A DNA stretch of 57,430 bases from Bacteriovoracaceae bacterium (lineage in GTDB: Bacteria > Bdellovibrionota > Bacteriovoracia > Bacteriovoracales > Bacteriovoracaceae): positions 1 through 57,430 of the forward strand of contig JAGSHI010000005.1 of assembly GCA_023954635.1 (NCBI GenBank), given 5' to 3'. Shown piece by piece: positions 1 to 57,430 of this stretch. The position numbers were made by a program, and so were the translations under genes. The notes beneath the pieces are model-generated. The model was given only the letters and a program-made list of their open reading frames with translations, was not told where the DNA came from and ran no database searches. The number at the start of each line of letters is the position of its first letter. The stretch's first letter is position 1.

Positions 1-1
1 C

Positions 2-1522
2 TCTGTAAAAGGTGAAGCGAAGTATGTAGGAATGTTTTATCCATTCGCAGAAAGAGGTGGAGTTAATTTAAAAGCATACGCTTCTGCAAAACCCTTTGGT
101 GGAAAAATAGGCCCCAGACTCTTTAGTGTACAAGGAACGAACACTGTCGTGCCAAGAACAGGAGCGGGTCCAGCGAGATCTACTCCGTATGTCTTTGGTG
201 TTGATATGATGGGCGCCACAAACTTCCAAGCAGGAGAACTAGTTCCATTTGAACCTCCTGCAGGACCTGGAACTTTTTGGGCAAAAAATAATACGAGCCC
301 CATAGGGGGAACTCCAGCTGCCGGTCAATTACAATTTGTAATACCAAATCTTCTTTATGATTTTGAACAAGGCAACTTTGGGCAATTAGCAGTTCACGGT
401 TCGGTTATTGGAAGTGGAATGACATTTGTAAAACGTCGAGGTAGCGGTGGAGCTCCTGGAGATGGTCCACTATCAAATCCAGATGAAAATAGAGGGCTTC
501 TCAATGCTACTCAGTATAAACTTTTTCGAGGAAACTTAATCCCTCCAAGTGGAGGTATTCTTACTTCAGATAATATAAATCAAAGTATTTTAAACGTGAG
601 AAGGCCGACACGATATGAGGCTATGAATTATTTGATTCCTACGATTAAGAGATCTGGTAACGGAAATGATAATCTCGATTCAAACCCAGTGGTTAAACTA
701 ATCAATGGAAGATACCATTTGTTTGCTCCGCTTATTCATCCACAATCTCTTTATCCTAATGCTGCAAAAATTGATGAAGCCGCCAAAGAATTTCTAAGTG
801 CGAATGATGCCTCAATTCAGGCCTATCTCGATTCACTACAGGTTGTTGCTCAAAGAATTAGAGATGATGGTGCCTCAAGAGGAGCTTATCAGGATGCAGC
901 GAATGGTATTCATGATGGAAATACAGCCGACTATAATAACAATTGTTCCGCCATGGCAGATAAGTTTGATTTCTTTTTCAGAGGCGCAGCTTTTGGTCCA
1001 TGTGGAGGAACAATCACTCCACTAAAACAACTCATTCAGGAATACTTTTCTCCTGGTGGAACAGGAACAGGACTTCAACTGGTGCCAGCTTATCCTTTTG
1101 AGTTATGGTATGAAAGTGAATACTCAGTTGATGTTGCAGCGGCGCCAGGAACCTATGACACCAGAGCATTTGCCTTAAACTCCATGCTTCATGGAGCCTA
1201 CACTCCAGGACCTCGAACTGGTGCTCCTGACGATTCATCTACAACAGAGTTCACTCTTCCCTTTTCTAATGCAGCAGTAGGAATACAAAAAAGGAATTTT
1301 TATTCAACAAAACTTATCTCTACCAATAAAGTTGTTTCAGGTGGAGATACCACTATTTCATTTTCTCAAAACCCTCTTTACAAGGAGAGGGATAATCTTG
1401 GTGGGCAAGATCTCTTCGGAACGACTCCAGACATGAGTGACCCCTCCAATGATTTTAAGAACAAACTTCAATATTCTGGATTTTTGAATGAATTTGGTTC
1501 AGCTTCAGAACTCGACTTTTGA
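2..1522 (+). CDS. C-terminal part of a large Tad/TadG-like surface or pilus-assembly protein (5' truncated by window edge)
   Basis: The reading frame is open from base 2 with no stop, so the gene begins upstream; the first ATG at 32 lies inside conserved-looking sequence and is probably not the start. The visible ~506 residues begin with an AYASAKPFGGKIGP-like stretch that I associate with TadE/TadG-type pilus assembly proteins of deltaproteobacteria-like organisms. That is family memory, not a proven match. The rest is rich in Gly, Pro, Asn, Ser and Thr, with few charged residues and two cysteines, as expected for an exported protein. No membrane segment is visible in this part; a TadG-type anchor would lie in the missing N-terminus. 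The next gene downstream has its own promoter. The call is uncertain; any large secreted protein would fit the composition. Confidence 0.45.
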   Translation, partial: SVKGEAKYVGMFYPFAERGGVNLKAYASAKPFGGKIGPRLFSVQGTNTVVPRTGAGPARSTPYVFGVDMMGATNFQAGELVPFEPPAGPGTFWAKNNTSPIGGTPAAGQLQFVIPNLLYDFEQGNFGQLAVHGSVIGSGMTFVKRRGSGGAPGDGPLSNPDENRGLLNATQYKLFRGNLIPPSGGILTSDNINQSILNVRRPTRYEAMNYLIPTIKRSGNGNDNLDSNPVVKLINGRYHLFAPLIHPQSLYPNAAKIDEAAKEFLSANDASIQAYLDSLQVVAQRIRDDGASRGAYQDAANGIHDGNTADYNNNCSAMADKFDFFFRGAAFGPCGGTITPLKQLIQEYFSPGGTGTGLQLVPAYPFELWYESEYSVDVAAAPGTYDTRAFALNSMLHGAYTPGPRTGAPDDSSTTEFTLPFSNAAVGIQKRNFYSTKLISTNKVVSGGDTTISFSQNPLYKERDNLGGQDLFGTTPDMSDPSNDFKNKLQYSGFLNEFGSASELDF

Positions 1523-1561
1523 TTTCAACGACTTGACTCATCGCTTCTTTTTCTAAAGCTC

Positions 1562-1590
1562 TTGTAAATAGAAATAGCTTTAAATATACT
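1562..1590 (+). promoter_or_regulatory. Sigma70-type promoter of the lysine-repeat protein gene
   Basis: A TTGTAA -35 (1562-1567) and a TATACT -10 (1585-1590) are separated by 17 nt. The predicted start of transcription is near 1597, giving a leader of about 55 nt to the GTG at 1652. An inverted repeat AAAGCT (1555-1560) / AGCTTT (1576-1581) brackets the -35 box and could be an operator. Confidence 0.5.
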
Positions 1591-1651
1591 CCAACATGTG
1601 AAAATAATACGTAAAATTATCAATTCTTTGGCTCAAAAAAAGGATCCGAAA

Positions 1652-2467
1652 GTGGCTAAGAAAAAAGCAAAAAAGAAAGTTGCAAAGAAAAAAGTTACGA
1701 AAAAAGTTACGAAAAAAGTTACAAAGAAGAAGGTAGCGAAAAAGAAAGCTGCAAAGAAAAAAGTAGCGAAAAAAGTTACAAAGAAAAAAGCTACTAAAAA
1801 GAAAGCGGCCAAGAAAAAGGTAGCTAAAAAGAAAACTACTAAAAAGAAAGCGGCAAAGAAAAAAGTAGCTAAAAAGAAAACTACGAAAAAGAAAGCGGCA
1901 AAGAAAAAAGTAGCTAAAAAGAAAACTACGAAAAAGAAAGCGGCAAAGAAAAAAGTAGCTAAGAAGAAAACTACTAAAAAGAAAGCGGCAAAGAAAAAAG
2001 TAGCTAAAAAGAAAGCTACACCTAAGACTTCTAAAAAAGTTGCCTCTACTCCAAAAGTAAGCGCAAAAGAAAAAGCTGCACTGGCAAAAGAAGAAGCGAT
2101 TAGAAGATATAAAGAAAAAAATAAAATTCAATTCGAAGAAGAAGCAAAACCTCTTGAAACAGTTGAAGTCACAGAACCAGAAGTTGTCGCAATAAAGACG
2201 GACGGAGAAGATACGAAGACCGCTAGTATTGATGAAGTTGAAGAAACAACTGAGGGTTACTCAAAAGGTAATACTGACCAAGTTCCAGATAACTACAATC
2301 CTGACGATGAAACTGAAGATGACTCGTCTGGAGAATATGGATTTGGTTGGGGATATAACGATGCATTCGACAGTCCCGAAGAAGCCGAAGAAGAGGATAA
2401 CTCGATGGACGAAGACGAAATGTACGCCAAAGGCCTCTTGAAAGATAAAGACGAAAATAAAAAATAG
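1652..2467 (+). CDS. Histone H1-like lysine/alanine-repeat protein with acidic C-terminal half
   Basis: The first ~125 residues are almost entirely KKK blocks separated by A, V or T pairs, like the C-terminal tails of histone H1 and bacterial H1-like proteins that bind and condense DNA. The second half is different: mixed residues 125-165, then a strongly acidic Glu/Asp-rich tail ending in a basic cap. I chose the GTG at 1652 because AAGGA stands 7 nt upstream; it gives a protein starting MAKKK. The longer frame from the GTG at 1598 would start at the predicted transcription start and has no ribosome site. The repeats are encoded by a 45-bp minisatellite, so length may vary between strains. 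A nucleoid or chromatin role is inferred from composition only; the acidic tail is unusual and may mask or modulate the basic half. A perfect hairpin terminator follows. Confidence 0.75.
   Translation: MAKKKAKKKVAKKKVTKKVTKKVTKKKVAKKKAAKKKVAKKVTKKKATKKKAAKKKVAKKKTTKKKAAKKKVAKKKTTKKKAAKKKVAKKKTTKKKAAKKKVAKKKTTKKKAAKKKVAKKKATPKTSKKVASTPKVSAKEKAALAKEEAIRRYKEKNKIQFEEEAKPLETVEVTEPEVVAIKTDGEDTKTASIDEVEETTEGYSKGNTDQVPDNYNPDDETEDDSSGEYGFGWGYNDAFDSPEEAEEEDNSMDEDEMYAKGLLKDKDENKK
1793..2017 (+). repeat. 45-bp coding minisatellite, five tandem units
   Basis: Five consecutive 45-bp units (starting at 1793, 1838, 1883, 1928 and 1973) each encode the 15-residue period TKKKAAKKKVAKKKT, with only a few third-position differences (gcc/gca, aag/aaa, act/acg) and a final Thr-to-Ala change. 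Less regular copies precede it from about 1655. Near-identity at DNA level points to recent expansion by slippage or unequal recombination. Confidence 0.9.
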
Positions 2468-2470
2468 GAC

Positions 2471-2494
2471 AAAGCGGCTTAGGCCGCTTTTTTT
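2471..2494 (+). terminator. Rho-independent terminator after the lysine-repeat gene
   Basis: A perfect 8-bp stem AAAGCGGC (2471-2478) / GCCGCTTT (2483-2490) with loop TTAG is followed by a T run to 2494. The ATG of the next gene begins only 2 nt after the T run. Confidence 0.9.
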
Positions 2495-2496
2495 AT

Positions 2497-2751
2497 ATGA
2501 AAAAACTTGAACTGTTTTATTATGATTCCTGCCCTTATTGCCAAGATGTTTTAATCGTTTTGGATGAGTTGAAAATCTTAGTAGAAATGAAGAACATCCT
2601 CCAAGATCAATCAAGTTATGAAAGATTAATTAATGATACAGGCAGAAGAACAGTTCCTTGCCTATATATAGATAATAAGCCAATGTTTGAGTCACTTGAT
2701 ATTATCGACTGGCTGAGAAGCAATACAAACTCTTTGCAAAAAAGGTCATAA
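2497..2751 (+). CDS. Glutaredoxin/GST-N-type thioredoxin-fold protein
   Basis: This 84-residue protein has the glutaredoxin layout: a first beta strand, the CPYC redox motif at residues 12-15, the TVPC motif with the expected cis-proline at 54, and a C-terminal 'xSxDIIDWL' helix typical of glutaredoxins and GST N-domains. It would reduce mixed glutathione or protein disulfides in the cytosol. The ATG stands directly behind the upstream terminator with no recognisable ribosome-binding site. No other start fits, because the fold begins at residue 3. The stop is followed after one base by the start of the HD hydrolase gene, so the two are probably co-translated. Its substrate cannot be read from the sequence. 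Confidence 0.85.
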   Translation: MKKLELFYYDSCPYCQDVLIVLDELKILVEMKNILQDQSSYERLINDTGRRTVPCLYIDNKPMFESLDIIDWLRSNTNSLQKRS

Positions 2752-2752
2752 A

Positions 2753-4066
2753 GTGGAAGTTAGAGATCCTGTTCACGGTTCGGTACACATCTTAGATGAA
2801 GAGATTCCAATAATCAGAGATGATTTCTTTCAACGCTTAAGAAATATTAAACAACTTGGCTTCTCTGAATATGTTTTTCCTGGTGCAACCCATAGTAGAT
2901 TTCTCCACAGCATTGGAGTTATGAACATTGGGGCCAAAGCCTTTAATCGATTATTCAACGATAAATTAGAAAATAAAGAATTTTTAAGATTAAAAGAAAC
3001 TTTTAAATTGGCCTGTCTTCTGCACGATATAGGTCATGCTCCTTTAAGTCATTCAACTGAAATTGTGATGCCCTCTGTAGAAGAGCTTTATATCCCTGAT
3101 GAATTCGTTACAAAAGATGATACCGATCGAAAACGCCAGGCCACTCACGAAGATTATACGATTAAGGCCATCGCTGATTCTAACTTTGCTCGATCATTTA
3201 AAATGGTTGAAGCTAAGTTTGGTCTTACTAGAAAACATATTGCTGATCTCATTGTTGGAGAAACGAATGATCCTAATTACTTTACACTAGAGGGAGTGAA
3301 TTATTTTCCCTTACTCCACCAATTAGTGTCTAGTGAGCTTGATTGCGACAGAATGGATTATTTAAAACGAGATAGCTACTTCTGTGGTGTTAGTTATGGA
3401 CAATACGATCTCGATTGGCTTTTAGATAATTTGGACGTTTGTGTAATCGATAACAAAGCGTTCCTAGGAATTAGCGAAAGAGCCGTTGTTACATTTGATG
3501 ACTTTCTACTTAGTCGCTACCACATGTTTATCATGGTTTATTTTCACTACCGCTCTGTTTGTCTTGAACAATTATTATATAAATACTTCATGACTTCTCC
3601 TGAGGAATATAGAATTCCTGCAGACATTGAAAAGTATATTGAACACGATGATCACTATCTTTTAAAGATTATGCGAAGTAGTTCAAATAAGTACGCTCAA
3701 TCAATTGTTAAAAATCAAATTCCACCAAAGATTTTTGAGTCTTTTAATGAAGAACAAATGGTTAAGTTTAAGAAAATTCAAGCTTATCTCGATGAACAAA
3801 ATGTTGATTATATTCGCTGTAGTTCTTCAAGTAGACTCTCTAAGTATTACGGAGAAGAAGCTCCCAAGAAAGACCCCGACAAATACTCAATGAAAGTTGT
3901 CAGGAAACAATTTGGTTCAAATTCTCTGTCTTATTCAGAGATAGATCAGGTATCTGACCTCTTTTTGAAGTTCTCTGAAAGTCATGCCGTCAATAGGATC
4001 CATTGTGACTTTGATTTATTAGGTTCAGACGTTCAGAAAAAGATACAAGAACTTCTCAATTCTTAA
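2753..4066 (+). CDS. HD-domain phosphohydrolase, SAMHD1/dGTPase-like
   Basis: The protein opens with the RDPVHG motif and carries an HD metal-binding set: H52 in HSRFLHSIG, H91-D92 in LLHDIGHAPLSH, and an SELDCDRMDYL segment near residue 200 that supplies the last aspartate. This arrangement and the length of 437 residues match the SAMHD1/YwfO-type deoxynucleoside triphosphate triphosphohydrolases, which hydrolyse dNTPs to deoxynucleosides and triphosphate. The GTG start at 2753 lies one base after the glutaredoxin stop and follows an AAGGT. A dNTPase could limit nucleotide pools or phage replication, but the exact substrate is not deducible; other HD phosphohydrolases share the motif. No regulator sites were seen. 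Confidence 0.85.
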   Translation: MEVRDPVHGSVHILDEEIPIIRDDFFQRLRNIKQLGFSEYVFPGATHSRFLHSIGVMNIGAKAFNRLFNDKLENKEFLRLKETFKLACLLHDIGHAPLSHSTEIVMPSVEELYIPDEFVTKDDTDRKRQATHEDYTIKAIADSNFARSFKMVEAKFGLTRKHIADLIVGETNDPNYFTLEGVNYFPLLHQLVSSELDCDRMDYLKRDSYFCGVSYGQYDLDWLLDNLDVCVIDNKAFLGISERAVVTFDDFLLSRYHMFIMVYFHYRSVCLEQLLYKYFMTSPEEYRIPADIEKYIEHDDHYLLKIMRSSSNKYAQSIVKNQIPPKIFESFNEEQMVKFKKIQAYLDEQNVDYIRCSSSSRLSKYYGEEAPKKDPDKYSMKVVRKQFGSNSLSYSEIDQVSDLFLKFSESHAVNRIHCDFDLLGSDVQKKIQELLNS

Positions 4067-4090
4067 CCACCATTGAGCTTTTCATCACAA

Positions 4091-4115
4091 TCTGGGATAA
4101 TTTTATAAACCCAGA
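4091..4115 (+). promoter_or_regulatory. Inverted repeat just upstream of the 4124 gene
   Basis: TCTGGG (4091-4096) and CCCAGA (4110-4115) form a perfect 6-bp dyad around an AT-only 13-nt spacer. It ends 1 nt before the AGG ribosome site of the 4124 gene. It could be an operator or an RNA hairpin; there is no T run, so it is not a classical terminator. Confidence 0.35.
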
Positions 4116-4123
4116 CAGGTATT

Positions 4124-4804
4124 ATGAATAAGATCTCACTTTATGTTCTACTCATTCTCATTTATTTAGGACTCTCTAAGAGTTTCTCTCCATCTGAACA
4201 GAGAATACCTTATATTATAAATGAAAAGGTCTATGCTAACTTTTTCAGAGGGACTCCTCTAAGTGTTATGTTAATCGATTCTTTCCAAACTGGTTTCTTA
4301 ATCAAAACATATTTTCAAAAATATAAAGTCTTCCATGGATTTAAAAGTCCAGAGATTGTTACAGTAAGAACAAGTCCTGAGTTTTGGAATAGAAACCTCA
4401 AAAATTTAGGACTCAGTTTGTTTCGTCGTTATGATGGCCCAAATAATACAAGTACAACTCCCCTACCACCAGGCTCTCTTTATATAGGAAACCTTGCTTT
4501 CGGGAGTTGGCATTATAAGAACAGCGGAAAGAAAGTATGGCGATTTCACAGGGCCTATAGACACTTCCCCAAAATATTTGCTTGGAGAGAGTTCAATCCT
4601 TCATTTGAATTTTTTGAAAGAATGAAGATACATATACAACATCAACAACCCTTCTATGGTCTTGAAAATGAATTTGGAGAAAAAGGAAGTGTAACATCTC
4701 TTACTTTTAATAATTCAAATGACAAAACCCCCGAGGGTAGAAATAAATTATCTAAACACTTAAAGAAATTTTTTCATATCCCTGTATGGAAAAGGACAAA
4801 CTAG
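4124..4804 (+). CDS. Unrecognised membrane-anchored or exported protein
   Basis: I do not recognise a family. The 226-residue product starts with a hydrophobic helix (residues 4-18) that could be a signal peptide or an N-terminal anchor, with no lipobox. The rest is basic and aromatic-rich (many F, Y, W, R, K and H), including a segment around residues 120-165 with several Trp, His and Arg residues; only short hydrophobic stretches follow. The start has AGG five bases upstream (4117-4119). It is followed after 7 nt by the multi-pass membrane gene at 4812, so the two are probably one transcription unit and may act together at the inner membrane. Confidence 0.6.
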   Translation: MNKISLYVLLILIYLGLSKSFSPSEQRIPYIINEKVYANFFRGTPLSVMLIDSFQTGFLIKTYFQKYKVFHGFKSPEIVTVRTSPEFWNRNLKNLGLSLFRRYDGPNNTSTTPLPPGSLYIGNLAFGSWHYKNSGKKVWRFHRAYRHFPKIFAWREFNPSFEFFERMKIHIQHQQPFYGLENEFGEKGSVTSLTFNNSNDKTPEGRNKLSKHLKKFFHIPVWKRTN

Positions 4805-4811
4805 GCTCATT

Positions 4812-5720
4812 ATGAACGAATTATTCGACAAGCTTATTCTTAGAATTGTCTTTACCATCTTTATGCTTTTTCTTTTGTATTTATACAAATATGCCCATAG
4901 CTTTTTGTATCCTTCGAGCAGACAACAATTATTTAAGCGTTTTTTTCCAATCAAAAACTCTCCAGACACAATGATTCTAGTTTCTAGAATCTTGGGTATC
5001 GGTCTGCTTTTTAGTCAGTTTTACTTTTTTATGTCTGAAGGGTTTCTCTATGCCTTGCTCGACTTCTTTCTAGAAGCCTCGATTGGATTTATGATTTACC
5101 TTACAAGTATATATATACTGGAAAGTATCGTGCTTTTTAACTTTGAGTATCAAGATGAAGTATTAAAGAGAAAGAACTATGCATACTCCATTATAAGTAT
5201 GGCCCACTCCATAGGTTTTGCTTATATTCTAAAAGTAGTTTTAGCAGTTTCAAACCACTCTGTGATTATGCTCTTTTTCCTATGGCTTTTTGCAATTGTC
5301 CTCATTGGATTTGCAACAAAATCATTTGGCATTATTTCCAAACTCCCTTTTAATCGATTACTTGTTCAGAAAAACTTAGGTCTAGCCTTTAGCTATTTAG
5401 GATTTTTCTGGGGATGGACATTGATCATCTCATCTTCAATCAATAATGAATTAATTGATATTAGATGGTTCTCAATACAAGTAATCCTTAAGATTGTTCT
5501 CTCATTAATAATTATTCCAATTTTTCGTAAGGGACTATTAATCATTTTTAAATTTCATGATGAAATAGAGAAAGAAATTGTTATCGATAACAAACCAGAA
5601 AACCAGGAGAAAACACTCGGGTATGGTATATACGAGGGTTCAATATTCTTCGCTAGTTGCTTTCTCACTACTGTCATTACTGGACATATTAACTTTGGTA
5701 CTTTTTACCCCGTTTTTTAG
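4812..5720 (+). CDS. Multi-pass inner-membrane protein, possibly DUF350-like
   Basis: The 302-residue product has about seven or eight hydrophobic helices with short polar loops. Two segments look internally related: 'FEYQDEVLKRKNYAYSI' near residue 115 and 'FHDEIEKEI...YGIYEG' near 250. Each is followed by a membrane helix. That duplicated pattern resembles DUF350/UPF0719 membrane proteins, but I cannot confirm it without a profile search. It follows the 4124 gene closely and ends before an intergenic region with its own promoter-like element. Function unknown. Confidence 0.6.
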   Translation: MNELFDKLILRIVFTIFMLFLLYLYKYAHSFLYPSSRQQLFKRFFPIKNSPDTMILVSRILGIGLLFSQFYFFMSEGFLYALLDFFLEASIGFMIYLTSIYILESIVLFNFEYQDEVLKRKNYAYSIISMAHSIGFAYILKVVLAVSNHSVIMLFFLWLFAIVLIGFATKSFGIISKLPFNRLLVQKNLGLAFSYLGFFWGWTLIISSSINNELIDIRWFSIQVILKIVLSLIIIPIFRKGLLIIFKFHDEIEKEIVIDNKPENQEKTLGYGIYEGSIFFASCFLTTVITGHINFGTFYPVF

Positions 5721-5735
5721 AAATCTCTAAAATCC

Positions 5736-5741
5736 TATAAT
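5736..5741 (+). promoter_or_regulatory. Probable -10 box for the rhodanese-domain gene
   Basis: A consensus TATAAT occurs at 5736-5741, 38 bases before the ATG at 5779. The matching -35 region is only a T run, so an activator or a weak -35 would be needed. Confidence 0.35.
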
Positions 5742-5778
5742 TATAAGGTTACCATCGAATCGATTAAGGAGATTTGAG

Positions 5779-6291
5779 ATGAGTCTTAGAGTTTTTCAAA
5801 TGCTTGAGTTTATAAATAGTAGATTAAGTAACATTGAAAAAAATATTAGTAGATTAGATGAAAAACTGGACTTCTCTATCGCTCTTCAAAGAAACCATTT
5901 AATTAGAGTTAAAAATGGAGATTTCATCGATGATAATATGATTCTCATGGCCCGACCCTACAATGACCTTAATCCTCAAAAAGCATTCGAAGTTTTCTCT
6001 AACCCTGATGCTGACTTTATTGTTCTAGATGTCACAGAAGAGTCTTTTGAAAATCAGGATAGATTAGAGGGTGCCATTACTATCCCTCTCGAAGGTTTAG
6101 ATAGAAGATATGCTGAAGTTCAGTCGAGAACAACTCCAGTCTTGGTCATAAGTGAAAGAGGTCTTAGAAGTATTCAGGCCTGTGAAATGTTAGTAAGAAA
6201 AGGCTTCTTTAATATTAATAATGTTTCTGGTGGGTACGAATTCTGGCCAGGTAAGAAAGAGAATCAATTTAAAGAAATAAAAGGTCTCTAG
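5779..6291 (+). CDS. Rhodanese-domain protein lacking the catalytic cysteine
   Basis: The first ~45 residues form an amphipathic coiled-coil-like helix with heptad Ile/Leu spacing. A single rhodanese domain follows (about 65-160) with the usual landmarks: 'VLDVTEE', 'GAITIPLE' and the C-terminal 'GFFNINNVSGGYEFW'. In the active-site loop, where an active rhodanese has Cys, this protein reads VISERGLRS, with Ser125 in that place. It therefore should not transfer sulfur by persulfide chemistry and may be a binding or regulatory rhodanese fold. An excellent ribosome site (AAGGAG, 7 nt before ATG) suggests good expression. Its stop overlaps the stop of the convergent MarR gene inside a shared CTAG. 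Confidence 0.8.
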   Translation: MSLRVFQMLEFINSRLSNIEKNISRLDEKLDFSIALQRNHLIRVKNGDFIDDNMILMARPYNDLNPQKAFEVFSNPDADFIVLDVTEESFENQDRLEGAITIPLEGLDRRYAEVQSRTTPVLVISERGLRSIQACEMLVRKGFFNINNVSGGYEFWPGKKENQFKEIKGL

Positions 6292-6749
6292 AACGGTAGA
6301 GAGCCCTGGGCCTCAGGCTTGTGAGTCAGTTTCGAATGCAGGTTTTTTAATAAGTGTTCCACTCTATCAAGTTCAACTTCACCTACAATTTGAGAATAGT
6401 TTTTTTCTAATTCATCAGTACATTCAAATAATTTCAATTTAAAACGCTCACCATACTCAGTAAGAAAAATATTTTGCTCTCTTTTATCTGAAGCATTTAC
6501 TTTTCTTAAGATATATCCACGTTTTTCGAGTTCATTTAAGTGACTGGTCATCGTTTGTTTTTTAAGGTCTAGCCCCTGCCCAATTAGTTTTATGGATGGG
6601 CCATCGTGCTCACAAACAAACAGGAGAACTTCAAGAAAGCTTGGACGCAAGTCAGTAAATCCTCTTTTTTGAAGAGAGTCTAATAATTCAGCCGCATAGA
6701 ACCGGTAGATTCTTTTTAAAAGGCTTCCTATGTTAGAAATTTTTTTCAT
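6288..6749 (-). CDS. MarR-family transcriptional regulator
   Basis: This 153-residue protein has the MarR winged-helix arrangement. A long N-terminal dimerisation helix leads to a helix-turn-helix around residues 50-80 (SIKLIGQGLDLKKQTMTSHL) and then the wing, 'KRGYILRKVNASDKREQNIFLTEYG'. The D-x-R in the wing is the typical MarR signature. C-terminal helices complete the dimer. The ligand is unknown and no cysteine sensor is obvious. It stands alone, convergent with the rhodanese gene, and upstream sequence to 6849 should contain its promoter. MarR proteins usually control adjacent genes, but neither neighbour is an obvious target. Confidence 0.85.
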   Translation of the reverse strand: MKKISNIGSLLKRIYRFYAAELLDSLQKRGFTDLRPSFLEVLLFVCEHDGPSIKLIGQGLDLKKQTMTSHLNELEKRGYILRKVNASDKREQNIFLTEYGERFKLKLFECTDELEKNYSQIVGEVELDRVEHLLKNLHSKLTHKPEAQGSLPF

Positions 6750-6849
6750 AACCCTACGTCACATTTAGTATGTCATTCAGACTATATAGATATAGCAACG
6801 AAAAAGACTAAGGGCAAAAGAAAAGAGCAATCTAATAAATACTATTTAA

Positions 6850-7092
6850 TTATACCTCTTCAAGGCTTTCTAGAGCGTGAAGTAGTTCCTCTGGGTAGGC
6901 CTCTGAGATTTGAGGTTCTGCTTTTTCACTTTCCATTTCCTCATTAATTTCAGGTAGTTGTCCTACTCCATAAACCCAAAGTTCTTTCTTAACTTCAAAG
7001 AATTTTACCGTTTTCATTTCATTTTGGGCCAAGGCCTGAGCTGAAGCCGTCATAATAAGGACAAGTGTAAAGATTTTAGCCAATTTAAACAT
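6850..7092 (-). CDS. Small secreted acidic protein of unknown function
   Basis: An 80-residue product begins with a classical signal peptide: basic MFKLAK, a hydrophobic core, and an AQALAQ cleavage region near residue 22. The mature ~58 residues are acidic, with no cysteine and no recognised domain. AGAGG stands 5 nt before the ATG, a good ribosome site, which supports a real gene despite the size. It lies downstream of rodA on the same strand, separated by a perfect 8-bp inverted repeat. It may be periplasmic; nothing more can be read. Confidence 0.6.
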   Translation of the reverse strand: MFKLAKIFTLVLIMTASAQALAQNEMKTVKFFEVKKELWVYGVGQLPEINEEMESEKAEPQISEAYPEELLHALESLEEV

Positions 7093-7115
7093 AATAACCT
7101 CTTGAAATAATTCAG

Positions 7116-7139
7116 ATTAAGTAACTAACAATACTTAAT
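7116..7139 (-). promoter_or_regulatory. Perfect 8-bp inverted repeat between rodA and the small secreted gene
   Basis: ATTAAGTA (7116-7123) and TACTTAAT (7132-7139) form a perfect dyad with an 8-nt spacer. It lies 23 bases upstream of the small gene's start and just after the rodA stop. With no T run it looks more like an operator than a terminator. Confidence 0.35.
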
Positions 7140-7156
7140 GCAAGGTGATGGCCAAG

Positions 7157-8269
7157 TTAAAAGAGGTTTCGTGAGTTGGATAATGAGGTCGCAATTCCGC
7201 AACAAAGCCCAAAAGTCACAAGAGATGAGCCTCCATAGGACATTAAGGGCAGAGGAAGGCCCACTACGGGCATTAGGCCCATTACCATCCCCATATTTAT
7301 GAAAGTGTGCCAAAAGAATATCGACATGAGTCCAACAGACACCACTGCATCGAATAGCCGAGTTACAGACGAAGCAAGCCATATGAATCTGAAAAAGAGA
7401 ACAATGTAGAGTGAGATAAGTAGCAGAGCACCAACGAATCCTTGCTCTTCATTGAAAATAGAAAAGACAAAGTCTGTATGGTTTTCTGGTAAGTAATTTA
7501 GTGAGGCCTGAGTGGATTTCTTCCACCCCTTTCCAAGAAATTGACCGGAGCCAATGGCAATTCGAGATTGAATAGCATTGTAACCAGAGCCTCTTGCATC
7601 TGCTGTAGGATCCAGAAAGGTTAGTATCCTCCTTCTTTGATAATCCTTTAGGCCGAAGTTATACATAACAACGCCACTAATAGTTCCTATTAAGGCTATA
7701 ATCACTAACGTCTTCCATTTTAGCTTTCGATAAAATGCCATAACAAAAAAGATCAGTAGTATTAACAATCCTGTCCCAAGATCTGGTTCAAGAATAATTA
7801 ATAATGCAGGAACAAAACAAATCCCAAATGGAATAATTAATTCCTTTATTCCTAGCTCCCTATCCGTATCGTGCTTAGACCACCATCTTGCTAATCCAAG
7901 AACTACTGAAAGTTTCATTATCTCAGAAGGTTGGAATCTAATGGGCCCAAGAACAAGCCACCTTTGTGCACCCATTCCTTTATGTCCCATTACCAGAACG
8001 ATTACGAGAAGAAAGACATTTATAAAATAGAAGGTATAAGCGTATCTATAAAAGTTTTTTGGACCAAAAAAGCTAACGGCCATCCCAGCAGCTAGAGATA
8101 TACCAAAATAGGCGAGTTGAGTTTTATACAGCGAGGCCATATGAGGAGAGCCTTGTGTCGCAGAATATAAGTTTAGGATCCCAATAAAGAAAATTGTCGA
8201 GCAGATTCCAAAGAATGAAAAGTCATATCGTTTGAAAACATCAAAGATAACAGATGTATTAAACCTCAT
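7157..8269 (-). CDS. rodA: RodA, SEDS-family peptidoglycan glycosyltransferase of rod elongation
   Basis: The 370-residue multi-pass protein carries SEDS landmarks: 'GAQRWLVLGPIRFQPSE' in the third/fourth helix region, a large central loop with 'NYLPENHTDFVFSIFNEEQGF', and the C-terminal 'PLPLMSYGGSS'. RodA polymerises lipid II into glycan strands and pairs with PBP2 in the elongasome in the inner membrane. The ATG overlaps the mrdA stop by one base (TAATG), so translation is coupled. It is the last gene of the mreC-mreD-mrdA-rodA operon. Confidence 0.95.
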   Translation of the reverse strand: MRFNTSVIFDVFKRYDFSFFGICSTIFFIGILNLYSATQGSPHMASLYKTQLAYFGISLAAGMAVSFFGPKNFYRYAYTFYFINVFLLVIVLVMGHKGMGAQRWLVLGPIRFQPSEIMKLSVVLGLARWWSKHDTDRELGIKELIIPFGICFVPALLIILEPDLGTGLLILLIFFVMAFYRKLKWKTLVIIALIGTISGVVMYNFGLKDYQRRRILTFLDPTADARGSGYNAIQSRIAIGSGQFLGKGWKKSTQASLNYLPENHTDFVFSIFNEEQGFVGALLLISLYIVLFFRFIWLASSVTRLFDAVVSVGLMSIFFWHTFINMGMVMGLMPVVGLPLPLMSYGGSSLVTFGLCCGIATSLSNSRNLF

Positions 8270-10290
8270 TATGCTTCCTCACTCTTTTCAGCTTCTTTTT
8301 CAGCTTGTTCTTTTTCTTTCTCTAGTTTTTCTTTTTCTTTTGCTTTTTTAATTTTATCTTTTCGAATTTTCTCTTTTTTCCAGAATTCTTTAAGTGCTTT
8401 TTTATCCTCTTCAGCAAATTTATTATAAGTTTGAGGATGATACTTCTTCATATAATTAGTGATTACATCTCGTACAACTGGCGCTGCTGCAGAGGAGCCA
8501 TGGCAACCGTGTTCAACAACTACAGATACAGCAATTTTTGGATCGTCAGCTGGCGCATATCCAACAAAAATTCCATGGTGCCGATCTTTATAAGGCATCT
8601 CCTCACATTTAGAAAAAAGTTCTTTAGATGTCATCGACTTAACTTGAGAAGTTCCCGTCTTTCCGGCCATATGAATACCAATTCCTCGATACCACCAGGC
8701 TGTTCCCTTCCTTTCGTTTACAACTTGATACAAACCTTTTTTTATAGCGTTTAAACTATCCTCAGATACATTTACTTGACTTACCATTTTAGGTGAAAAC
8801 TTTTTGACAACCTCTCCATCATTCTTGAAAACTTCTCTTATCAAATATGGATGATAGAGTTTTCCTTTATTTGCAATTGCAGCATAAGCTACAGCAAGCT
8901 GGAGTGGAGTAGCTAAAATATAGGATTGCCCAATGGAGCAACTTAAAGTTTCTCCTAACTGCCAATCTTCTCCATATCTCTTCTTCTTCCATTCTCTATC
9001 TGGAATAAGACCACTTGTTTCTCTTGGAAGCATTATTCCTGTCTTGCTTCCAAAACCAAACTTTCGGGCATAACGAGCAAGTACATCAATATCAAGTTGA
9101 GTAGCAATTTTATAAAAATAAACGTCTACTGATCTTTTTAAAGATTTGTAGACATCTGTGAGTCCATGACCACCTCGGTTCCAATCGTGATACCTTCTAC
9201 GTCCAAGTTTGAAAGTTGGACCACATTTAACTTTTTGATCTTTAGTTATAATTCCCTCTTCGAGGGCCGCCAATGCAGTAAAAGTTTTAAAAGTAGATCC
9301 AGGGGAATAATGCTCTTGAATCGTTCTATCTCGAAGGGGGTTTTTTGTATTATCAACTAGGGATTTCCAATACTCAGTTGTCAAACCTCGGCTGAATTGA
9401 GTTGGATCAAAACTTGGTCGAGAAACCATCGTAAGAATCTCACCGGTATTTACATCAATAGCAACGGCTGATCCGACTTTCCCCTCTAATGAGTTATAAG
9501 CCGTAATTTGCATATCTCGATCAATCGTTAATCTTAGATTATTTCCAGGAACTGCTTTTCTATTTCGAACATCTGAAAAGATTTCTGAGCCACTGACATG
9601 CTTTCGAACCCTACCTCTTGCGTCCACCCTTACAAACTCGTGTCCATCATCTCCACGAAGTTCAAGGTCCATTTCCTCTTCAAGTCCTGCTTGACCAATA
9701 AAGTCGCCAAGCTTGTAATTAAATTTATCTCTCTTTCGATATTTAGGAAGTTGATGCTGGGATATTTCTGAAATGTAACCAAGAAGGTGTCCGCCAATTT
9801 CTTTGTCTGAATACTCTCTCGATATAAATGAATGTACTAAAACACCTGGCATTTTGAAATTTTCAGTTTCAATAATAGCGACTTCTTTTCTAGAAATATT
9901 TTTCTTTATAACCACTGGGCGATACTTTGCTTGACCACGATTCTTTTTAAGAGTTTTCTTAATATCCTTAGACGACATTTTTAGGATTTGAGCTAATTTA
10001 TCCACAGAAGCATTTTTATTTTTTAAATACTGAGGAATAATGATGGCATCAAATCTTGGAATATTGTGAATTAGTAATTGATTGTTACGACTAAAGATCA
10101 TCCCCCTAGCAGCTTTGACTGTTTCCTTTCTTAAAGTATTCTCAATCGAATAACGATAGAGCTCTTTCCCTGAATAAATCTGTAAATACCAAAGCCTTGC
10201 TATAATAATAAGAAAAAAGAAAATTACGATATTCCCTATGAGAGTTAGTCTCCCCTTATGGGAACGTACGACGTCATCTTCACCGAACAT
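8269..10290 (-). CDS. mrdA: Penicillin-binding protein 2 (elongation transpeptidase)
   Basis: This class B PBP has an N-terminal membrane anchor (about residues 17-35), a pedestal domain, and the transpeptidase domain. The catalytic SxxK is in SPGSTFK near residue 330, the second motif is SVD in 'KRSVDVYFYK', and KTGTS is near 541. It crosslinks nascent peptidoglycan made by RodA during rod elongation. Unlike typical PBP2, it ends in a ~50-residue Lys/Glu-rich tail predicted to be a charged helix. The start overlaps the mreD stop (TAATG) and its stop overlaps the rodA start. Confidence 0.95.
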   Translation of the reverse strand: MFGEDDVVRSHKGRLTLIGNIVIFFFLIIIARLWYLQIYSGKELYRYSIENTLRKETVKAARGMIFSRNNQLLIHNIPRFDAIIIPQYLKNKNASVDKLAQILKMSSKDIKKTLKKNRGQAKYRPVVIKKNISRKEVAIIETENFKMPGVLVHSFISREYSDKEIGGHLLGYISEISQHQLPKYRKRDKFNYKLGDFIGQAGLEEEMDLELRGDDGHEFVRVDARGRVRKHVSGSEIFSDVRNRKAVPGNNLRLTIDRDMQITAYNSLEGKVGSAVAIDVNTGEILTMVSRPSFDPTQFSRGLTTEYWKSLVDNTKNPLRDRTIQEHYSPGSTFKTFTALAALEEGIITKDQKVKCGPTFKLGRRRYHDWNRGGHGLTDVYKSLKRSVDVYFYKIATQLDIDVLARYARKFGFGSKTGIMLPRETSGLIPDREWKKKRYGEDWQLGETLSCSIGQSYILATPLQLAVAYAAIANKGKLYHPYLIREVFKNDGEVVKKFSPKMVSQVNVSEDSLNAIKKGLYQVVNERKGTAWWYRGIGIHMAGKTGTSQVKSMTSKELFSKCEEMPYKDRHHGIFVGYAPADDPKIAVSVVVEHGCHGSSAAAPVVRDVITNYMKKYHPQTYNKFAEEDKKALKEFWKKEKIRKDKIKKAKEKEKLEKEKEQAEKEAEKSEEA

Positions 10291-10823
10291 TAAGCTTCAT
10301 CTCCAAGAAGCCCGCCAGTAGACATACTCCAAACTTTTTCTAAAACAATAAAGAGAATGGGAGAAAGGAATGAAAGAATGATGCTCTCAGGAATAAATCT
10401 CCAAAACTTTGAAATAACAAAACTAACATCACCCATTCTTATATAAATCAATCCGCTAATTACACAGAACCAAAATGTTTGAAAAATTTGTGTCACAATC
10501 ATAGTTGCTGCTGCAGAAGAAAAATGAATGAGATCTCTCAAGTAGCTAATTAGTATACAGACTAAAATTCCTGCAATAGTTCCCGGCTCCCAGCCTTCAA
10601 CCGTAAAAAAACTATGAAAGTATTGAATCATCAGAATAAACAAAGCTAAGTAAGCAGTTTGAAATCGAAATCCAAAAAATAGAATCACTAATATATTAAA
10701 CGGCAAAATAAAGTTCTTTAAACCAAACACTGGCAACAACGCAGTAGCAAGAACTTCTAAAACAAGAAGAATGAGAATTGTAATTACCATTGGAGCAACG
10801 ACATTCTTGATTTCTGTTTTCAC
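10290..10823 (-). CDS. mreD: MreD, rod shape-determining membrane protein
   Basis: The 177-residue hydrophobic protein has five or six membrane helices and sits between mreC and mrdA, the standard position of mreD. MreD is a small integral membrane component of the elongasome that contacts MreC. Sequence conservation is low in this family, so the assignment rests mainly on size, topology and operon position. The start is a GTG that overlaps the mreC stop (TAGTG); its own stop overlaps the mrdA ATG. Confidence 0.85.
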   Translation of the reverse strand: MKTEIKNVVAPMVITILILLVLEVLATALLPVFGLKNFILPFNILVILFFGFRFQTAYLALFILMIQYFHSFFTVEGWEPGTIAGILVCILISYLRDLIHFSSAAATMIVTQIFQTFWFCVISGLIYIRMGDVSFVISKFWRFIPESIILSFLSPILFIVLEKVWSMSTGGLLGDEA

Positions 10824-11704
10824 TAACGTTTCTCCTGATCTTCCTTATCGAGTGCATCCCATTCTATCTTCTTCACTTCATCTAAACTTGAAACGAGAAC
10901 GATGATTTCCTCGAGGCCCCCAAAATCTACTTCAGGAGTAATCTCTACATGCTGAGTAATTCCATAAGACTCACGTTCAATTCTTGCGACTCTTCCTATC
11001 TTTAGACCTTTTGGATAAATATTTCCAAGTCCTGAGGTAAGGACAAGATCATTTAGAATAATTGGTTTTGTACGGGTGACATACTTCATAACTAACCTAT
11101 CGTCGGAATCACCCTCTAATATCCCATGGGCCCTCGTTCTTGAAACTAAACCATCAATTCGATTTGAGGGATCTAATATCGTAAGAACATCAGCATAATG
11201 ATCTGTTAATCTATAGATATAACCAACAAGTCCAATAGAAGTCACTACTGGGGACTGTAATCTAATCCCAGACTTGATCCCCTTATTAATTCTAAGAACT
11301 TTGTAATCGCTTGAAGAATCCCAGCTTACAATTTGGGCCAATATTTTTTTTACTTTTAAGTCACTTCCAAATTCTAAATACCCTTTTAGTCTTTGGTTTT
11401 CTTTTTTCATCTCTTCCATTTCGAAGAGTTCATTTTCCAGTTGACCAACTTTTTTGATCAACATTCCTTTTTCTTTGCTCGCAGATACATTATTAACGTA
11501 GTGCTCAAAAAGATCAGTTACCTCTTTGTGCAGGTAACTGACGCCCCGCTGTAGTGGCGTTACAGAGTCAATCATGAGGTTTTCAAAGGCCGAGGTAGAT
11601 CTGAATACGGTGTTTTTACGTGAAAAGCTAAATAACGCCAAACCCAATACAACGATATTAAGTACAAGTTTTAAACGCTGTCCTTGCGATTCCCAAATTC
11701 TCAA
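10823..11704 (-). CDS. mreC: MreC, rod shape-determining protein
   Basis: The protein has one N-terminal membrane helix (about 13-25), a coiled coil (about 60-105), and the beta-rich periplasmic domain with 'VVTSIGLVGYIYRLTDHYADVLTI' and 'VLTSGLGNIYPKGLKIGRV', typical of MreC. It bridges the cytoskeleton and PBP2/RodA in the periplasm. The start is a TTG with AGGAG six bases upstream; no better ATG exists before the membrane helix. It begins the mre/mrd operon. mreB, usually just upstream, is absent: the upstream neighbour is a divergent chaperone gene. Confidence 0.95.
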   Translation of the reverse strand: MRIWESQGQRLKLVLNIVVLGLALFSFSRKNTVFRSTSAFENLMIDSVTPLQRGVSYLHKEVTDLFEHYVNNVSASKEKGMLIKKVGQLENELFEMEEMKKENQRLKGYLEFGSDLKVKKILAQIVSWDSSSDYKVLRINKGIKSGIRLQSPVVTSIGLVGYIYRLTDHYADVLTILDPSNRIDGLVSRTRAHGILEGDSDDRLVMKYVTRTKPIILNDLVLTSGLGNIYPKGLKIGRVARIERESYGITQHVEITPEVDFGGLEEIIVLVSSLDEVKKIEWDALDKEDQEKR

Positions 11705-11765
11705 ATTTTACTCCTAAATATATACTCAAATAGGTTAACTAAAAGCACTCTTAATGCCAATAATC

Positions 11766-11794
11766 TTTACGTCTTAGGCCAATCATACGATAAT
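11766..11794 (+). promoter_or_regulatory. Probable promoter of the PpiD-like gene
   Basis: TTTACG (11766-11771) and GATAAT (11789-11794) are spaced by 17 nt, a reasonable sigma70-type pair. The leader to the ATG at 11832 would be about 30 nt. The opposite strand should hold the mreC promoter; TTGGCA with a weak TAACCT 17 nt away is the best candidate there. Confidence 0.4.
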
Positions 11795-11831
11795 TTCGGA
11801 CAACTTAATTTAGGACAATTTGGAGCAGAGC

Positions 11832-13313
11832 ATGTCTGGAGCATTTCAAAAAAGAACAACTAATATTTTTCTAACTATTTTCATTGGATTTATTGTCGTC
11901 TCCTTTATGTTTACTGGATATGAATCAATGAAAGGCTCGCCTGATACGGTTGCAAACGTTGGCGGTATTCCAATTAAGATTAGTGAATATAGACAAGAGT
12001 ACAATCGTCAACTCGAATTCTATAGAAAAATAATGAATGGAGAACTCAATTCAAAACAAATTGAGCAATTTGGTCTTAAGCAAAACGCTATTCGAAATCT
12101 TGTTCAAAGAAACTTAATGATTAAGTTCTCTGAGAAACTTGGAATTATTCCCAGCTCAGATCAAATAAAAAAAGAAATAAAGGATTTACCTTATTTTAAA
12201 ACAAGTAATAAGTTTGACATCAATAAGTACAAGCTTCTTTTAAGCAGAAATGGAATGACACCGTCAGATTTTGAAAGAGATGTTACAAGAAACCTAAAGG
12301 CACAACTTTCAGGTGAAGTCATTCAATCATTCCCTGTTTCTTCACGCTATGTAGAAGAGAGAGAGAAATTTAAAAAGCAAAAAGTTAATGCAAATATTGT
12401 ACAGTTTAAAAAGAGCTCTCTTGAGAAACACATTAAAGTGACCTCAAAAGAAATTAAAACATTCCTTTCTGATGAAAAAAATAAGAACAGAGTTGAGGGA
12501 ATTTTTAAAACGAAAAAAGCTACATTAGACCAAAAAGAGCAAGTTCTTGCGAGTCACATCCTTTTCAAAAGCGGTGACAAGAATGAGGCAAAAGCTAAAA
12601 AGAAAGCTGGGGACCTTGTAAAAAAGTTAAACCTAAAAAACTTTGCTAAAATGGCTGACAAGCATACTGAAGACAGAACAGGTAAAGGGACAGGTGGTGA
12701 TCTAAAGTGGTTCTCAAAAGGTAGAATGGTCCCAGAATTTGAAAAAGCAGCATTCAATGGAAAGAAGGGAACTATTGTAGGTCCAGTAAAAACTGACTTT
12801 GGTTATCATATCATTCACATTAGAGACAAAAAGAAAGCGAAACAAGCTGTGCTAGCGGATCATCAAAATAACCTAGCTAAAGAACTACTCCAAAAAGATA
12901 AGAAGTCTCAAACTAAAGATCTTGTTGCTAACTTAAAGAAGCAAGTAGAGAAGAGCTTAAAATCAAAAAACTTATCTAGTCTTAAAAAACTACAAAAGAA
13001 ATATGGTTTTAAGCTTGAATCTGATGTTGAGATAAATAGACTTGACGGTGCCTCTGGTGGGATTACGATCGATGCTAAAAATCTTAAGAGCCTATTTACT
13101 GATAAGCCTGGGGCTATCTACAACTTTGATGAGACTCTTGAAGTTACGATTGTAAAAACTTCAAAAGCAAAAGCAGATAAAAAAGCCAAAGAGCTAGACG
13201 TCGAAAAAGAAAGACAAAGCCTTGCCCAGCTATTATCTAGAAAGCTAAGGGAAGAGCTTATGAAAGACTTGGAAAAAAATATCCAAGTTAAAGTTTATGA
13301 CAAAATGCTTTAA
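11832..13313 (+). CDS. PpiD/SurA-type membrane-anchored periplasmic chaperone with parvulin domain
   Basis: The protein has one N-terminal transmembrane anchor (about residues 11-30), a SurA_N-like helical domain, and one parvulin peptidyl-prolyl isomerase domain (about 230-335) with 'ASHILF', 'GTGGDLKWFSKGRMVPEFEKAAF' and 'FGYHIIHI'. This is the PpiD arrangement: it assists folding of proteins leaving the Sec translocon. I chose the ATG at 11832 because GGAG lies six bases upstream; a TTG four codons earlier is possible. The charged C-terminal helices resemble the PpiD C-domain. The downstream ferredoxin start overlaps its stop (TAATG). Divergent from mreC. Confidence 0.85.
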   Translation: MSGAFQKRTTNIFLTIFIGFIVVSFMFTGYESMKGSPDTVANVGGIPIKISEYRQEYNRQLEFYRKIMNGELNSKQIEQFGLKQNAIRNLVQRNLMIKFSEKLGIIPSSDQIKKEIKDLPYFKTSNKFDINKYKLLLSRNGMTPSDFERDVTRNLKAQLSGEVIQSFPVSSRYVEEREKFKKQKVNANIVQFKKSSLEKHIKVTSKEIKTFLSDEKNKNRVEGIFKTKKATLDQKEQVLASHILFKSGDKNEAKAKKKAGDLVKKLNLKNFAKMADKHTEDRTGKGTGGDLKWFSKGRMVPEFEKAAFNGKKGTIVGPVKTDFGYHIIHIRDKKKAKQAVLADHQNNLAKELLQKDKKSQTKDLVANLKKQVEKSLKSKNLSSLKKLQKKYGFKLESDVEINRLDGASGGITIDAKNLKSLFTDKPGAIYNFDETLEVTIVKTSKAKADKKAKELDVEKERQSLAQLLSRKLREELMKDLEKNIQVKVYDKML

Positions 13314-13549
13314 TGGCGAACAGAGAAGAAAAGTTTAAGCAAAACACAGAAGGAGCTTTTTACGTAGATGATCAGTGTATCGCATGTGATGCCTGCGTTA
13401 TCGAAGCTCCTCTTTTTTTTGCAATGAATGAAGATGATGGACACGCCTACGTAAAGTCTCAACCAAAATCAGATAAAGACTTTCAGAACTGTATAGAGGC
13501 CCTCGAGGCTTGCCCTGTTGAGGCAATAGGTAAAGATGGAGCTGATTAA
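13313..13549 (+). CDS. Small single-cluster ferredoxin
   Basis: The 78-residue protein has CIACDAC (three cysteines spaced CxxCxxC, residues 22-28) and a distant CP near residue 67, the pattern of a monocluster [4Fe-4S] (or [3Fe-4S]) ferredoxin. An additional Cys lies in 'FQNCIEALEACP'. It acts as a cytosolic electron carrier; its partner is not evident. The ATG overlaps the upstream stop (TAATG), so synthesis is coupled to the periplasmic chaperone, an unexpected pairing. It ends two bases before the stop of the convergent metal exporter. Confidence 0.9.
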   Translation: MANREEKFKQNTEGAFYVDDQCIACDACVIEAPLFFAMNEDDGHAYVKSQPKSDKDFQNCIEALEACPVEAIGKDGAD

Positions 13550-13551
13550 TT

Positions 13552-14451
13552 TTAGCTAACTTCTATATAGACTCTCTTAATCCTAGAATCTAAAGATTTC
13601 ACAAGCTGATCTAGTTGTTTTATAGCAGACTTCACAGCATTGGCCGTTCCTAGATCATCAGAGATATTGATATCCATGTTAACCAAAATAAACTCAGGCC
13701 CCACGTGCATTGTCAGTATTTTTCCAACTACACTTACACCGCTAACAGAGTGAGATTTTTCTTTTATAGATTCGATAAGTTCAGATTCTGCAGCCTCACC
13801 TATTAAAAGACCTTTTGTTTCATAGGCTAACCAAATAGCAGTGGACGCTAAAATTAAGCCAATTAGTATCGATGCAATGCTGTCATATATATGATTACCA
13901 GTATAATGAGCGACAGAAACTCCGATTAAAGCTATGAAAAGTCCTAGCAAGGCTGCTGTATCCTCAAATAATATAACAAACATTGTAGGATCTTTTCCTT
14001 TCTCTACTGCCTCTAAGTAAGACATTTTCCCCTTGATCGCTCGCATTTCTTTCAAGGCCATATACCAAGCAATTGATTCAAAAATAATTGATCCACCTAA
14101 TATTATATAATTAATAGTTGGATCTTTAGGCTCAACGGCAACAAACAAGCTATGAATTCCCTCATAGAGAGAAAATCCAGCACCAACTGCAAAGATTAAT
14201 ATTGAAACAATAAAACTCCAAAAATAAATTTCTTTACCATGTCCAAATGGAAAATTTTCATCGGCTGGCTTTTTGGCTTGTTTCATCCCAAACAACAACA
14301 ATACCTGATTCCCTGTATCCACGAGACTATGAATACCTTCAGAGAACATTGCTGAACTTTTTGTAATGAATGCACCTGCGAATTTACAAATTGAAATTAA
14401 AAAATTTGCTATCAATGCTGCATAGATGACTTTTTTAGATCCTGAAGCCAT
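13552..14451 (-). CDS. Cation diffusion facilitator (CDF) metal-ion transporter
   Basis: The 299-residue protein has six predicted membrane helices and a C-terminal cytoplasmic dimerisation domain. Signature segments are 'SEGIHSLVDTGNQ' in the second helix, whose His and Asp belong to the metal site, FGHGKEIYFWSF after it, and 'YDSIASILIGLIL' in the fifth helix. The HGKEIYFWSF variant is typical of the SLC30A9/ZnT9-like branch rather than of FieF. It should exchange Zn2+, Mn2+ or similar ions for protons across the inner membrane; the ion cannot be decided from sequence. It is monocistronic, and a shared hairpin separates it from flgE. Confidence 0.9.
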   Translation of the reverse strand: MASGSKKVIYAALIANFLISICKFAGAFITKSSAMFSEGIHSLVDTGNQVLLLFGMKQAKKPADENFPFGHGKEIYFWSFIVSILIFAVGAGFSLYEGIHSLFVAVEPKDPTINYIILGGSIIFESIAWYMALKEMRAIKGKMSYLEAVEKGKDPTMFVILFEDTAALLGLFIALIGVSVAHYTGNHIYDSIASILIGLILASTAIWLAYETKGLLIGEAAESELIESIKEKSHSVSGVSVVGKILTMHVGPEFILVNMDINISDDLGTANAVKSAIKQLDQLVKSLDSRIKRVYIEVS

Positions 14452-14492
14452 TTTACTCTCTCCTTAAAATGTTTCTTCTATTATAGGTAAAA

Positions 14493-14522
14493 AAAAGCCC
14501 TATCATCAAGGATAGGGCTTTT
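14493..14522 (-). terminator. Hairpin terminator after flgE
   Basis: A perfect 12-bp stem AAAAGCCCTATC (14493-14504) / GATAGGGCTTTT (14511-14522) has a 6-nt loop. On the minus strand it is followed by a T run, so it closes the flagellar operon. The region lies directly upstream of the CDF gene, which shares the strand, so it also insulates that gene. Confidence 0.9.
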
Positions 14523-14548
14523 CTTTTTGCGAAATCAGAGGTTAGTTA

Positions 14549-15829
14549 CTACCTCTTAAGCTGCAGAACTTCCTGCAACATTTGATCTGAAGTTGTTATC
14601 GTTTTAGCATTGGCCTGAAAGTTTCTTTGTGATGTCATGAGATTTACAAACTCATTGGCAATATCAACATTAGAAAGCTCCAACGACTTAGCAAGAACTT
14701 CACCTCGACCAGCTTCTCCAGGCTTCCCTAAAGCTGCTTGTCCAGACTTCTTAGATTCTTTAGCTAAGTTTTTACCAACTTTAAATAATCCTTCACTATT
14801 TTCAAATTTAGCAATTCCAATTTGGGCAACATCTCTATCTTCCCCATTATTGTAAACAGCGGTTAAAACACCGTCATCACTGAAAGACATAGAAGCTAAT
14901 GTTGCAGCTGATGAACCATCTTGAGTGTGTCTTGCGACAGCTGCCCCAGATCCATATTGAGTTGAAGCATCAAGCCCATCACCACCTTCAGCAATCGATT
15001 CACCCCAGCTGAATTTAATTTGTTGTCCAGCAGCGGCACCTTTATTGAAGTTAAAAGAGTTAGATCCAATCTGCTCTTCTTGTAATCTTCCTTTATCATT
15101 GAAAAGTAACGTACCGTTAGCCATTTCAACTTGCTTACCTTCTTCACCACCTTGAGCATCTTTACCATCAACTAGAGCATGGTACTCCCAAGTATTATTT
15201 CCTGTTTTGTTATAATAGACAGAAACAACTCTCGCTGTACCTACATTATCGTAAACAGTTAATGAGTGAGAAAAGTTTGAAGTCTCATCAGGATCTTCAA
15301 CATTAAATTGTTTGTTTTCGTCTCTAGAATCTAGGTTCATTGAAATTTCCACATCTTCAGTTGCTGAAGCTGGAATTGTTGTATTCCCTAGTCTGATTGC
15401 ATCTAGTTTGTTTGTAATGTCACCTTTGTCATTGGCCGCAAAACCTTGAACTCGGTAACCATCACCAGTGATAAGATAACCCTCTTTATCAAAGTGAAAA
15501 GAACCATCTCTAGTGTAGCCACGTCCAAAAGGAGCATCGACTTGAAAATACCCGTTACCGTTAATTGCAAGGTCAGTCATACTTTCGGTTCTTGCAACAT
15601 CACCCTGACTCATCATAGGTTTAATGTGAGCGATTTTCGTACCAGCACCAAACTGATCCCCACCATCAATACCTTTAAGAGAAGTTGCTAAAACATCCTG
15701 AAACTCGGCACGCGATCCTTTAAAACCTGTGGTTCCTGCGTTGGCAATGTTGTCACCGACAACTCCCATACCTGAACCTGCGGCCTGAAGACCTGACACA
15801 CCTACTTGAAATGAGCGTAAAATTCCCAT
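14549..15829 (-). CDS. flgE: FlgE, flagellar hook protein
   Basis: The N-terminus ('VGVSGLQAAGSGMGVVGDNIANAGT') and the C-terminus ('FVNLMTSQRNFQANAKTITT') are the paired D0 helices of axial flagellar proteins. Between them are the FlgE-type 'NGNGYFQVD' and hook beta domains. It polymerises into the hook joining rod and filament. Length (426 residues) is normal for a hook protein. AGGAGGGA precedes the ATG by a short gap. A 123-nt leader separates it from the TIGR02530-type gene, unlike the tight spacing in the rest of the operon, so it may have extra regulation. A strong terminator follows. Confidence 0.95.
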   Translation of the reverse strand: MGILRSFQVGVSGLQAAGSGMGVVGDNIANAGTTGFKGSRAEFQDVLATSLKGIDGGDQFGAGTKIAHIKPMMSQGDVARTESMTDLAINGNGYFQVDAPFGRGYTRDGSFHFDKEGYLITGDGYRVQGFAANDKGDITNKLDAIRLGNTTIPASATEDVEISMNLDSRDENKQFNVEDPDETSNFSHSLTVYDNVGTARVVSVYYNKTGNNTWEYHALVDGKDAQGGEEGKQVEMANGTLLFNDKGRLQEEQIGSNSFNFNKGAAAGQQIKFSWGESIAEGGDGLDASTQYGSGAAVARHTQDGSSAATLASMSFSDDGVLTAVYNNGEDRDVAQIGIAKFENSEGLFKVGKNLAKESKKSGQAALGKPGEAGRGEVLAKSLELSNVDIANEFVNLMTSQRNFQANAKTITTSDQMLQEVLQLKR

Positions 15830-15952
15830 ATAAGTCCCTCCTAGACTTGGAATACAAGAGACTTAGCTATGGTATGATTTTTTTAGACAACTACAGGTCT
15901 AAAATGAGGCTCCCGATAAGGACCAGCCGATATCACCCTAAATCTAACGTAT
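15830..15952 (-). promoter_or_regulatory. flgE leader with hairpin-forming repeats
   Basis: This 123-nt gap contains a perfect 8-bp dyad TTTTAGAC (15881-15888) / GTCTAAAA (15897-15904) and, further upstream of flgE, a GGCT/AGCC stem around two copies of CCGATA. No convincing sigma54 or sigma28 promoter could be aligned, and there is no T run in the flgE direction. It may be an mRNA leader structure or an internal promoter region. Confidence 0.35.
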
Positions 15953-16369
15953 TCAATTAATCATTAATGTAGAATCGATCTTAGTAAAAACATTTTCTGC
16001 CATATTATCTTTGTCGATCGCAGTAACAATAGTATTGTTCTCGACATCAAGAATATATGCGGCGTTCGGTGTTATTACTAAAGAATCTTTTCCCCCTTTA
16101 GTTTTTAACTTATCCATAGCGTCTTTAAGTTTAAAAAACTCATCGCTATCCATATCTAAATTTCTTTCTTGTAATCTTTTTGCTGCGTGCACTGAAAGCT
16201 TCAGTCCATGCTCTTTTCTAACTTCACCAATTTGTTCTTTAAGAAGGTTCTTAAACTCGTCTGGGTTTTGTCCCTTCTCAACCTGGTTGGAAACATCAAC
16301 CTTCTTATGCTTCGGTAACTTCGAAACATTAGGGATGAGCATATTATTAATTTTTCCGTTTCCTGCCAT
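15953..16369 (-). CDS. Flagellar operon protein of the TIGR02530 type
   Basis: This 138-residue soluble protein sits between flgD and flgE, the usual position of the small TIGR02530 'flagellar operon protein' found in Firmicutes, spirochaetes and deltaproteobacteria-like lineages. The landmark is the 'LSVHAAKRLQERNLDMD' helix, followed by a beta-rich part with 'PNAAYILDVENNTIVTAID'. The molecular function is not established; location suggests a role in hook assembly or export. The start lies 7 nt after the flgD stop. Confidence 0.8.
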   Translation of the reverse strand: MAGNGKINNMLIPNVSKLPKHKKVDVSNQVEKGQNPDEFKNLLKEQIGEVRKEHGLKLSVHAAKRLQERNLDMDSDEFFKLKDAMDKLKTKGGKDSLVITPNAAYILDVENNTIVTAIDKDNMAENVFTKIDSTLMIN

Positions 16370-16375
16370 ATATTC

Positions 16376-17242
16376 TTACATCTGGTTTAGTTTTATTTGA
16401 TTATAGCTGTCATCAGCTTTCTTTTGCAATGCAGGCAATTTTGACGCTGAAGTATTTTTATTTTTCTTACTACCTGGAGCTTTGAAGCTATCAACATCTC
16501 TCAGGTAAACCTTTTTTCCACCATCTACAGTTAAAATAGTTTCACCACCGATGAAATCTACACCTTGAACAGTTCCTGATGACTTTGTTTCTCCAGCAAA
16601 TTCATTGTACCCTTCATCCCAAGCGCGAACCTCGACTCTGTAATCACCTTTTCCAACAAAGTAATCATCAAACCCTTTGGCATCCCAAGAGATACTCTGA
16701 GGACCAAACCCCATTGAGTCTCTATTGACTTGTCCAACAAGTTGATTGTTACTGTCGTAAAGTCTAAGCATGACTTTCTTTGCTGACTGTGGAAGATTAA
16801 ATGGAACGTCGATTCTCTTCCCATTTTCTTCCACTCTTATACTTGTACCTTTCGTGTAAATTTCTTTTCCGATAAAACTCGCACCGTAAAATTTATTTTC
16901 AGTAGGCATAGCTTCTTGCATTTTATCAAACTTTGAATTCATATTTGTCATCTGCTCTAGTTGAGCAAATTGAGCGAGGTCTGCTGCAAATTGTTTTTGA
17001 TCCATTGGTTTAAGAGGATCTTGATTTTGAAGTTGATGAGTTAATAGTTTAAGGAAACTATCTTTTCCCATTTTATTATGCTTATCTTTATCAACAAAGC
17101 GTGCCTCAGTTTCTACACCGGCCATGCGGTTAAGTTCTGCACCAATATCTTTTGTATTTTTCTTTTTGCCAGATCTTTGTCCCATGTTCATTTGAACATT
17201 TTTAAATGGGTTGGCTTGTTTTGGTTTACCGATACCGGGCAT
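16376..17242 (-). CDS. flgD: FlgD, flagellar hook-capping protein
   Basis: The conserved FlgD core is clear: 'DSFLKLLTHQLQNQDPLKPMDQ' followed by 'FAADLAQFAQLEQM'. Behind it are the FlgD Ig-like/tudor beta domains with 'ISWDAKGFDDYFVGKGDYRVEV'. FlgD caps the growing hook and guides FlgE polymerisation. The N-terminus is unusually long (about 55 basic residues before the core) and the C-terminal tail is Lys/Ser-rich, making the protein longer (288) than the ~220-residue enterobacterial form. It lies in the operon between fliK and the TIGR02530-type gene. Confidence 0.95.
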   Translation of the reverse strand: MPGIGKPKQANPFKNVQMNMGQRSGKKKNTKDIGAELNRMAGVETEARFVDKDKHNKMGKDSFLKLLTHQLQNQDPLKPMDQKQFAADLAQFAQLEQMTNMNSKFDKMQEAMPTENKFYGASFIGKEIYTKGTSIRVEENGKRIDVPFNLPQSAKKVMLRLYDSNNQLVGQVNRDSMGFGPQSISWDAKGFDDYFVGKGDYRVEVRAWDEGYNEFAGETKSSGTVQGVDFIGGETILTVDGGKKVYLRDVDSFKAPGSKKNKNTSASKLPALQKKADDSYNQIKLNQM

Positions 17243-17258
17243 CTAGTCCCCTATAATA

Positions 17259-18704
17259 TCAAGCGAAGGCTTGATTTTGTTCTTTAAATTGTTCCCAAAG
17301 CTCTTTTCTTCTTTGAGAATCTTTTTGCTCACTCGAGCCACCTTTCCCAAAAGAGCCTTGACCTTGATTCTGACTAGATCCTTCAGAAAGATTACTTCCA
17401 GAGTTTTTAGAGTCAGATGAGAAACTCATCATTTCAGACTTACTACTTGTTGTAAGAACTTTAAATTGAGCTAACTTCACACCTGATTTATCAAGAGACT
17501 TGATTAGCTCTACTTCATTCTCAGCAAAGAATTGATGACCTTCTTTTGAGCTCGTTGCAATTTGAAGGTCAATCTGGTTTCCAGGTCCGGCCTTTCTTGC
17601 ATTTACTCTAAAAGTTCCTAATTCATCATGCTTAACAAGTAAGTCAAGAGCTTCATTATTTTCTAATTTATTTATTTCAATATAATTTGTAATTTTTTGA
17701 ATAAGTTCAGTTTTATTTGTAGCTTGGATATTTGAAAGGTCTACCACTTTTGTATTTGGTCCAATCAAATCTAAAGATTCAACACCTGATTTCTTTAAGT
17801 TTGAAGATAAAAAGTCAAAATTAGAATCACCTTCAGATCCAGACACCTGCTCTATTTCAAGAGAGTTACCGAGATCGTCACGCATTGACATTTTTGAATT
17901 AAAATCTGCTGGGTTTATATCAAACATTGAGCTGTTAATTGTATTTTGATTTTTTCCGTAGCCCTTAACTTTTCCTAGAAGTGCATTTGCATTCTTTGCT
18001 CTTGTTTCAAATGGTAACACTTCGCCTTGTGAACTTTGAGCTACATTCATTTGAGATACAAAGTCACTTCCAGTTTGAATTGATGTATTTTGAGCAGATC
18101 CATTTACCTGAGCATTAAGTAAAGACTTAGCCTGCCCAGCATTTGAAGTATTTGCTTTATTAAGAGAGCTTTTAAGATCTAGTGGAATTCTTGGATTTTG
18201 CTCAATGACTTTTCCATCTGAGTTAACAACTTCAGATTTAACCATATTAGGATCAATCTTCCCAAGAGGACTTGAGCCTTTTGACTTAGGAGTTGTTATT
18301 TGAGCTAGTAAGTTTTCACTATTTTTATGATTCTCAGAGAATGCTTCAATTGTTTTAGCATCTGGCATAATTCCAGATTTAGATTCTTTAAGAAGTGTTT
18401 TGAGTTGTGGATTTTCTTCTAGAAGTTTTTCACTTCTCTGTGAAAGCTCATTGGCAATACTTTGATCACCTTGCTTAATGGCCTTTTCGAATGCTTCTCT
18501 TGCTGATGGATCTTCTTTAAGTGCTTTTGCCATAAACTCATCTATGGCAACTGATCCCTCTTCTCCTGAAGACTGAAGAAGCTTTAGAAACTCTTCTGGA
18601 TTAACTTTTTCATTAGAATTTCCAACCGAAAACGGAGAATCAGAAGCCGTTTGCTGGCCTCCGAGAATCGCTAAAAGATTGTTATTATTTGAAATTCCAT
18701 TCAT
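17259..18704 (-). CDS. fliK: FliK-type flagellar hook-length control protein
   Basis: The 481-residue protein has a long low-complexity Ser/Asn/Gln/Lys-rich region typical of FliK rulers. The C-terminal Flg_hook domain lies at about 350-425 ('LGTFRVNARKAGPGNQIDLQI' and 'KSLDKSGVKLAQFKVLT'), followed by a Ser/Gly/Gln-rich tail. FliK is exported and switches the export gate from hook to filament subunits once the hook reaches length. Position upstream of flgD supports the assignment; sequence identity in the N-terminal part is not expected to be informative. Confidence 0.85.
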   Translation of the reverse strand: MNGISNNNNLLAILGGQQTASDSPFSVGNSNEKVNPEEFLKLLQSSGEEGSVAIDEFMAKALKEDPSAREAFEKAIKQGDQSIANELSQRSEKLLEENPQLKTLLKESKSGIMPDAKTIEAFSENHKNSENLLAQITTPKSKGSSPLGKIDPNMVKSEVVNSDGKVIEQNPRIPLDLKSSLNKANTSNAGQAKSLLNAQVNGSAQNTSIQTGSDFVSQMNVAQSSQGEVLPFETRAKNANALLGKVKGYGKNQNTINSSMFDINPADFNSKMSMRDDLGNSLEIEQVSGSEGDSNFDFLSSNLKKSGVESLDLIGPNTKVVDLSNIQATNKTELIQKITNYIEINKLENNEALDLLVKHDELGTFRVNARKAGPGNQIDLQIATSSKEGHQFFAENEVELIKSLDKSGVKLAQFKVLTTSSKSEMMSFSSDSKNSGSNLSEGSSQNQGQGSFGKGGSSEQKDSQRRKELWEQFKEQNQAFA

Positions 18705-18745
18705 TACGTTAACTTGCTCCTATTTGCAGACTACAACGCACTTAA

Positions 18746-19309
18746 CTATTTTTTCATATTCATGTACTGTTTTTGAAGCCGGGCAGATATTTCCTTATCC
18801 ATTGTATTAAATATCTTCGACACTTTTGTTGCATCAAGTTTCTCAAGTATTAGTACCGATATAGTAGAATCTTGTACTGAGAGTACATCTGCTGCATTCT
18901 GCGGTCTCATTCCAGAGATAACATCAACCATATGTGTAACCCGCTTGTTCTTATCAAGTTCTTTTTGATCAACACAACCAATGAACCTTTCTTGTTTCTT
19001 TTGGAACTCAACTATCTTTTTCTTAAAAGTATTCTGATTATGAGTAAGCTCTTGCTTCATCTTGCTGATGTCCATCTCTTTTAACTTTAAACTTTGATCT
19101 TTTTTAACAAGCTCTTTTGAAAATTCAACAAGCTTCCTGTTCCCTACTTTTTTTAAATATTTATCAACCTCTTCCAAAACAGATTTTTGAAACTCCTCTT
19201 CAGTGTAGTTTCTTTTCACTGAACCTTTTTCTTTATCAGTTTTTTCATTTTTTGCATGTGACAAAGACATAAAAGATAGGATTAAAAGAACTAAAAATGT
19301 CGTTTTCAT
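18746..19309 (-). CDS. MotE/YlxF-like flagellar protein with MgtE-N-type domain
   Basis: The 187-residue product has an N-terminal signal peptide or anchor (hydrophobic residues 3-18, ending SHA), a coiled coil (about 65-115), and a C-terminal MgtE-N-like helical domain with 'MVDVISGMRPQNAADVLSVQD'. This is the layout of MotE/YlxF proteins found after fliJ; in rhizobia MotE acts as a chaperone of the stator protein MotC. It overlaps fliJ by 4 nt, so the two are coupled. Function here is inferred from position and domain. Confidence 0.75.
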   Translation of the reverse strand: MKTTFLVLLILSFMSLSHAKNEKTDKEKGSVKRNYTEEEFQKSVLEEVDKYLKKVGNRKLVEFSKELVKKDQSLKLKEMDISKMKQELTHNQNTFKKKIVEFQKKQERFIGCVDQKELDKNKRVTHMVDVISGMRPQNAADVLSVQDSTISVLILEKLDATKVSKIFNTMDKEISARLQKQYMNMKK

Positions 19310-19761
19310 TCTGCCCTCTTTGAATTATTTCTTCTGATACTCATTAAATCATCAATATCTTCTTGATTTTTTTTAGTCGTATGCTTCTTCCATTCTTGAA
19401 AATCTTTATCCTTTAGTTTTTCAACAACTTTAACATCGCCTCTAGCTTGGCTTAGTTCAATTCTCTTTTCTTCCATTCTTCTCTCTAAGCTATAAATCAG
19501 GTTTTCTTTATTCTTAATATCTTCTCGTTTTCCCTGAATATAGTATGGATAAAACTGCAAAAATTTTCCATCAACACCTGTCTTAGAAGATTCGTTATAG
19601 CTTGTATACGCCTCTTCAATCTGTTGCCCTAATGTATAAATTTCTTCTTTATTCTTTTGTATCTCAGAAACGATTTCACCCAACTCAAGTTTAACTCTCT
19701 TTTCTTTAAACTCTCTGAGCTTCATTAACCCTTGCAATTTAAATTTGTATTTTTTAGCCAT
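19306..19761 (-). CDS. fliJ: FliJ, flagellar export chaperone/stalk protein
   Basis: The 151-residue protein is nearly all coiled coil, begins 'YKFKLQGLMKLREFKE' like FliJ proteins, and lies immediately downstream of fliI. FliJ is the stalk of the export ATPase and links FliI to FlhA. Sequence is weakly conserved in general; size, coiled coil and position decide the call. It overlaps the following motE-like gene by 4 nt. Confidence 0.85.
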   Translation of the reverse strand: MAKKYKFKLQGLMKLREFKEKRVKLELGEIVSEIQKNKEEIYTLGQQIEEAYTSYNESSKTGVDGKFLQFYPYYIQGKREDIKNKENLIYSLERRMEEKRIELSQARGDVKVVEKLKDKDFQEWKKHTTKKNQEDIDDLMSIRRNNSKRAE

Positions 19762-19775
19762 AGTAAGTATTCACC

Positions 19776-21155
19776 TTAATTTTCACCGAGGACTTCTGGG
19801 TTTACTGCTTGCTCAGCTTTCCGAGCAATATTTACCATCTGGTCATATAATTCTTCGAGACTCATTACCTCTGCTGAGTCTTGCATCTGTCTTAACATTT
19901 CCATCAGCTCATCATAAATTATTAATGCCTTATCTACTTTTGCATTGGAACCACGTACATAGGCACCAACATTAATAAGATCTTCATTTTCTTTGTAGGA
20001 AGCCATCAAGTCTCTCAGGTGAGAGGCGACAATTATATGTTCTTTCGCAACAACTTTATTCATAACCCTAGAAAGAGATTGAAGTACATCAATTGCAGGA
20101 AACTGATTTCGACTTGCTAGCTCTCTTGAAAGAATAATGTGTCCATCAGCGATGGCCCTAATTGCATCAGCAATAGGCTCATCCATGTCACCACCTTCAA
20201 CTAGTACGGTATATATACCAGTAATCGATCCTGCACCTTTTTTAGTACCAGCTCTTTCAAGTAACTTTGGAAGTTTTGCAAAGACCGAAGGAGTATAGCC
20301 TTTTTGTCCTGGAGGTTCTCCGGCCCCAAGACTAATTTCTCTATTTGCCATAGCAAAACGAGTTACAGAATCCATCATAAGTAAGACATCTTTGTTTTTG
20401 TCTCTAAAAAACTCAGCAACAGTTGTCGCAACATATGCTGCCTTAGTCCTAATGAGTGGTGATTGATCAGATGTTGCTACAATTACAATTGATCTTCTAA
20501 GACCCTCTTCACCAAGATCACTTTCTATAAACTCTAGAACTTCTCGTCCCCGTTCCCCGATTAATGCAATTACATTTATGTCGGCATTTGTATTTTTAGC
20601 TATCATCCCAAGTGTTACTGACTTACCAACACCAGAACCAGCCATAATCGCTAATCTTTGCCCTTTTCCAGCAGTCATAAAGCAATCTATTGCATGAACT
20701 CCTGTATGAAGACTTTCTCTAATCGGTGGCCTCTCTAGGGGGTTTATCGGCGTTCCAAAAATACTGTGGACTTCAGCTTCATTTGACTCAATAGGACCTT
20801 TCCCATCAATTGGGTTTCCTTGAAAATCAATAACTCTTCCAATAAGAGCATCTGAGGCCTTAAAAGTAGTTGTTAATTCTTTTAGATAAACTCTTGTTTC
20901 AGAATTTATTCCAGGAATCTCATCATAGGGCATGGCCATACATTTATTTTTGTTAATAGCTACGACTTCACCTAAGCAAGAGTCACCAAATTCGGTCACA
21001 AATTCAACATTACTTCCGATAACGGCACGGCTAAGGTTCACTTCAAACATCATGCCTTGGCTAGAGTTAACTTTTCCAATCTTCTGATACGGAAGTGAAT
21101 ATTCATATGATTTTAATATAGGATTAAGATCAAGAGTCTTTTCGTTCATTTTCAA
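19776..21155 (-). CDS. fliI: FliI, flagellar type III export ATPase
   Basis: The protein is related to F1-ATPase beta. The Walker A AGSGVGKS lies near residue 172, Walker B in 'VLLMMDSVTRFA', and the family motifs 'GERGREVLEFIE' and 'GEPPGQKGYTPSVFAKLPKLLERAG' are all present. It uses ATP hydrolysis to prepare substrates for export and forms a hexamer with FliJ and FliH at the cytoplasmic face of the basal body. The start overlaps the fliH end by 26 nt; an ATG two codons in is an alternative. Confidence 0.97.
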   Translation of the reverse strand: MKMNEKTLDLNPILKSYEYSLPYQKIGKVNSSQGMMFEVNLSRAVIGSNVEFVTEFGDSCLGEVVAINKNKCMAMPYDEIPGINSETRVYLKELTTTFKASDALIGRVIDFQGNPIDGKGPIESNEAEVHSIFGTPINPLERPPIRESLHTGVHAIDCFMTAGKGQRLAIMAGSGVGKSVTLGMIAKNTNADINVIALIGERGREVLEFIESDLGEEGLRRSIVIVATSDQSPLIRTKAAYVATTVAEFFRDKNKDVLLMMDSVTRFAMANREISLGAGEPPGQKGYTPSVFAKLPKLLERAGTKKGAGSITGIYTVLVEGGDMDEPIADAIRAIADGHIILSRELASRNQFPAIDVLQSLSRVMNKVVAKEHIIVASHLRDLMASYKENEDLINVGAYVRGSNAKVDKALIIYDELMEMLRQMQDSAEVMSLEELYDQMVNIARKAEQAVNPEVLGEN

Positions 21156-21945
21156 GACCTACAGATTCAAATAGTTTATCAAGGCTATGCATTTGTTCTT
21201 CAAGAGTACCATTGATAATTCCATTATCACTCTCAATAATTAAACCTTGATCTTTGATATCATAATCAACTTCAACTCTTACATTTTTAAGAGCTCCAAT
21301 TTTTTCCTGAACTACTTCAAGGATGTCAGTCATGCCTTCAAAGCTATTTTGATCAACATGAAGTAGAAGGTTTGACTTTGTTTGAATCTCGACAATAAGT
21401 TTTTCAAGCAGTCTCGGTATATACTCACCGTCTCCATCCAACTCTCTAAGGATTACCCACTTCGTTAAATTTCGAATTAGTTTATAGAGGTCTTGCTTTT
21501 GATTATTTATGATGTCTTCTTTCAATATCAATACTTCATTGATCATATCAACAAGTGCATTGAGTTTTTCTTCTGTCTGGGCCCTCGTTTGATTAAAAAC
21601 TTCTTGCTTACCGGCTTCAATACCTTCATCGAAACCTTGCTGGAATGCTTCCTCTCTAATTATATCAAGGCGTCTTTCAACTTCATCTCGAATTTTTCTT
21701 TCACGCTCATCTCGTTCCTGCTCAAGTAGCCCTCTATGCTCTTTTACAATCGGAGATATATTGAAATTTTTCTTCTCTGCAGATAACCTTTCAAACTTAG
21801 CCTTCTTTCCATCTCGTTTCGCAAGTCGAGGGACAAGTTCACCGAGATCTTTAAAGTCATAGTTCTCTACACTATCTGAATCATTCGCAACTGATGAAAA
21901 GTTTTTAAATTCATAATTCTCAATACTGTTGTCATTTGTTGCCAT
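21130..21945 (-). CDS. fliH: FliH, flagellar export ATPase regulator
   Basis: The 271-residue protein has an N-terminal disordered part with an internal duplication ('NYEFKNFSSVANDSDSVENYDFKDLGE'-type repeat of N-Y-[ED]-F-K), a Glu/Arg-rich coiled coil (about 75-130), and the FliH/YscL-like C-domain. FliH dimers bind FliI and hold it at the C ring. Its position between fliG and fliI is standard. The N-terminal repeat resembles short peptide motifs that could bind FliN, but that is inference. Confidence 0.9.
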   Translation of the reverse strand: MATNDNSIENYEFKNFSSVANDSDSVENYDFKDLGELVPRLAKRDGKKAKFERLSAEKKNFNISPIVKEHRGLLEQERDERERKIRDEVERRLDIIREEAFQQGFDEGIEAGKQEVFNQTRAQTEEKLNALVDMINEVLILKEDIINNQKQDLYKLIRNLTKWVILRELDGDGEYIPRLLEKLIVEIQTKSNLLLHVDQNSFEGMTDILEVVQEKIGALKNVRVEVDYDIKDQGLIIESDNGIINGTLEEQMHSLDKLFESVGLENERKDS

Positions 21946-21960
21946 TCAACAATTCTCCAA

Positions 21961-23001
21961 TTAAACGAGTTGATCACCTTCACCACCTCTGGCGATGAAT
22001 GCTTTACCTTGTTGTTCAAGTTCTTTCGCTTTTTGAACAATTTCGGTCTGAGATTTTTCAACATCAGATAGTTTCGTTGGCCCAAGGGCATCCAAATCTT
22101 CCTGAATAAGTGTTGCCGCTCTATTTGACATATTTTTAAAGATCTTAGCTTTAATATCTTCTGGTGCAGTTTTAAGAGCAATAACAAGTTTCTGCTGATC
22201 AACTTCCTTAAGTAAGTTCTGAATACCTTTATCATCAACATGAACAAGATCTTCGAAAACAAACATAAGTTTTCTAATTTCTTCTGCAAGTTCTGGATCT
22301 TTCTCTTCAACACGAGACATAATATTTTTCTCGCTATTTTTATCCATAAGGTTAAGCATGTCAGCAATTGGCTCCACCCCACCAAGTTGATTAGTATCAA
22401 TTGACCCAAGGGTAGATAATTCCGTTTTAAGTACATCATCAAGCTGAGCAATAAGTTCAGGTGAAACATAATCAAGGTTAGCAACCCTAAGTACAACTTC
22501 CGCCTGAAGTCCTTCTGGAAGTCTTTTAAGAACATCCACTTTCTTTTCAGGAGCAAGATGCGCAACAATAAGAGCAATCGTTTGAGGATGCTCGTTAATT
22601 AAGAAGTTTGCGAGTGTTCTGGTATCAACTAGCTCTAGAGACTCTAGAGTATTGTTTGATCCAACTTCAACAATCTGACCAAGGAGTTGTTTAGCTCTCT
22701 CTTCTCCAAGAGCTCCAACAATAAAGTCACGACCACGGTTATCACTAAAGAGAAGATCATTTTCTTCATTCAGTGTTGCATAAAATTCTTCTAACACTTT
22801 TTTGATTAACCAAATGGGTGCTTTTCTCACCGCAGCCATTGTATTAATCATTCTTTTGACATCATTGTCTCTTAAGTGCCCAAATATTAACTGTGTCGTA
22901 TTTACACCCAGAGCGGAAAGCAGAATCGCTGCTTTCTCCTGCCCAGAGAGCAGGGAATATTCCGTGTCCGGATCTAAACTGTTTTCACTTGGCATTGCCA
23001 C
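21961..23001 (-). CDS. fliG: FliG, flagellar motor switch protein
   Basis: Three FliG domains are visible: the N-domain ('SGQEKAAILLSALGVNTTQLIFGHL'-like opening), the middle domain with 'NEHPQTIALIVAHLAPEKKVDVLKRLP', and the C-terminal charged helix region around 'VHVDDKGIQNLLKEVDQQKLVIALK' that meets the stator. FliG joins the MS ring to the rotor and determines torque direction. A short Gly/Gln-rich tail follows. The start is a GTG with AGGA five bases upstream; an internal ATG two codons later is possible. Confidence 0.97.
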   Translation of the reverse strand: MAMPSENSLDPDTEYSLLSGQEKAAILLSALGVNTTQLIFGHLRDNDVKRMINTMAAVRKAPIWLIKKVLEEFYATLNEENDLLFSDNRGRDFIVGALGEERAKQLLGQIVEVGSNNTLESLELVDTRTLANFLINEHPQTIALIVAHLAPEKKVDVLKRLPEGLQAEVVLRVANLDYVSPELIAQLDDVLKTELSTLGSIDTNQLGGVEPIADMLNLMDKNSEKNIMSRVEEKDPELAEEIRKLMFVFEDLVHVDDKGIQNLLKEVDQQKLVIALKTAPEDIKAKIFKNMSNRAATLIQEDLDALGPTKLSDVEKSQTEIVQKAKELEQQGKAFIARGGEGDQLV

Positions 23002-23027
23002 AGCTTTCCTCGCTTGTTATCGCCTAA

Positions 23028-24746
23028 TTAGGCAATTTGTTTATCAGATTCTGTACTATGAATCATTTCATGGATAATCTGAGCAGCCTTACCTGGATTC
23101 GATTCAACCAATGAAATAATTCTCTCTCTCAGCATGTTTCCTTCAATCTTCTCTGGATTCAGCTTATCCTCAATTTGAGGTAAGGCATCTTCTAGGCCAG
23201 GTAACTTCTGGTTAGATTGAATTTTCTCTAGCTCTTCTAATGTTTTCGGAAGAAAGTCTTCTACCGATTCAACTGTATTGTCAGTAACCCACTGAATAAA
23301 TGGTCTTACAACAAGGAAGAAGAATAAAGAGATTACTAATCCAACAGCCAAGTACTTAACTACATTCTTCCAAAGCTCTCTCTTCTCTTTTGCTAACATG
23401 AAGGCTTCAACAGCAGCCATGTCTTCTTGAGCAAATTCCATATTTTTAATAACTAACTGATCACCGCGTTTCTCAGAAATTCCAAGGGTTGAAGTTACAA
23501 TGGCCTTGAAGTTCGCTAGATCAGCTTCTGACCATGCTTCATACCTCATTACTTGTTTTCCATTGTCTCCAAGTAGTGGCTCACCATTTTCAGTAACGGC
23601 CGGAACTCTCTTACCATCAATCATAACGGCAGCAGATATTTTCTGTATTCCAGCTACTGGTGTTTTCGACTTCTTAATTTTTGTTGGAACATTATAGTTT
23701 TTAGTAGAAAGTTCCTTATCAACATTATTCCTTGTTTCAGGAATACCAGGTTGAGGAGTTTCGCCAGGAACATTACTTCTAGCCCCAGGTATCCCCTGTG
23801 GAGAAGGTCTACTTCCATTAAGTTTCTGTGAATTTTTCACTTCTGAAAGTACGGCACTATTCTCACTGTCATATTTCGTTTCAGTTTGAATACTCTCTGT
23901 GAAATCCATATTTACAGTAACTTTAGCAATAACCTTTCCTTCACCAACAACCTTTGTAAGAATCTCCTCAATTTGATTTTCATACTTTCTGTTAATTTTG
24001 GTTTCAAGTCCGATTCTATTTGCTGTAGCTGCAGTTAATGCATCTCCAATATTTTCAGATAACTTCTTCCCTTTATGATCTAGAATAACCACATTCTCAG
24101 GTCTCATTCCTTCAACTGAGCTTGAGATAAGTTGAGCTATCCCTTTAACTTCTGCTTCAGCAAGAGAAACTCCTCTATCCAATTCGAGAACAACTGATGC
24201 TCCTGGTGGTTTCTTTTGACTTACAAATGGTGATGTTTCAGGGATAGAAAGGTGAACTCTCGCTCTCTTAACTCCATTTATATATCGAATCGTTTTAATA
24301 AGCTCGCCTTCAAGCGCTCTTTGTTTATTTACCTTTTGAACAAAACTTGTCGTCCCAAAAGACTGCTTATCAAAAACTTCATAACCAACTGTTCCAGAGA
24401 AAGCAACACCCATAGTTGCAAGTTCTAATCTCCATCTATTGACCATGTCTTCTGGAATTTTGATAGATTTCCCATCATTATCAAGTTGATAAGAAATTTT
24501 CTTCTCTTCTAGAATAACTGCAATTTTTTTGGAGTCTTCTCTGTTTAAATTATTATATAAAACTTCATAGCGAGTTTTTGAAGCCCATATGACAATCGAA
24601 ACCATAACGGCAACGATCACACCTGATAGCCCTAAAAGACTAATCCTTTTAGAAGTATCAAGAGTTGCATAAAACTCCATGAAATTCCGATAAATTTTCT
24701 CTAAAAAATCCTGCACAGAATCCTCCTGATTCAGCGCGATTGCCAC
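23028..24746 (-). CDS. fliF: FliF, flagellar MS-ring protein
   Basis: The 572-residue protein has a membrane helix at about 37-57, the periplasmic ring-building motifs (YEVLYNNLNREDSKKI and 'YEVFDKQSFGTTSFVQKVN'), a Pro/Gly-rich loop about 315-345, a second membrane helix at about 453-473, and a C-terminal tail with 'LRERIISLVESNPGKAAQII' that binds FliG. FliF forms the MS ring, the assembly platform of the basal body. The proposed start is a GTG; its ribosome site is not convincing, but the reading frame shows no better one. Confidence 0.97.
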   Translation of the reverse strand: MAIALNQEDSVQDFLEKIYRNFMEFYATLDTSKRISLLGLSGVIVAVMVSIVIWASKTRYEVLYNNLNREDSKKIAVILEEKKISYQLDNDGKSIKIPEDMVNRWRLELATMGVAFSGTVGYEVFDKQSFGTTSFVQKVNKQRALEGELIKTIRYINGVKRARVHLSIPETSPFVSQKKPPGASVVLELDRGVSLAEAEVKGIAQLISSSVEGMRPENVVILDHKGKKLSENIGDALTAATANRIGLETKINRKYENQIEEILTKVVGEGKVIAKVTVNMDFTESIQTETKYDSENSAVLSEVKNSQKLNGSRPSPQGIPGARSNVPGETPQPGIPETRNNVDKELSTKNYNVPTKIKKSKTPVAGIQKISAAVMIDGKRVPAVTENGEPLLGDNGKQVMRYEAWSEADLANFKAIVTSTLGISEKRGDQLVIKNMEFAQEDMAAVEAFMLAKEKRELWKNVVKYLAVGLVISLFFFLVVRPFIQWVTDNTVESVEDFLPKTLEELEKIQSNQKLPGLEDALPQIEDKLNPEKIEGNMLRERIISLVESNPGKAAQIIHEMIHSTESDKQIA

Positions 24747-24774
24747 ATCCTATGGCAACCTCTACTTATTTACA

Positions 24775-25146
24775 TTAAATCTGCATTCTCATTACTTCTT
24801 TATAAGCATCAATTACTTTAGACCGAATTTGATTCATGGTCTTAAATGCAATCTCTGCTTTTTCAACTGCTAACATGGTCTCATGTAAATTCTTTGTCTT
24901 ACCTGTCACCAAATTCTGAATTGCTTTATCAGCATCTTGTTGCATCCCATTTACTTCTGTAATTGAGCTTGCCAACAGTTCAGAAAAAGATTTTGTATTA
25001 CTTGGTTGATCTAACGTTAAAGATCCACCTACTGAAGAACTTCCACCTAACTCGGAGAAACTCTCCATCTCTGCACTTTTACTCCAATCCTTAGCATTGT
25101 AATTATTAAGAATTGACTGTAAATTTCCTACATTTTGAATTGCCAT
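24775..25146 (-). CDS. fliE: FliE, flagellar basal-body MS ring-rod junction protein
   Basis: The C-terminal half has the FliE signature: 'FSELLASSITEVNGMQQDADKAI' followed by 'LHETMLAVEKAEIAFKTMNQIRSKVIDAYKEVMRMQ'-type helices. FliE connects the MS ring to the rod and is exported early. The 123-residue length and position between flgC and fliF are standard. The N-terminal ~40 residues are variable and Ser/Gly-rich. Confidence 0.95.
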   Translation of the reverse strand: MAIQNVGNLQSILNNYNAKDWSKSAEMESFSELGGSSSVGGSLTLDQPSNTKSFSELLASSITEVNGMQQDADKAIQNLVTGKTKNLHETMLAVEKAEIAFKTMNQIRSKVIDAYKEVMRMQI

Positions 25147-25156
25147 TTTCTACCCC

Positions 25157-25594
25157 TTATCTTCCGATTTCCAAAGCTTTCATGGCCATACCTTTAGTTG
25201 TATTCAATGCACTAATATTGGCTTCATATGAACGAGAGGCTGAAATCATATTTGCCATCTCTTCCATAACGTTGATATTTGGATAAGCAACATATCCCTT
25301 TTCATTAGCATCTGGATGATTTGGTTCGTACTTCAAGATAGGAGGTCTGTCTGTCGAAATCACCTCAGTGGCATGAACAGTTTTTGCTTTCTCGTCCAAT
25401 TCACCTTCCAATATATCTGCAAAAGATTCTCTAGCAGGTTCGGCGCCGAAAACGACTTCCTTCTTCCTGTAAGGTCCACCCTCTGCAGTTCTTGTTGTTT
25501 GTGCATTCGCAATATTTGAAGAAATTGCTGCCATTCTCTTTCTATTGGCCGCAAGTCCCGATGCTGAAATTTTCAAACTGGTTAGTAAATCCAT
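25157..25594 (-). CDS. flgC: FlgC, flagellar proximal rod protein
   Basis: The protein starts 'LLTSLKISASGLAANRKRMAAISSNIANA', the axial-protein N-helix, and ends 'NVMEEMANMISASRSYEANISALNTTKGMAMKALEI', the partner C-helix. The interior has 'EGGPYRKKEVVF' and 'DPNHPDANEKGYVAYPNI'-like rod motifs. FlgC builds the proximal rod with FlgB, FlgF and FliE. Length of 145 residues is normal. It lies 8 nt after flgB. Confidence 0.96.
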   Translation of the reverse strand: MDLLTSLKISASGLAANRKRMAAISSNIANAQTTRTAEGGPYRKKEVVFGAEPARESFADILEGELDEKAKTVHATEVISTDRPPILKYEPNHPDANEKGYVAYPNINVMEEMANMISASRSYEANISALNTTKGMAMKALEIGR

Positions 25595-25602
25595 AATTCA
25601 CC

Positions 25603-26010
25603 TTACCTTTCAGAACTGATTGCATATTTCATCAGTCCAAGTTTTTTGTTTAAGAGTTGAACAGACGCATCGTAGAGAATTTTATTTCTTGCCATTAAGG
25701 CCATCTCTTTTTCTCGATCGACAGTGTTCCCGTCCTCACTAATGATTCCGTTAGGATCATCGTAAATTTCAGGTTGTAGATTATTAAATCCACCTCCGCC
25801 GACATTAAAATGTCGTCCATCATCTGTATTCAGCTTCTGACTCTCATCAACATCTAAGGCCCTAGCAAGGGCTTCTTCAAAATCAACTCGTTTTGATTTA
25901 TAACCTGGAGTCTCAGCGTTAGCTATGTTGGAGGTAATAAGCTCTTGGCGCATTTGTCTGAAATTCAAACTCGTTGCCAATGCCTGTAATGTTTTATCTT
26001 CAATCTTCAT
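25603..26010 (-). CDS. flgB: FlgB, flagellar proximal rod protein
   Basis: This 135-residue rod protein has the FlgB pattern: 'LATSLNFRQMRQELITSNIANAETPGYKSKRVDFEEAL' and a C-terminal 'VDREKEMALMARNKILYDASVQLLNKKLGLMKYAI'. The pattern of Asn-Ile-Ala-Asn-Ala-Glu-Thr-Pro-Gly is diagnostic for rod and hook proteins. It starts the structural part of the operon (flgB-flgC-fliE-fliF order, the most conserved flagellar order). Confidence 0.96.
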   Translation of the reverse strand: MKIEDKTLQALATSLNFRQMRQELITSNIANAETPGYKSKRVDFEEALARALDVDESQKLNTDDGRHFNVGGGGFNNLQPEIYDDPNGIISEDGNTVDREKEMALMARNKILYDASVQLLNKKLGLMKYAISSER

Positions 26011-26038
26011 GATTGCCTCCGCTTACACTTATGGTTAG

Positions 26039-26971
26039 TTACCTTAAATTAACAAAGTAAACTGACCCGTCTCCTCTATACTCATTAATTTTATTTCTAA
26101 GTGTTCTAATCGATACACCAAGAATTTTTGCAGCCTGTGTTCTATTTTCTGAAGTATGAACAAGGGCCTTCTTAATAAGTAGCTTCTCAGCTTCTTTAAG
26201 AGACATAAGTCTAATACCTTCATTGTCTTCATCACTGATCATGCTTACAGCTCTCTTCTCACCAATCTCTAGATCAGCTTCACTTAAAAAACCTGTTTCT
26301 GAATTTGTCATGCTTGACTCAATAACTGTTTTTAACTCATGAACATTGTGAGTCCAGTAGTGTGAAACAATTTTGTCTAAGGCTGATTGCTCGATTTGTG
26401 CATTTTCAGCTGATGAATACTCAGAAGCAAAAAACTGAGCTAGCATTACTAGATCTATTTCTCTTTCTCTAAGTGGTGTCAGCGTAATAGCGTTGCTAGC
26501 AACAAGAGTATATAAACCTCGATAGAATCTTCCAGACCCTACAAGTTTTGATAAGTTCTTAGTTGTTGTAGCTACAATTCTTACGTCAATATCATAGTCT
26601 GGTAATTCTAAGAGAATTTTGTGAAGTTTCTTTTGAAACTCATCTTCGATACCTTCGATATTTGCAAAAACTACTGTTCCTGTATTTGCAGCTTCGAAAG
26701 CTCCTTTATTGAATCTTCCCGTTTCTTCATCTCTCCAACCAAGAATTTCATTTTCAACTTGCTTGGCATCGTTTGAGCAGTCAACAACCATAAATGGTTT
26801 TTCAGCTCTTGATGAATTTTCGTGAATAAATCTTGATAGACTTCTTTTACCTACTCCTGCTTCTCCTACAACTAAAACTGGTGCTTTAGTTACAGAAACA
26901 TTCCTAGCTACAGAAATAGCTTTTTGAATTTTGGGATCCTTTCCAAAAAGTTCAACTCTTACAGCATCCAT
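26039..26971 (-). CDS. Degenerate NtrC-like AAA+/Fis-HTH regulator without GAFTGA loop
   Basis: The domain order is AAA+ core then a Fis-type helix-turn-helix (about residues 255-300, 'NRTQAAKILGVSIRTLRNKI'). Walker A is kept (GEAGVGKRS). However, the sigma54-contact GAFTGA loop is missing ('FNKGAFEAANTG' runs straight on). Walker B reads VVFANIEGI with no acidic pair, and the arginine finger region is altered (FYRGLYTLV). It therefore probably cannot remodel sigma54 polymerase and may act as a DNA-binding partner or modulator in flagellar control. I chose the ATG at 26971, since AGGAGG overlaps the alternative ATG five codons upstream. It lies 28 nt upstream of flgB. Confidence 0.8.
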   Translation of the reverse strand: MDAVRVELFGKDPKIQKAISVARNVSVTKAPVLVVGEAGVGKRSLSRFIHENSSRAEKPFMVVDCSNDAKQVENEILGWRDEETGRFNKGAFEAANTGTVVFANIEGIEDEFQKKLHKILLELPDYDIDVRIVATTTKNLSKLVGSGRFYRGLYTLVASNAITLTPLREREIDLVMLAQFFASEYSSAENAQIEQSALDKIVSHYWTHNVHELKTVIESSMTNSETGFLSEADLEIGEKRAVSMISDEDNEGIRLMSLKEAEKLLIKKALVHTSENRTQAAKILGVSIRTLRNKINEYRGDGSVYFVNLR

Positions 26972-27012
26972 TTGACCTCCTGTCATTTGTTTCGCCCCAT
27001 CCTAGGGCTACA

Positions 27013-29778
27013 CTATATTGCTTGATTCTTAATTTTCAGTAATGATAATTCGGATTTCACCATCTCCTTGATGTATTCCGATATCGATTCATCCTTTAAA
27101 ATATTGTTAAAGACCTTCATGGCCTCTTTTTCCTTCTTAGTATCTGCAAGGGAAAGGCCAAGTAAGTATTGAAGCCTTCCTTTGTAACTACTGTTTTTAT
27201 AGGTCTTCAAGAATCTTTTAATTCTCGCAACCATAAGATATTCCGTCCCTTTTTCATTCTTTCCGGCCAATATCTCTAAACTTAAATAATTAATCTTTTC
27301 TTTTACCTTTAGCATTAGTTCATTTTTGACACCAAAATTCCTAGTATCCTTCAAAATGGCACTAGAGACTTTTTGGAACTTTTTGTAATTTCCAGACTGA
27401 TAAATAGAATCTGTGTAAGCATCGAGCATTGAAGCGAGGTCTGTTGGATCAAAGATCCTTTCACCTTCTTGTGAGCTTAAATAGTTCTCAAAAGAGTCTT
27501 CTGCTGACCTATAATTCTTTCTATTGTATTGAATCATACCTTTGTAGAAATCAACTTTGTCGTATCTTGGTGCCATTTTCTTTATTTGATTTACATTACT
27601 TAAGGCCAAGTCCCAGTTCTTGAGTTTCATGTTCTTAGAGAGCTTTAACTCCTCTAAAATGACCGAAGAACTACTCATCCCATGCCTTTTTACCCATACT
27701 GGGAATGTTCTTGCTGGTGACTTCTTCATTTCACTAAAAGACTTGTAGATATCATCAAACCCTGAGAATACACCTAATTTGATATAACTCTTACCTACAA
27801 TAAAGTTAAGGAATGGGTCCATAGCGACTTTATCTACATATTTTTCTTTGTAAACTTCCCATGCCTTAATAACTTTTCCATACTCAGAAGATTTATAGTT
27901 ATTGATCATGATCCCATAAATCGCTTCAGCTCCGTCACCTTCATAAACTCTTTTTTCAGAAGGTTTTAAGGAGTTCAAAGGAAGAACACTTAGATAACTA
28001 AGAGCTTCTTTATATTTTCCATCTGTTAAGAATGTTCTAAGTCTGACAAGCCAAAGTAACTTTTTGAGGTCTCTTGATAGGATAGGCTTTTTCTTTGTAT
28101 CTTTGATTTTTAGAAGTGCTCTCATTTCCATATCTTTAGAGCTTCTTTTGTTTTTTCTTACGGTTCTAAGAGCTGTGAACCTTATTCTTGCCTCAAAACT
28201 TGAGTCAAATTTTCGAGACCTATTTATTGCTCTTTTATAAAGTTCAAGAGTTTGATCTACATTTTTTTCAAGTATTTCATAACAAAGAGCAAGTCGTGTT
28301 CTCGCCGGTCCTGATTCAGTCATGAAGTTATAGTTTGTTATGAAGTCATCGTAAAATCGAAGAGCTTTTTGGTACTCAGCATTTCTAAAGTATGCCTCAG
28401 CTACGTTGTATAGAATGGCAGAATGAATTGGTTTCACCATTCCTTTTTTATTCTTTTTCCAAGCCTTAATGACTTCGCCAGGTTTATTCATTGAAAGTAA
28501 TGTGTAAATCTCGTAAGCAATCATTAACTGAGGGGGAACAAGCTTCATTAAAGTTTTATCTTGAACCAACTCTCTCAACTTTTCTATCTGTTGTAGGTTT
28601 GTTAGTGAGTGAAGAATTAACTCTGCAGCATATCCACTTTCTTCATAATCAAAATTTTCTTTTGATGAGATGTAAAATTTCTTAGCAAGATCTAATAGCT
28701 TGATATAGTCCTTGTTTTGAATTTTAGATGTCATTAAGTACTTATAAATACCTTTCTTCAATTCATAATTGTCAGTTCTTTCAGCTATATTTGAGAGCAT
28801 CGCCATCGCCGTTTTAACTGGCTCAGTATTACCTTTCTCAATATTTTCTCTAAGAATAGCGTTTGCTTTTAAGTATTCATTGATATCGACTAGCTCTTCT
28901 TCCCCGTACTTCTGCTTAAAGAGTTCAATCGACTTGTACATTAATCCATATTTCTTTTTTCTATAAAGGTTAATACTTAATTGAACGTGGGCTTCTTTTT
29001 CATTTTTTGAATATTTTCTATTTTTAATTGGAAAGAAAAATTCAGGTGTTTTTCTACTTAAATTAACAATTTCTTTTAATGATGGTGCTAGAGGCTTGTA
29101 GTCCCATATAAAACTAGCTCCGTACCTAAAGTCTCTATATTTTTTATTTCTCTTTCTTTGTGATTTCTTCTTCTTAGTGTTTTTCGCTAGCTTGTTACTT
29201 GTAGGTCTTTTTAAAACATTCTTTTGAGTTGATGATTTCCCTTTAGGGGTTTTAGCAACAGGGTTTGCCCTTTTACTCTTAACTTGCTTTTTAGACTTTT
29301 TAGCTTTCTTAGCTATTTTTTTATCTTTATTAAGGATTGTGTCTGCATCTGTCCAAAAGTCGAGAACATAGTACTTTTCCCTATCTTTATAGAAAGTAAA
29401 TAATTCAACATCTGGATTACTTAATTTAATTTTAAGAATTGAAACAGCATTACCTGCTGCTTTTGGCATAACATTTATTTGTTTAATGTAATCTGGGTTT
29501 TGCTTAAGTGCTATCAGTTCATCGGAAACTTTTTTAAACATTTCAGGGTTTAAAGATTTAATGATGACTTCGTCACCTCTCTTATTAACAATGATTAGAT
29601 CTTTTTGAATAGCGATCTTGTACCTAAGATGTGTCTTAGCATTCTCTTGGGTAACAACTGCAGCAAATACTTCCAGCGAAAGCAAAAGCCCCAATACAAT
29701 TGTCAAAAATTTGATACCACTTTTCTTCATACGAATAGAACTTCCTGTTCCATAAAACTGTTTTGAAGCCGACTGCAT
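27013..29778 (-). CDS. Large exported TPR-repeat protein at the head of the flagellar operon
   Basis: This ~920-residue protein has a signal peptide (the hydrophobic stretch after 'MKKSGIKF', ending EVFAA). A small beta-rich N-domain follows (about 40-150), then a highly basic linker (about 155-220) packed with Lys and Arg. Many tetratricopeptide-like helical pairs make up the rest ('AILYNVAEAYFRNAEYQKALRFYDDFI', 'DFYKGMIQYNRKNYRSAEDSFENYL', 'LQYLLGLSLADTKKEKEAMKVFNNIL'). TPR arrays form protein-binding scaffolds, here probably in the periplasm. Its place in the flagellar operon suggests a motor or envelope scaffold, but no known flagellar protein matches. Start is uncertain: the ATG at 29730 gives a more typical signal peptide, the one at 29778 has AGGAAG nearby. 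Confidence 0.75.
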   Translation of the reverse strand: MQSASKQFYGTGSSIRMKKSGIKFLTIVLGLLLSLEVFAAVVTQENAKTHLRYKIAIQKDLIIVNKRGDEVIIKSLNPEMFKKVSDELIALKQNPDYIKQINVMPKAAGNAVSILKIKLSNPDVELFTFYKDREKYYVLDFWTDADTILNKDKKIAKKAKKSKKQVKSKRANPVAKTPKGKSSTQKNVLKRPTSNKLAKNTKKKKSQRKRNKKYRDFRYGASFIWDYKPLAPSLKEIVNLSRKTPEFFFPIKNRKYSKNEKEAHVQLSINLYRKKKYGLMYKSIELFKQKYGEEELVDINEYLKANAILRENIEKGNTEPVKTAMAMLSNIAERTDNYELKKGIYKYLMTSKIQNKDYIKLLDLAKKFYISSKENFDYEESGYAAELILHSLTNLQQIEKLRELVQDKTLMKLVPPQLMIAYEIYTLLSMNKPGEVIKAWKKNKKGMVKPIHSAILYNVAEAYFRNAEYQKALRFYDDFITNYNFMTESGPARTRLALCYEILEKNVDQTLELYKRAINRSRKFDSSFEARIRFTALRTVRKNKRSSKDMEMRALLKIKDTKKKPILSRDLKKLLWLVRLRTFLTDGKYKEALSYLSVLPLNSLKPSEKRVYEGDGAEAIYGIMINNYKSSEYGKVIKAWEVYKEKYVDKVAMDPFLNFIVGKSYIKLGVFSGFDDIYKSFSEMKKSPARTFPVWVKRHGMSSSSVILEELKLSKNMKLKNWDLALSNVNQIKKMAPRYDKVDFYKGMIQYNRKNYRSAEDSFENYLSSQEGERIFDPTDLASMLDAYTDSIYQSGNYKKFQKVSSAILKDTRNFGVKNELMLKVKEKINYLSLEILAGKNEKGTEYLMVARIKRFLKTYKNSSYKGRLQYLLGLSLADTKKEKEAMKVFNNILKDESISEYIKEMVKSELSLLKIKNQAI

Positions 29779-30007
29779 CACTCTTCCTGAATAACCAGCC
29801 GCATCTTAATTCTACATTTTTTTGAGCAATATGGAAGGAAAATTTTTCTTCCTGGCAGAAATTGCCGATCAAAAAAATGACATCTAAAAAATTTTCCCTA
29901 TTTACAAGTCTTTGCAGATGAGTGACTAAAATAGACCATTTTTTTTGGTGTCAAAATGGCCACGAGTTTTGAATTTGTTTTGAATACTTGAGAAAAACTA
30001 TAGAGGA

Positions 30008-31552
30008 CTATTGGGTTAGCTGATTCGCCATTCCCTTTTTCTTCATCTTCTCTATAAGAGTAGTTCTGTTCATCTGTAGAAGTTTTGATGCTTGATTTTT
30101 GTTACCATCAGTCTTATCTAGTGCCTGATGAATTAAGCTATCTTCTATATCGGAGAGAGCTTGCTTTAAATCCATCCCTTCATCTGGAAGAGTAATAAGT
30201 GTTTCAAACCCAGAGTGAATAGATTTATGTTGAAGAAATTTAACTGGTAAATCACTGGCAGAAATAACATTCCCACCTTTTAAAATTACGAGTCTCTCAA
30301 TTAAGTTTTCAAGTTCTCGTACATTTCCTGGCCAATCATATGACATTAATAGCCCTAAAGACTCATCATCAAACTCTAGGTTATTTCGCCCATCTGCACT
30401 TACAAATCGGTTTAGAAAGTATGAAATCAATAGGGGTATATCTTCTTTACGGCTGGCCAGAGAAGGAACCTTGATAGGAATTACATTCAACCTATAATAA
30501 AGATCCTCTCTAAAATTTCCGTCGGTAACTTCTTGTTCTAGGTTTCTGTGGGTCGCAGTAATAATTCTAACATCAACAGGTGTTGTCTGAGTTGACCCCA
30601 CTCTTTCAATTACTTTATTTTGAAGGACTCTTAAGAGTTTTACTTGTAACAGAAGAGGCATATCACCAATTTCATCGAGAAAGATTGAACCTTTATCAGC
30701 TAATTCAAATCGACCTTTTCTAGAATTGATAGCTCCAGTAAAAGCACCTTTCTCATGTCCAAACAATTCACTTTCTAATAATTCACCTGGAATAGCTCCA
30801 CAGTTTACAGAGACCATTCCATTAGAGTTTCTACTACTTAATTTATGTATTGCATTTGAAACTAGCTCTTTACCAGTTCCTGATGGCCCATTGATAAGAA
30901 TAGTAGAGTCTGAAGTAGCAACTTTCTTGATTCTCTCAAAAACTTCCTTCATTAAGCTTGAACGACCTATCATTCCACAGAAGATATCTTCTTCTCTAGG
31001 GTCTTCAATTTTAAATTTTCTTCTTCGAGGAGCTGAAGGTTTATTATCCCTGAGGCTTGCGACAGGTAAAGTTTCCTTTCCAAGGTCCCAATTAAGCTTT
31101 TGCTTATAAGCTTTGCCTACTAATTCAGAAAGAACATCTAACTCAAATGGCTTTGTTAGGTAGTGAAATACACCCTTCTTCGTCGCTTGGATAGCCGTCT
31201 CAATAGAGGCAAAACCAGTCATCACAATAGAAACAAACTCTAGTTTCTTATCTTTAAGGACATCTATAAGTAAAAGTCCATCTGAGCCACCCTGATCAGA
31301 AAAGCTGATGTCTGTTAGCAAGCAAAATGGTTCTACTTTTTCTACACCCATTCTCTCTTGAAAATGATTAATACAGTCTTCCGGAGAAAGAAAGTATCTA
31401 GTCTCAAGGCCAAGTTTTTTTTCTATATATTTTTGGAGTGGTTTTCCGAATGTTTGATCATCTTCTACTAGGTACAGTATTGGTTTTTTCTGTCTACTGC
31501 CATCTTCATTTTGATCTTCAAAAGAAGTGTGTAAGAAGTGAAAGTCATCCAT
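30008..31552 (-). CDS. NtrC-family sigma54-dependent response regulator (FlrC/FleR-like)
   Basis: Three domains are clear. A receiver (about 20-140) has the acidic 'LVEDD' and the phospho-acceptor Asp in 'LLTDISFSD'. A sigma54 AAA+ domain (about 200-435) has Walker A 'GPSGTGKE', an intact GAFTGA, and Walker B 'SIFLDEIGDMP'. A C-terminal Fis-type helix-turn-helix has 'NKNQASKLLQMNRTTLIEKMKKKG'. All activator residues are present. Position just upstream of the flagellar operon suggests it is the FlrC/FleR-type class switch, but no cognate histidine kinase is in the window. I chose the ATG at 31552; the frame extends to a TTG five codons earlier. Confidence 0.9.
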   Translation of the reverse strand: MDDFHFLHTSFEDQNEDGSRQKKPILYLVEDDQTFGKPLQKYIEKKLGLETRYFLSPEDCINHFQERMGVEKVEPFCLLTDISFSDQGGSDGLLLIDVLKDKKLEFVSIVMTGFASIETAIQATKKGVFHYLTKPFELDVLSELVGKAYKQKLNWDLGKETLPVASLRDNKPSAPRRRKFKIEDPREEDIFCGMIGRSSLMKEVFERIKKVATSDSTILINGPSGTGKELVSNAIHKLSSRNSNGMVSVNCGAIPGELLESELFGHEKGAFTGAINSRKGRFELADKGSIFLDEIGDMPLLLQVKLLRVLQNKVIERVGSTQTTPVDVRIITATHRNLEQEVTDGNFREDLYYRLNVIPIKVPSLASRKEDIPLLISYFLNRFVSADGRNNLEFDDESLGLLMSYDWPGNVRELENLIERLVILKGGNVISASDLPVKFLQHKSIHSGFETLITLPDEGMDLKQALSDIEDSLIHQALDKTDGNKNQASKLLQMNRTTLIEKMKKKGMANQLTQ

Positions 31553-31683
31553 AAAGTGTGTTCCCAAGTATGATCCAGGGCCTGAAATTGATTCCAGACT
31601 CTTTTACTTAGGAAAATCCTAGCTCAAAGCAATAATAGGTGTCAATTTATAGACACATTGACAGATTTTGCCGAGCACAAATT

Positions 31684-31908
31684 TTAGTGATTGATAATAG
31701 ATTCAAAGGCTTGCACTGCTCGAGTAGGTCCACCGGCCCAGACCCAAAAGGCCAACAGCGCAATGCAAAAACCACTAAGTCCAAACAAAATTGCAGAAAT
31801 AGCCTTTCTGTCTTTGGTCCAAAAGATGTAGCCAGTTGGAACAAGAATGAAAATCATTGGGACGCCCCAAAAAGGAATGTATTTAAATATAAAATAAACT
31901 GCATCCAT
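31684..31908 (-). CDS. Small two-helix membrane protein
   Basis: A 74-residue product with two hydrophobic segments (about 4-30 and 38-58) joined by the short basic loop 'WTKDRKAI'. No domain is recognised. The ribosome site is weak. It lies just behind the metK terminator on the same strand, so it would need its own promoter. The clean topology argues for a real gene, but coding status is not certain. Confidence 0.45.
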   Translation of the reverse strand: MDAVYFIFKYIPFWGVPMIFILVPTGYIFWTKDRKAISAILFGLSGFCIALLAFWVWAGGPTRAVQAFESIINH

Positions 31909-31930
31909 ACAATCATTCTAGCAAAGAATA

Positions 31931-31956
31931 AAAAAAAGGCCTCCCAAAAGGAGGCC
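31931..31956 (-). terminator. Rho-independent terminator of metK
   Basis: GGCCTCC (31938-31944) and GGAGGCC (31950-31956) form a perfect 7-bp stem with a CAAAA loop. On the minus strand it is followed by eight or more T residues. Confidence 0.9.
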
Positions 31957-31982
31957 ATAAGTCATTTTAATTTTGTAATTTC

Positions 31983-33143
31983 TTAGAAGTGAGACTTAAG
32001 CTCATCAAGCTTGTTGAGAACTTCCCATGGAAATTCAACGTCTGTTCTACCAAAGTGTCCATAAGCTGCTGACTTAGAATAGATTGGTCTTAAGAGATCA
32101 AGTCTATCGATAATAGATTTTGGAGTCATATCGAAAACTTCATTAACGGCCTTATTAATTTTAGTCACATCAACTTTCTCTGTACCAAAAGTATCAACAA
32201 GAAATGACATAGGCTTGGCAACACCAATTGCATAAGCAACTTGAACAAGAGCACGATCAGCTAATCCAGCTGCAACAATATGTTTTGCAACGTGCCTCGT
32301 AGCATAAGCAGCAGATCTATCAACTTTCGAAGGATCTTTTCCAGAGAAAGCTCCACCACCGTGGGCCCCATGTCCTCCGTATGTATCTACAATAATTTTT
32401 CTACCAGTTAGTCCACAGTCTCCCATAGGTCCACCGATAACAAATTTTCCAGTTGGGTTAATGTAGAATTTAGTATTGTTATCAATGAGCTCAGAAGGAA
32501 CTACTTTGTTAACAACTTCTTCACGAATCCCCTCTTGAACTTGCTTAAGAGTCATCCCATCAGCATGTTGAGAAGAAACAACAATATTCTCAATTCTTTT
32601 CACTTTTCCATCTACGTACTCAGCAGAAACCTGTGTTTTACCATCAGCTCTTAAATCATTAAGTGGTCCAGTTTTTCTAACTTCAGAAAGCTTAAGAGCT
32701 AGTCTGTGAGAAAGATCAATTGTTAAAGGCATATAAGTATCAGTCTCATTACATGCATAACCAAACATCAACCCTTGATCTCCAGCACCTTGCTCAGAAA
32801 ATGTACCAGCACCTTCATCAACACCTTGTGCGATATCAGGAGACTGCTTATCAAGAGCAACCATCACTGAACATGTGTGACAATCAAAACCTTTATCTGA
32901 ATGGTCATAACCAATTTCTTTAATTCTATTTCTAACGATTTCTTGAAAATCAACTTGTGCTTTAGTTGTGATTTCTCCGGCCAGTACAACGAGTCCAGTT
33001 GTAATCATCGTTTCACAAGCAACTCTAGACTTAGGATCTTGCTCAAGCATGGCATCAAGAATACTATCTGAAATTTGATCGGCCATCTTATCTGGGTGAC
33101 CTTCAGTAACTGATTCTGATGTAAATACGTAGTCTTTTAACAT
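31983..33143 (-). CDS. metK: S-adenosylmethionine synthetase
   Basis: The family signatures are complete: '[20 protein letters not shown]' at the N-terminus, '[12 protein letters not shown]', and the '[25 protein letters not shown]' phosphate-binding loop. Length (386 residues) is normal. The enzyme makes S-adenosylmethionine from ATP and methionine in the cytosol. GGAG lies 8 nt before the ATG. The 120-nt upstream region shows a possible TTGTAT/TAGGAT promoter but no SAM riboswitch I can recognise. Confidence 0.98.
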
Positions 33144-33263
33144 TTCGTTATCTCCAAAATATAAATAAATAATACACTAATATATTCGGGCTTATCCTAC
33201 GCCATACATACTATGAATACAAGATATTAGGGTGGTTTAGAGTACTATTAAGGCCGTCTGAGC

Positions 33264-35009
33264 CTACTCTCTTCTTTTGAAATATCTGAAAAAATGGGGG
33301 TTTCTATAGTGAAAAAACTGATCTTTATTTAGATGCTTTACGTAAACTTTTCTATCAAAGGATAAAACCTTGAATTTACGACCTATAGGATCAATAAAAT
33401 GATAGAGGTAGTCATAGTCCCCACCAGAATAGGCCTTACCAATTTTCTTTGAGTTCAAATTTAAGCCTGGCCTCTCTGGTAAAGGAGAAAAGTCGGTCCA
33501 AATACTTTTCATATCAATTCGACCCAGCATTGAATGTCTTGAAAAATAACGAACAGCATGAAAATCAAAATTAGGCTTTTTCAAAAGATCATAGGCAATT
33601 TCAAGATTTTTTCTTCGGAGACGCTTCCCAAGTCCTGTCATCTCTGGACAATAAATTCTTAAATTTCCATGAATAAAATAATAAGTGAATGAAAACTCAC
33701 TCTCTTTGAAGAGAACATTTAGCCATCTAAACTCAGTAAGAGGTTTTCCTGACTTTGAAAGATATTTATGAATACTATCTTCCGGAGGTAATACAAAATA
33801 TTGGGGAAGCCTCGTTCGATTAATCACAACTTGAGCTACATCTTTTCTCTCCAGAGCAGATGGACCATCTAAACTTCCAACTTCATTATAGAGAATTGTT
33901 TCGATAGAAAACATTGCGCGCAACCATTCAGCATGGGTTTTCCAATAATTATAAGAGTCTGCTTGTTTTTGATAACTATATCTTTTCAATCCAAGCCTAG
34001 CGATGTCTTTTGCTTTGACTATTGAATCACCCGTTTCAAAATGATCTCCTACTTTTACCTTGTTCGCTTTCAAGGACTTATAAAAATCAATCATTCTCCC
34101 AACACGTTTAGCCCATTTATTAAGACGGAGAACAAGTCTCTTCTTACCTTTTTCCAAGTGATACTCAATAGCATTTAAGGCAAATGCTAAGTCGTACCTT
34201 AAGTTTTCAGTTAGAAAATCATTTTCTTTTCTAAGCTCTAAAACAATTGTGTCCAAGCTAGTCCTCATAAAAGTATCACTTCTTGAGTTTCCAGGGCCAG
34301 AGGCTCCATCTTGAACTATCTTTCTATAGAAATAGACTTCATTTGCTTTTCTGGCTTCTTTCTCAATCTGACTCCCTTTGAAATTATCGTAAGTTAATCT
34401 CAAATCAAAGTGATCGTTAGGGTGCCTGTAGGTTAAGAGAAAAGGTACTTTCTTGAGAAATTTTTGAAAGTCATTTTTAAATTTAATAACTAAATACTTT
34501 GAACGAATACGCGCTTTTTCCTTATCGGTAGCTTTCGTTGATTCAAAGTGTTGCCCTTTGTACTCTAAAAGTTGCTTAATAATATTTTTAAACTCTTCGA
34601 TCTTCTTAACTTCGGACTTAAATTTTCTTTTTCTAGAGTTTAAAACTTTTGCTTGTGTTTCAATCCATTTCTTTTTTCGTTCTAACTCAGGGATGAATCT
34701 ATTCACTGTGAGTATATCAAGTTTAGATGAAGGAAGACCTGGAACATAAAATCCACTTCCCCTAAACTTACCATTTAAATTCCAAAATTTTTGTTCAGTT
34801 CCTGGTCGGCACATTTTTTTAAAGAACTTTTTATGTTGTCTTAAGTATCTATCAATCGTTTTTTTCTTATTATATGGAAATTTAACGAGGCTGGCCCTTG
34901 GAGCCTCTCGAAAAACTAAACTTGGTTTGGAAACATTTTTGTGTAATTGCCCTTCAGAGAAGGCATTAAAAGAAAATAAAAAGAGAAGTATTAAATATTT
35001 ATAATTCAA
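33264..35009 (-). CDS. Exported protein with C-terminal SleB-like (cell-wall hydrolase) region
   Basis: I place the start at the TTG at 35009, preceded by GGA; it yields a clean signal peptide ('NYKYLILLFLFSFNAFS') that a longer frame start inside mpl would spoil. The mature part is basic and helical to about residue 360. From about 369 to 405 runs 'ETILYNEVGS...ERKDVAQVVINRTRLP', which matches the pattern of SleB-type hydrolases (E..NE.....A.VV.NR...P). The remaining C-terminal part is unassigned. The start codon overlaps the mpl end by 11 nt, implying coupling with murein recycling. A peptidoglycan-cleaving role is inferred from this pattern and context, not proven. Confidence 0.55.
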   Translation of the reverse strand: MNYKYLILLFLFSFNAFSEGQLHKNVSKPSLVFREAPRASLVKFPYNKKKTIDRYLRQHKKFFKKMCRPGTEQKFWNLNGKFRGSGFYVPGLPSSKLDILTVNRFIPELERKKKWIETQAKVLNSRKRKFKSEVKKIEEFKNIIKQLLEYKGQHFESTKATDKEKARIRSKYLVIKFKNDFQKFLKKVPFLLTYRHPNDHFDLRLTYDNFKGSQIEKEARKANEVYFYRKIVQDGASGPGNSRSDTFMRTSLDTIVLELRKENDFLTENLRYDLAFALNAIEYHLEKGKKRLVLRLNKWAKRVGRMIDFYKSLKANKVKVGDHFETGDSIVKAKDIARLGLKRYSYQKQADSYNYWKTHAEWLRAMFSIETILYNEVGSLDGPSALERKDVAQVVINRTRLPQYFVLPPEDSIHKYLSKSGKPLTEFRWLNVLFKESEFSFTYYFIHGNLRIYCPEMTGLGKRLRRKNLEIAYDLLKKPNFDFHAVRYFSRHSMLGRIDMKSIWTDFSPLPERPGLNLNSKKIGKAYSGGDYDYLYHFIDPIGRKFKVLSFDRKVYVKHLNKDQFFHYRNPHFFRYFKRRE

Positions 35010-36435
35010 TTTCGTCCACAAAGTCAGATTGCCAAAGACCCAAGCAAGTTCCATTACTGAGAACGAGAATAACAGATTCTTCATCTGCCGATTTTTTTAT
35101 ATAGCTTGTAACATCATCAAGACTCTCTAGGACTCCAGCTTTTTTCTGTTTAGATTGTAATGTTTGAACAACAGTATCAACATCAAGATCTTCAGCACCC
35201 TTTGCTGTAGTCGGTCTAGGTAGTTTAGTTAAGAACACTTCATCAGCAGACATAAATGAATCGATAAAGCCTTTTTGAAATAGTGAAGATCTGGCGGTAG
35301 CCGAATGAGGCTCAAATATAACTTTAATCTTTTTATTTATAAACCTACTACGAATCGCTTCAATAGTCGCTTCTACTGCTCTTGGATGGTGAGCAAAATC
35401 ATCAACGATGATTGCATTCTTATATCGACCTCTAATTTCTTGTCTTCGTTTCACAAGGGAAAGATCTTTTATTGACTCTTGAACCTCATTAATACTGAAT
35501 CCTTCACTTAAGCAGAAAAGAATACAGGAGGTTATATTCTCAATATTATGATTTCCGATAATATTCGTAGAAAACTCAATTTCTTCTTCATTATAGATAA
35601 TTGAAAAGGTTGTTTTATTCTCAGATATATTTTTTACATACGGGCCAGAGTGACTTTCACTTCCGTACCAATTTACTTCTTTTTGAGGATATTCATTTAA
35701 AAGATCTTTATTCGCCTGATAATTTCCACAAACAATATTTGTTCCATTCACATTTGGAAGAAGTGCTCGAAATTCATCTTTTATATCTTCAATACTCTCA
35801 AAAATATCAGCATGGTCAAATTCTAAAGAAGTAAGAATAAGATGATTGATATGATAAGTTCTAAATTTAGAAATTTTCTCAAAGTACGCACTATCGTACT
35901 CATCACTTTCGATTATGAAGTAGGATCCATCCCCTAAACGTGAAGGTGGTCTTCCATCAATGACCCCTCCAATAAAATATCCAGGAGCCTTACCTAAGTT
36001 CTCTAAAATTTGAGTCATGAAAAAAGATGTTGTTGTTTTTCCATGCGTACCAGCTATGCCGATTACATTTTGCTCATTTAAGACAAGGTGACCCAGGGCT
36101 GAAGGAAATGAAATAAATGGAACCTCTAAAGATTCAATCCTTCTCGCGTCTTCACTTTTTCGTGGCACAACATTTCCAACTACGATGAGATCAAAAGACT
36201 TTAAATAATCATCTTCCACATCATTAATTTGTTTACAAGGAATTCCGGTTGACTCTAGGTAAGTACTCATCGGCGGGTAAAAGTTCTGATCTCCACCTTC
36301 AACATCATAACCAGCCTCTTTTAATAGACAGGCCGCTGCACCCATTCCTGTTCCACAAATTCTGTAGAAAAAGATACGTTTTACATTTTTAAGAAGATCA
36401 ATTTGATCAGGTTTTACTTGATAGCTCAAGTCCAT
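34999..36435 (-). CDS. mpl: Mpl, UDP-N-acetylmuramate:L-alanyl-gamma-D-glutamyl-meso-diaminopimelate ligase
   Basis: This Mur-ligase family protein has the Mpl-type opening 'RICGTGMGAAACLLKEAGYDVEGGDQNFYPPMSTYL' (PPMST is typical of Mpl rather than MurC). The ATP-binding GTHGKTT lies near residue 130, followed by the conserved 'ESDEYDSAYF' and 'DDFAHHP'. Mpl rejoins free murein tripeptide to UDP-MurNAc, feeding recycled peptidoglycan back into synthesis. In a bacterium that digests prey walls such salvage would be valuable, which is inference. GAGGA lies 5 nt before the ATG; the 3' end overlaps the SleB-like gene. Confidence 0.93.
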   Translation of the reverse strand: MDLSYQVKPDQIDLLKNVKRIFFYRICGTGMGAAACLLKEAGYDVEGGDQNFYPPMSTYLESTGIPCKQINDVEDDYLKSFDLIVVGNVVPRKSEDARRIESLEVPFISFPSALGHLVLNEQNVIGIAGTHGKTTTSFFMTQILENLGKAPGYFIGGVIDGRPPSRLGDGSYFIIESDEYDSAYFEKISKFRTYHINHLILTSLEFDHADIFESIEDIKDEFRALLPNVNGTNIVCGNYQANKDLLNEYPQKEVNWYGSESHSGPYVKNISENKTTFSIIYNEEEIEFSTNIIGNHNIENITSCILFCLSEGFSINEVQESIKDLSLVKRRQEIRGRYKNAIIVDDFAHHPRAVEATIEAIRSRFINKKIKVIFEPHSATARSSLFQKGFIDSFMSADEVFLTKLPRPTTAKGAEDLDVDTVVQTLQSKQKKAGVLESLDDVTSYIKKSADEESVILVLSNGTCLGLWQSDFVDEIEL

Positions 36436-36497
36436 GAGTTCCTCACTAAGTATTGGTATATTTTAACACCTACACTTTCGTGAGGAAAGGGTTGTCT

Positions 36498-39400
36498 TTA
36501 TAGGCCCATTATTGATTCGACCATTCCCCTACAAGTTGGCCCTACATTATTCGGAGTCAGCCCTCTTGGATTAACAGATTCCCACCATGATTTAGTATTT
36601 TTTAGACGATCAACAGCATCTCTATTCACTTTCTCTTCGGCCTTAACAGAACGTCCAATTTTTTGTTTCACTTTGGTATACATATTTTCCATGTTTAAAT
36701 CATCGTAACCGTCTCCACCTTCAATATGAACTAACTCATCCGGAAAGACGATCAAAGGAATTAGTTTTTCAGCTTCTCTGTAGTCAGAAACTAAATTTGT
36801 CATGATTCTTTTTTTGTCGATATGAATGGCAGCAATTTTTACTTTTGTTTCACCACCTGTCCACTCATCAGCAAAGTCCTCTGCAACATCGGCCACAGAC
36901 GTAGATAGAAATGGACTCGCAACTGGATCGTGACTGTGTCCTTTCATCATAGCAGTATATGAATCGACACTAAGAGGTACTTCACCTTGGGCCTGCTTTC
37001 CAAGTTTTCCATGATAAGTTTTTAAAGATCTCAATCGTCTCGTATAGTTACCTTGATTTTTTGTGAGGAGTTTAGACATTAAAAAGTGTCCACCGTCATC
37101 GGCCTCTCTAACTAGGTCATCAGCAAGACCTCTAAAGACGAGCGTCTTCTTCGCATTTTGTGTAGTTGGCCTTTCCATAGCATCTAACCATCTTGTCCAA
37201 AGAGCAATCTCAGTTGGTTCCATTTGTTCCCATGGCATAAAGGAATCAATTAATTTTCTAGCATTAACTCGATCGTTGGCTGCTATATAGTCATCTAACT
37301 TTTTTGGAGCATCTTGAAGATCTTTCAAGAGTTGTTTATAACGATCCGTAATTGTTTTTCTTATTTTGTTTTCTGCAGTCACTTCTTTTTTGACAGACTT
37401 AACTAGTTTTTCACCTTGGGCCTTTCTAGACTTGATATATTTATCAACATCAGAACCTTCTTCAATATCAAGGATATCGTATCGAACCTTTTCCATTGCA
37501 TCGACTTCAGCTTCAGCTAAAAGCATTTTTGATCGTTTGGAACCATGTTGGGCATTTAGAGAAATCTCTGCCCAAAACATTGGGTGCTCAAAAGGCTCAT
37601 CAATAATTTGTTTTAAGTGCGCCATCTCTTCAGCGACGACCATAGGGTTTCGAAGACCTTCAGGAGTAATTTTTACTTCAATGACAAGTCCCTCAGTATT
37701 ACTAAAACGTGGAACAATTTCCGCCAATTTCCCATCAGGTAAACTATTTACCTTTTTGAGTTTGGCCACGGCCTTCCACTCCTCATCATTTCCCTTGTAT
37801 TTTAATTCATCATTTAAATCAGCAATTGCATCTATCAATCTTTGTTTTGGATTAAACCCATCAATATCGGTGACCTCTCCAAGAAGGTTCTTGGTTTGAG
37901 GATCTGGAGCATAGTAAGCAAGAGAACAAAAAGACCTACCTGTTTCACAGATATCAGTCGCTTTATGAGTAGGAATAATATGGTATTTAAGAGCTCCATT
38001 GTATGTAACATCATAATCGAGTCCGCCCTGGAGATAAGCTGACCTAGCAAAGGATTTAACAAGATAATCGGGCTCAATATCATAAGCCCCTTTTAACGCA
38101 ACCATTCCATCGGAGGGTGGCCCTCTTACAACTTCAATCTCCGCCCATTTGGAAATTTTCTCAATGGCATCACCGTATTTATCTACGATTTGTTTGTACT
38201 GCTCTAAAACTTCTGTGTTTGATGAATAAATTTGTAGTTTGATTTTTCCATTCTTGGGGTGCCAAGTTCCATCTAGAAATTCTTCATTAACTCCCATTGT
38301 TGGTATTGGAAGATTCTCTCCGATATCACGAACGATATAGCTAAGAACTTCAGAAGTAGAAACGACTCTTTTTGAGAAGTATGCATCAGAAAAGTTATCA
38401 ACAGAGTCAACAAACTCTTTAAGAGCAGCTTCTGAAGGAACAGGTTTTCCTCTAAAGTGACTTTGAACATAATGTTGAAAGACTTTTCCCTTCTTCCCAT
38501 AGAGTCGATCAACAAGTGATCTTAACTTCAAAAGGGAGTTATTCTCAGGAAGAGGAACTGATTTTGGAATTCTTGCTCTGTCTCTAGCAAACATCGAATC
38601 AAGAATTTTATTTAGAGCTTTTCTTCTTTTTGATGAACTCGCTGATGCAAGAGTTTCCCCCTCACTTCCTAAAATATCAGAAACTAAAAGGTAAAACCTA
38701 AGATTATCATCTGCTCCATTGAAAATTCTTCTTAAATAGGAAGTTTCAATTTCAACAAAGTCAGACCTTTGTTTTACAAGATCTAACCAAGCGAATGTTT
38801 CTTCAAAAGGAGAACCAACATGTTCAACGGCACCACCAACTTTAGCAATATCGATATCCATGACATCGCCATGTACTCGAAGTCGAGACGTTCCATCTTG
38901 AACGTATGACGGAACAACAAGGTCACCTACTTTGTAACCTTTGTCTGGGACTGCTCCAGTTGTACCAATATAAGTAATTTCTTTATGACCAGTATTTTTG
39001 AGTGCAGTTGCAAGAGGAACAACTTCGTCGCCCCAAACATTTCCAAGAACCCTCCAGCGTACATTTTTGCCTTGGCTATTTTTAAAAACAAAATCAGTTA
39101 ACTGTACTTGAGTCGTATCATAGTCAAATTGTTTGTAGACAGCTGGCATCATATCACCATCTGCTTCAACTAACCCTTTTACTTTTTCATAATTTTTCTC
39201 AATTACTTTTTTATGATCATGAACTGAAAATTTTGGTGAGCTCATTTTTTCAAACATCTCTTCAATTTCTGAAAATTTGGCTGCACCTACCCTCAGTTTC
39301 AATTTCGTAGGGTCTTGCTCGTACATGTTACTTAATCCCTGAAGTTTCCAGAAGAGATTAAATTGACCGTCGATCGCTCCTCTTTGACCAATAATAACTC

Positions 39401-40322
39401 TATCGGCATTAGGGATGTGTTCAAATTGTTCTGTTAGTTTTGCGGCCATCCTTTCGTGAAAGTCTTGGACATCTCCGTGAACAACTACTTTGTTTTGTAA
39501 GTTCCCGCCGTTGAGATTACTTAAGGCCAAAGAATGGATCATGTGTTCGAGTCTGTCTGCTCCACCAATGTTTGTAATGGCATAGCGATAGGTATCTTCA
39601 CCAGGATACTTAACAACAAACTGCTTATTATAATTTGCCGCCATTGGATTAATTTCAGCAATGACTTCTCCTCCAGATTGCTGAATATGCTTCATAAATT
39701 CACGACTATCGCCTAAATGAAATTCAACAGTCTTTCCAGTTTCAGCTGCTTCCCAAAACATGGCCCGAGTTGTCCTATTAGAAATATAGTGTCCTGAATC
39801 TAGTGTTAACTTTTTTGGATTTATATTTGTTATTGTTAATGTTTGAGGTCGAACAGGTGTAGGAGCGAAGTCTGGATTAACTAAGTCTCCCTTTAGCTTA
39901 GTCCCCTTTACAGAGAAAGCTTCATTTAATTTATTTTTTAAAAAATTATATCCCCATTTCATTTCAGTCTGAGTAAAAGATAAATCAGGATGATATTTCT
40001 TGAGGTAATCTATGATCATGGCATCGTAGTTATGCGCATTTTTTAATTTGGCGATAGGATAACCCTCTCCAAACAATTCTTTCGGTGTAATTTTTTTAAT
40101 AGCATCCATAACATTTTCAGGAATTTTTCCATCCATGTTGTGTGAATATTCAGTTATGTAATAGTGGAATCTATCTACACCTAAATAGTAATCGAGATCG
40201 TCTTCGATTCCGGCCACTGTTCTATAGTTGAAAAGGTCAATGCCTCGACTTTGCCAACTTGAACATGAAGATAAAAATAAACTAAGGACGATTATCTGGA
40301 TGATGATCGATTTCACTCTCAT
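36498..40322 (-). CDS. Large lipoprotein with nucleoside-phosphorylase-like domain and C-terminal ADP-ribosyltransferase-like domain
   Basis: The ATG at 40322 has AGGAGA eight bases upstream and opens a lipoprotein signal with lipobox LSSC (Cys20, Ser at +2). About residues 415-560 resemble the purine-nucleoside-phosphorylase fold: 'WGDEVVPLATAL', 'IGTTGAVPDKGYKVGDLVV', 'EIETSYL' and 'LLVSDIL'. Near 896 is 'VAEEMAHLKQ', an ExxH-like segment of unknown meaning. The last ~220 residues carry an ADP-ribosyltransferase R-S-E signature: Arg1064 in VFRG, STS at 1140-1142 in SPFLSTS, and E1183-A-E1185 before 'FPDELVHI'. It ends in TC...VESI. A paralog lies upstream. No toxin-type immunity gene is evident. 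Activity is inferred from motifs; prey envelope or self-regulation are possible targets. Confidence 0.7.
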   Translation of the reverse strand: MRVKSIIIQIIVLSLFLSSCSSWQSRGIDLFNYRTVAGIEDDLDYYLGVDRFHYYITEYSHNMDGKIPENVMDAIKKITPKELFGEGYPIAKLKNAHNYDAMIIDYLKKYHPDLSFTQTEMKWGYNFLKNKLNEAFSVKGTKLKGDLVNPDFAPTPVRPQTLTITNINPKKLTLDSGHYISNRTTRAMFWEAAETGKTVEFHLGDSREFMKHIQQSGGEVIAEINPMAANYNKQFVVKYPGEDTYRYAITNIGGADRLEHMIHSLALSNLNGGNLQNKVVVHGDVQDFHERMAAKLTEQFEHIPNADRVIIGQRGAIDGQFNLFWKLQGLSNMYEQDPTKLKLRVGAAKFSEIEEMFEKMSSPKFSVHDHKKVIEKNYEKVKGLVEADGDMMPAVYKQFDYDTTQVQLTDFVFKNSQGKNVRWRVLGNVWGDEVVPLATALKNTGHKEITYIGTTGAVPDKGYKVGDLVVPSYVQDGTSRLRVHGDVMDIDIAKVGGAVEHVGSPFEETFAWLDLVKQRSDFVEIETSYLRRIFNGADDNLRFYLLVSDILGSEGETLASASSSKRRKALNKILDSMFARDRARIPKSVPLPENNSLLKLRSLVDRLYGKKGKVFQHYVQSHFRGKPVPSEAALKEFVDSVDNFSDAYFSKRVVSTSEVLSYIVRDIGENLPIPTMGVNEEFLDGTWHPKNGKIKLQIYSSNTEVLEQYKQIVDKYGDAIEKISKWAEIEVVRGPPSDGMVALKGAYDIEPDYLVKSFARSAYLQGGLDYDVTYNGALKYHIIPTHKATDICETGRSFCSLAYYAPDPQTKNLLGEVTDIDGFNPKQRLIDAIADLNDELKYKGNDEEWKAVAKLKKVNSLPDGKLAEIVPRFSNTEGLVIEVKITPEGLRNPMVVAEEMAHLKQIIDEPFEHPMFWAEISLNAQHGSKRSKMLLAEAEVDAMEKVRYDILDIEEGSDVDKYIKSRKAQGEKLVKSVKKEVTAENKIRKTITDRYKQLLKDLQDAPKKLDDYIAANDRVNARKLIDSFMPWEQMEPTEIALWTRWLDAMERPTTQNAKKTLVFRGLADDLVREADDGGHFLMSKLLTKNQGNYTRRLRSLKTYHGKLGKQAQGEVPLSVDSYTAMMKGHSHDPVASPFLSTSVADVAEDFADEWTGGETKVKIAAIHIDKKRIMTNLVSDYREAEKLIPLIVFPDELVHIEGGDGYDDLNMENMYTKVKQKIGRSVKAEEKVNRDAVDRLKNTKSWWESVNPRGLTPNNVGPTCRGMVESIMGL

Positions 40323-40418
40323 TACTGATTCTCCTGGTCTCACTAATTCTCAGTAACTTATCGGTATAAAAGGCTAAGTTATAAAACAAAATCACATGAT
40401 ATTTAAAAGCAATTTCAA

Positions 40419-42191
40419 TTAGTTAGCGGCTTTCCAGAGCGATTCAATCAAATAAGTACATGTCTGTTTCTCTGGAACAGGTGGAGGTGGTGGAGGCGTA
40501 ACTGCCTCACCTTTCTTAAAGAGCTTATCGAAAAAGCTCCTAATCGATTTAAAAAATCTCTTGAATGCAGTCTCTGGCTCTGGCTTAACAGTAAGTTCAG
40601 CGACACTTGCGGCCTTATTGTGTTTATTAAATATTTTTTTAATAGTGGTGAAATGTTCATCTCCAACTTCTTCACCGTATTCTTTTACTAGTTTTTCTTT
40701 TGTTTTTTCAAGAAAGAGTTTCTCTCTACCACTGGCTCCAAGTTGCCCATGAATTTTTTGATCATGAATGGCAACCATTTCGTCAGGAAATGTAATCAAA
40801 GGAGTAAGAAGCTCTAGCTCGTTTGTAAATACAGAAGCATAGTTTGCCATCATGAGTCTAGGGTCCATAAGAAAGGCAGAAGCTCTCTCTTTCCCAAACA
40901 TATGTGCGGTTTCTATTTTTGGTGTCCAACTGAGAAATGGACTCCCTTGAGGATTCATCGCGTGCTGATGAAACATCGTTGTCATCCTAGCACCTTTTGA
41001 AAATTCATTAGTTCCAGTTTCAATATTTTGATTCAAAACTTTATCATACATCGTTTGTAATGAACGCATTCTTCTATTCCAAGTACCTTGATTTTTTGTC
41101 ATCACAGACGACATAAAAATCCCCTTACTTTCTTTAATTGCAACTTCACGCTCTAGCTCTATTCCATTTTCAATAAAGGGATAAACCATGTCATCATCAA
41201 TACCTCTAAAAACAAGAACGCGATCTTTTAATTCTAGGGGATTTCTCATTACATCTAATATTGTTTCCCAATACTGTTTTTCAGCAGGAGTCATATGCTC
41301 TTTAGGTAAATATGTTGATATCAAATCTGCGACTTCCTTTCTTTTGCCAGCGGCAGCTAAAGACTTAAGCTGTTCCATATCTCCAGCTCTATCTAATTCC
41401 TTCAGTAGGGTTTTTCTTGTTTTCTCTAGTGCCTTCCGCTCTCGTTTTTGACTAGTTAAAAGTGGCGCTAATTTCTGCTGATCTTGTTGAAGCGCCTCTA
41501 ACACTGGTTGGTTAAACCTTCGAAGCAATTCTGCTCCTTCTTCGTTAACTGCTTTTTTCCCTAATTTAGTCTCTGTGAAAGAAGCCTGATCTAATGTTTT
41601 TCCAAAGCCGACATTAGTAACGTTGTACTTTTTATAAGTAAAAGTCATATTATTTGGATCGAGACTGGCCTGCTTAATTTTCATTAAATTGTTTAATGAT
41701 TCAAGATCACCCAGTCTGGCATTAAAAACTAACTCAAAAAAATCATGATAAAGATTGAAGTACTTTCGATTCGCAATTTGTTGTAAAAAGTTTGCAAGAT
41801 TTAATGATGCGACCTTGTCATCAAAGGCTCCCTTTGCATGAAATATTTTCACAAGATATTTGCCATCGTTTGTGACTTCTGGAAAAACTCTAAAAGCTTT
41901 TCCTTCTGCCATTTCCTCTGTTTCTTCGAAGACAAAACTAAGATACTTATTTTTTGCTAAGCTAGATTTTATATCACTTTCAATATAGCTTTTTGGATTG
42001 ATTGAGAGATGTGAAGAGTCAATTTTATCTGAACTCGAGTTTATAGAGAGAAGTTCACTCGCCTTTACGGGAAGATCATTTATTTCATCAGCAGCAGGTA
42101 ATCGCCAAGGACTATTACTCGCACAGGATGAATATAAAAATAATAATGACAGAAAAAGTGTATGCACTTTTCTCAGTATATTTTCTCTCAT
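40419..42191 (-). CDS. Lipoprotein-like protein with C-terminal ADP-ribosyltransferase-like domain (paralog of the 36498 gene)
   Basis: I start at the ATG at 42191 after AGAGGG; a GTG ten codons upstream lacks a ribosome site. The signal ends 'YSSC' (Cys23), an imperfect lipobox because Tyr sits at -3. The C-terminal part is clearly homologous to its neighbour: 'VLVFRGIDDD' with Arg329, 'MTKNQGTWNRRMRSLQTMY', SPFLSWT at 417-423, E458-L-E460 and 'FPDEMVAI'. The STS motif has changed to S-W-T, keeping Ser and Thr. The N-terminal ~280 residues differ from the paralog. A Pro-rich stretch (PPPPPP) precedes the shared TC...IESL tail. Both genes are tandem, suggesting duplication and divergence; substrate unknown. 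Confidence 0.65.
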   Translation of the reverse strand: MRENILRKVHTLFLSLLFLYSSCASNSPWRLPAADEINDLPVKASELLSINSSSDKIDSSHLSINPKSYIESDIKSSLAKNKYLSFVFEETEEMAEGKAFRVFPEVTNDGKYLVKIFHAKGAFDDKVASLNLANFLQQIANRKYFNLYHDFFELVFNARLGDLESLNNLMKIKQASLDPNNMTFTYKKYNVTNVGFGKTLDQASFTETKLGKKAVNEEGAELLRRFNQPVLEALQQDQQKLAPLLTSQKRERKALEKTRKTLLKELDRAGDMEQLKSLAAAGKRKEVADLISTYLPKEHMTPAEKQYWETILDVMRNPLELKDRVLVFRGIDDDMVYPFIENGIELEREVAIKESKGIFMSSVMTKNQGTWNRRMRSLQTMYDKVLNQNIETGTNEFSKGARMTTMFHQHAMNPQGSPFLSWTPKIETAHMFGKERASAFLMDPRLMMANYASVFTNELELLTPLITFPDEMVAIHDQKIHGQLGASGREKLFLEKTKEKLVKEYGEEVGDEHFTTIKKIFNKHNKAASVAELTVKPEPETAFKRFFKSIRSFFDKLFKKGEAVTPPPPPPVPEKQTCTYLIESLWKAAN

Positions 42192-42246
42192 ACCCTCTTT
42201 TCGGATACCTGAGTAAAACACTTTAGAGGAGTTTAACTATCTGAAA

Positions 42247-43152
42247 TCACCAAATTTTATCACTGACAGCACGACGGATACCATTCAGGCCCAACTTATC
42301 GTACCAGTAGTTTTGAGTGGCATTTGAAAGAATGACAACTCCCTTAGAGGTTTTTAAGTCAATCCAAATAGAAGTTCCAGTAAACCCAAGATGGCCAAAT
42401 GTTAAGTCAGATGCCTTATTGCCAGCTACAGAGTCTCCAGGATTTTGAACTCTATCCCAACCTAGAATAAATCTTCTTTTAGGGTCTTGTTCTTTAAAAG
42501 CTTGTTGAAGTTTTGATCTCATCTGTGACTTATTTTCTAAGTTTAAGATTGTTTTGCAGACTCCATTTATGGTTCCAAACAGACCTGCATGGGAAATCTT
42601 ATCTTTAATAACCCAGGCATTGGGATCATGAACTTCACCTCGAACAGAGTGTCCATTTCTAAAACCAGTAGGTGGGCATAACGAAGGATCTTTAAGTTCA
42701 CTCCAGTGACAAACTTCTTTATCCCATACTGGAGAACAATTTTCATAGAACGGTTTCTTACCTACTTTTTCAATTTCAAGCATTAGCCTAAGAGCTGAAA
42801 AGTCAGAATAGAGATCTTCTTTGGCCAAACTTATAGGGTAAGAGCTGACTTGCTCTCTCCAAGTTTCCCTATCGAGAAGGCCCCAGGAAGGAAGTGATCC
42901 CCTATGACAAAGAAGCCATTTCATTTCCTCTGAAAAAATATTTGGATTTAATAAGTAACTTGTTGCCAAGGTTAAAGGCTTAGTTAGACTGGCAAGATCA
43001 AAAAACAAATTTGGAGTTTTTGAAAAGCCGAGTTCTCTAGAGTATTCAAAAGATTCAAACTTAGAGGAATCAAAATCAAGCACTCCAACTGCTATCGAGT
43101 CAAAGTGCTGATCTTTCATTTTTGTAGAAATAATATCTTTAATTTCTTTCAC
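42247..43152 (-). CDS. Serine beta-lactamase-fold hydrolase (PF00144-like)
   Basis: The catalytic set of class C beta-lactamase/penicillin-binding-type enzymes is present: SLTK (in 'DLASLTKPLTLA', about residue 56), 'YSDFS' in the place of Tyr-x-Asn, and 'HLGFTGTS' in the place of KTG. No signal peptide is seen, so unlike periplasmic relatives it should be cytosolic; esterase, amidase or peptidase activity on wall fragments is more likely than drug resistance. The GTG start follows directly after the ppdK stop without a ribosome site, pointing to coupling. The 301-residue length is short for the family. Confidence 0.8.
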   Translation of the reverse strand: MKEIKDIISTKMKDQHFDSIAVGVLDFDSSKFESFEYSRELGFSKTPNLFFDLASLTKPLTLATSYLLNPNIFSEEMKWLLCHRGSLPSWGLLDRETWREQVSSYPISLAKEDLYSDFSALRLMLEIEKVGKKPFYENCSPVWDKEVCHWSELKDPSLCPPTGFRNGHSVRGEVHDPNAWVIKDKISHAGLFGTINGVCKTILNLENKSQMRSKLQQAFKEQDPKRRFILGWDRVQNPGDSVAGNKASDLTFGHLGFTGTSIWIDLKTSKGVVILSNATQNYWYDKLGLNGIRRAVSDKIW

Positions 43153-43154
43153 TA

Positions 43155-45821
43155 TTATTTAGCAAACTTCAAAGCTGCTTGAGCAGCCGCAAGTCTCGCA
43201 ATTGGAACTCTAAATGGAGAACAACTGACATAATCAAGACCTATCTTATGACAAAACTCAATTGATCTTGGCTCGCCACCATGTTCTCCACAAATCCCCA
43301 TATGCATTTCAGGGTTCGTTTTCTTTCCTTCAACCAGAGCATGATTTACGAGAAATCCGACTCCTTCTTGATCGAGTGAAACGAATGGATCATATTGAAG
43401 AAGTTTACCTACATATTCAGGCAAAAACTTTCCACCATCATCCCTTGAGAGACCATATGTTGTTTGAGTCAGATCGTTTGTCCCAAAAGAAAAGAAATCA
43501 GCATGTTCAGCAATTTTAGCAGCAGTAATTGCGGCGCGAGGCAATTCAATCATTGTCCCTATTTTAAATTCTATCTTCTTACCTTTCTCTTCAAAAACTG
43601 TTGCTATTGTTTTTTCTGTAAGATCCCTTAATGTACTTAGCTCTCCTTCTAGAGAAACTAATGGAATCATAATCTCTGGAGAAACCTTCGCTCCTGATTC
43701 AGAAGCATCAATAGCTGCTTCCATAATGGCCCGAACTTGCATACTGTAAATTTCTGGATATGTAATTCCAAGTCGACAACCTCTATGCCCAAGCATAGGG
43801 TTAAACTCTTCGAGCTGTTCTTTTCTATCCTCAATGGCCCTAACTTCAAGCCCTAAGCTGTCTGCAAGTTGTTTGATATCTTCTTCAGAATGCGGAAGGA
43901 ATTCATGTAAAGGAGGATCGAGCAATCTAATATTTACAGGTTTACCTGTCATTGCTTTAAAAATTCCTAGAAAGTCTTCTCTTTGAAATGGAAGAATTTT
44001 AAATAGAGCTTTTTCTCTTTCTTCTCTACTCTTAGCAAAAATCATTTCTCTTACGGCAAGAATTCTTTCTGCTTCAAAAAACATATGTTCAGTTCGACAA
44101 AGACCAATCCCTTCAGCACCGAAGTTTAATGCTGTTTCACAATCTTCAGGATTATCGGCATTTGTTCTAATTCGAAGAGTTCTAATCTCATCTGCCCAGT
44201 TCATAAAAGTCGCAAAATCATCTGAGATTGAAGCAGCAATGGTAGGAACAACTCCCTCAATAACTTCACCTGTACCACCATCAATTGTGAGAAAGTCGCC
44301 TTCAGAATAGGATTTCCCATTCACAGTAAGTGTTTCTGCTTTTGAATCAATAAGTAGAGCTGTACAGCCGGCAACACATGGCTTTCCCATTCCTCTCGCA
44401 ACTACTGCCGCATGAGAAGTCATTCCCCCTCTTGCCGTTAAGATTCCTTGAGAAGCAACCATCCCACCAATATCCTCAGGAGAAGTTTCTTGTCTTACGA
44501 GTAAAACCTTTTTCCCTGTTTCATGTAATGCATGTGCTTTTTCAGATGTAAATACAACTTCTCCACAAGCAGCACCAGGACTCGCAGGTAGACCCACTGC
44601 AATTAAGTTTTTCTTGGCGTCAGGATCTAACCTTGGGTGTAACAATTGGTTAAGATCTTCTGGTTTCATTCTAGTGACGGCCTCAGCCTTTGAAAGTAAG
44701 CCTTCTTCAACAAAGTCCACAGCGATCTTTAAACCAGCAGCTGCAGTTCTTTTCCCATTTCTCGTTTGAAGAATAAAAAGTTTATTGTTTTCAATTGTAA
44801 ACTCTATATCCTGCATATCGCGATAGTGGTGTTCAAGCTTAGTATAGACTTCGACTAGTTCCTTAAAAGCTTCAGGCATAATTTCTTCTAAAGTCTTAAG
44901 GTTTTTATTTGAATCATTTTTTGAACATTCATTTATTGGAGCAGGAGTTCTAATTCCAGCGACGACATCTTCACCTTGAGCATTAACAAGATACTCACCG
45001 AAAAATCTCCTTTCACCAGTACTAGGATCTCTTGTGAAACAAACACCTGTAGCACAATCGTTACCCATGTTTCCGAAAACCATACTTTGAACATTTACAG
45101 CTGTTCCCCAGTCGTGGCTAAAATCATTTAGCTCTCTATACTTATGAGCACGAGGATTGTTCCATGAACCAAAGACTGCAGCAATAGATTCCCACATTTG
45201 ATCAATTGGATCTTGAGGAAAGCTCTTTCCTGTTTCTTCTAAAATTATTTTTTTATAAACTCGAACAAGTTCTTCTAAGTCACTTCCAGAAAGTTCGGTA
45301 TCTTCGCTAACACCTCTGGCCTCTTTTAAGTCTTCTAATGTTGCCTCAAGAAGAGAAGTGTTAAATCCCATAACCACATTGGCATACATTTGTATGAAAC
45401 GACGATAACTGTCCCAGGCAAAACGTGGGTTTCCAGTTAACTCAGCAACACCAAGTACAGTTTGATCATTCATCCCTAAATTAAGAACAGTATCCATCAT
45501 TCCAGGCATCGAAACTCTGGCTCCAGAACGAACAGAGAAGAGTAATGGATCTTTCGAATCTCCAAACTTTTTTCCAAAGATTTTTTCAGTCTCTTCGATT
45601 GATTTTTTTACTTGTGATCGGATTTCTTCACTAATTTTTGATCCATTTTTTTCATAATCAATACAAGCTTCTGTTGTAACAGTGAAGCCAGGAGGAACCG
45701 CAAGTCCAAGAGACGACATCTCTGCAAGATTAGCCCCTTTACCTCCAAGCAAATTTTTCATGCTCTGGTTGCCTTCAGTGTTTTTAGAATTGAAACTATA
45801 AACCCATTTTGTATCAGCCAT
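43155..45821 (-). CDS. ppdK: Pyruvate, phosphate dikinase
   Basis: The 888-residue enzyme has the ATP-grasp N-domain ('LLGGKGANLAEMSSLGLAVPPGF'), the phospho-histidine domain with catalytic H470 in 'GGMTSHAAVVARGMGKPC', and the PEP/pyruvate barrel ending in 'NPEMHMGICGEHGGEP'. It interconverts pyruvate + ATP + Pi with PEP + AMP + PPi in glycolysis or gluconeogenesis. The ribosome site lies behind a run of seven G on the coding strand, next to the glyS stop. Cotranscription with glyS is likely (19-nt gap). Confidence 0.98.
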   Translation of the reverse strand: MADTKWVYSFNSKNTEGNQSMKNLLGGKGANLAEMSSLGLAVPPGFTVTTEACIDYEKNGSKISEEIRSQVKKSIEETEKIFGKKFGDSKDPLLFSVRSGARVSMPGMMDTVLNLGMNDQTVLGVAELTGNPRFAWDSYRRFIQMYANVVMGFNTSLLEATLEDLKEARGVSEDTELSGSDLEELVRVYKKIILEETGKSFPQDPIDQMWESIAAVFGSWNNPRAHKYRELNDFSHDWGTAVNVQSMVFGNMGNDCATGVCFTRDPSTGERRFFGEYLVNAQGEDVVAGIRTPAPINECSKNDSNKNLKTLEEIMPEAFKELVEVYTKLEHHYRDMQDIEFTIENNKLFILQTRNGKRTAAAGLKIAVDFVEEGLLSKAEAVTRMKPEDLNQLLHPRLDPDAKKNLIAVGLPASPGAACGEVVFTSEKAHALHETGKKVLLVRQETSPEDIGGMVASQGILTARGGMTSHAAVVARGMGKPCVAGCTALLIDSKAETLTVNGKSYSEGDFLTIDGGTGEVIEGVVPTIAASISDDFATFMNWADEIRTLRIRTNADNPEDCETALNFGAEGIGLCRTEHMFFEAERILAVREMIFAKSREEREKALFKILPFQREDFLGIFKAMTGKPVNIRLLDPPLHEFLPHSEEDIKQLADSLGLEVRAIEDRKEQLEEFNPMLGHRGCRLGITYPEIYSMQVRAIMEAAIDASESGAKVSPEIMIPLVSLEGELSTLRDLTEKTIATVFEEKGKKIEFKIGTMIELPRAAITAAKIAEHADFFSFGTNDLTQTTYGLSRDDGGKFLPEYVGKLLQYDPFVSLDQEGVGFLVNHALVEGKKTNPEMHMGICGEHGGEPRSIEFCHKIGLDYVSCSPFRVPIARLAAAQAALKFAK

Positions 45822-45840
45822 GACAATCTCCCCCCCGGGA

Positions 45841-47166
45841 TTAGAAGTTCATTTTTTCTTTTAAATAATCTTTTACTTTATCAATTGCGATTCTTTCTTG
45901 AACCATAGTGTCTCTATTCCTGATAGTGACGGCATTATCGTCGAGTGAATCAAAATCAAATGTTAAACAAAATGGAGTTCCGATCTCATCTTGTCTTCTA
46001 TATCTTTTTCCAATCGAACCAGCGACATCATATTCAGCCTTATAATCTTTTTGTAAATCTTCAAAAAGTTTTCTGGCAGGAGTATCTAACTTTTCTTTTT
46101 TAACGAGTGGGAGAACTGCAACTTTGATCGGTGCAAGTTTAGGATGTAATCGAAGTACCGTTCTTTCTTTTTCTTTATCACCTTCATTTTCAAGTCTGTA
46201 AGCATCACACAGAACTGCAAGCAGAGACCTGTCACAACCAACAGATGTTTCAACGACATATGGAATATATTTTTTATTTCCATCTTCTTGGTCAACATAC
46301 TCTAGTTTTTTTCCTGAAAATTCTTGGTGTTGTTTTAAATCGAAATCAGTTCGAGAGTGAATACCTTCCATCTCTCCCCACCCATGAGGAAATTCATATT
46401 CAATATCCATAGCTGCGTCTGCATAATGGGCAAGCTCATCTGGACCGTGGGGAAGCCATCTCAGTTTCTCTGGTCTCAGCCCATTATCTAAATGCCATTG
46501 CCAACGAATCTCTTTCCACTTTTCCATGAAGTCTTTTTGAGTTCCTGGTTTGCAAAAGAATTGCATTTCCATTTGTTCAAATTCTCTTGTTCTAAAAATA
46601 AAATTCCCAGGAGTAATTTCGTTACGAAAGGCCTTTCCAATCTGGCAAATTCCAAATGGAAGCTTTTTTCTCATTGTACTTTGAACATTTAAAAAATTTA
46701 CGAAAATACCTTGAGCAGTTTCAGGTCTCATATAAACAATGGCCGAAGAGTCTTGAACTGGACCAAAGTGAGTTTTAAACATGAGGTTAAAGTCTTTTGC
46801 TTCTGTAAAGGAATCAGACTCACCACATTTTGGACATGGCTTAGAAGTATCAACTTTGTCTTCTCTGTATCTTTCCTTACAGTTTTTACAATCGATCATT
46901 GGATCGTTAAAACCATCAACGTGTCCGGATGCTTTCCACACAGTTGGATGCATAAAAATTGAAGCATCAATTCCGACAACGTCATCTCGATAAGTCATGG
47001 ACTTCCACCATGTTTGCTTTAAATTATTTTTAAGTTCAATTCCAAGTGGTCCGTAATCCCAGCAAGACTGAAGGCCACCATAAACTTCTGAACTTTGAAA
47101 AATAAATCCACGTCTTTTGCATAAGCTTACTAGCTCGGCCATATCTTTGAGATTTGTCTCTGACAC
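45841..47166 (-). CDS. glyS: Glycyl-tRNA synthetase, single-chain class II type
   Basis: This 441-residue enzyme is the eukaryote/archaea-like alpha2 type, not the alpha2beta2 bacterial type. It shows '[18 protein letters not shown]' at the N-terminus, a zinc-type insertion with CKNC and CPKC, motif 2 '[25 protein letters not shown]', motif 3 '[11 protein letters not shown]', and a C-terminal anticodon-binding domain. It charges tRNA-Gly in the cytosol. It precedes ppdK by 19 nt on the same strand. No T-box or glycine riboswitch was recognised in the 96-nt leader. Confidence 0.97.
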
Positions 47167-47262
47167 GTTGCACTCCTTCTTCTGTAGCAGGTCTGAATTT
47201 TCAAACGGATATTACATCAGCGAAAGGCCACTTAAAAGTAGGAAAAGGGAGTTTTGAAGGTA

Positions 47263-48978
47263 TTAAATTTTTTGTGAGAGGTCATAAAGCTTGGCGTACT
47301 CACCGGCTTTTTGCATCAATTCTGAGTGAGTCCCAGATTCTACCAATTGCCCCTCGTGGAGAACAAAAATATTATCGAAATCTTGAATACTTGAAAGTCT
47401 ATGGGCCACTGCGATAACAGTTTTATTTCCGGCCAAGCGCTCAAGCGCTTTTTGAACAACTTTTTCCGACTCATTGTCCAATGCACTTGTCGCCTCATCA
47501 AAAAGTAAAATATCTGTATTCTGTAAGAAGGCCCTAGCAATTGTAACCCTCTGCTGTTGCCCACCAGAAAGTCTCGTTCCTCGGTCACCAATAACTGTAT
47601 TCACCCCTTCTGGAAGCTTAGTCACAAACTCATCAGCATAAGCAACTTCTAAGGCCTTATTTACTTTCTCCTCTGAGAAGTCTTTTCCAAGGCAAAGGTT
47701 TTCTTTAATAGTGTCATGAAAAAGAAAAATGTCCTGACTAACCAGACCTGATAAATTCCGAAGTGATTGGAGTTTTATATCTTGAATGTCTTTTCCATCA
47801 ATCTTTATTTTATCTCTTTCAACTCTGTAGAGTCCCAAAAGTAAATTTACGAGAGTTGATTTTCCAGAACCGGATAATCCAACCAATGCTACTTTTTGAC
47901 CTTTGTTGATCGTCATATTCAGGTTTTTAATGACGTTGCCTTCACCATAACTAAAGGTTAAATCTTTAACTTCGATTTTTTCATTCAATGAATTGAGTTC
48001 AACTTTTCCGTTATCAATTTCTTCAGGTAAATTTAAAAGATTAAAAATTCTCTCTCCCGCAGCAAGGGCCTGATTAATTTTCACGTTGGCCTGACTGAAC
48101 TTTCGTATAGGATCCATAAGTAGAGCAAGAGCTGTAATAAAACTTATAAAGTCTCCAGTCGTCATCCCACCAACATGAATTCTATGATGAGCAAAAAGTA
48201 TGACTCCTGAAAAGGCCAAGGCCCCGACGAGTTCGACAAAGGGATGTGCCATCTCTTCTACAAATGTTGTTCGCATTAAGGCATTAAAGAAACGCTCTTG
48301 AGCCTGACCAAATCTAGTGTTTTGAAATTTTTCTAAATTGAAGGCCTTGGTAATTTTATACCCACTAATTCCCTCTCCAATTGTATGAGTGAGAAGTGAA
48401 GCTTCTTCTTGAACGTCTCCTTGATTTTTACGTACTTTTCTTCCTGACTTAGAAAAAATAATAATAAAAAGAGGAGCAACAACTATGATAATTAATGTGA
48501 GTTGCCAGTCTCGATAAAGGGCCAGTCCAAACATAAAAACAGCAGTCAAAGGCTCTCTGATAATATCTACACTTCCTCTAAATCCTTGAGAGAAAGTTCC
48601 CGTATCATTTAATAGGTTTGAAATGAGTTTCCCTTGTTTGCTCTTTCCATAGAAAGTCATAGGGAGTCTTTGAAGTTTTGTAAAAATCTCTGACCGAACT
48701 GAACAAGTTGCTTTATCGACAACATATCTAATCCAATAGAAATGAAAAAAGCGACAAGGAAAATTGATTAGTCCTAGTCCAAGTAATATTCCAGACAACA
48801 GTAAGGCATCATTGAAAGTTGCACTTTCACTTAGCCCATTATCAAAAATAGGCTTTACCAAATAGGCCTGTAGAAACTTGATTCCAGCAAGAGCAAAGGA
48901 AAATATAACGGAACCAATAACCTTACCCTTATGAGGTTTCACATAAGGGATTAGTCTCTTAACAAGAGTTTTAATCAT
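47263..48978 (-). CDS. MsbA-like ABC exporter (fused membrane and ATPase domains)
   Basis: The 571-residue half-transporter has six membrane helices (about 15-320) and a C-terminal ATPase domain. Walker A is GLSGSGKST near residue 365, the signature is 'RLSGGQQQRVTIARAFL', Walker B is 'ILLFDEATSALD', and the H-loop is 'AVAHRLSS'. Homodimers of this kind flip lipids or export hydrophobic compounds; the closest well-known example is MsbA (lipid A flippase). Substrate is not deducible from this sequence. It sits between glyS and recO on the same strand. Confidence 0.9.
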   Translation of the reverse strand: MIKTLVKRLIPYVKPHKGKVIGSVIFSFALAGIKFLQAYLVKPIFDNGLSESATFNDALLLSGILLGLGLINFPCRFFHFYWIRYVVDKATCSVRSEIFTKLQRLPMTFYGKSKQGKLISNLLNDTGTFSQGFRGSVDIIREPLTAVFMFGLALYRDWQLTLIIIVVAPLFIIIFSKSGRKVRKNQGDVQEEASLLTHTIGEGISGYKITKAFNLEKFQNTRFGQAQERFFNALMRTTFVEEMAHPFVELVGALAFSGVILFAHHRIHVGGMTTGDFISFITALALLMDPIRKFSQANVKINQALAAGERIFNLLNLPEEIDNGKVELNSLNEKIEVKDLTFSYGEGNVIKNLNMTINKGQKVALVGLSGSGKSTLVNLLLGLYRVERDKIKIDGKDIQDIKLQSLRNLSGLVSQDIFLFHDTIKENLCLGKDFSEEKVNKALEVAYADEFVTKLPEGVNTVIGDRGTRLSGGQQQRVTIARAFLQNTDILLFDEATSALDNESEKVVQKALERLAGNKTVIAVAHRLSSIQDFDNIFVLHEGQLVESGTHSELMQKAGEYAKLYDLSQKI

Positions 48979-49007
48979 TTCCCCAGTTTAGCAAGATGCA
49001 TTGAGAT

Positions 49008-49832
49008 TTAGAATAACATTTTATAAGTTTTAAAATCACTGGTTTGAAATTGATACTGATAGCAAAAATAGGTAAATAATGGGTGAGAAAATGGCTTCTC
49101 CCAAGGAGAGAAGGGAATATCGGTGTATTTCGAGGTTGAGGCCATCATTAACATATCCCTAATCTGATTTCCGCCTTGCCCATATGAGAATTTCCTGTCT
49201 TCAACATGTAATTCAGAAATTTTTGCAAAACCTCCATGCTGAGCGTCTAAATGAACGGGGTCACCTTTTCCAATATTTTGCCCAGAAATGACACAATCAC
49301 TCGTTTCAGGAAAAATTCCTATTTCGACGAAAAGCTTTGCGAGAAAAACAGCAAAGTGCCAAGACCATTCAAAATTGTCTTGCTCGAGACTTTTCTCCAA
49401 ATAAACTTCTGCATTACTCAATACTCTAAATAAACCTGTGGAGTGATCATCGTATTCTTGAAGATCATCATGAAGATCACCTTTTTGAGAGAGCTTCGAC
49501 AATATCTCTAAATACATACACAAAAGAGAAAATGCTCTATGGTTCAGCCTAATTTTTTTATGACTCCAAAGAGGTAGCCATTCTTTTGCACTATAAGAAT
49601 CTGAAGTTGTTCGACTTTTGTTGAGTTCAACTTTCAACATATAACCAAGTTCTAACTCAGAAGATTTTTTTTTCTTTCCTCCACCTTGGCCACCATAAAA
49701 ACAAACAGGTACTTCTTTCCCTGAACGAAGTAAGAGATGTCCCATGAGGTGGCGATCTTGAAAAGGTGTTTTAGAAAGAAGAATACCTTCAATTTTGGTT
49801 TGCATTTGATGTTTATACCAAAAAGTAGACAC
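49008..49832 (-). CDS. recO: RecO-like DNA repair protein
   Basis: The N-terminal OB-fold region shows the RecO pattern 'KIEGILLSKTPFQDRHLMGHLLLRSGKEV' followed by 'FYGGQGGGKKKKSS', and the rest is the helical C-domain. RecO binds SSB and loads RecA in the RecFOR gap-repair pathway. The zinc-type cysteines of some RecO proteins are not obvious. The GTG start at 49832 has GGAG eight bases upstream and lies inside the end of the helicase gene, a 20-nt overlap, so the two proteins are coupled. An ATG nine codons later is a weaker alternative. Confidence 0.75.
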   Translation of the reverse strand: MSTFWYKHQMQTKIEGILLSKTPFQDRHLMGHLLLRSGKEVPVCFYGGQGGGKKKKSSELELGYMLKVELNKSRTTSDSYSAKEWLPLWSHKKIRLNHRAFSLLCMYLEILSKLSQKGDLHDDLQEYDDHSTGLFRVLSNAEVYLEKSLEQDNFEWSWHFAVFLAKLFVEIGIFPETSDCVISGQNIGKGDPVHLDAQHGGFAKISELHVEDRKFSYGQGGNQIRDMLMMASTSKYTDIPFSPWEKPFSHPLFTYFCYQYQFQTSDFKTYKMLF

Positions 49833-50811
49833 GAAGACGACTCCATACAGTTTTCAATAAGATAGCGATAAAAAACTCTGCTTTTGTAGCAATTTTAAAT
49901 TTTTCAAAAGAGTACAATTCGAAAGAATTATTCATCCTTCCACCTCTTGAAACCATTTGCACCCAAATATCCTTTTCCAATACTTTGTAACCAATAAAGA
50001 CCTCAGAAATCTCCCCTAGGTTTACCCCGTGAGAAAGAGCAGAAGTTGCAAATATAGCTCTGACTGACTTTTTTTGTTTATATGATTCAAGAAATGCATT
50101 TGTTTCTCCCCCGACACAGCCAAGACAGTCTATTTGTAACCATTCAAATAACTCAACCCAATTAAATACTTCAGTTCTTGTTCGACAAAAAAAGAGAGCA
50201 ATACCGTTCGTATTTTTCATTTTATAAATAAAGTATTGATGAAAAATCTTTTTGGCCCAATTTGGAAAATAATAATTATTCTTTGGGGAATACTTAATCC
50301 CCATATTGCCGAAGTCTACAATTCTTGCCAAAAAACCTAAATTCAATTGCTCATTTATCCAATTTTTAGATCTTTCATCTAAGGTTGCTGTTAGCCCCAA
50401 GCATGGAAATGTCATAACTCCTAGGGCTTCAATAAAGTCCAAAAGCCTAGGTCTAAAACTACTTCCCCACTTAAGGAAGAGGTGAATTTCATCGAGTATG
50501 ACGACAGGTTTGGGCACCATCATTGATAAAGACTCTAGCTCACGGGAGCCAAGGGATTCAGGAGTAGCAACTAAGAAGTCCCATTTTTCTTTCAACTTCT
50601 CTCCCTTGTTCTTCTCTCCACAAAGAAGAAGTGACCTCTTTTTCGATTTCTCATAAAATTCGAGTGCCAAGGCCTTTAAGGGGGACACAAAGACAATTCG
50701 CCTACCACCTTTTGAGAGTGAGTTTAAGATAAAGTGGGTTTTTCCAGATCCCGTAGGAGCGAGAAATACCAATAACTCTCCGTCATCAATAACATCGATG
50801 AAATTCACCAT
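49813..50811 (-). CDS. Compact superfamily 2 helicase
   Basis: At 332 residues this is short for a helicase yet shows a full SF2 motif series: Walker A 'APTGSGKT' near the N-terminus, motif Ia 'VSPLKALALE', DEIH (motif II) in 'VVILDEIHLF', motif III 'GLTATLDE', and 'ATSALSHGVNLGEI' with 'VQMVSRGGR' (motifs V and VI). It lacks the accessory domains of RecQ or RecG. It is coupled to recO by overlap, so a recombination or repair role is plausible. Substrate polarity cannot be read. The last ~30 residues are hydrophobic and basic. Confidence 0.85.
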   Translation of the reverse strand: MVNFIDVIDDGELLVFLAPTGSGKTHFILNSLSKGGRRIVFVSPLKALALEFYEKSKKRSLLLCGEKNKGEKLKEKWDFLVATPESLGSRELESLSMMVPKPVVILDEIHLFLKWGSSFRPRLLDFIEALGVMTFPCLGLTATLDERSKNWINEQLNLGFLARIVDFGNMGIKYSPKNNYYFPNWAKKIFHQYFIYKMKNTNGIALFFCRTRTEVFNWVELFEWLQIDCLGCVGGETNAFLESYKQKKSVRAIFATSALSHGVNLGEISEVFIGYKVLEKDIWVQMVSRGGRMNNSFELYSFEKFKIATKAEFFIAILLKTVWSRLRVYFLV

Positions 50812-50877
50812 ATACGTGTTGATCCAAGTTTCTATTCATAGTAAGACTAGGTATCTATTTAGGATTAGGTAAGGCTT

Positions 50878-51582
50878 ATGAATTTCCTTTGGGTTTTTGA
50901 AAATGAAATTTCAGAAAAAGATCGTGTTGAAATAACTGATAGTGTTCGCTTGGAACATCTTCATAATATTTTAAAGTCCAAGGAAAATGATGAATTAAAA
51001 GTCGTCTTATTAAATCAAGGTATAGGCAAGGCGAAGATCAATAGTCTCTCAACCGAAAAAGTTCAATTGGAAATTCAAAATTCAAATGAGGGAGAGAAAA
51101 GATCTATCAAAGTTTTAGTGGGACTCTCAAGGCCTCAAACAATGAAAAAGGTTTTGGAACTTGCCTCAAGCTTTCCTGTTTCGGATCTCTATTTTCATCG
51201 AAGTGAGCTTGGGGAGAAAAGTTATGAAACAAGTAAAATTCTTGAAGCGAACCAAATTGAAAAGCATCTCCTATTGGGACTTTCTCAGGTCGGAAGATTC
51301 CACACATTACCAAACATTCATATCTCCAAACATATTCCTTTTAATTCGATAAAAGATATTGAAACTAAAATTATTTTTCACCCAGGGTCCTCTAAGTCTC
51401 TAAAAGACTTTCCCCATAACGATATCGTTCTCGCTTTTGGATCCGAACGAGGCTACACAAAGGCGGAATTGGCCTTATTTGAAGAAAATAACTTTCAAAA
51501 GGCATGGCTCTCACCTTCTATACTTAGGGTTGAGACTGCACTCACATCTGCACTTTCCGGACTTGATCTCCTCAGTTTTTAA
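50878..51582 (+). CDS. rsmE: RsmE, 16S rRNA (uracil1498-N3)-methyltransferase
   Basis: This 234-residue SPOUT-type enzyme has the RsmE landmarks: an N-terminal PUA-like domain with 'EHLHNILKSKENDEL', the 'RPQTMKKVLELASSFPVSDLYFH' segment, and the knotted C-terminus with 'LAFGSERGYTKAEL' and 'ILRVETALTSAL' that binds S-adenosylmethionine. It methylates U1498 of 16S rRNA. It is divergent from the helicase/recO pair, with 66 nt between them, and is followed by the dyad-controlled HTH gene. Confidence 0.95.
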   Translation: MNFLWVFENEISEKDRVEITDSVRLEHLHNILKSKENDELKVVLLNQGIGKAKINSLSTEKVQLEIQNSNEGEKRSIKVLVGLSRPQTMKKVLELASSFPVSDLYFHRSELGEKSYETSKILEANQIEKHLLLGLSQVGRFHTLPNIHISKHIPFNSIKDIETKIIFHPGSSKSLKDFPHNDIVLAFGSERGYTKAELALFEENNFQKAWLSPSILRVETALTSALSGLDLLSF

Positions 51583-51622
51583 CTTTGTATTTTTTATTTT
51601 CTATTAATTCTAAAACTTTTTG

Positions 51623-51656
51623 ACGCGGACTACATTAGCGTAAATGTAATCTGCGT
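51623..51656 (+). promoter_or_regulatory. 14-bp imperfect inverted repeat (operator) over the promoter of the HTH gene
   Basis: The left arm (51623-51636) and right arm (51643-51656) match in 12 of 14 positions as reverse complements, with a 6-nt spacer. The -35-like TTGACG (51620-51625) overlaps the left arm and the -10-like TGTAAT (51645-51650) the right arm, with a 19-nt spacing. A dimeric repressor bound here would block transcription of the HTH gene, so autoregulation is the simplest reading. Confidence 0.6.
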
Positions 51657-51686
51657 TAAGTGATTAAAATAAAACAAGGATGCAAT

Positions 51687-51965
51687 GTGACTTCTATCAA
51701 TAGTGATAATTTTTTTCTGGGGAGAGGGGAAGTCTTTTTAAAAGATAGAGAGAGATTCATCATGTGGCTGGCCCAGGCCTTATATTATGGAGATGAAGAA
51801 GAAATGTTTAAGCTTATTCGCTCTAGCCTAAAGCTGGTTAACAAAGAAGAGTTATCAAAAAAATCGAATGTTCCAATTGCTACTATTTACAGAATGATGA
51901 ACTCAGAAAATTTTAGAATCAAATCCTTGCTAAGGGTTCTCAAAACAATTTCTACTCATTATTGA
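51687..51965 (+). CDS. Small HTH regulator, antitoxin/phage-repressor-like
   Basis: The 92-residue protein has a helix-turn-helix near the C-terminus ('LVNKEELSKKSNVPIATIYRMMNSENFRIKSLLRVLKTI'-type segment, about 55-90) that resembles HigA/addiction-module antidote proteins (TIGR02684-type). The GTG at 51687 has AGGA six bases upstream; the longer GTG at 51660 has no ribosome site. No toxin partner is adjacent: the upstream gene is rsmE and the downstream gene a glycosyltransferase. An operator-like dyad sits over its promoter. It is more likely a solitary autoregulated repressor, or an orphan antitoxin. Confidence 0.6.
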   Translation: MTSINSDNFFLGRGEVFLKDRERFIMWLAQALYYGDEEEMFKLIRSSLKLVNKEELSKKSNVPIATIYRMMNSENFRIKSLLRVLKTISTHY

Positions 51966-51997
51966 CGACTCTCAGCAAAATAAGAGATAACTAGTCC

Positions 51998-52882
51998 ATG
52001 ACAAATATGGTTTCAGGCTTCACATTCATTAAAAATGGACTCACACTTGGCTATCCCATAAAAGAAAGTATCCAAAGTATTGACCCACTTTGCGACGAAG
52101 TTGTTATTAACGTGGGGTTCGATAACCCAGAACTTAAAGACGATGATGGAACTTACGAATACCTAAGAGATTCATTCCCTGAAGATAAATATATTTTTAC
52201 TAAATCCTGGTGGGACCCTGAAATTTCAGCCCATGGCCTTATCCTCTCACAACAAACAAATATTGCTCTCGAAAAATGTAAAGGTAAATACTGCCAATAC
52301 ATTCAAGGTGACGAGGCCCTTCACGAAGACGATCTTATCCATATTGAAAATGGAATTCGTCAAATGGAAGAAAACCAACTCATCGATGGACTTATTTTTA
52401 ACTATATTCATTTTTATGGAAATGTAGATATTTATAAATACACTCGAAATGTTTATCGTCGCGAAGTGAGATTAATTCGAAATCACAAAGGTATTAAAAG
52501 CTGGCTCGATGCTCAGGGCTTTAGAAGTGCAGAAGATACAAAAATTAATGCACGCCTGATTCCGGCCAGAGTTTTTCACTATGGTTGGGCCAGAAAAGAA
52601 AATGTCATGAATCAAAAGGTAAATGCATTTGAAAAGCTCTACCACGGAAAAGGATATGAGAATCCTCATTTTAAATATGAAAATATTTGGGGATTAAAAC
52701 CCTTTCAAGAGACTCACCCCAAAATAATGCAAGAATGGATCGAAAATCATCGAAATGATGTAGATATTCTTAAGATGACTTCCTCTTTTGAGTGGAAAAA
52801 CGTTGGACTTGCCATTTCTGATGCCCTAGAAAGCTTGACTGGGTATAGAATGGGGGAATACAAGAACTATAGAAAAATATAG
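51998..52882 (+). CDS. Glycosyltransferase-like protein (GT2/GT-A type)
   Basis: The 294-residue protein starts like GT-A enzymes ('GFTFIKNGLTLGYPIKESIQSIDPLCDEVVINVG') and has a DxD-like position in 'YIQGDEALHEDDL', consistent with a metal- and nucleotide-sugar-binding site. Later 'FHYGWAR' segments are common in bacterial GT2-like proteins of this kind. The donor and acceptor are unknown; surface polysaccharide or protein glycosylation is possible. No membrane anchor is visible. An ATG four codons in is an alternative start. It is closely followed by the Nfu-type gene. Confidence 0.75.
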   Translation: MTNMVSGFTFIKNGLTLGYPIKESIQSIDPLCDEVVINVGFDNPELKDDDGTYEYLRDSFPEDKYIFTKSWWDPEISAHGLILSQQTNIALEKCKGKYCQYIQGDEALHEDDLIHIENGIRQMEENQLIDGLIFNYIHFYGNVDIYKYTRNVYRREVRLIRNHKGIKSWLDAQGFRSAEDTKINARLIPARVFHYGWARKENVMNQKVNAFEKLYHGKGYENPHFKYENIWGLKPFQETHPKIMQEWIENHRNDVDILKMTSSFEWKNVGLAISDALESLTGYRMGEYKNYRKI

Positions 52883-52894
52883 TGGAGACATATT

Positions 52895-53152
52895 ATGATT
52901 CGCCAATTAGAAAAATTATTTGATGACCAAGTTAGACCGGCCTTAGCTGCTCATGGCGGAAATGTTGAAATTGTAGATTATGACAACGATAAGCTGTACC
53001 TAAAACTTTCTGGAGGATGCCAGGGATGTTCTAGTTCAACAGCTACTTTAAAAGATGGAATTGAAAAGTTAGTAAAAGAGCAATATCCAGATATCATTGA
53101 AGTCATTGATCTAACTGATCACGACTCAGGAAATAATCCCTACTTTAAATAA
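52895..53152 (+). CDS. NifU C-terminal-domain (Nfu) iron-sulfur carrier
   Basis: This 85-residue protein is a single NifU C-terminal domain: 'VRPALAAHGGNVEIVDYDNDKLYLKLSGGCQGC' holds the CxxC motif (Cys45 and Cys48) that binds a transferable [4Fe-4S] cluster in a dimer. It delivers clusters to target apoproteins in the cytosol. The ATG follows a GGAGAC ribosome site in the 12-nt gap after the glycosyltransferase. Its stop abuts the stop of the convergent nitrilase gene with no intergenic sequence. Confidence 0.95.
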   Translation: MIRQLEKLFDDQVRPALAAHGGNVEIVDYDNDKLYLKLSGGCQGCSSSTATLKDGIEKLVKEQYPDIIEVIDLTDHDSGNNPYFK

Positions 53153-53926
53153 TTAAAAAACTTTGACCTTTTTTCTTACTTCCTGAACATAATCTAAATC
53201 GAGTTCAGCCGTTATAAGTTTTTCGCCTTCTTCAGCGTCGGCTAAAACTTCTCCCCATGGATCAACAACTAGAGAGTGACCATAAGTTGATATACGTTCA
53301 TTATTTTTTCCCCATTGAGCAGCCGCTACAACATAACACTGATTTTCAATGGCCCTGGCCTTTATTAACGTGTGCCAGTGAGCTTTCCCTGTTGGTACAG
53401 TAAAAGCAGAGGAAGCCGTTATTAAGTTGGCCCCTTTTCTAGAGTAGTCGCGATACATTTCGGGATAGCGAAGATCAAAACAGATTCCTAAACCAATTTT
53501 CAGAGGCCCTGCAGTAATCATTTTTGGATCTTCACCTGGAGAATAAATATCGTTTTCGTCTATAACCTTATCTTTTAGCTCACAAGAAAAGAGATGAATC
53601 TTGTCATAAGTTCCAAGATCTTTTCCACTGGGATCAAAGTTATAGGCCCTATTTTTAACTTCACCACCACCATAAGCAGCGGCGGTTCCACCCAAGACAT
53701 AAATTTTATTATCTAGAGCGAGGTTTTGGATATTTTTGTAGTGATCATCAACTCCATTAACAACGTAAGGAGTGCTTTTTGTTCCATCACTTAATGAATA
53801 AAAACATTCTGGTAAAAAGACAGCTTCACAGCCTGCTGATTTAGCTTCATCAATAAACTTTCTTATTTTGATGAGGTTCTCTTCGTACTCTAACCCAGAG
53901 GTTATTTGGATAACTCCAATTTTCAT
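53153..53926 (-). CDS. Nitrilase-superfamily carbon-nitrogen hydrolase
   Basis: The catalytic triad of the superfamily is visible: Glu in 'VFLPECFYS' (about residue 41), Lys in 'YDKIHLFSCEL', and Cys in 'LGICFDLRYPEMYR'. The 'KIHLF' and 'CYVVAAAQWG' context is typical of the Nit1/Nit2 branch (deaminated-glutathione or omega-amidase type). It hydrolyses a C-N bond of an amide substrate; the exact substrate is not deducible. The ATG overlaps the stop of the UDP-glucose dehydrogenase gene (ATGA), so the two are coupled. Confidence 0.9.
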   Translation of the reverse strand: MKIGVIQITSGLEYEENLIKIRKFIDEAKSAGCEAVFLPECFYSLSDGTKSTPYVVNGVDDHYKNIQNLALDNKIYVLGGTAAAYGGGEVKNRAYNFDPSGKDLGTYDKIHLFSCELKDKVIDENDIYSPGEDPKMITAGPLKIGLGICFDLRYPEMYRDYSRKGANLITASSAFTVPTGKAHWHTLIKARAIENQCYVVAAAQWGKNNERISTYGHSLVVDPWGEVLADAEEGEKLITAELDLDYVQEVRKKVKVF

Positions 53927-55236
53927 TTATTGATCCTCTTTCCAATCGCAAAATAATCAAAACCATGTTCTAAAACTTTTTCTGTTTTATAAAGGTTCCT
54001 TCCATCAAAGATGACAGGAGATTTTAATCTGCTTTTAATTTCTGGAAAATCTGGAAATGAAAACTCTCTCCACTCTGTCATGGTTATCAAAGCATCACAC
54101 TCATTAAGACTGTCATATTTATTTTCGTACATGGTAATAGAATCTTTTTCATCCTCAACCATCTTAAGAAAGTTTTCTCCTGCAACAGGATCAAAGAAGT
54201 TTACTTTTGCTCCGGCCTTAACTAAGGCCTTTGCCATATAAATAGCAGAAGATTCTCTTACGTCATCAGTATTGGCTTTAAAGGCGACTCCCCAAAAAGC
54301 GAATGTTCGACCAGAAAGATCTTTAAAGTGAGATTTCATTTTATCATAGAGATACATTTTCTGAATATCATTTACGTCTTCAGTAGCTCCAACAATGCTT
54401 AAGTCCATTCCATACTCTTTTGCAGTATGCATAAGTGCTTTCACATCTTTTGGAAAACAACTTCCGCCATAACCTGGCCCTGGATAAAAGAAATGTTTTC
54501 CAATTCTCTCATCACTAGAGATTCCTTTTCGAACTTCATTAATGTCTGCACCCACAAGATCACAAAGTTTAGCGATTTCATTTATAAAAGAAATTTTTGT
54601 CGCTAAGAAACAGTTCGCTGCATATTTTGTCATTTCCGCAGAAAGGTTACTCATCATGAAAATAGGGTTCCCTTGCCTAACGAGAGGAGTATAAAGCTCT
54701 TCCATTACCTTCGCCGCAACTTCTTCTTGATAACCTATCACTACTCGATCAGGTCTCATAAAGTCTTCAACAGCAGAGCCCTCTTTTAAAAACTCAGGGT
54801 TATTAACTACATGAAATTTTTTATTCGTAAATTTTGAAATATGTTCTTTAATTTTATTTCCAGTTCCAACAGGAACTGTTGACTTGATAACAACGATGGC
54901 ATCATCACTTAGCTCTTTAGCTACAGATTCAGCTGCAGAAAAAAGATATTCAAGGTTAGCTTGCCCATCATCACTTGAAGGTGTTCCAACAGCTAAGAAA
55001 ATGGCCTTCGCTTCACCGACAGAAGAATAATCGGTAGAGAAGAGGAGCCTTCCCGATTTTATATTTCTAGAAAGAAGGTCAGTTAGACCCGGTTCGTATA
55101 TTGGGCTCTTTCCCTCTTTGAGTGTTTGAATTTTATTTTCATCAATATCAATACAAGTGACATCGTGTCCGATTTCAGAAAAACATGTTCCTGAAACTAA
55201 TCCCACATAACCTGTTCCAATGACGCTAACCTTCAT
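53923..55236 (-). CDS. ugd: UDP-glucose 6-dehydrogenase
   Basis: The protein starts with the NAD-binding 'VIGTGYVGLVSGTCFSEIGHDV', and contains the catalytic cysteine in 'PGYGGSCFPKD' and the C-terminal 'VKAGAKVNFFDP' region. It oxidises UDP-glucose to UDP-glucuronate for capsule or LPS sugars. Length (437 residues) is normal. It is divergent from the UPF0104 membrane protein, and its last bases form ATGA with the nitrilase start. The neighbouring glycosyltransferase may use related sugars. Confidence 0.96.
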   Translation of the reverse strand: MKVSVIGTGYVGLVSGTCFSEIGHDVTCIDIDENKIQTLKEGKSPIYEPGLTDLLSRNIKSGRLLFSTDYSSVGEAKAIFLAVGTPSSDDGQANLEYLFSAAESVAKELSDDAIVVIKSTVPVGTGNKIKEHISKFTNKKFHVVNNPEFLKEGSAVEDFMRPDRVVIGYQEEVAAKVMEELYTPLVRQGNPIFMMSNLSAEMTKYAANCFLATKISFINEIAKLCDLVGADINEVRKGISSDERIGKHFFYPGPGYGGSCFPKDVKALMHTAKEYGMDLSIVGATEDVNDIQKMYLYDKMKSHFKDLSGRTFAFWGVAFKANTDDVRESSAIYMAKALVKAGAKVNFFDPVAGENFLKMVEDEKDSITMYENKYDSLNECDALITMTEWREFSFPDFPEIKSRLKSPVIFDGRNLYKTEKVLEHGFDYFAIGKRINK

Positions 55237-55359
55237 AAATTGATCCTTTTACCTTGTTTTAAAAACAATCAGCATTAGGTAAGATACTTGAACTGTACTT
55301 ATTGCGCCACTTTTTCAACCTTATGAGAGAAGAAGGCAGCGCACAATTGGACAATTTTA

Positions 55360-56361
55360 ATGATTAAGAACTTATTAAAATTCGTATTTGCTGCGGGAAT
55401 CATTTATTGGCTCCTTAAAAGTGGAAAGCTTGATCTCACTCTCGTGAAAAAGTCTTTTTCAGCTGGTTATTATTGGCTTGGCTGTCTTGGGATTCTCGTT
55501 GTTCAAGATATTATCTCTGCTTTTCGCTGGAAAATTCTTCTTGAGATTAAAACCGGTAAGAAGCTTCCCGTTCTCGCTATGATCAAACTCACTTGGATTG
55601 GCCTCTTTTTTAATTCCTTTTTACCAGGTGCCGTTACTGGGGATTTTATTAAACTCCTTTACGCAAAAGACCTCGATCCAAAACTCACCAAAACATTTTT
55701 AGTCACCTCAGTATTACTGGACAGAATTATAGGGTTGATTGGACTTCTTTTTTTACTGGGATTGTTCTCTGTTGTTTACTTCTCAGAGATCACAGGAATT
55801 TCCCCCCAGTTAAACAAACTTCTCTATGTAAACTCACTACTCTTTTTGGGAGTTATCTTCTTTTTCATTTCTCTCTTTTTACCAGAGAAAATTCAGCTAA
55901 CTCTAAGAGGTTTTGCTATTAGAATTCCTGTGATTGGAAACAAAATCGATAATACACTTGAGCAAGTTTGGCTTATTGGAAAAAATAAGAAAGCGGTTCT
56001 TTCCTGTGCTCTTATAAGTATGGTCCTTCAGTTTATGAATGTCTGTGCTCTCTACACTGTTTCATACCCTTTCATTGAAGGTAGCCTTCCACTTGCCTAC
56101 GCCTTTACCTTCATCCCTATCGGGTTTATCGCTGTGGCAATTCCTATTTCTCCAGCTGGGCTTGGAGTAGGACATATGGCCTTTGATTCACTCTTTGGAT
56201 ATTTCAATATCTCGGGTGGTGCAAACTTTTTTAATCTCTATTTTATAAGTTTGGTTTTCATTAATCTTTTTGGTTTTATTCCTTATATTTTGAGTGGAAG
56301 AAAGCACTCTCTCAAGGAAGCAGAAGAGTTTGGCCAAGAGGTCACTCCGACCAATTCTTAA
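55360..56361 (+). CDS. UPF0104/LPG-synthase-TM-like membrane protein (flippase-like)
   Basis: The 333-residue product has about eight membrane helices and the family landmarks 'FRWKILLEIKTG', 'FFNSFLPGAVTGDFIKLLYA', 'LLDRIIGLIGLL' and 'PISPAGLGVGHMAFDSLFGYF'. UPF0104 proteins resemble the membrane domain of lysylphosphatidylglycerol synthase/MprF and are thought to flip or modify lipids, but the substrate is unknown. It lacks the cytosolic aminoacyl-transferase domain of MprF. It is divergent from ugd, which hints at envelope glycan or lipid work. Confidence 0.85.
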   Translation: MIKNLLKFVFAAGIIYWLLKSGKLDLTLVKKSFSAGYYWLGCLGILVVQDIISAFRWKILLEIKTGKKLPVLAMIKLTWIGLFFNSFLPGAVTGDFIKLLYAKDLDPKLTKTFLVTSVLLDRIIGLIGLLFLLGLFSVVYFSEITGISPQLNKLLYVNSLLFLGVIFFFISLFLPEKIQLTLRGFAIRIPVIGNKIDNTLEQVWLIGKNKKAVLSCALISMVLQFMNVCALYTVSYPFIEGSLPLAYAFTFIPIGFIAVAIPISPAGLGVGHMAFDSLFGYFNISGGANFFNLYFISLVFINLFGFIPYILSGRKHSLKEAEEFGQEVTPTNS

Positions 56362-56377
56362 TCATTCTTAAGATTTT
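56356..56377 (+). terminator. Weak AU-rich hairpin terminator after the UPF0104 gene
   Basis: TCTTAA (56356-56361) and TTAAGA (56368-56373) form a 6-bp AU-rich stem with a 6-nt loop, followed by TTTT. It overlaps the stop codon, so it could be a weak terminator. Confidence 0.3.
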
Positions 56378-56396
56378 AGACAAAACCGACGCCCTA

Positions 56397-56412
56397 AGTG
56401 ATTGAAATCACA
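56397..56412 (+). promoter_or_regulatory. CRP/FNR-like palindrome upstream of the HExxH-protein gene
   Basis: The sequence AGTGATTGAAATCACA fits the CRP pattern TGTGA-N6-TCACA except for the first base. Its centre lies about 44 nt before the ATG at 56449. Promoter elements are not clear around it, so whether it activates or represses cannot be told. Confidence 0.4.
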
Positions 56413-56448
56413 ACAGTGTTTTGGCCTTTTATTTGAATATAGAAGCCT

Positions 56449-57423
56449 ATGAAATTACTCGTTTTATGTCTTTTCTTACTAAGCTCACCTCTATCCTTTT
56501 CAAAGGAAAGAGAGCTAAGTAAGAGTGAGAAAATTAAAATTCATGAAATTATTCATGAGTTGATTCAATCAACTCACACATCTCTCGATGTTCCAAAACT
56601 TAAAATTAAATTACATACAATTAATAATCCTGCTTATTTTTTTGAATCTAATTTTGGGGCAGCAAGAGCGATTCTAGGAAAAAAGAATTATAGAATTGGA
56701 GTCAATCCACTTGTCTTTGATAAAAGTATTCCAGACGATGCCCTCAAGGGAGTTCTCGCTCATGAACTCATTCATACTGAAGATTACGCTTCAGGGAATA
56801 CTTTTAATACGCTCATCCCTATCGGGTTTGCTGTTTTAAGAAAGAAATCTAAAATTCAATATGAAAGAAAAAGTGATTTGAAAGTAATATTAAAAGGCTT
56901 ACACCAAGAGCTTTTGGCCTATAAGAAATGGCAATATCCTCTACTTTCGGCTTCGGATCTTAAAACAAAAAAATTAGAATACTTAAGTCCAAAAGAGATT
57001 GAACTTATTCTCCTTATTAAAAAATCTCATCCAGAAGTTTTGAATGATTGGTTTAATTATAAAATTCCAACCAATATCGATGGGGTGTTATTAAGTAAGT
57101 CTAAAGCTGATAACCAGTTTGATAATGATAAATTCAAGTTACTCTTCGAAAAAAAGAAATATCGAAATAAAAGAAACAAAAGGTTTGTTTTAAAATTAAA
57201 AGCTAAATCCGAACCAATGTCTGAATGTACGCTAAAGGCAATACCATATAGAAAGAAAGGATATGATTTTACTCAAGAGAAAATTTTCTTCATTAAAGAG
57301 CTTTCAAACAAGGCCTATTCAAAAATAAACTTGAAGTTTTCAAAACGTATGAAGAGTGTCGATTTTATTTTGAGTGGATGTAAAAATAATACAGATGTTT
57401 TCTTTCTTAAGGGTGGTTCTTAA
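56449..57423 (+). CDS. Exported HExxH metallopeptidase-like protein
   Basis: A signal peptide (residues 1-18, ending SFS) precedes a mature domain with HELIH at 105-109 and a downstream 'ERKSD' with Glu139 and Asp143. This spacing and order resemble gluzincin peptidases, in which HExxH and a later Glu bind zinc (the E...D pattern is M48-like). The region after about residue 200 is basic and unassigned. The protein is periplasmic or secreted and may be a protease or another zinc hydrolase; no membrane anchor beyond the signal is seen. Start: ATG without strong ribosome site; the signal peptide supports it. Confidence 0.65.
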   Translation: MKLLVLCLFLLSSPLSFSKERELSKSEKIKIHEIIHELIQSTHTSLDVPKLKIKLHTINNPAYFFESNFGAARAILGKKNYRIGVNPLVFDKSIPDDALKGVLAHELIHTEDYASGNTFNTLIPIGFAVLRKKSKIQYERKSDLKVILKGLHQELLAYKKWQYPLLSASDLKTKKLEYLSPKEIELILLIKKSHPEVLNDWFNYKIPTNIDGVLLSKSKADNQFDNDKFKLLFEKKKYRNKRNKRFVLKLKAKSEPMSECTLKAIPYRKKGYDFTQEKIFFIKELSNKAYSKINLKFSKRMKSVDFILSGCKNNTDVFFLKGGS

Positions 57424-57430
57424 CCTTTTA

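Follow-up and report, generated by a model that had tools for sequence, protein, structure and literature searches.

A receiver-less NtrC-type protein without the sigma54-contact loop in the flagellar operon of Bacteriovoracales

The need for GAFTGA and for ATP hydrolysis is usually taken to lock sigma54 activators into their mode of action. GAFTGA-less bEBPs have been described as sigma70 regulators, namely TyrR and DhaR (both E. coli), HupR and NtrC (both Rhodobacter capsulatus), VpsR (Vibrio cholerae) and NtrC (Caulobacter) (PMC3162934; PMC10274813). The Caulobacter NtrC still requires its ATPase residues, and Caulobacter FlbD has GAFTGA (PMC10274813). The protein considered here, termed X, is encoded in a 57,430-nucleotide window from a Bacteriovoracaceae bacterium and resembles TyrR, DhaR, HupR and VpsR in combining a bEBP AAA+ domain and a Fis helix-turn-helix (HTH) with loss of the L1 sigma54 loop. 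Regulators of that type carry N-terminal sensory domains, whereas X has none; X also differs from them in that it lies in a flagellar operon, occurs order-wide and is matched in sister families by GAFTGA-containing orthologues at this locus. Unlike Caulobacter NtrC, it has lost Walker B and both arginine fingers as well. Its linkage to the flagellar operon and an AAA+ fold matching the FlrC and FleQ structures recall FlbD, FlrC and FleQ, yet it possesses neither a receiver nor a FleQ-type N-terminal domain and cannot touch sigma54 through the known loop. Locus, gene order, length and recognition helix are shared with the receiver-less flgB-linked bEBPs of other families in the phylum (L065-L069, L074, L076-L078, L153-L191) which, in contrast to X, keep GAFTGA, Walker B and the arginine fingers; 40/44 of their operons have a sigma54 site. 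GAFTGA-less bEBPs are thus already known; what is new is an order-wide flagellar case, with parallel losses, a promoter switch and persistence after flagellar loss.

The X gene, its motifs and its descent

The operon and its upstream neighbour are laid out as follows.

30008..31567 (-): full NtrC-type regulator (REC, GAFTGA AAA+ and HTH; Pfam, motif reading), upstream neighbour of X
27013..29730 (-): periplasmic TPR protein gene, first of the operon, ATG at 29730 preferred over GTG at 29781; the same gene precedes X phylum-wide
26039..26986 (-): X, receiver-less NtrC-type (bEBP) protein of 315 residues, ATG start (ORF, Pfam, 71 orthologues)
25603..26010 (-): flgB
25157..25594 (-): flgC
24775..25146 (-): fliE, named by gene order and length
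23028..24746 (-): fliF
21961..23001 (-): fliG, first of fliG-H-I-J ... flgD-flgE, which run to 14549

The full NtrC-type regulator that the initial annotation had seen upstream of X is real. For X itself that annotation had given 26039-26971, of which position 26971 falls on the Met at residue 6; the ORF, with its ATG, ends at 26986. Pfam assigns X a Sigma54_activat AAA+ domain (PF00158, 85 bits against a cut-off of 20.2), AAA_lid_14 (40 bits) and HTH_8 (40 bits), and no receiver or other sensory domain, the AAA+ domain starting at residue 14. The top NCBIfam model is DhaR, yet with a score far under its cut-off, and the FlbD model is second. The AlphaFold model (pLDDT 83.5) agrees in presenting a bEBP AAA+ fold, with NtrC1, ZraR, NtrX, PspF, FlrC, FleQ and VpsR chains as the best structural matches.

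Motif states were scored over 71 distinct Bacteriovoracales orthologues of X, with 14 proteins as the comparison for the arginine fingers; except where stated, the entries below rest on the 71 orthologues.

26843..26866 (-): Walker A GEAGVGKR, residues 41-48, kept
26693..26743 (-): remodelled L1 segment LGWRDEETGRFNKGAFE, residues 82-98, replacing GAFTGA
26657..26677 (-): Walker B TVVFANI, residues 104-110, DE changed to AN
26489..26533 (-): former arginine-finger segment GRFYRGLYTLVASNA, residues 152-166
26333..26356 (-): former sensor II WTHNVHEL, residues 211-218, Arg lost
26075..26200 (-): Fis-type HTH region, residues 263-304, near-invariant; recognition helix common to the GAFTGA-containing orthologues

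From this one sequence the initial annotation had read a surviving Walker A and Fis HTH, a deleted GAFTGA, a replaced Walker B acidic pair and an altered arginine-finger segment, and had proposed looking for the same deletion in sister species; that comparison bears out each reading, every motif change being common to the 71 orthologues. The GExGxGK of Walker A is 99-100% conserved (G41 99%; E42, G44, G46 and K47 100%). GAFTGA is missing in 71/71, its place being taken by a conserved LGxRDxETGRFxKG loop, net three residues shorter, in which L82, G83, R85, G95 and E98 are 100%, F92 99% and G90 96% conserved and for which a short beta-hairpin (residues 83-94) is predicted in the AlphaFold model where L1 had been. 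In Walker B, A/N stands for D/E, with N109 in 66/71. Both arginine fingers are lost: these positions hold R in 14/14 comparison proteins and mostly Y/S/H and Y/L/F in the orthologues of X, while R156, beside the lost finger, is invariant (71/71). Varied residues occupy the sensor II Arg position. By contrast with these losses the HTH is near-invariant, residues 280-304 being 100% identical but for K287 at 96%.

Full-length orthologues of 50-90% identity were found in 55/59 genomes of the same family, with one more cut by a contig end and the remaining 3/59, without an orthologue, coming from genomes 67-86% complete; the named orthologues belong to Bacteriovoracaceae, Halobacteriovorax and their relatives. 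This identity, together with identical synteny, excludes chance. Pairwise dN/dS over the whole protein is 0.02-0.11 (unsaturated dS pairs only), the AAA+ part is also constrained, and the HTH is under stronger constraint than the rest. A sequencing error in X is excluded by 71 intact orthologues with the same changes, and together with the dN/dS values these leave a pseudogene or error, in favour of which nothing was found, with a practically negligible probability. Nor did the description of X as a degenerate copy hold: X is only about 30% identical to the neighbouring NtrC-type protein where the two align and has phylum-wide orthologues of its own, so it is not a recent duplicate of that gene. 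The source genome encodes a second NtrC-type protein (L005, G000:C86:110057-110557) in which the loop (HDFSRG) and Walker B (FINNI) are both damaged.

In the Bacteriovoracales the genes run metK, NtrC-type gene, TPR gene, X, flgB, flgC, fliE, fliF, fliG. In other families of the phylum the position between the TPR gene and flgB is occupied by a bEBP of 310-360 residues, likewise without a receiver, which has the recognition helix ISIRTLRNK of X but intact GAFTGA, Walker B and arginine fingers. X shares with the flagellar bEBP orthologue group (FlbD/FlrC-like, receiver-less) both a locus 5' of flgB and the recognition helix, and the same locus and helix in the GAFTGA-containing families make it the orthologue of an apparent working sigma54 activator. 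On sequence, then, X is a descendant of a receiver-less, flgB-linked sigma54 activator of the FlbD/FlrC-like kind. The TPR protein (27013-29730, minus strand) combines TPR repeats with an N-terminus resembling a signal peptide, and may correspond to the motor protein of PflA-like type whose presence in Bdellovibrio has been suspected (PMC12222027).

The operon promoter

Sites of the -24/-12 type were sought within 400 bp around the TPR ORF start as GG-N10-GC with at least 6/7 consensus positions. Such a site lies at the operon in 40/44 GAFTGA-containing loci, against a rate of 5.9% in regions drawn at random from these loci, and the same scored search found it in 0/51 Bacteriovoracales and 0/10 f12 loci (f1-f28 denote unnamed family-level groupings). 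A strict one-to-one tie between loss of GAFTGA and loss of the sigma54 site is rejected, as two lineages with damaged motifs still have the site at the operon (f6, 3/4; f23, 2/2). RpoN was found in the source genome and in all sampled genomes but two, these being 66-67% complete. The source genome has 35 strict sigma54 sites against two for reversed-pattern controls, and 0/35 lie on contigs C67, C70 and C213, which carry flgB-fliG, FlhA and other rod genes. Sigma54 thus appears active in the organism and gone from the operon of X. By eye, many of the genes behind the 35 sites are lipoprotein-like or secreted-like, which suggests that sigma54 mainly serves the cell envelope in the source organism.

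In place of the sigma54 site the Bacteriovoracales operon presents a conserved architecture, in the window comprising:

29809..29881 (-): operon promoter region, without a sigma54 site (PWM from 33 Bacteriovoracales, held-out loci)
29867-29881 (-): promoter site 1, GTCATTTTTTTGATC
29854-29866 (-): promoter site 2, GGCAATTTCTGCC
29837-29850 (-): promoter site 3, AAGAAAAATTTTCC
29809-29814 (-): promoter -10 box TAGAAT
29738..29750 (-): GAAC-AGGAA-GTTC hairpin in the 5' leader of the TPR gene, CsrA-site-like

The layout is fixed in 33 Bacteriovoracales promoters: a GTCA half-site, the palindrome GGAAAAAttTtCC, the palindrome GAGaAAAATTTTCC about 21 bp on, and then a TAnAAT box 21 bp past TTCCT. 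Read from the -10 box, the palindromes lie near predicted -61 and -41, and there is no -35 box. The matrix scores 50.7 at 29809-29881, the next match in the window clear of the site scoring 3.5; Bacteriovoracales loci held out of the matrix score 23-57 against 8.7 for the best outgroup locus, and among these held-out loci the promoter was not found at L060 and L063, both of which keep X. With at most one mismatch the pattern occurs in six genomes at the operon of X only, plus one further match in G004; with two mismatches, similar sites turn up elsewhere in the genomes at about the rate of the reversed-pattern control. In f12 a conserved TTGCGA-N18-CACAAT-like element was seen by eye at two loci.

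Upstream of the sigma54 site, 22/41 GAFTGA-containing loci (3.1% expected) carry GTCA-N5-7-TTGNC, which resembles a UAS. The GGAAAA..TTTTCC boxes of the Bacteriovoracales differ from this element, the sole connection being the GTCA half-site, kept in 24/34 Bacteriovoracales and missing at aflagellate loci. X as the only ligand of the GGAAAA..TTTTCC boxes is not established, given that GAFTGA-containing operons carry GTCA-N5-7-TTGNC, and a literature search gave no tie between the Bacteriovoracales operators and the known FleQ box. Downstream of the promoter, the leader hairpin is shared by the majority of 34 related leaders; its loop contains AGGAA and its stem is closed by AAC/GTT pairs (GAAAC-AGGAA-GTTTC), the aflagellate genomes having the version AAAAC-AAGGAT-GTTTT. 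As is the case in CsrA/RsmA targets, the hairpin overlaps the ribosome-binding site, here that of the TPR gene, and a second AGGA element lies upstream of it at 29782-29790. Rfam gave no matches in 21000-33000.

Parallel losses and genomes without flagella

A tree of FlgB, FlgC, FliE, FliF and FliG (1295 columns) groups f12 with the GAFTGA-containing f8, f15 and f19, and f6 with the GAFTGA-containing f11, f21 and f27 (support 100 for each); f23 is separate from both groups, and the Bacteriovoracales are sister to f12+f8+f15+f19 (support 100). Unless the motif has been regained, this topology requires at least four separate events of loss or damage in the phylum, with two of the lineages concerned, Bacteriovoracales and f12, losing the sigma54 site of the operon as well. 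The kinds of damage differ: the loop is remodelled in f1, deleted in f12 and f6 with the fingers largely kept, and replaced by GAFVGA or ANGFGNG in f23. FliG-containing genomes without a close GAFTGA-containing orthologue of X also occur in families f7, f17 and f24 and in the f6 genome G228, and these are possible further cases of a degenerate X. All counts span related genomes and are hence non-independent; many of the genomes are MAGs.

Five Bacteriovoracales genomes (G030, G034, G097-G099) without FliG, FlhA and rod proteins keep X intact with the same HTH; completeness is 99% for G034, with no figures for G097-G099. Four of the five also keep the promoter. In aflagellate Bacteriovoracales flgB, flgC and fliE are gone and a FliF-like gene (YscJ_FliF, once sub-threshold), a remnant coding for an MS-ring-like protein, directly follows X, at the following loci:

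L061:3500-4993 (-): FliF-like gene after X
L113:5967-7259 (+): FliF-like gene after X
L063:5930-7525 (+): FliF-like gene after X

An intact X in five aflagellate genomes implies that its role is not solely flagellar, and the suggestion of the initial annotation that X may be a co-regulator of the flagellar genes, though plausible, is incomplete. In f11, a GAFTGA-containing family, eight genomes without a close orthologue of X are all without FliG; this sample was picked for missing X and shows joint loss, not that a GAFTGA-containing X never persists alone.

Proposed mechanism and its alternatives

With its sigma54 loop and catalytic residues gone, X should be incapable of the classical mechanism, and conservation of the P-loop, fold and HTH suggests ATP-stabilized assembly and DNA binding. 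Our preferred reading, held with moderate confidence, is that X binds ATP but does not hydrolyse it, and that it regulates the flagellar operon in which it lies, and perhaps other genes, by binding DNA independently of sigma54. In the Bacteriovoracales X has lost the loop that contacts sigma54, along with the means of hydrolysis, and has retained the AAA+ fold, the P-loop and the DNA-binding domain; ATP would be bound without hydrolysis and serve oligomerization; and X would control the sigma70-type promoter of its own operon (29809-29881) in the first place, besides further targets that outlast the flagellum. We favour direct action on sigma70 RNA polymerase because the promoter is sigma70-like, with operators at the positions of an ordinary activator; other GAFTGA-less bEBPs are reported to act in this way (PMC3162934; PMC10274813). 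Binding of nucleotide and of DNA, the palindrome bound, the form of polymerase and the sign of regulation are all inferred here from sequence features of this kind.

Among bEBPs, HrpR and HrpS are a hetero-oligomeric pair, and an unlikely alternative is that X is likewise a non-hydrolysing partner, sharing mixed rings with some intact bEBP, for instance its NtrC-type neighbour, which it would target or tune at sigma54 promoters. Purifying selection on the AAA+ domain with an invariant Walker A, the presence of an adjoining intact NtrC-type gene in much of the order, and the co-occurrence in f6 of a degenerate X and a sigma54 site on the operon would all fit such rings, for which FleQ/FleT of Rhodobacter sphaeroides, acting as a hetero-oligomer in flagellar control, provides a precedent (PMC7277832). 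The Bacteriovoracales have nevertheless lost the residues of the ring interface (both arginine fingers and sensor II), no sigma54 site lies on the operon (0/51) or on the other flagellar contigs examined, and in G030 the NtrC neighbour is not adjacent to X.

That X is a plain repressor or a Fis-like architectural protein, its AAA+ domain serving dimerization only and the palindromes being bound so as to shut the operon off, seems to us quite unlikely. The HTH is the most constrained part of X, and operators near -41 and -61 could suit repression as much as activation; however, the missing -35 box and the classical activator positions would be more typical of activation, and strict retention of Walker A points to a nucleotide role. 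Finally, genomes that have lost the rest of the flagellum still keep the TPR gene, X and the FliF-like gene together, as might be expected had X ceased to be a transcription factor and joined the TPR and FliF-like proteins in a structural role, but the HTH is its most conserved part and X gave no sign of a membrane or export signal, so that we regard such a role as highly improbable.

Beyond the sigma54-independent regulator proposed for the Bacteriovoracales, the balance of the evidence tips slightly towards a wider history in which one and the same flagellar activator lost its coupling to sigma54 on at least four separate occasions within the phylum, the operon passed from a sigma54 to a sigma70-type promoter in the Bacteriovoracales and f12, and the Bacteriovoracales X gained extra-flagellar duties, surviving flagellar loss. 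X is an uncharacterized, extremely conserved putative DNA-binding protein of a whole order that includes predatory bacteria, and it offers one gene at one locus, promoter included, that can be compared before and after losing the lock in several lineages, so that the evolutionary passage from sigma54 to sigma70 control can be tested directly. If true, this history would be a replicated natural record of an enhancer-dependent activator turning into an ordinary transcription factor.
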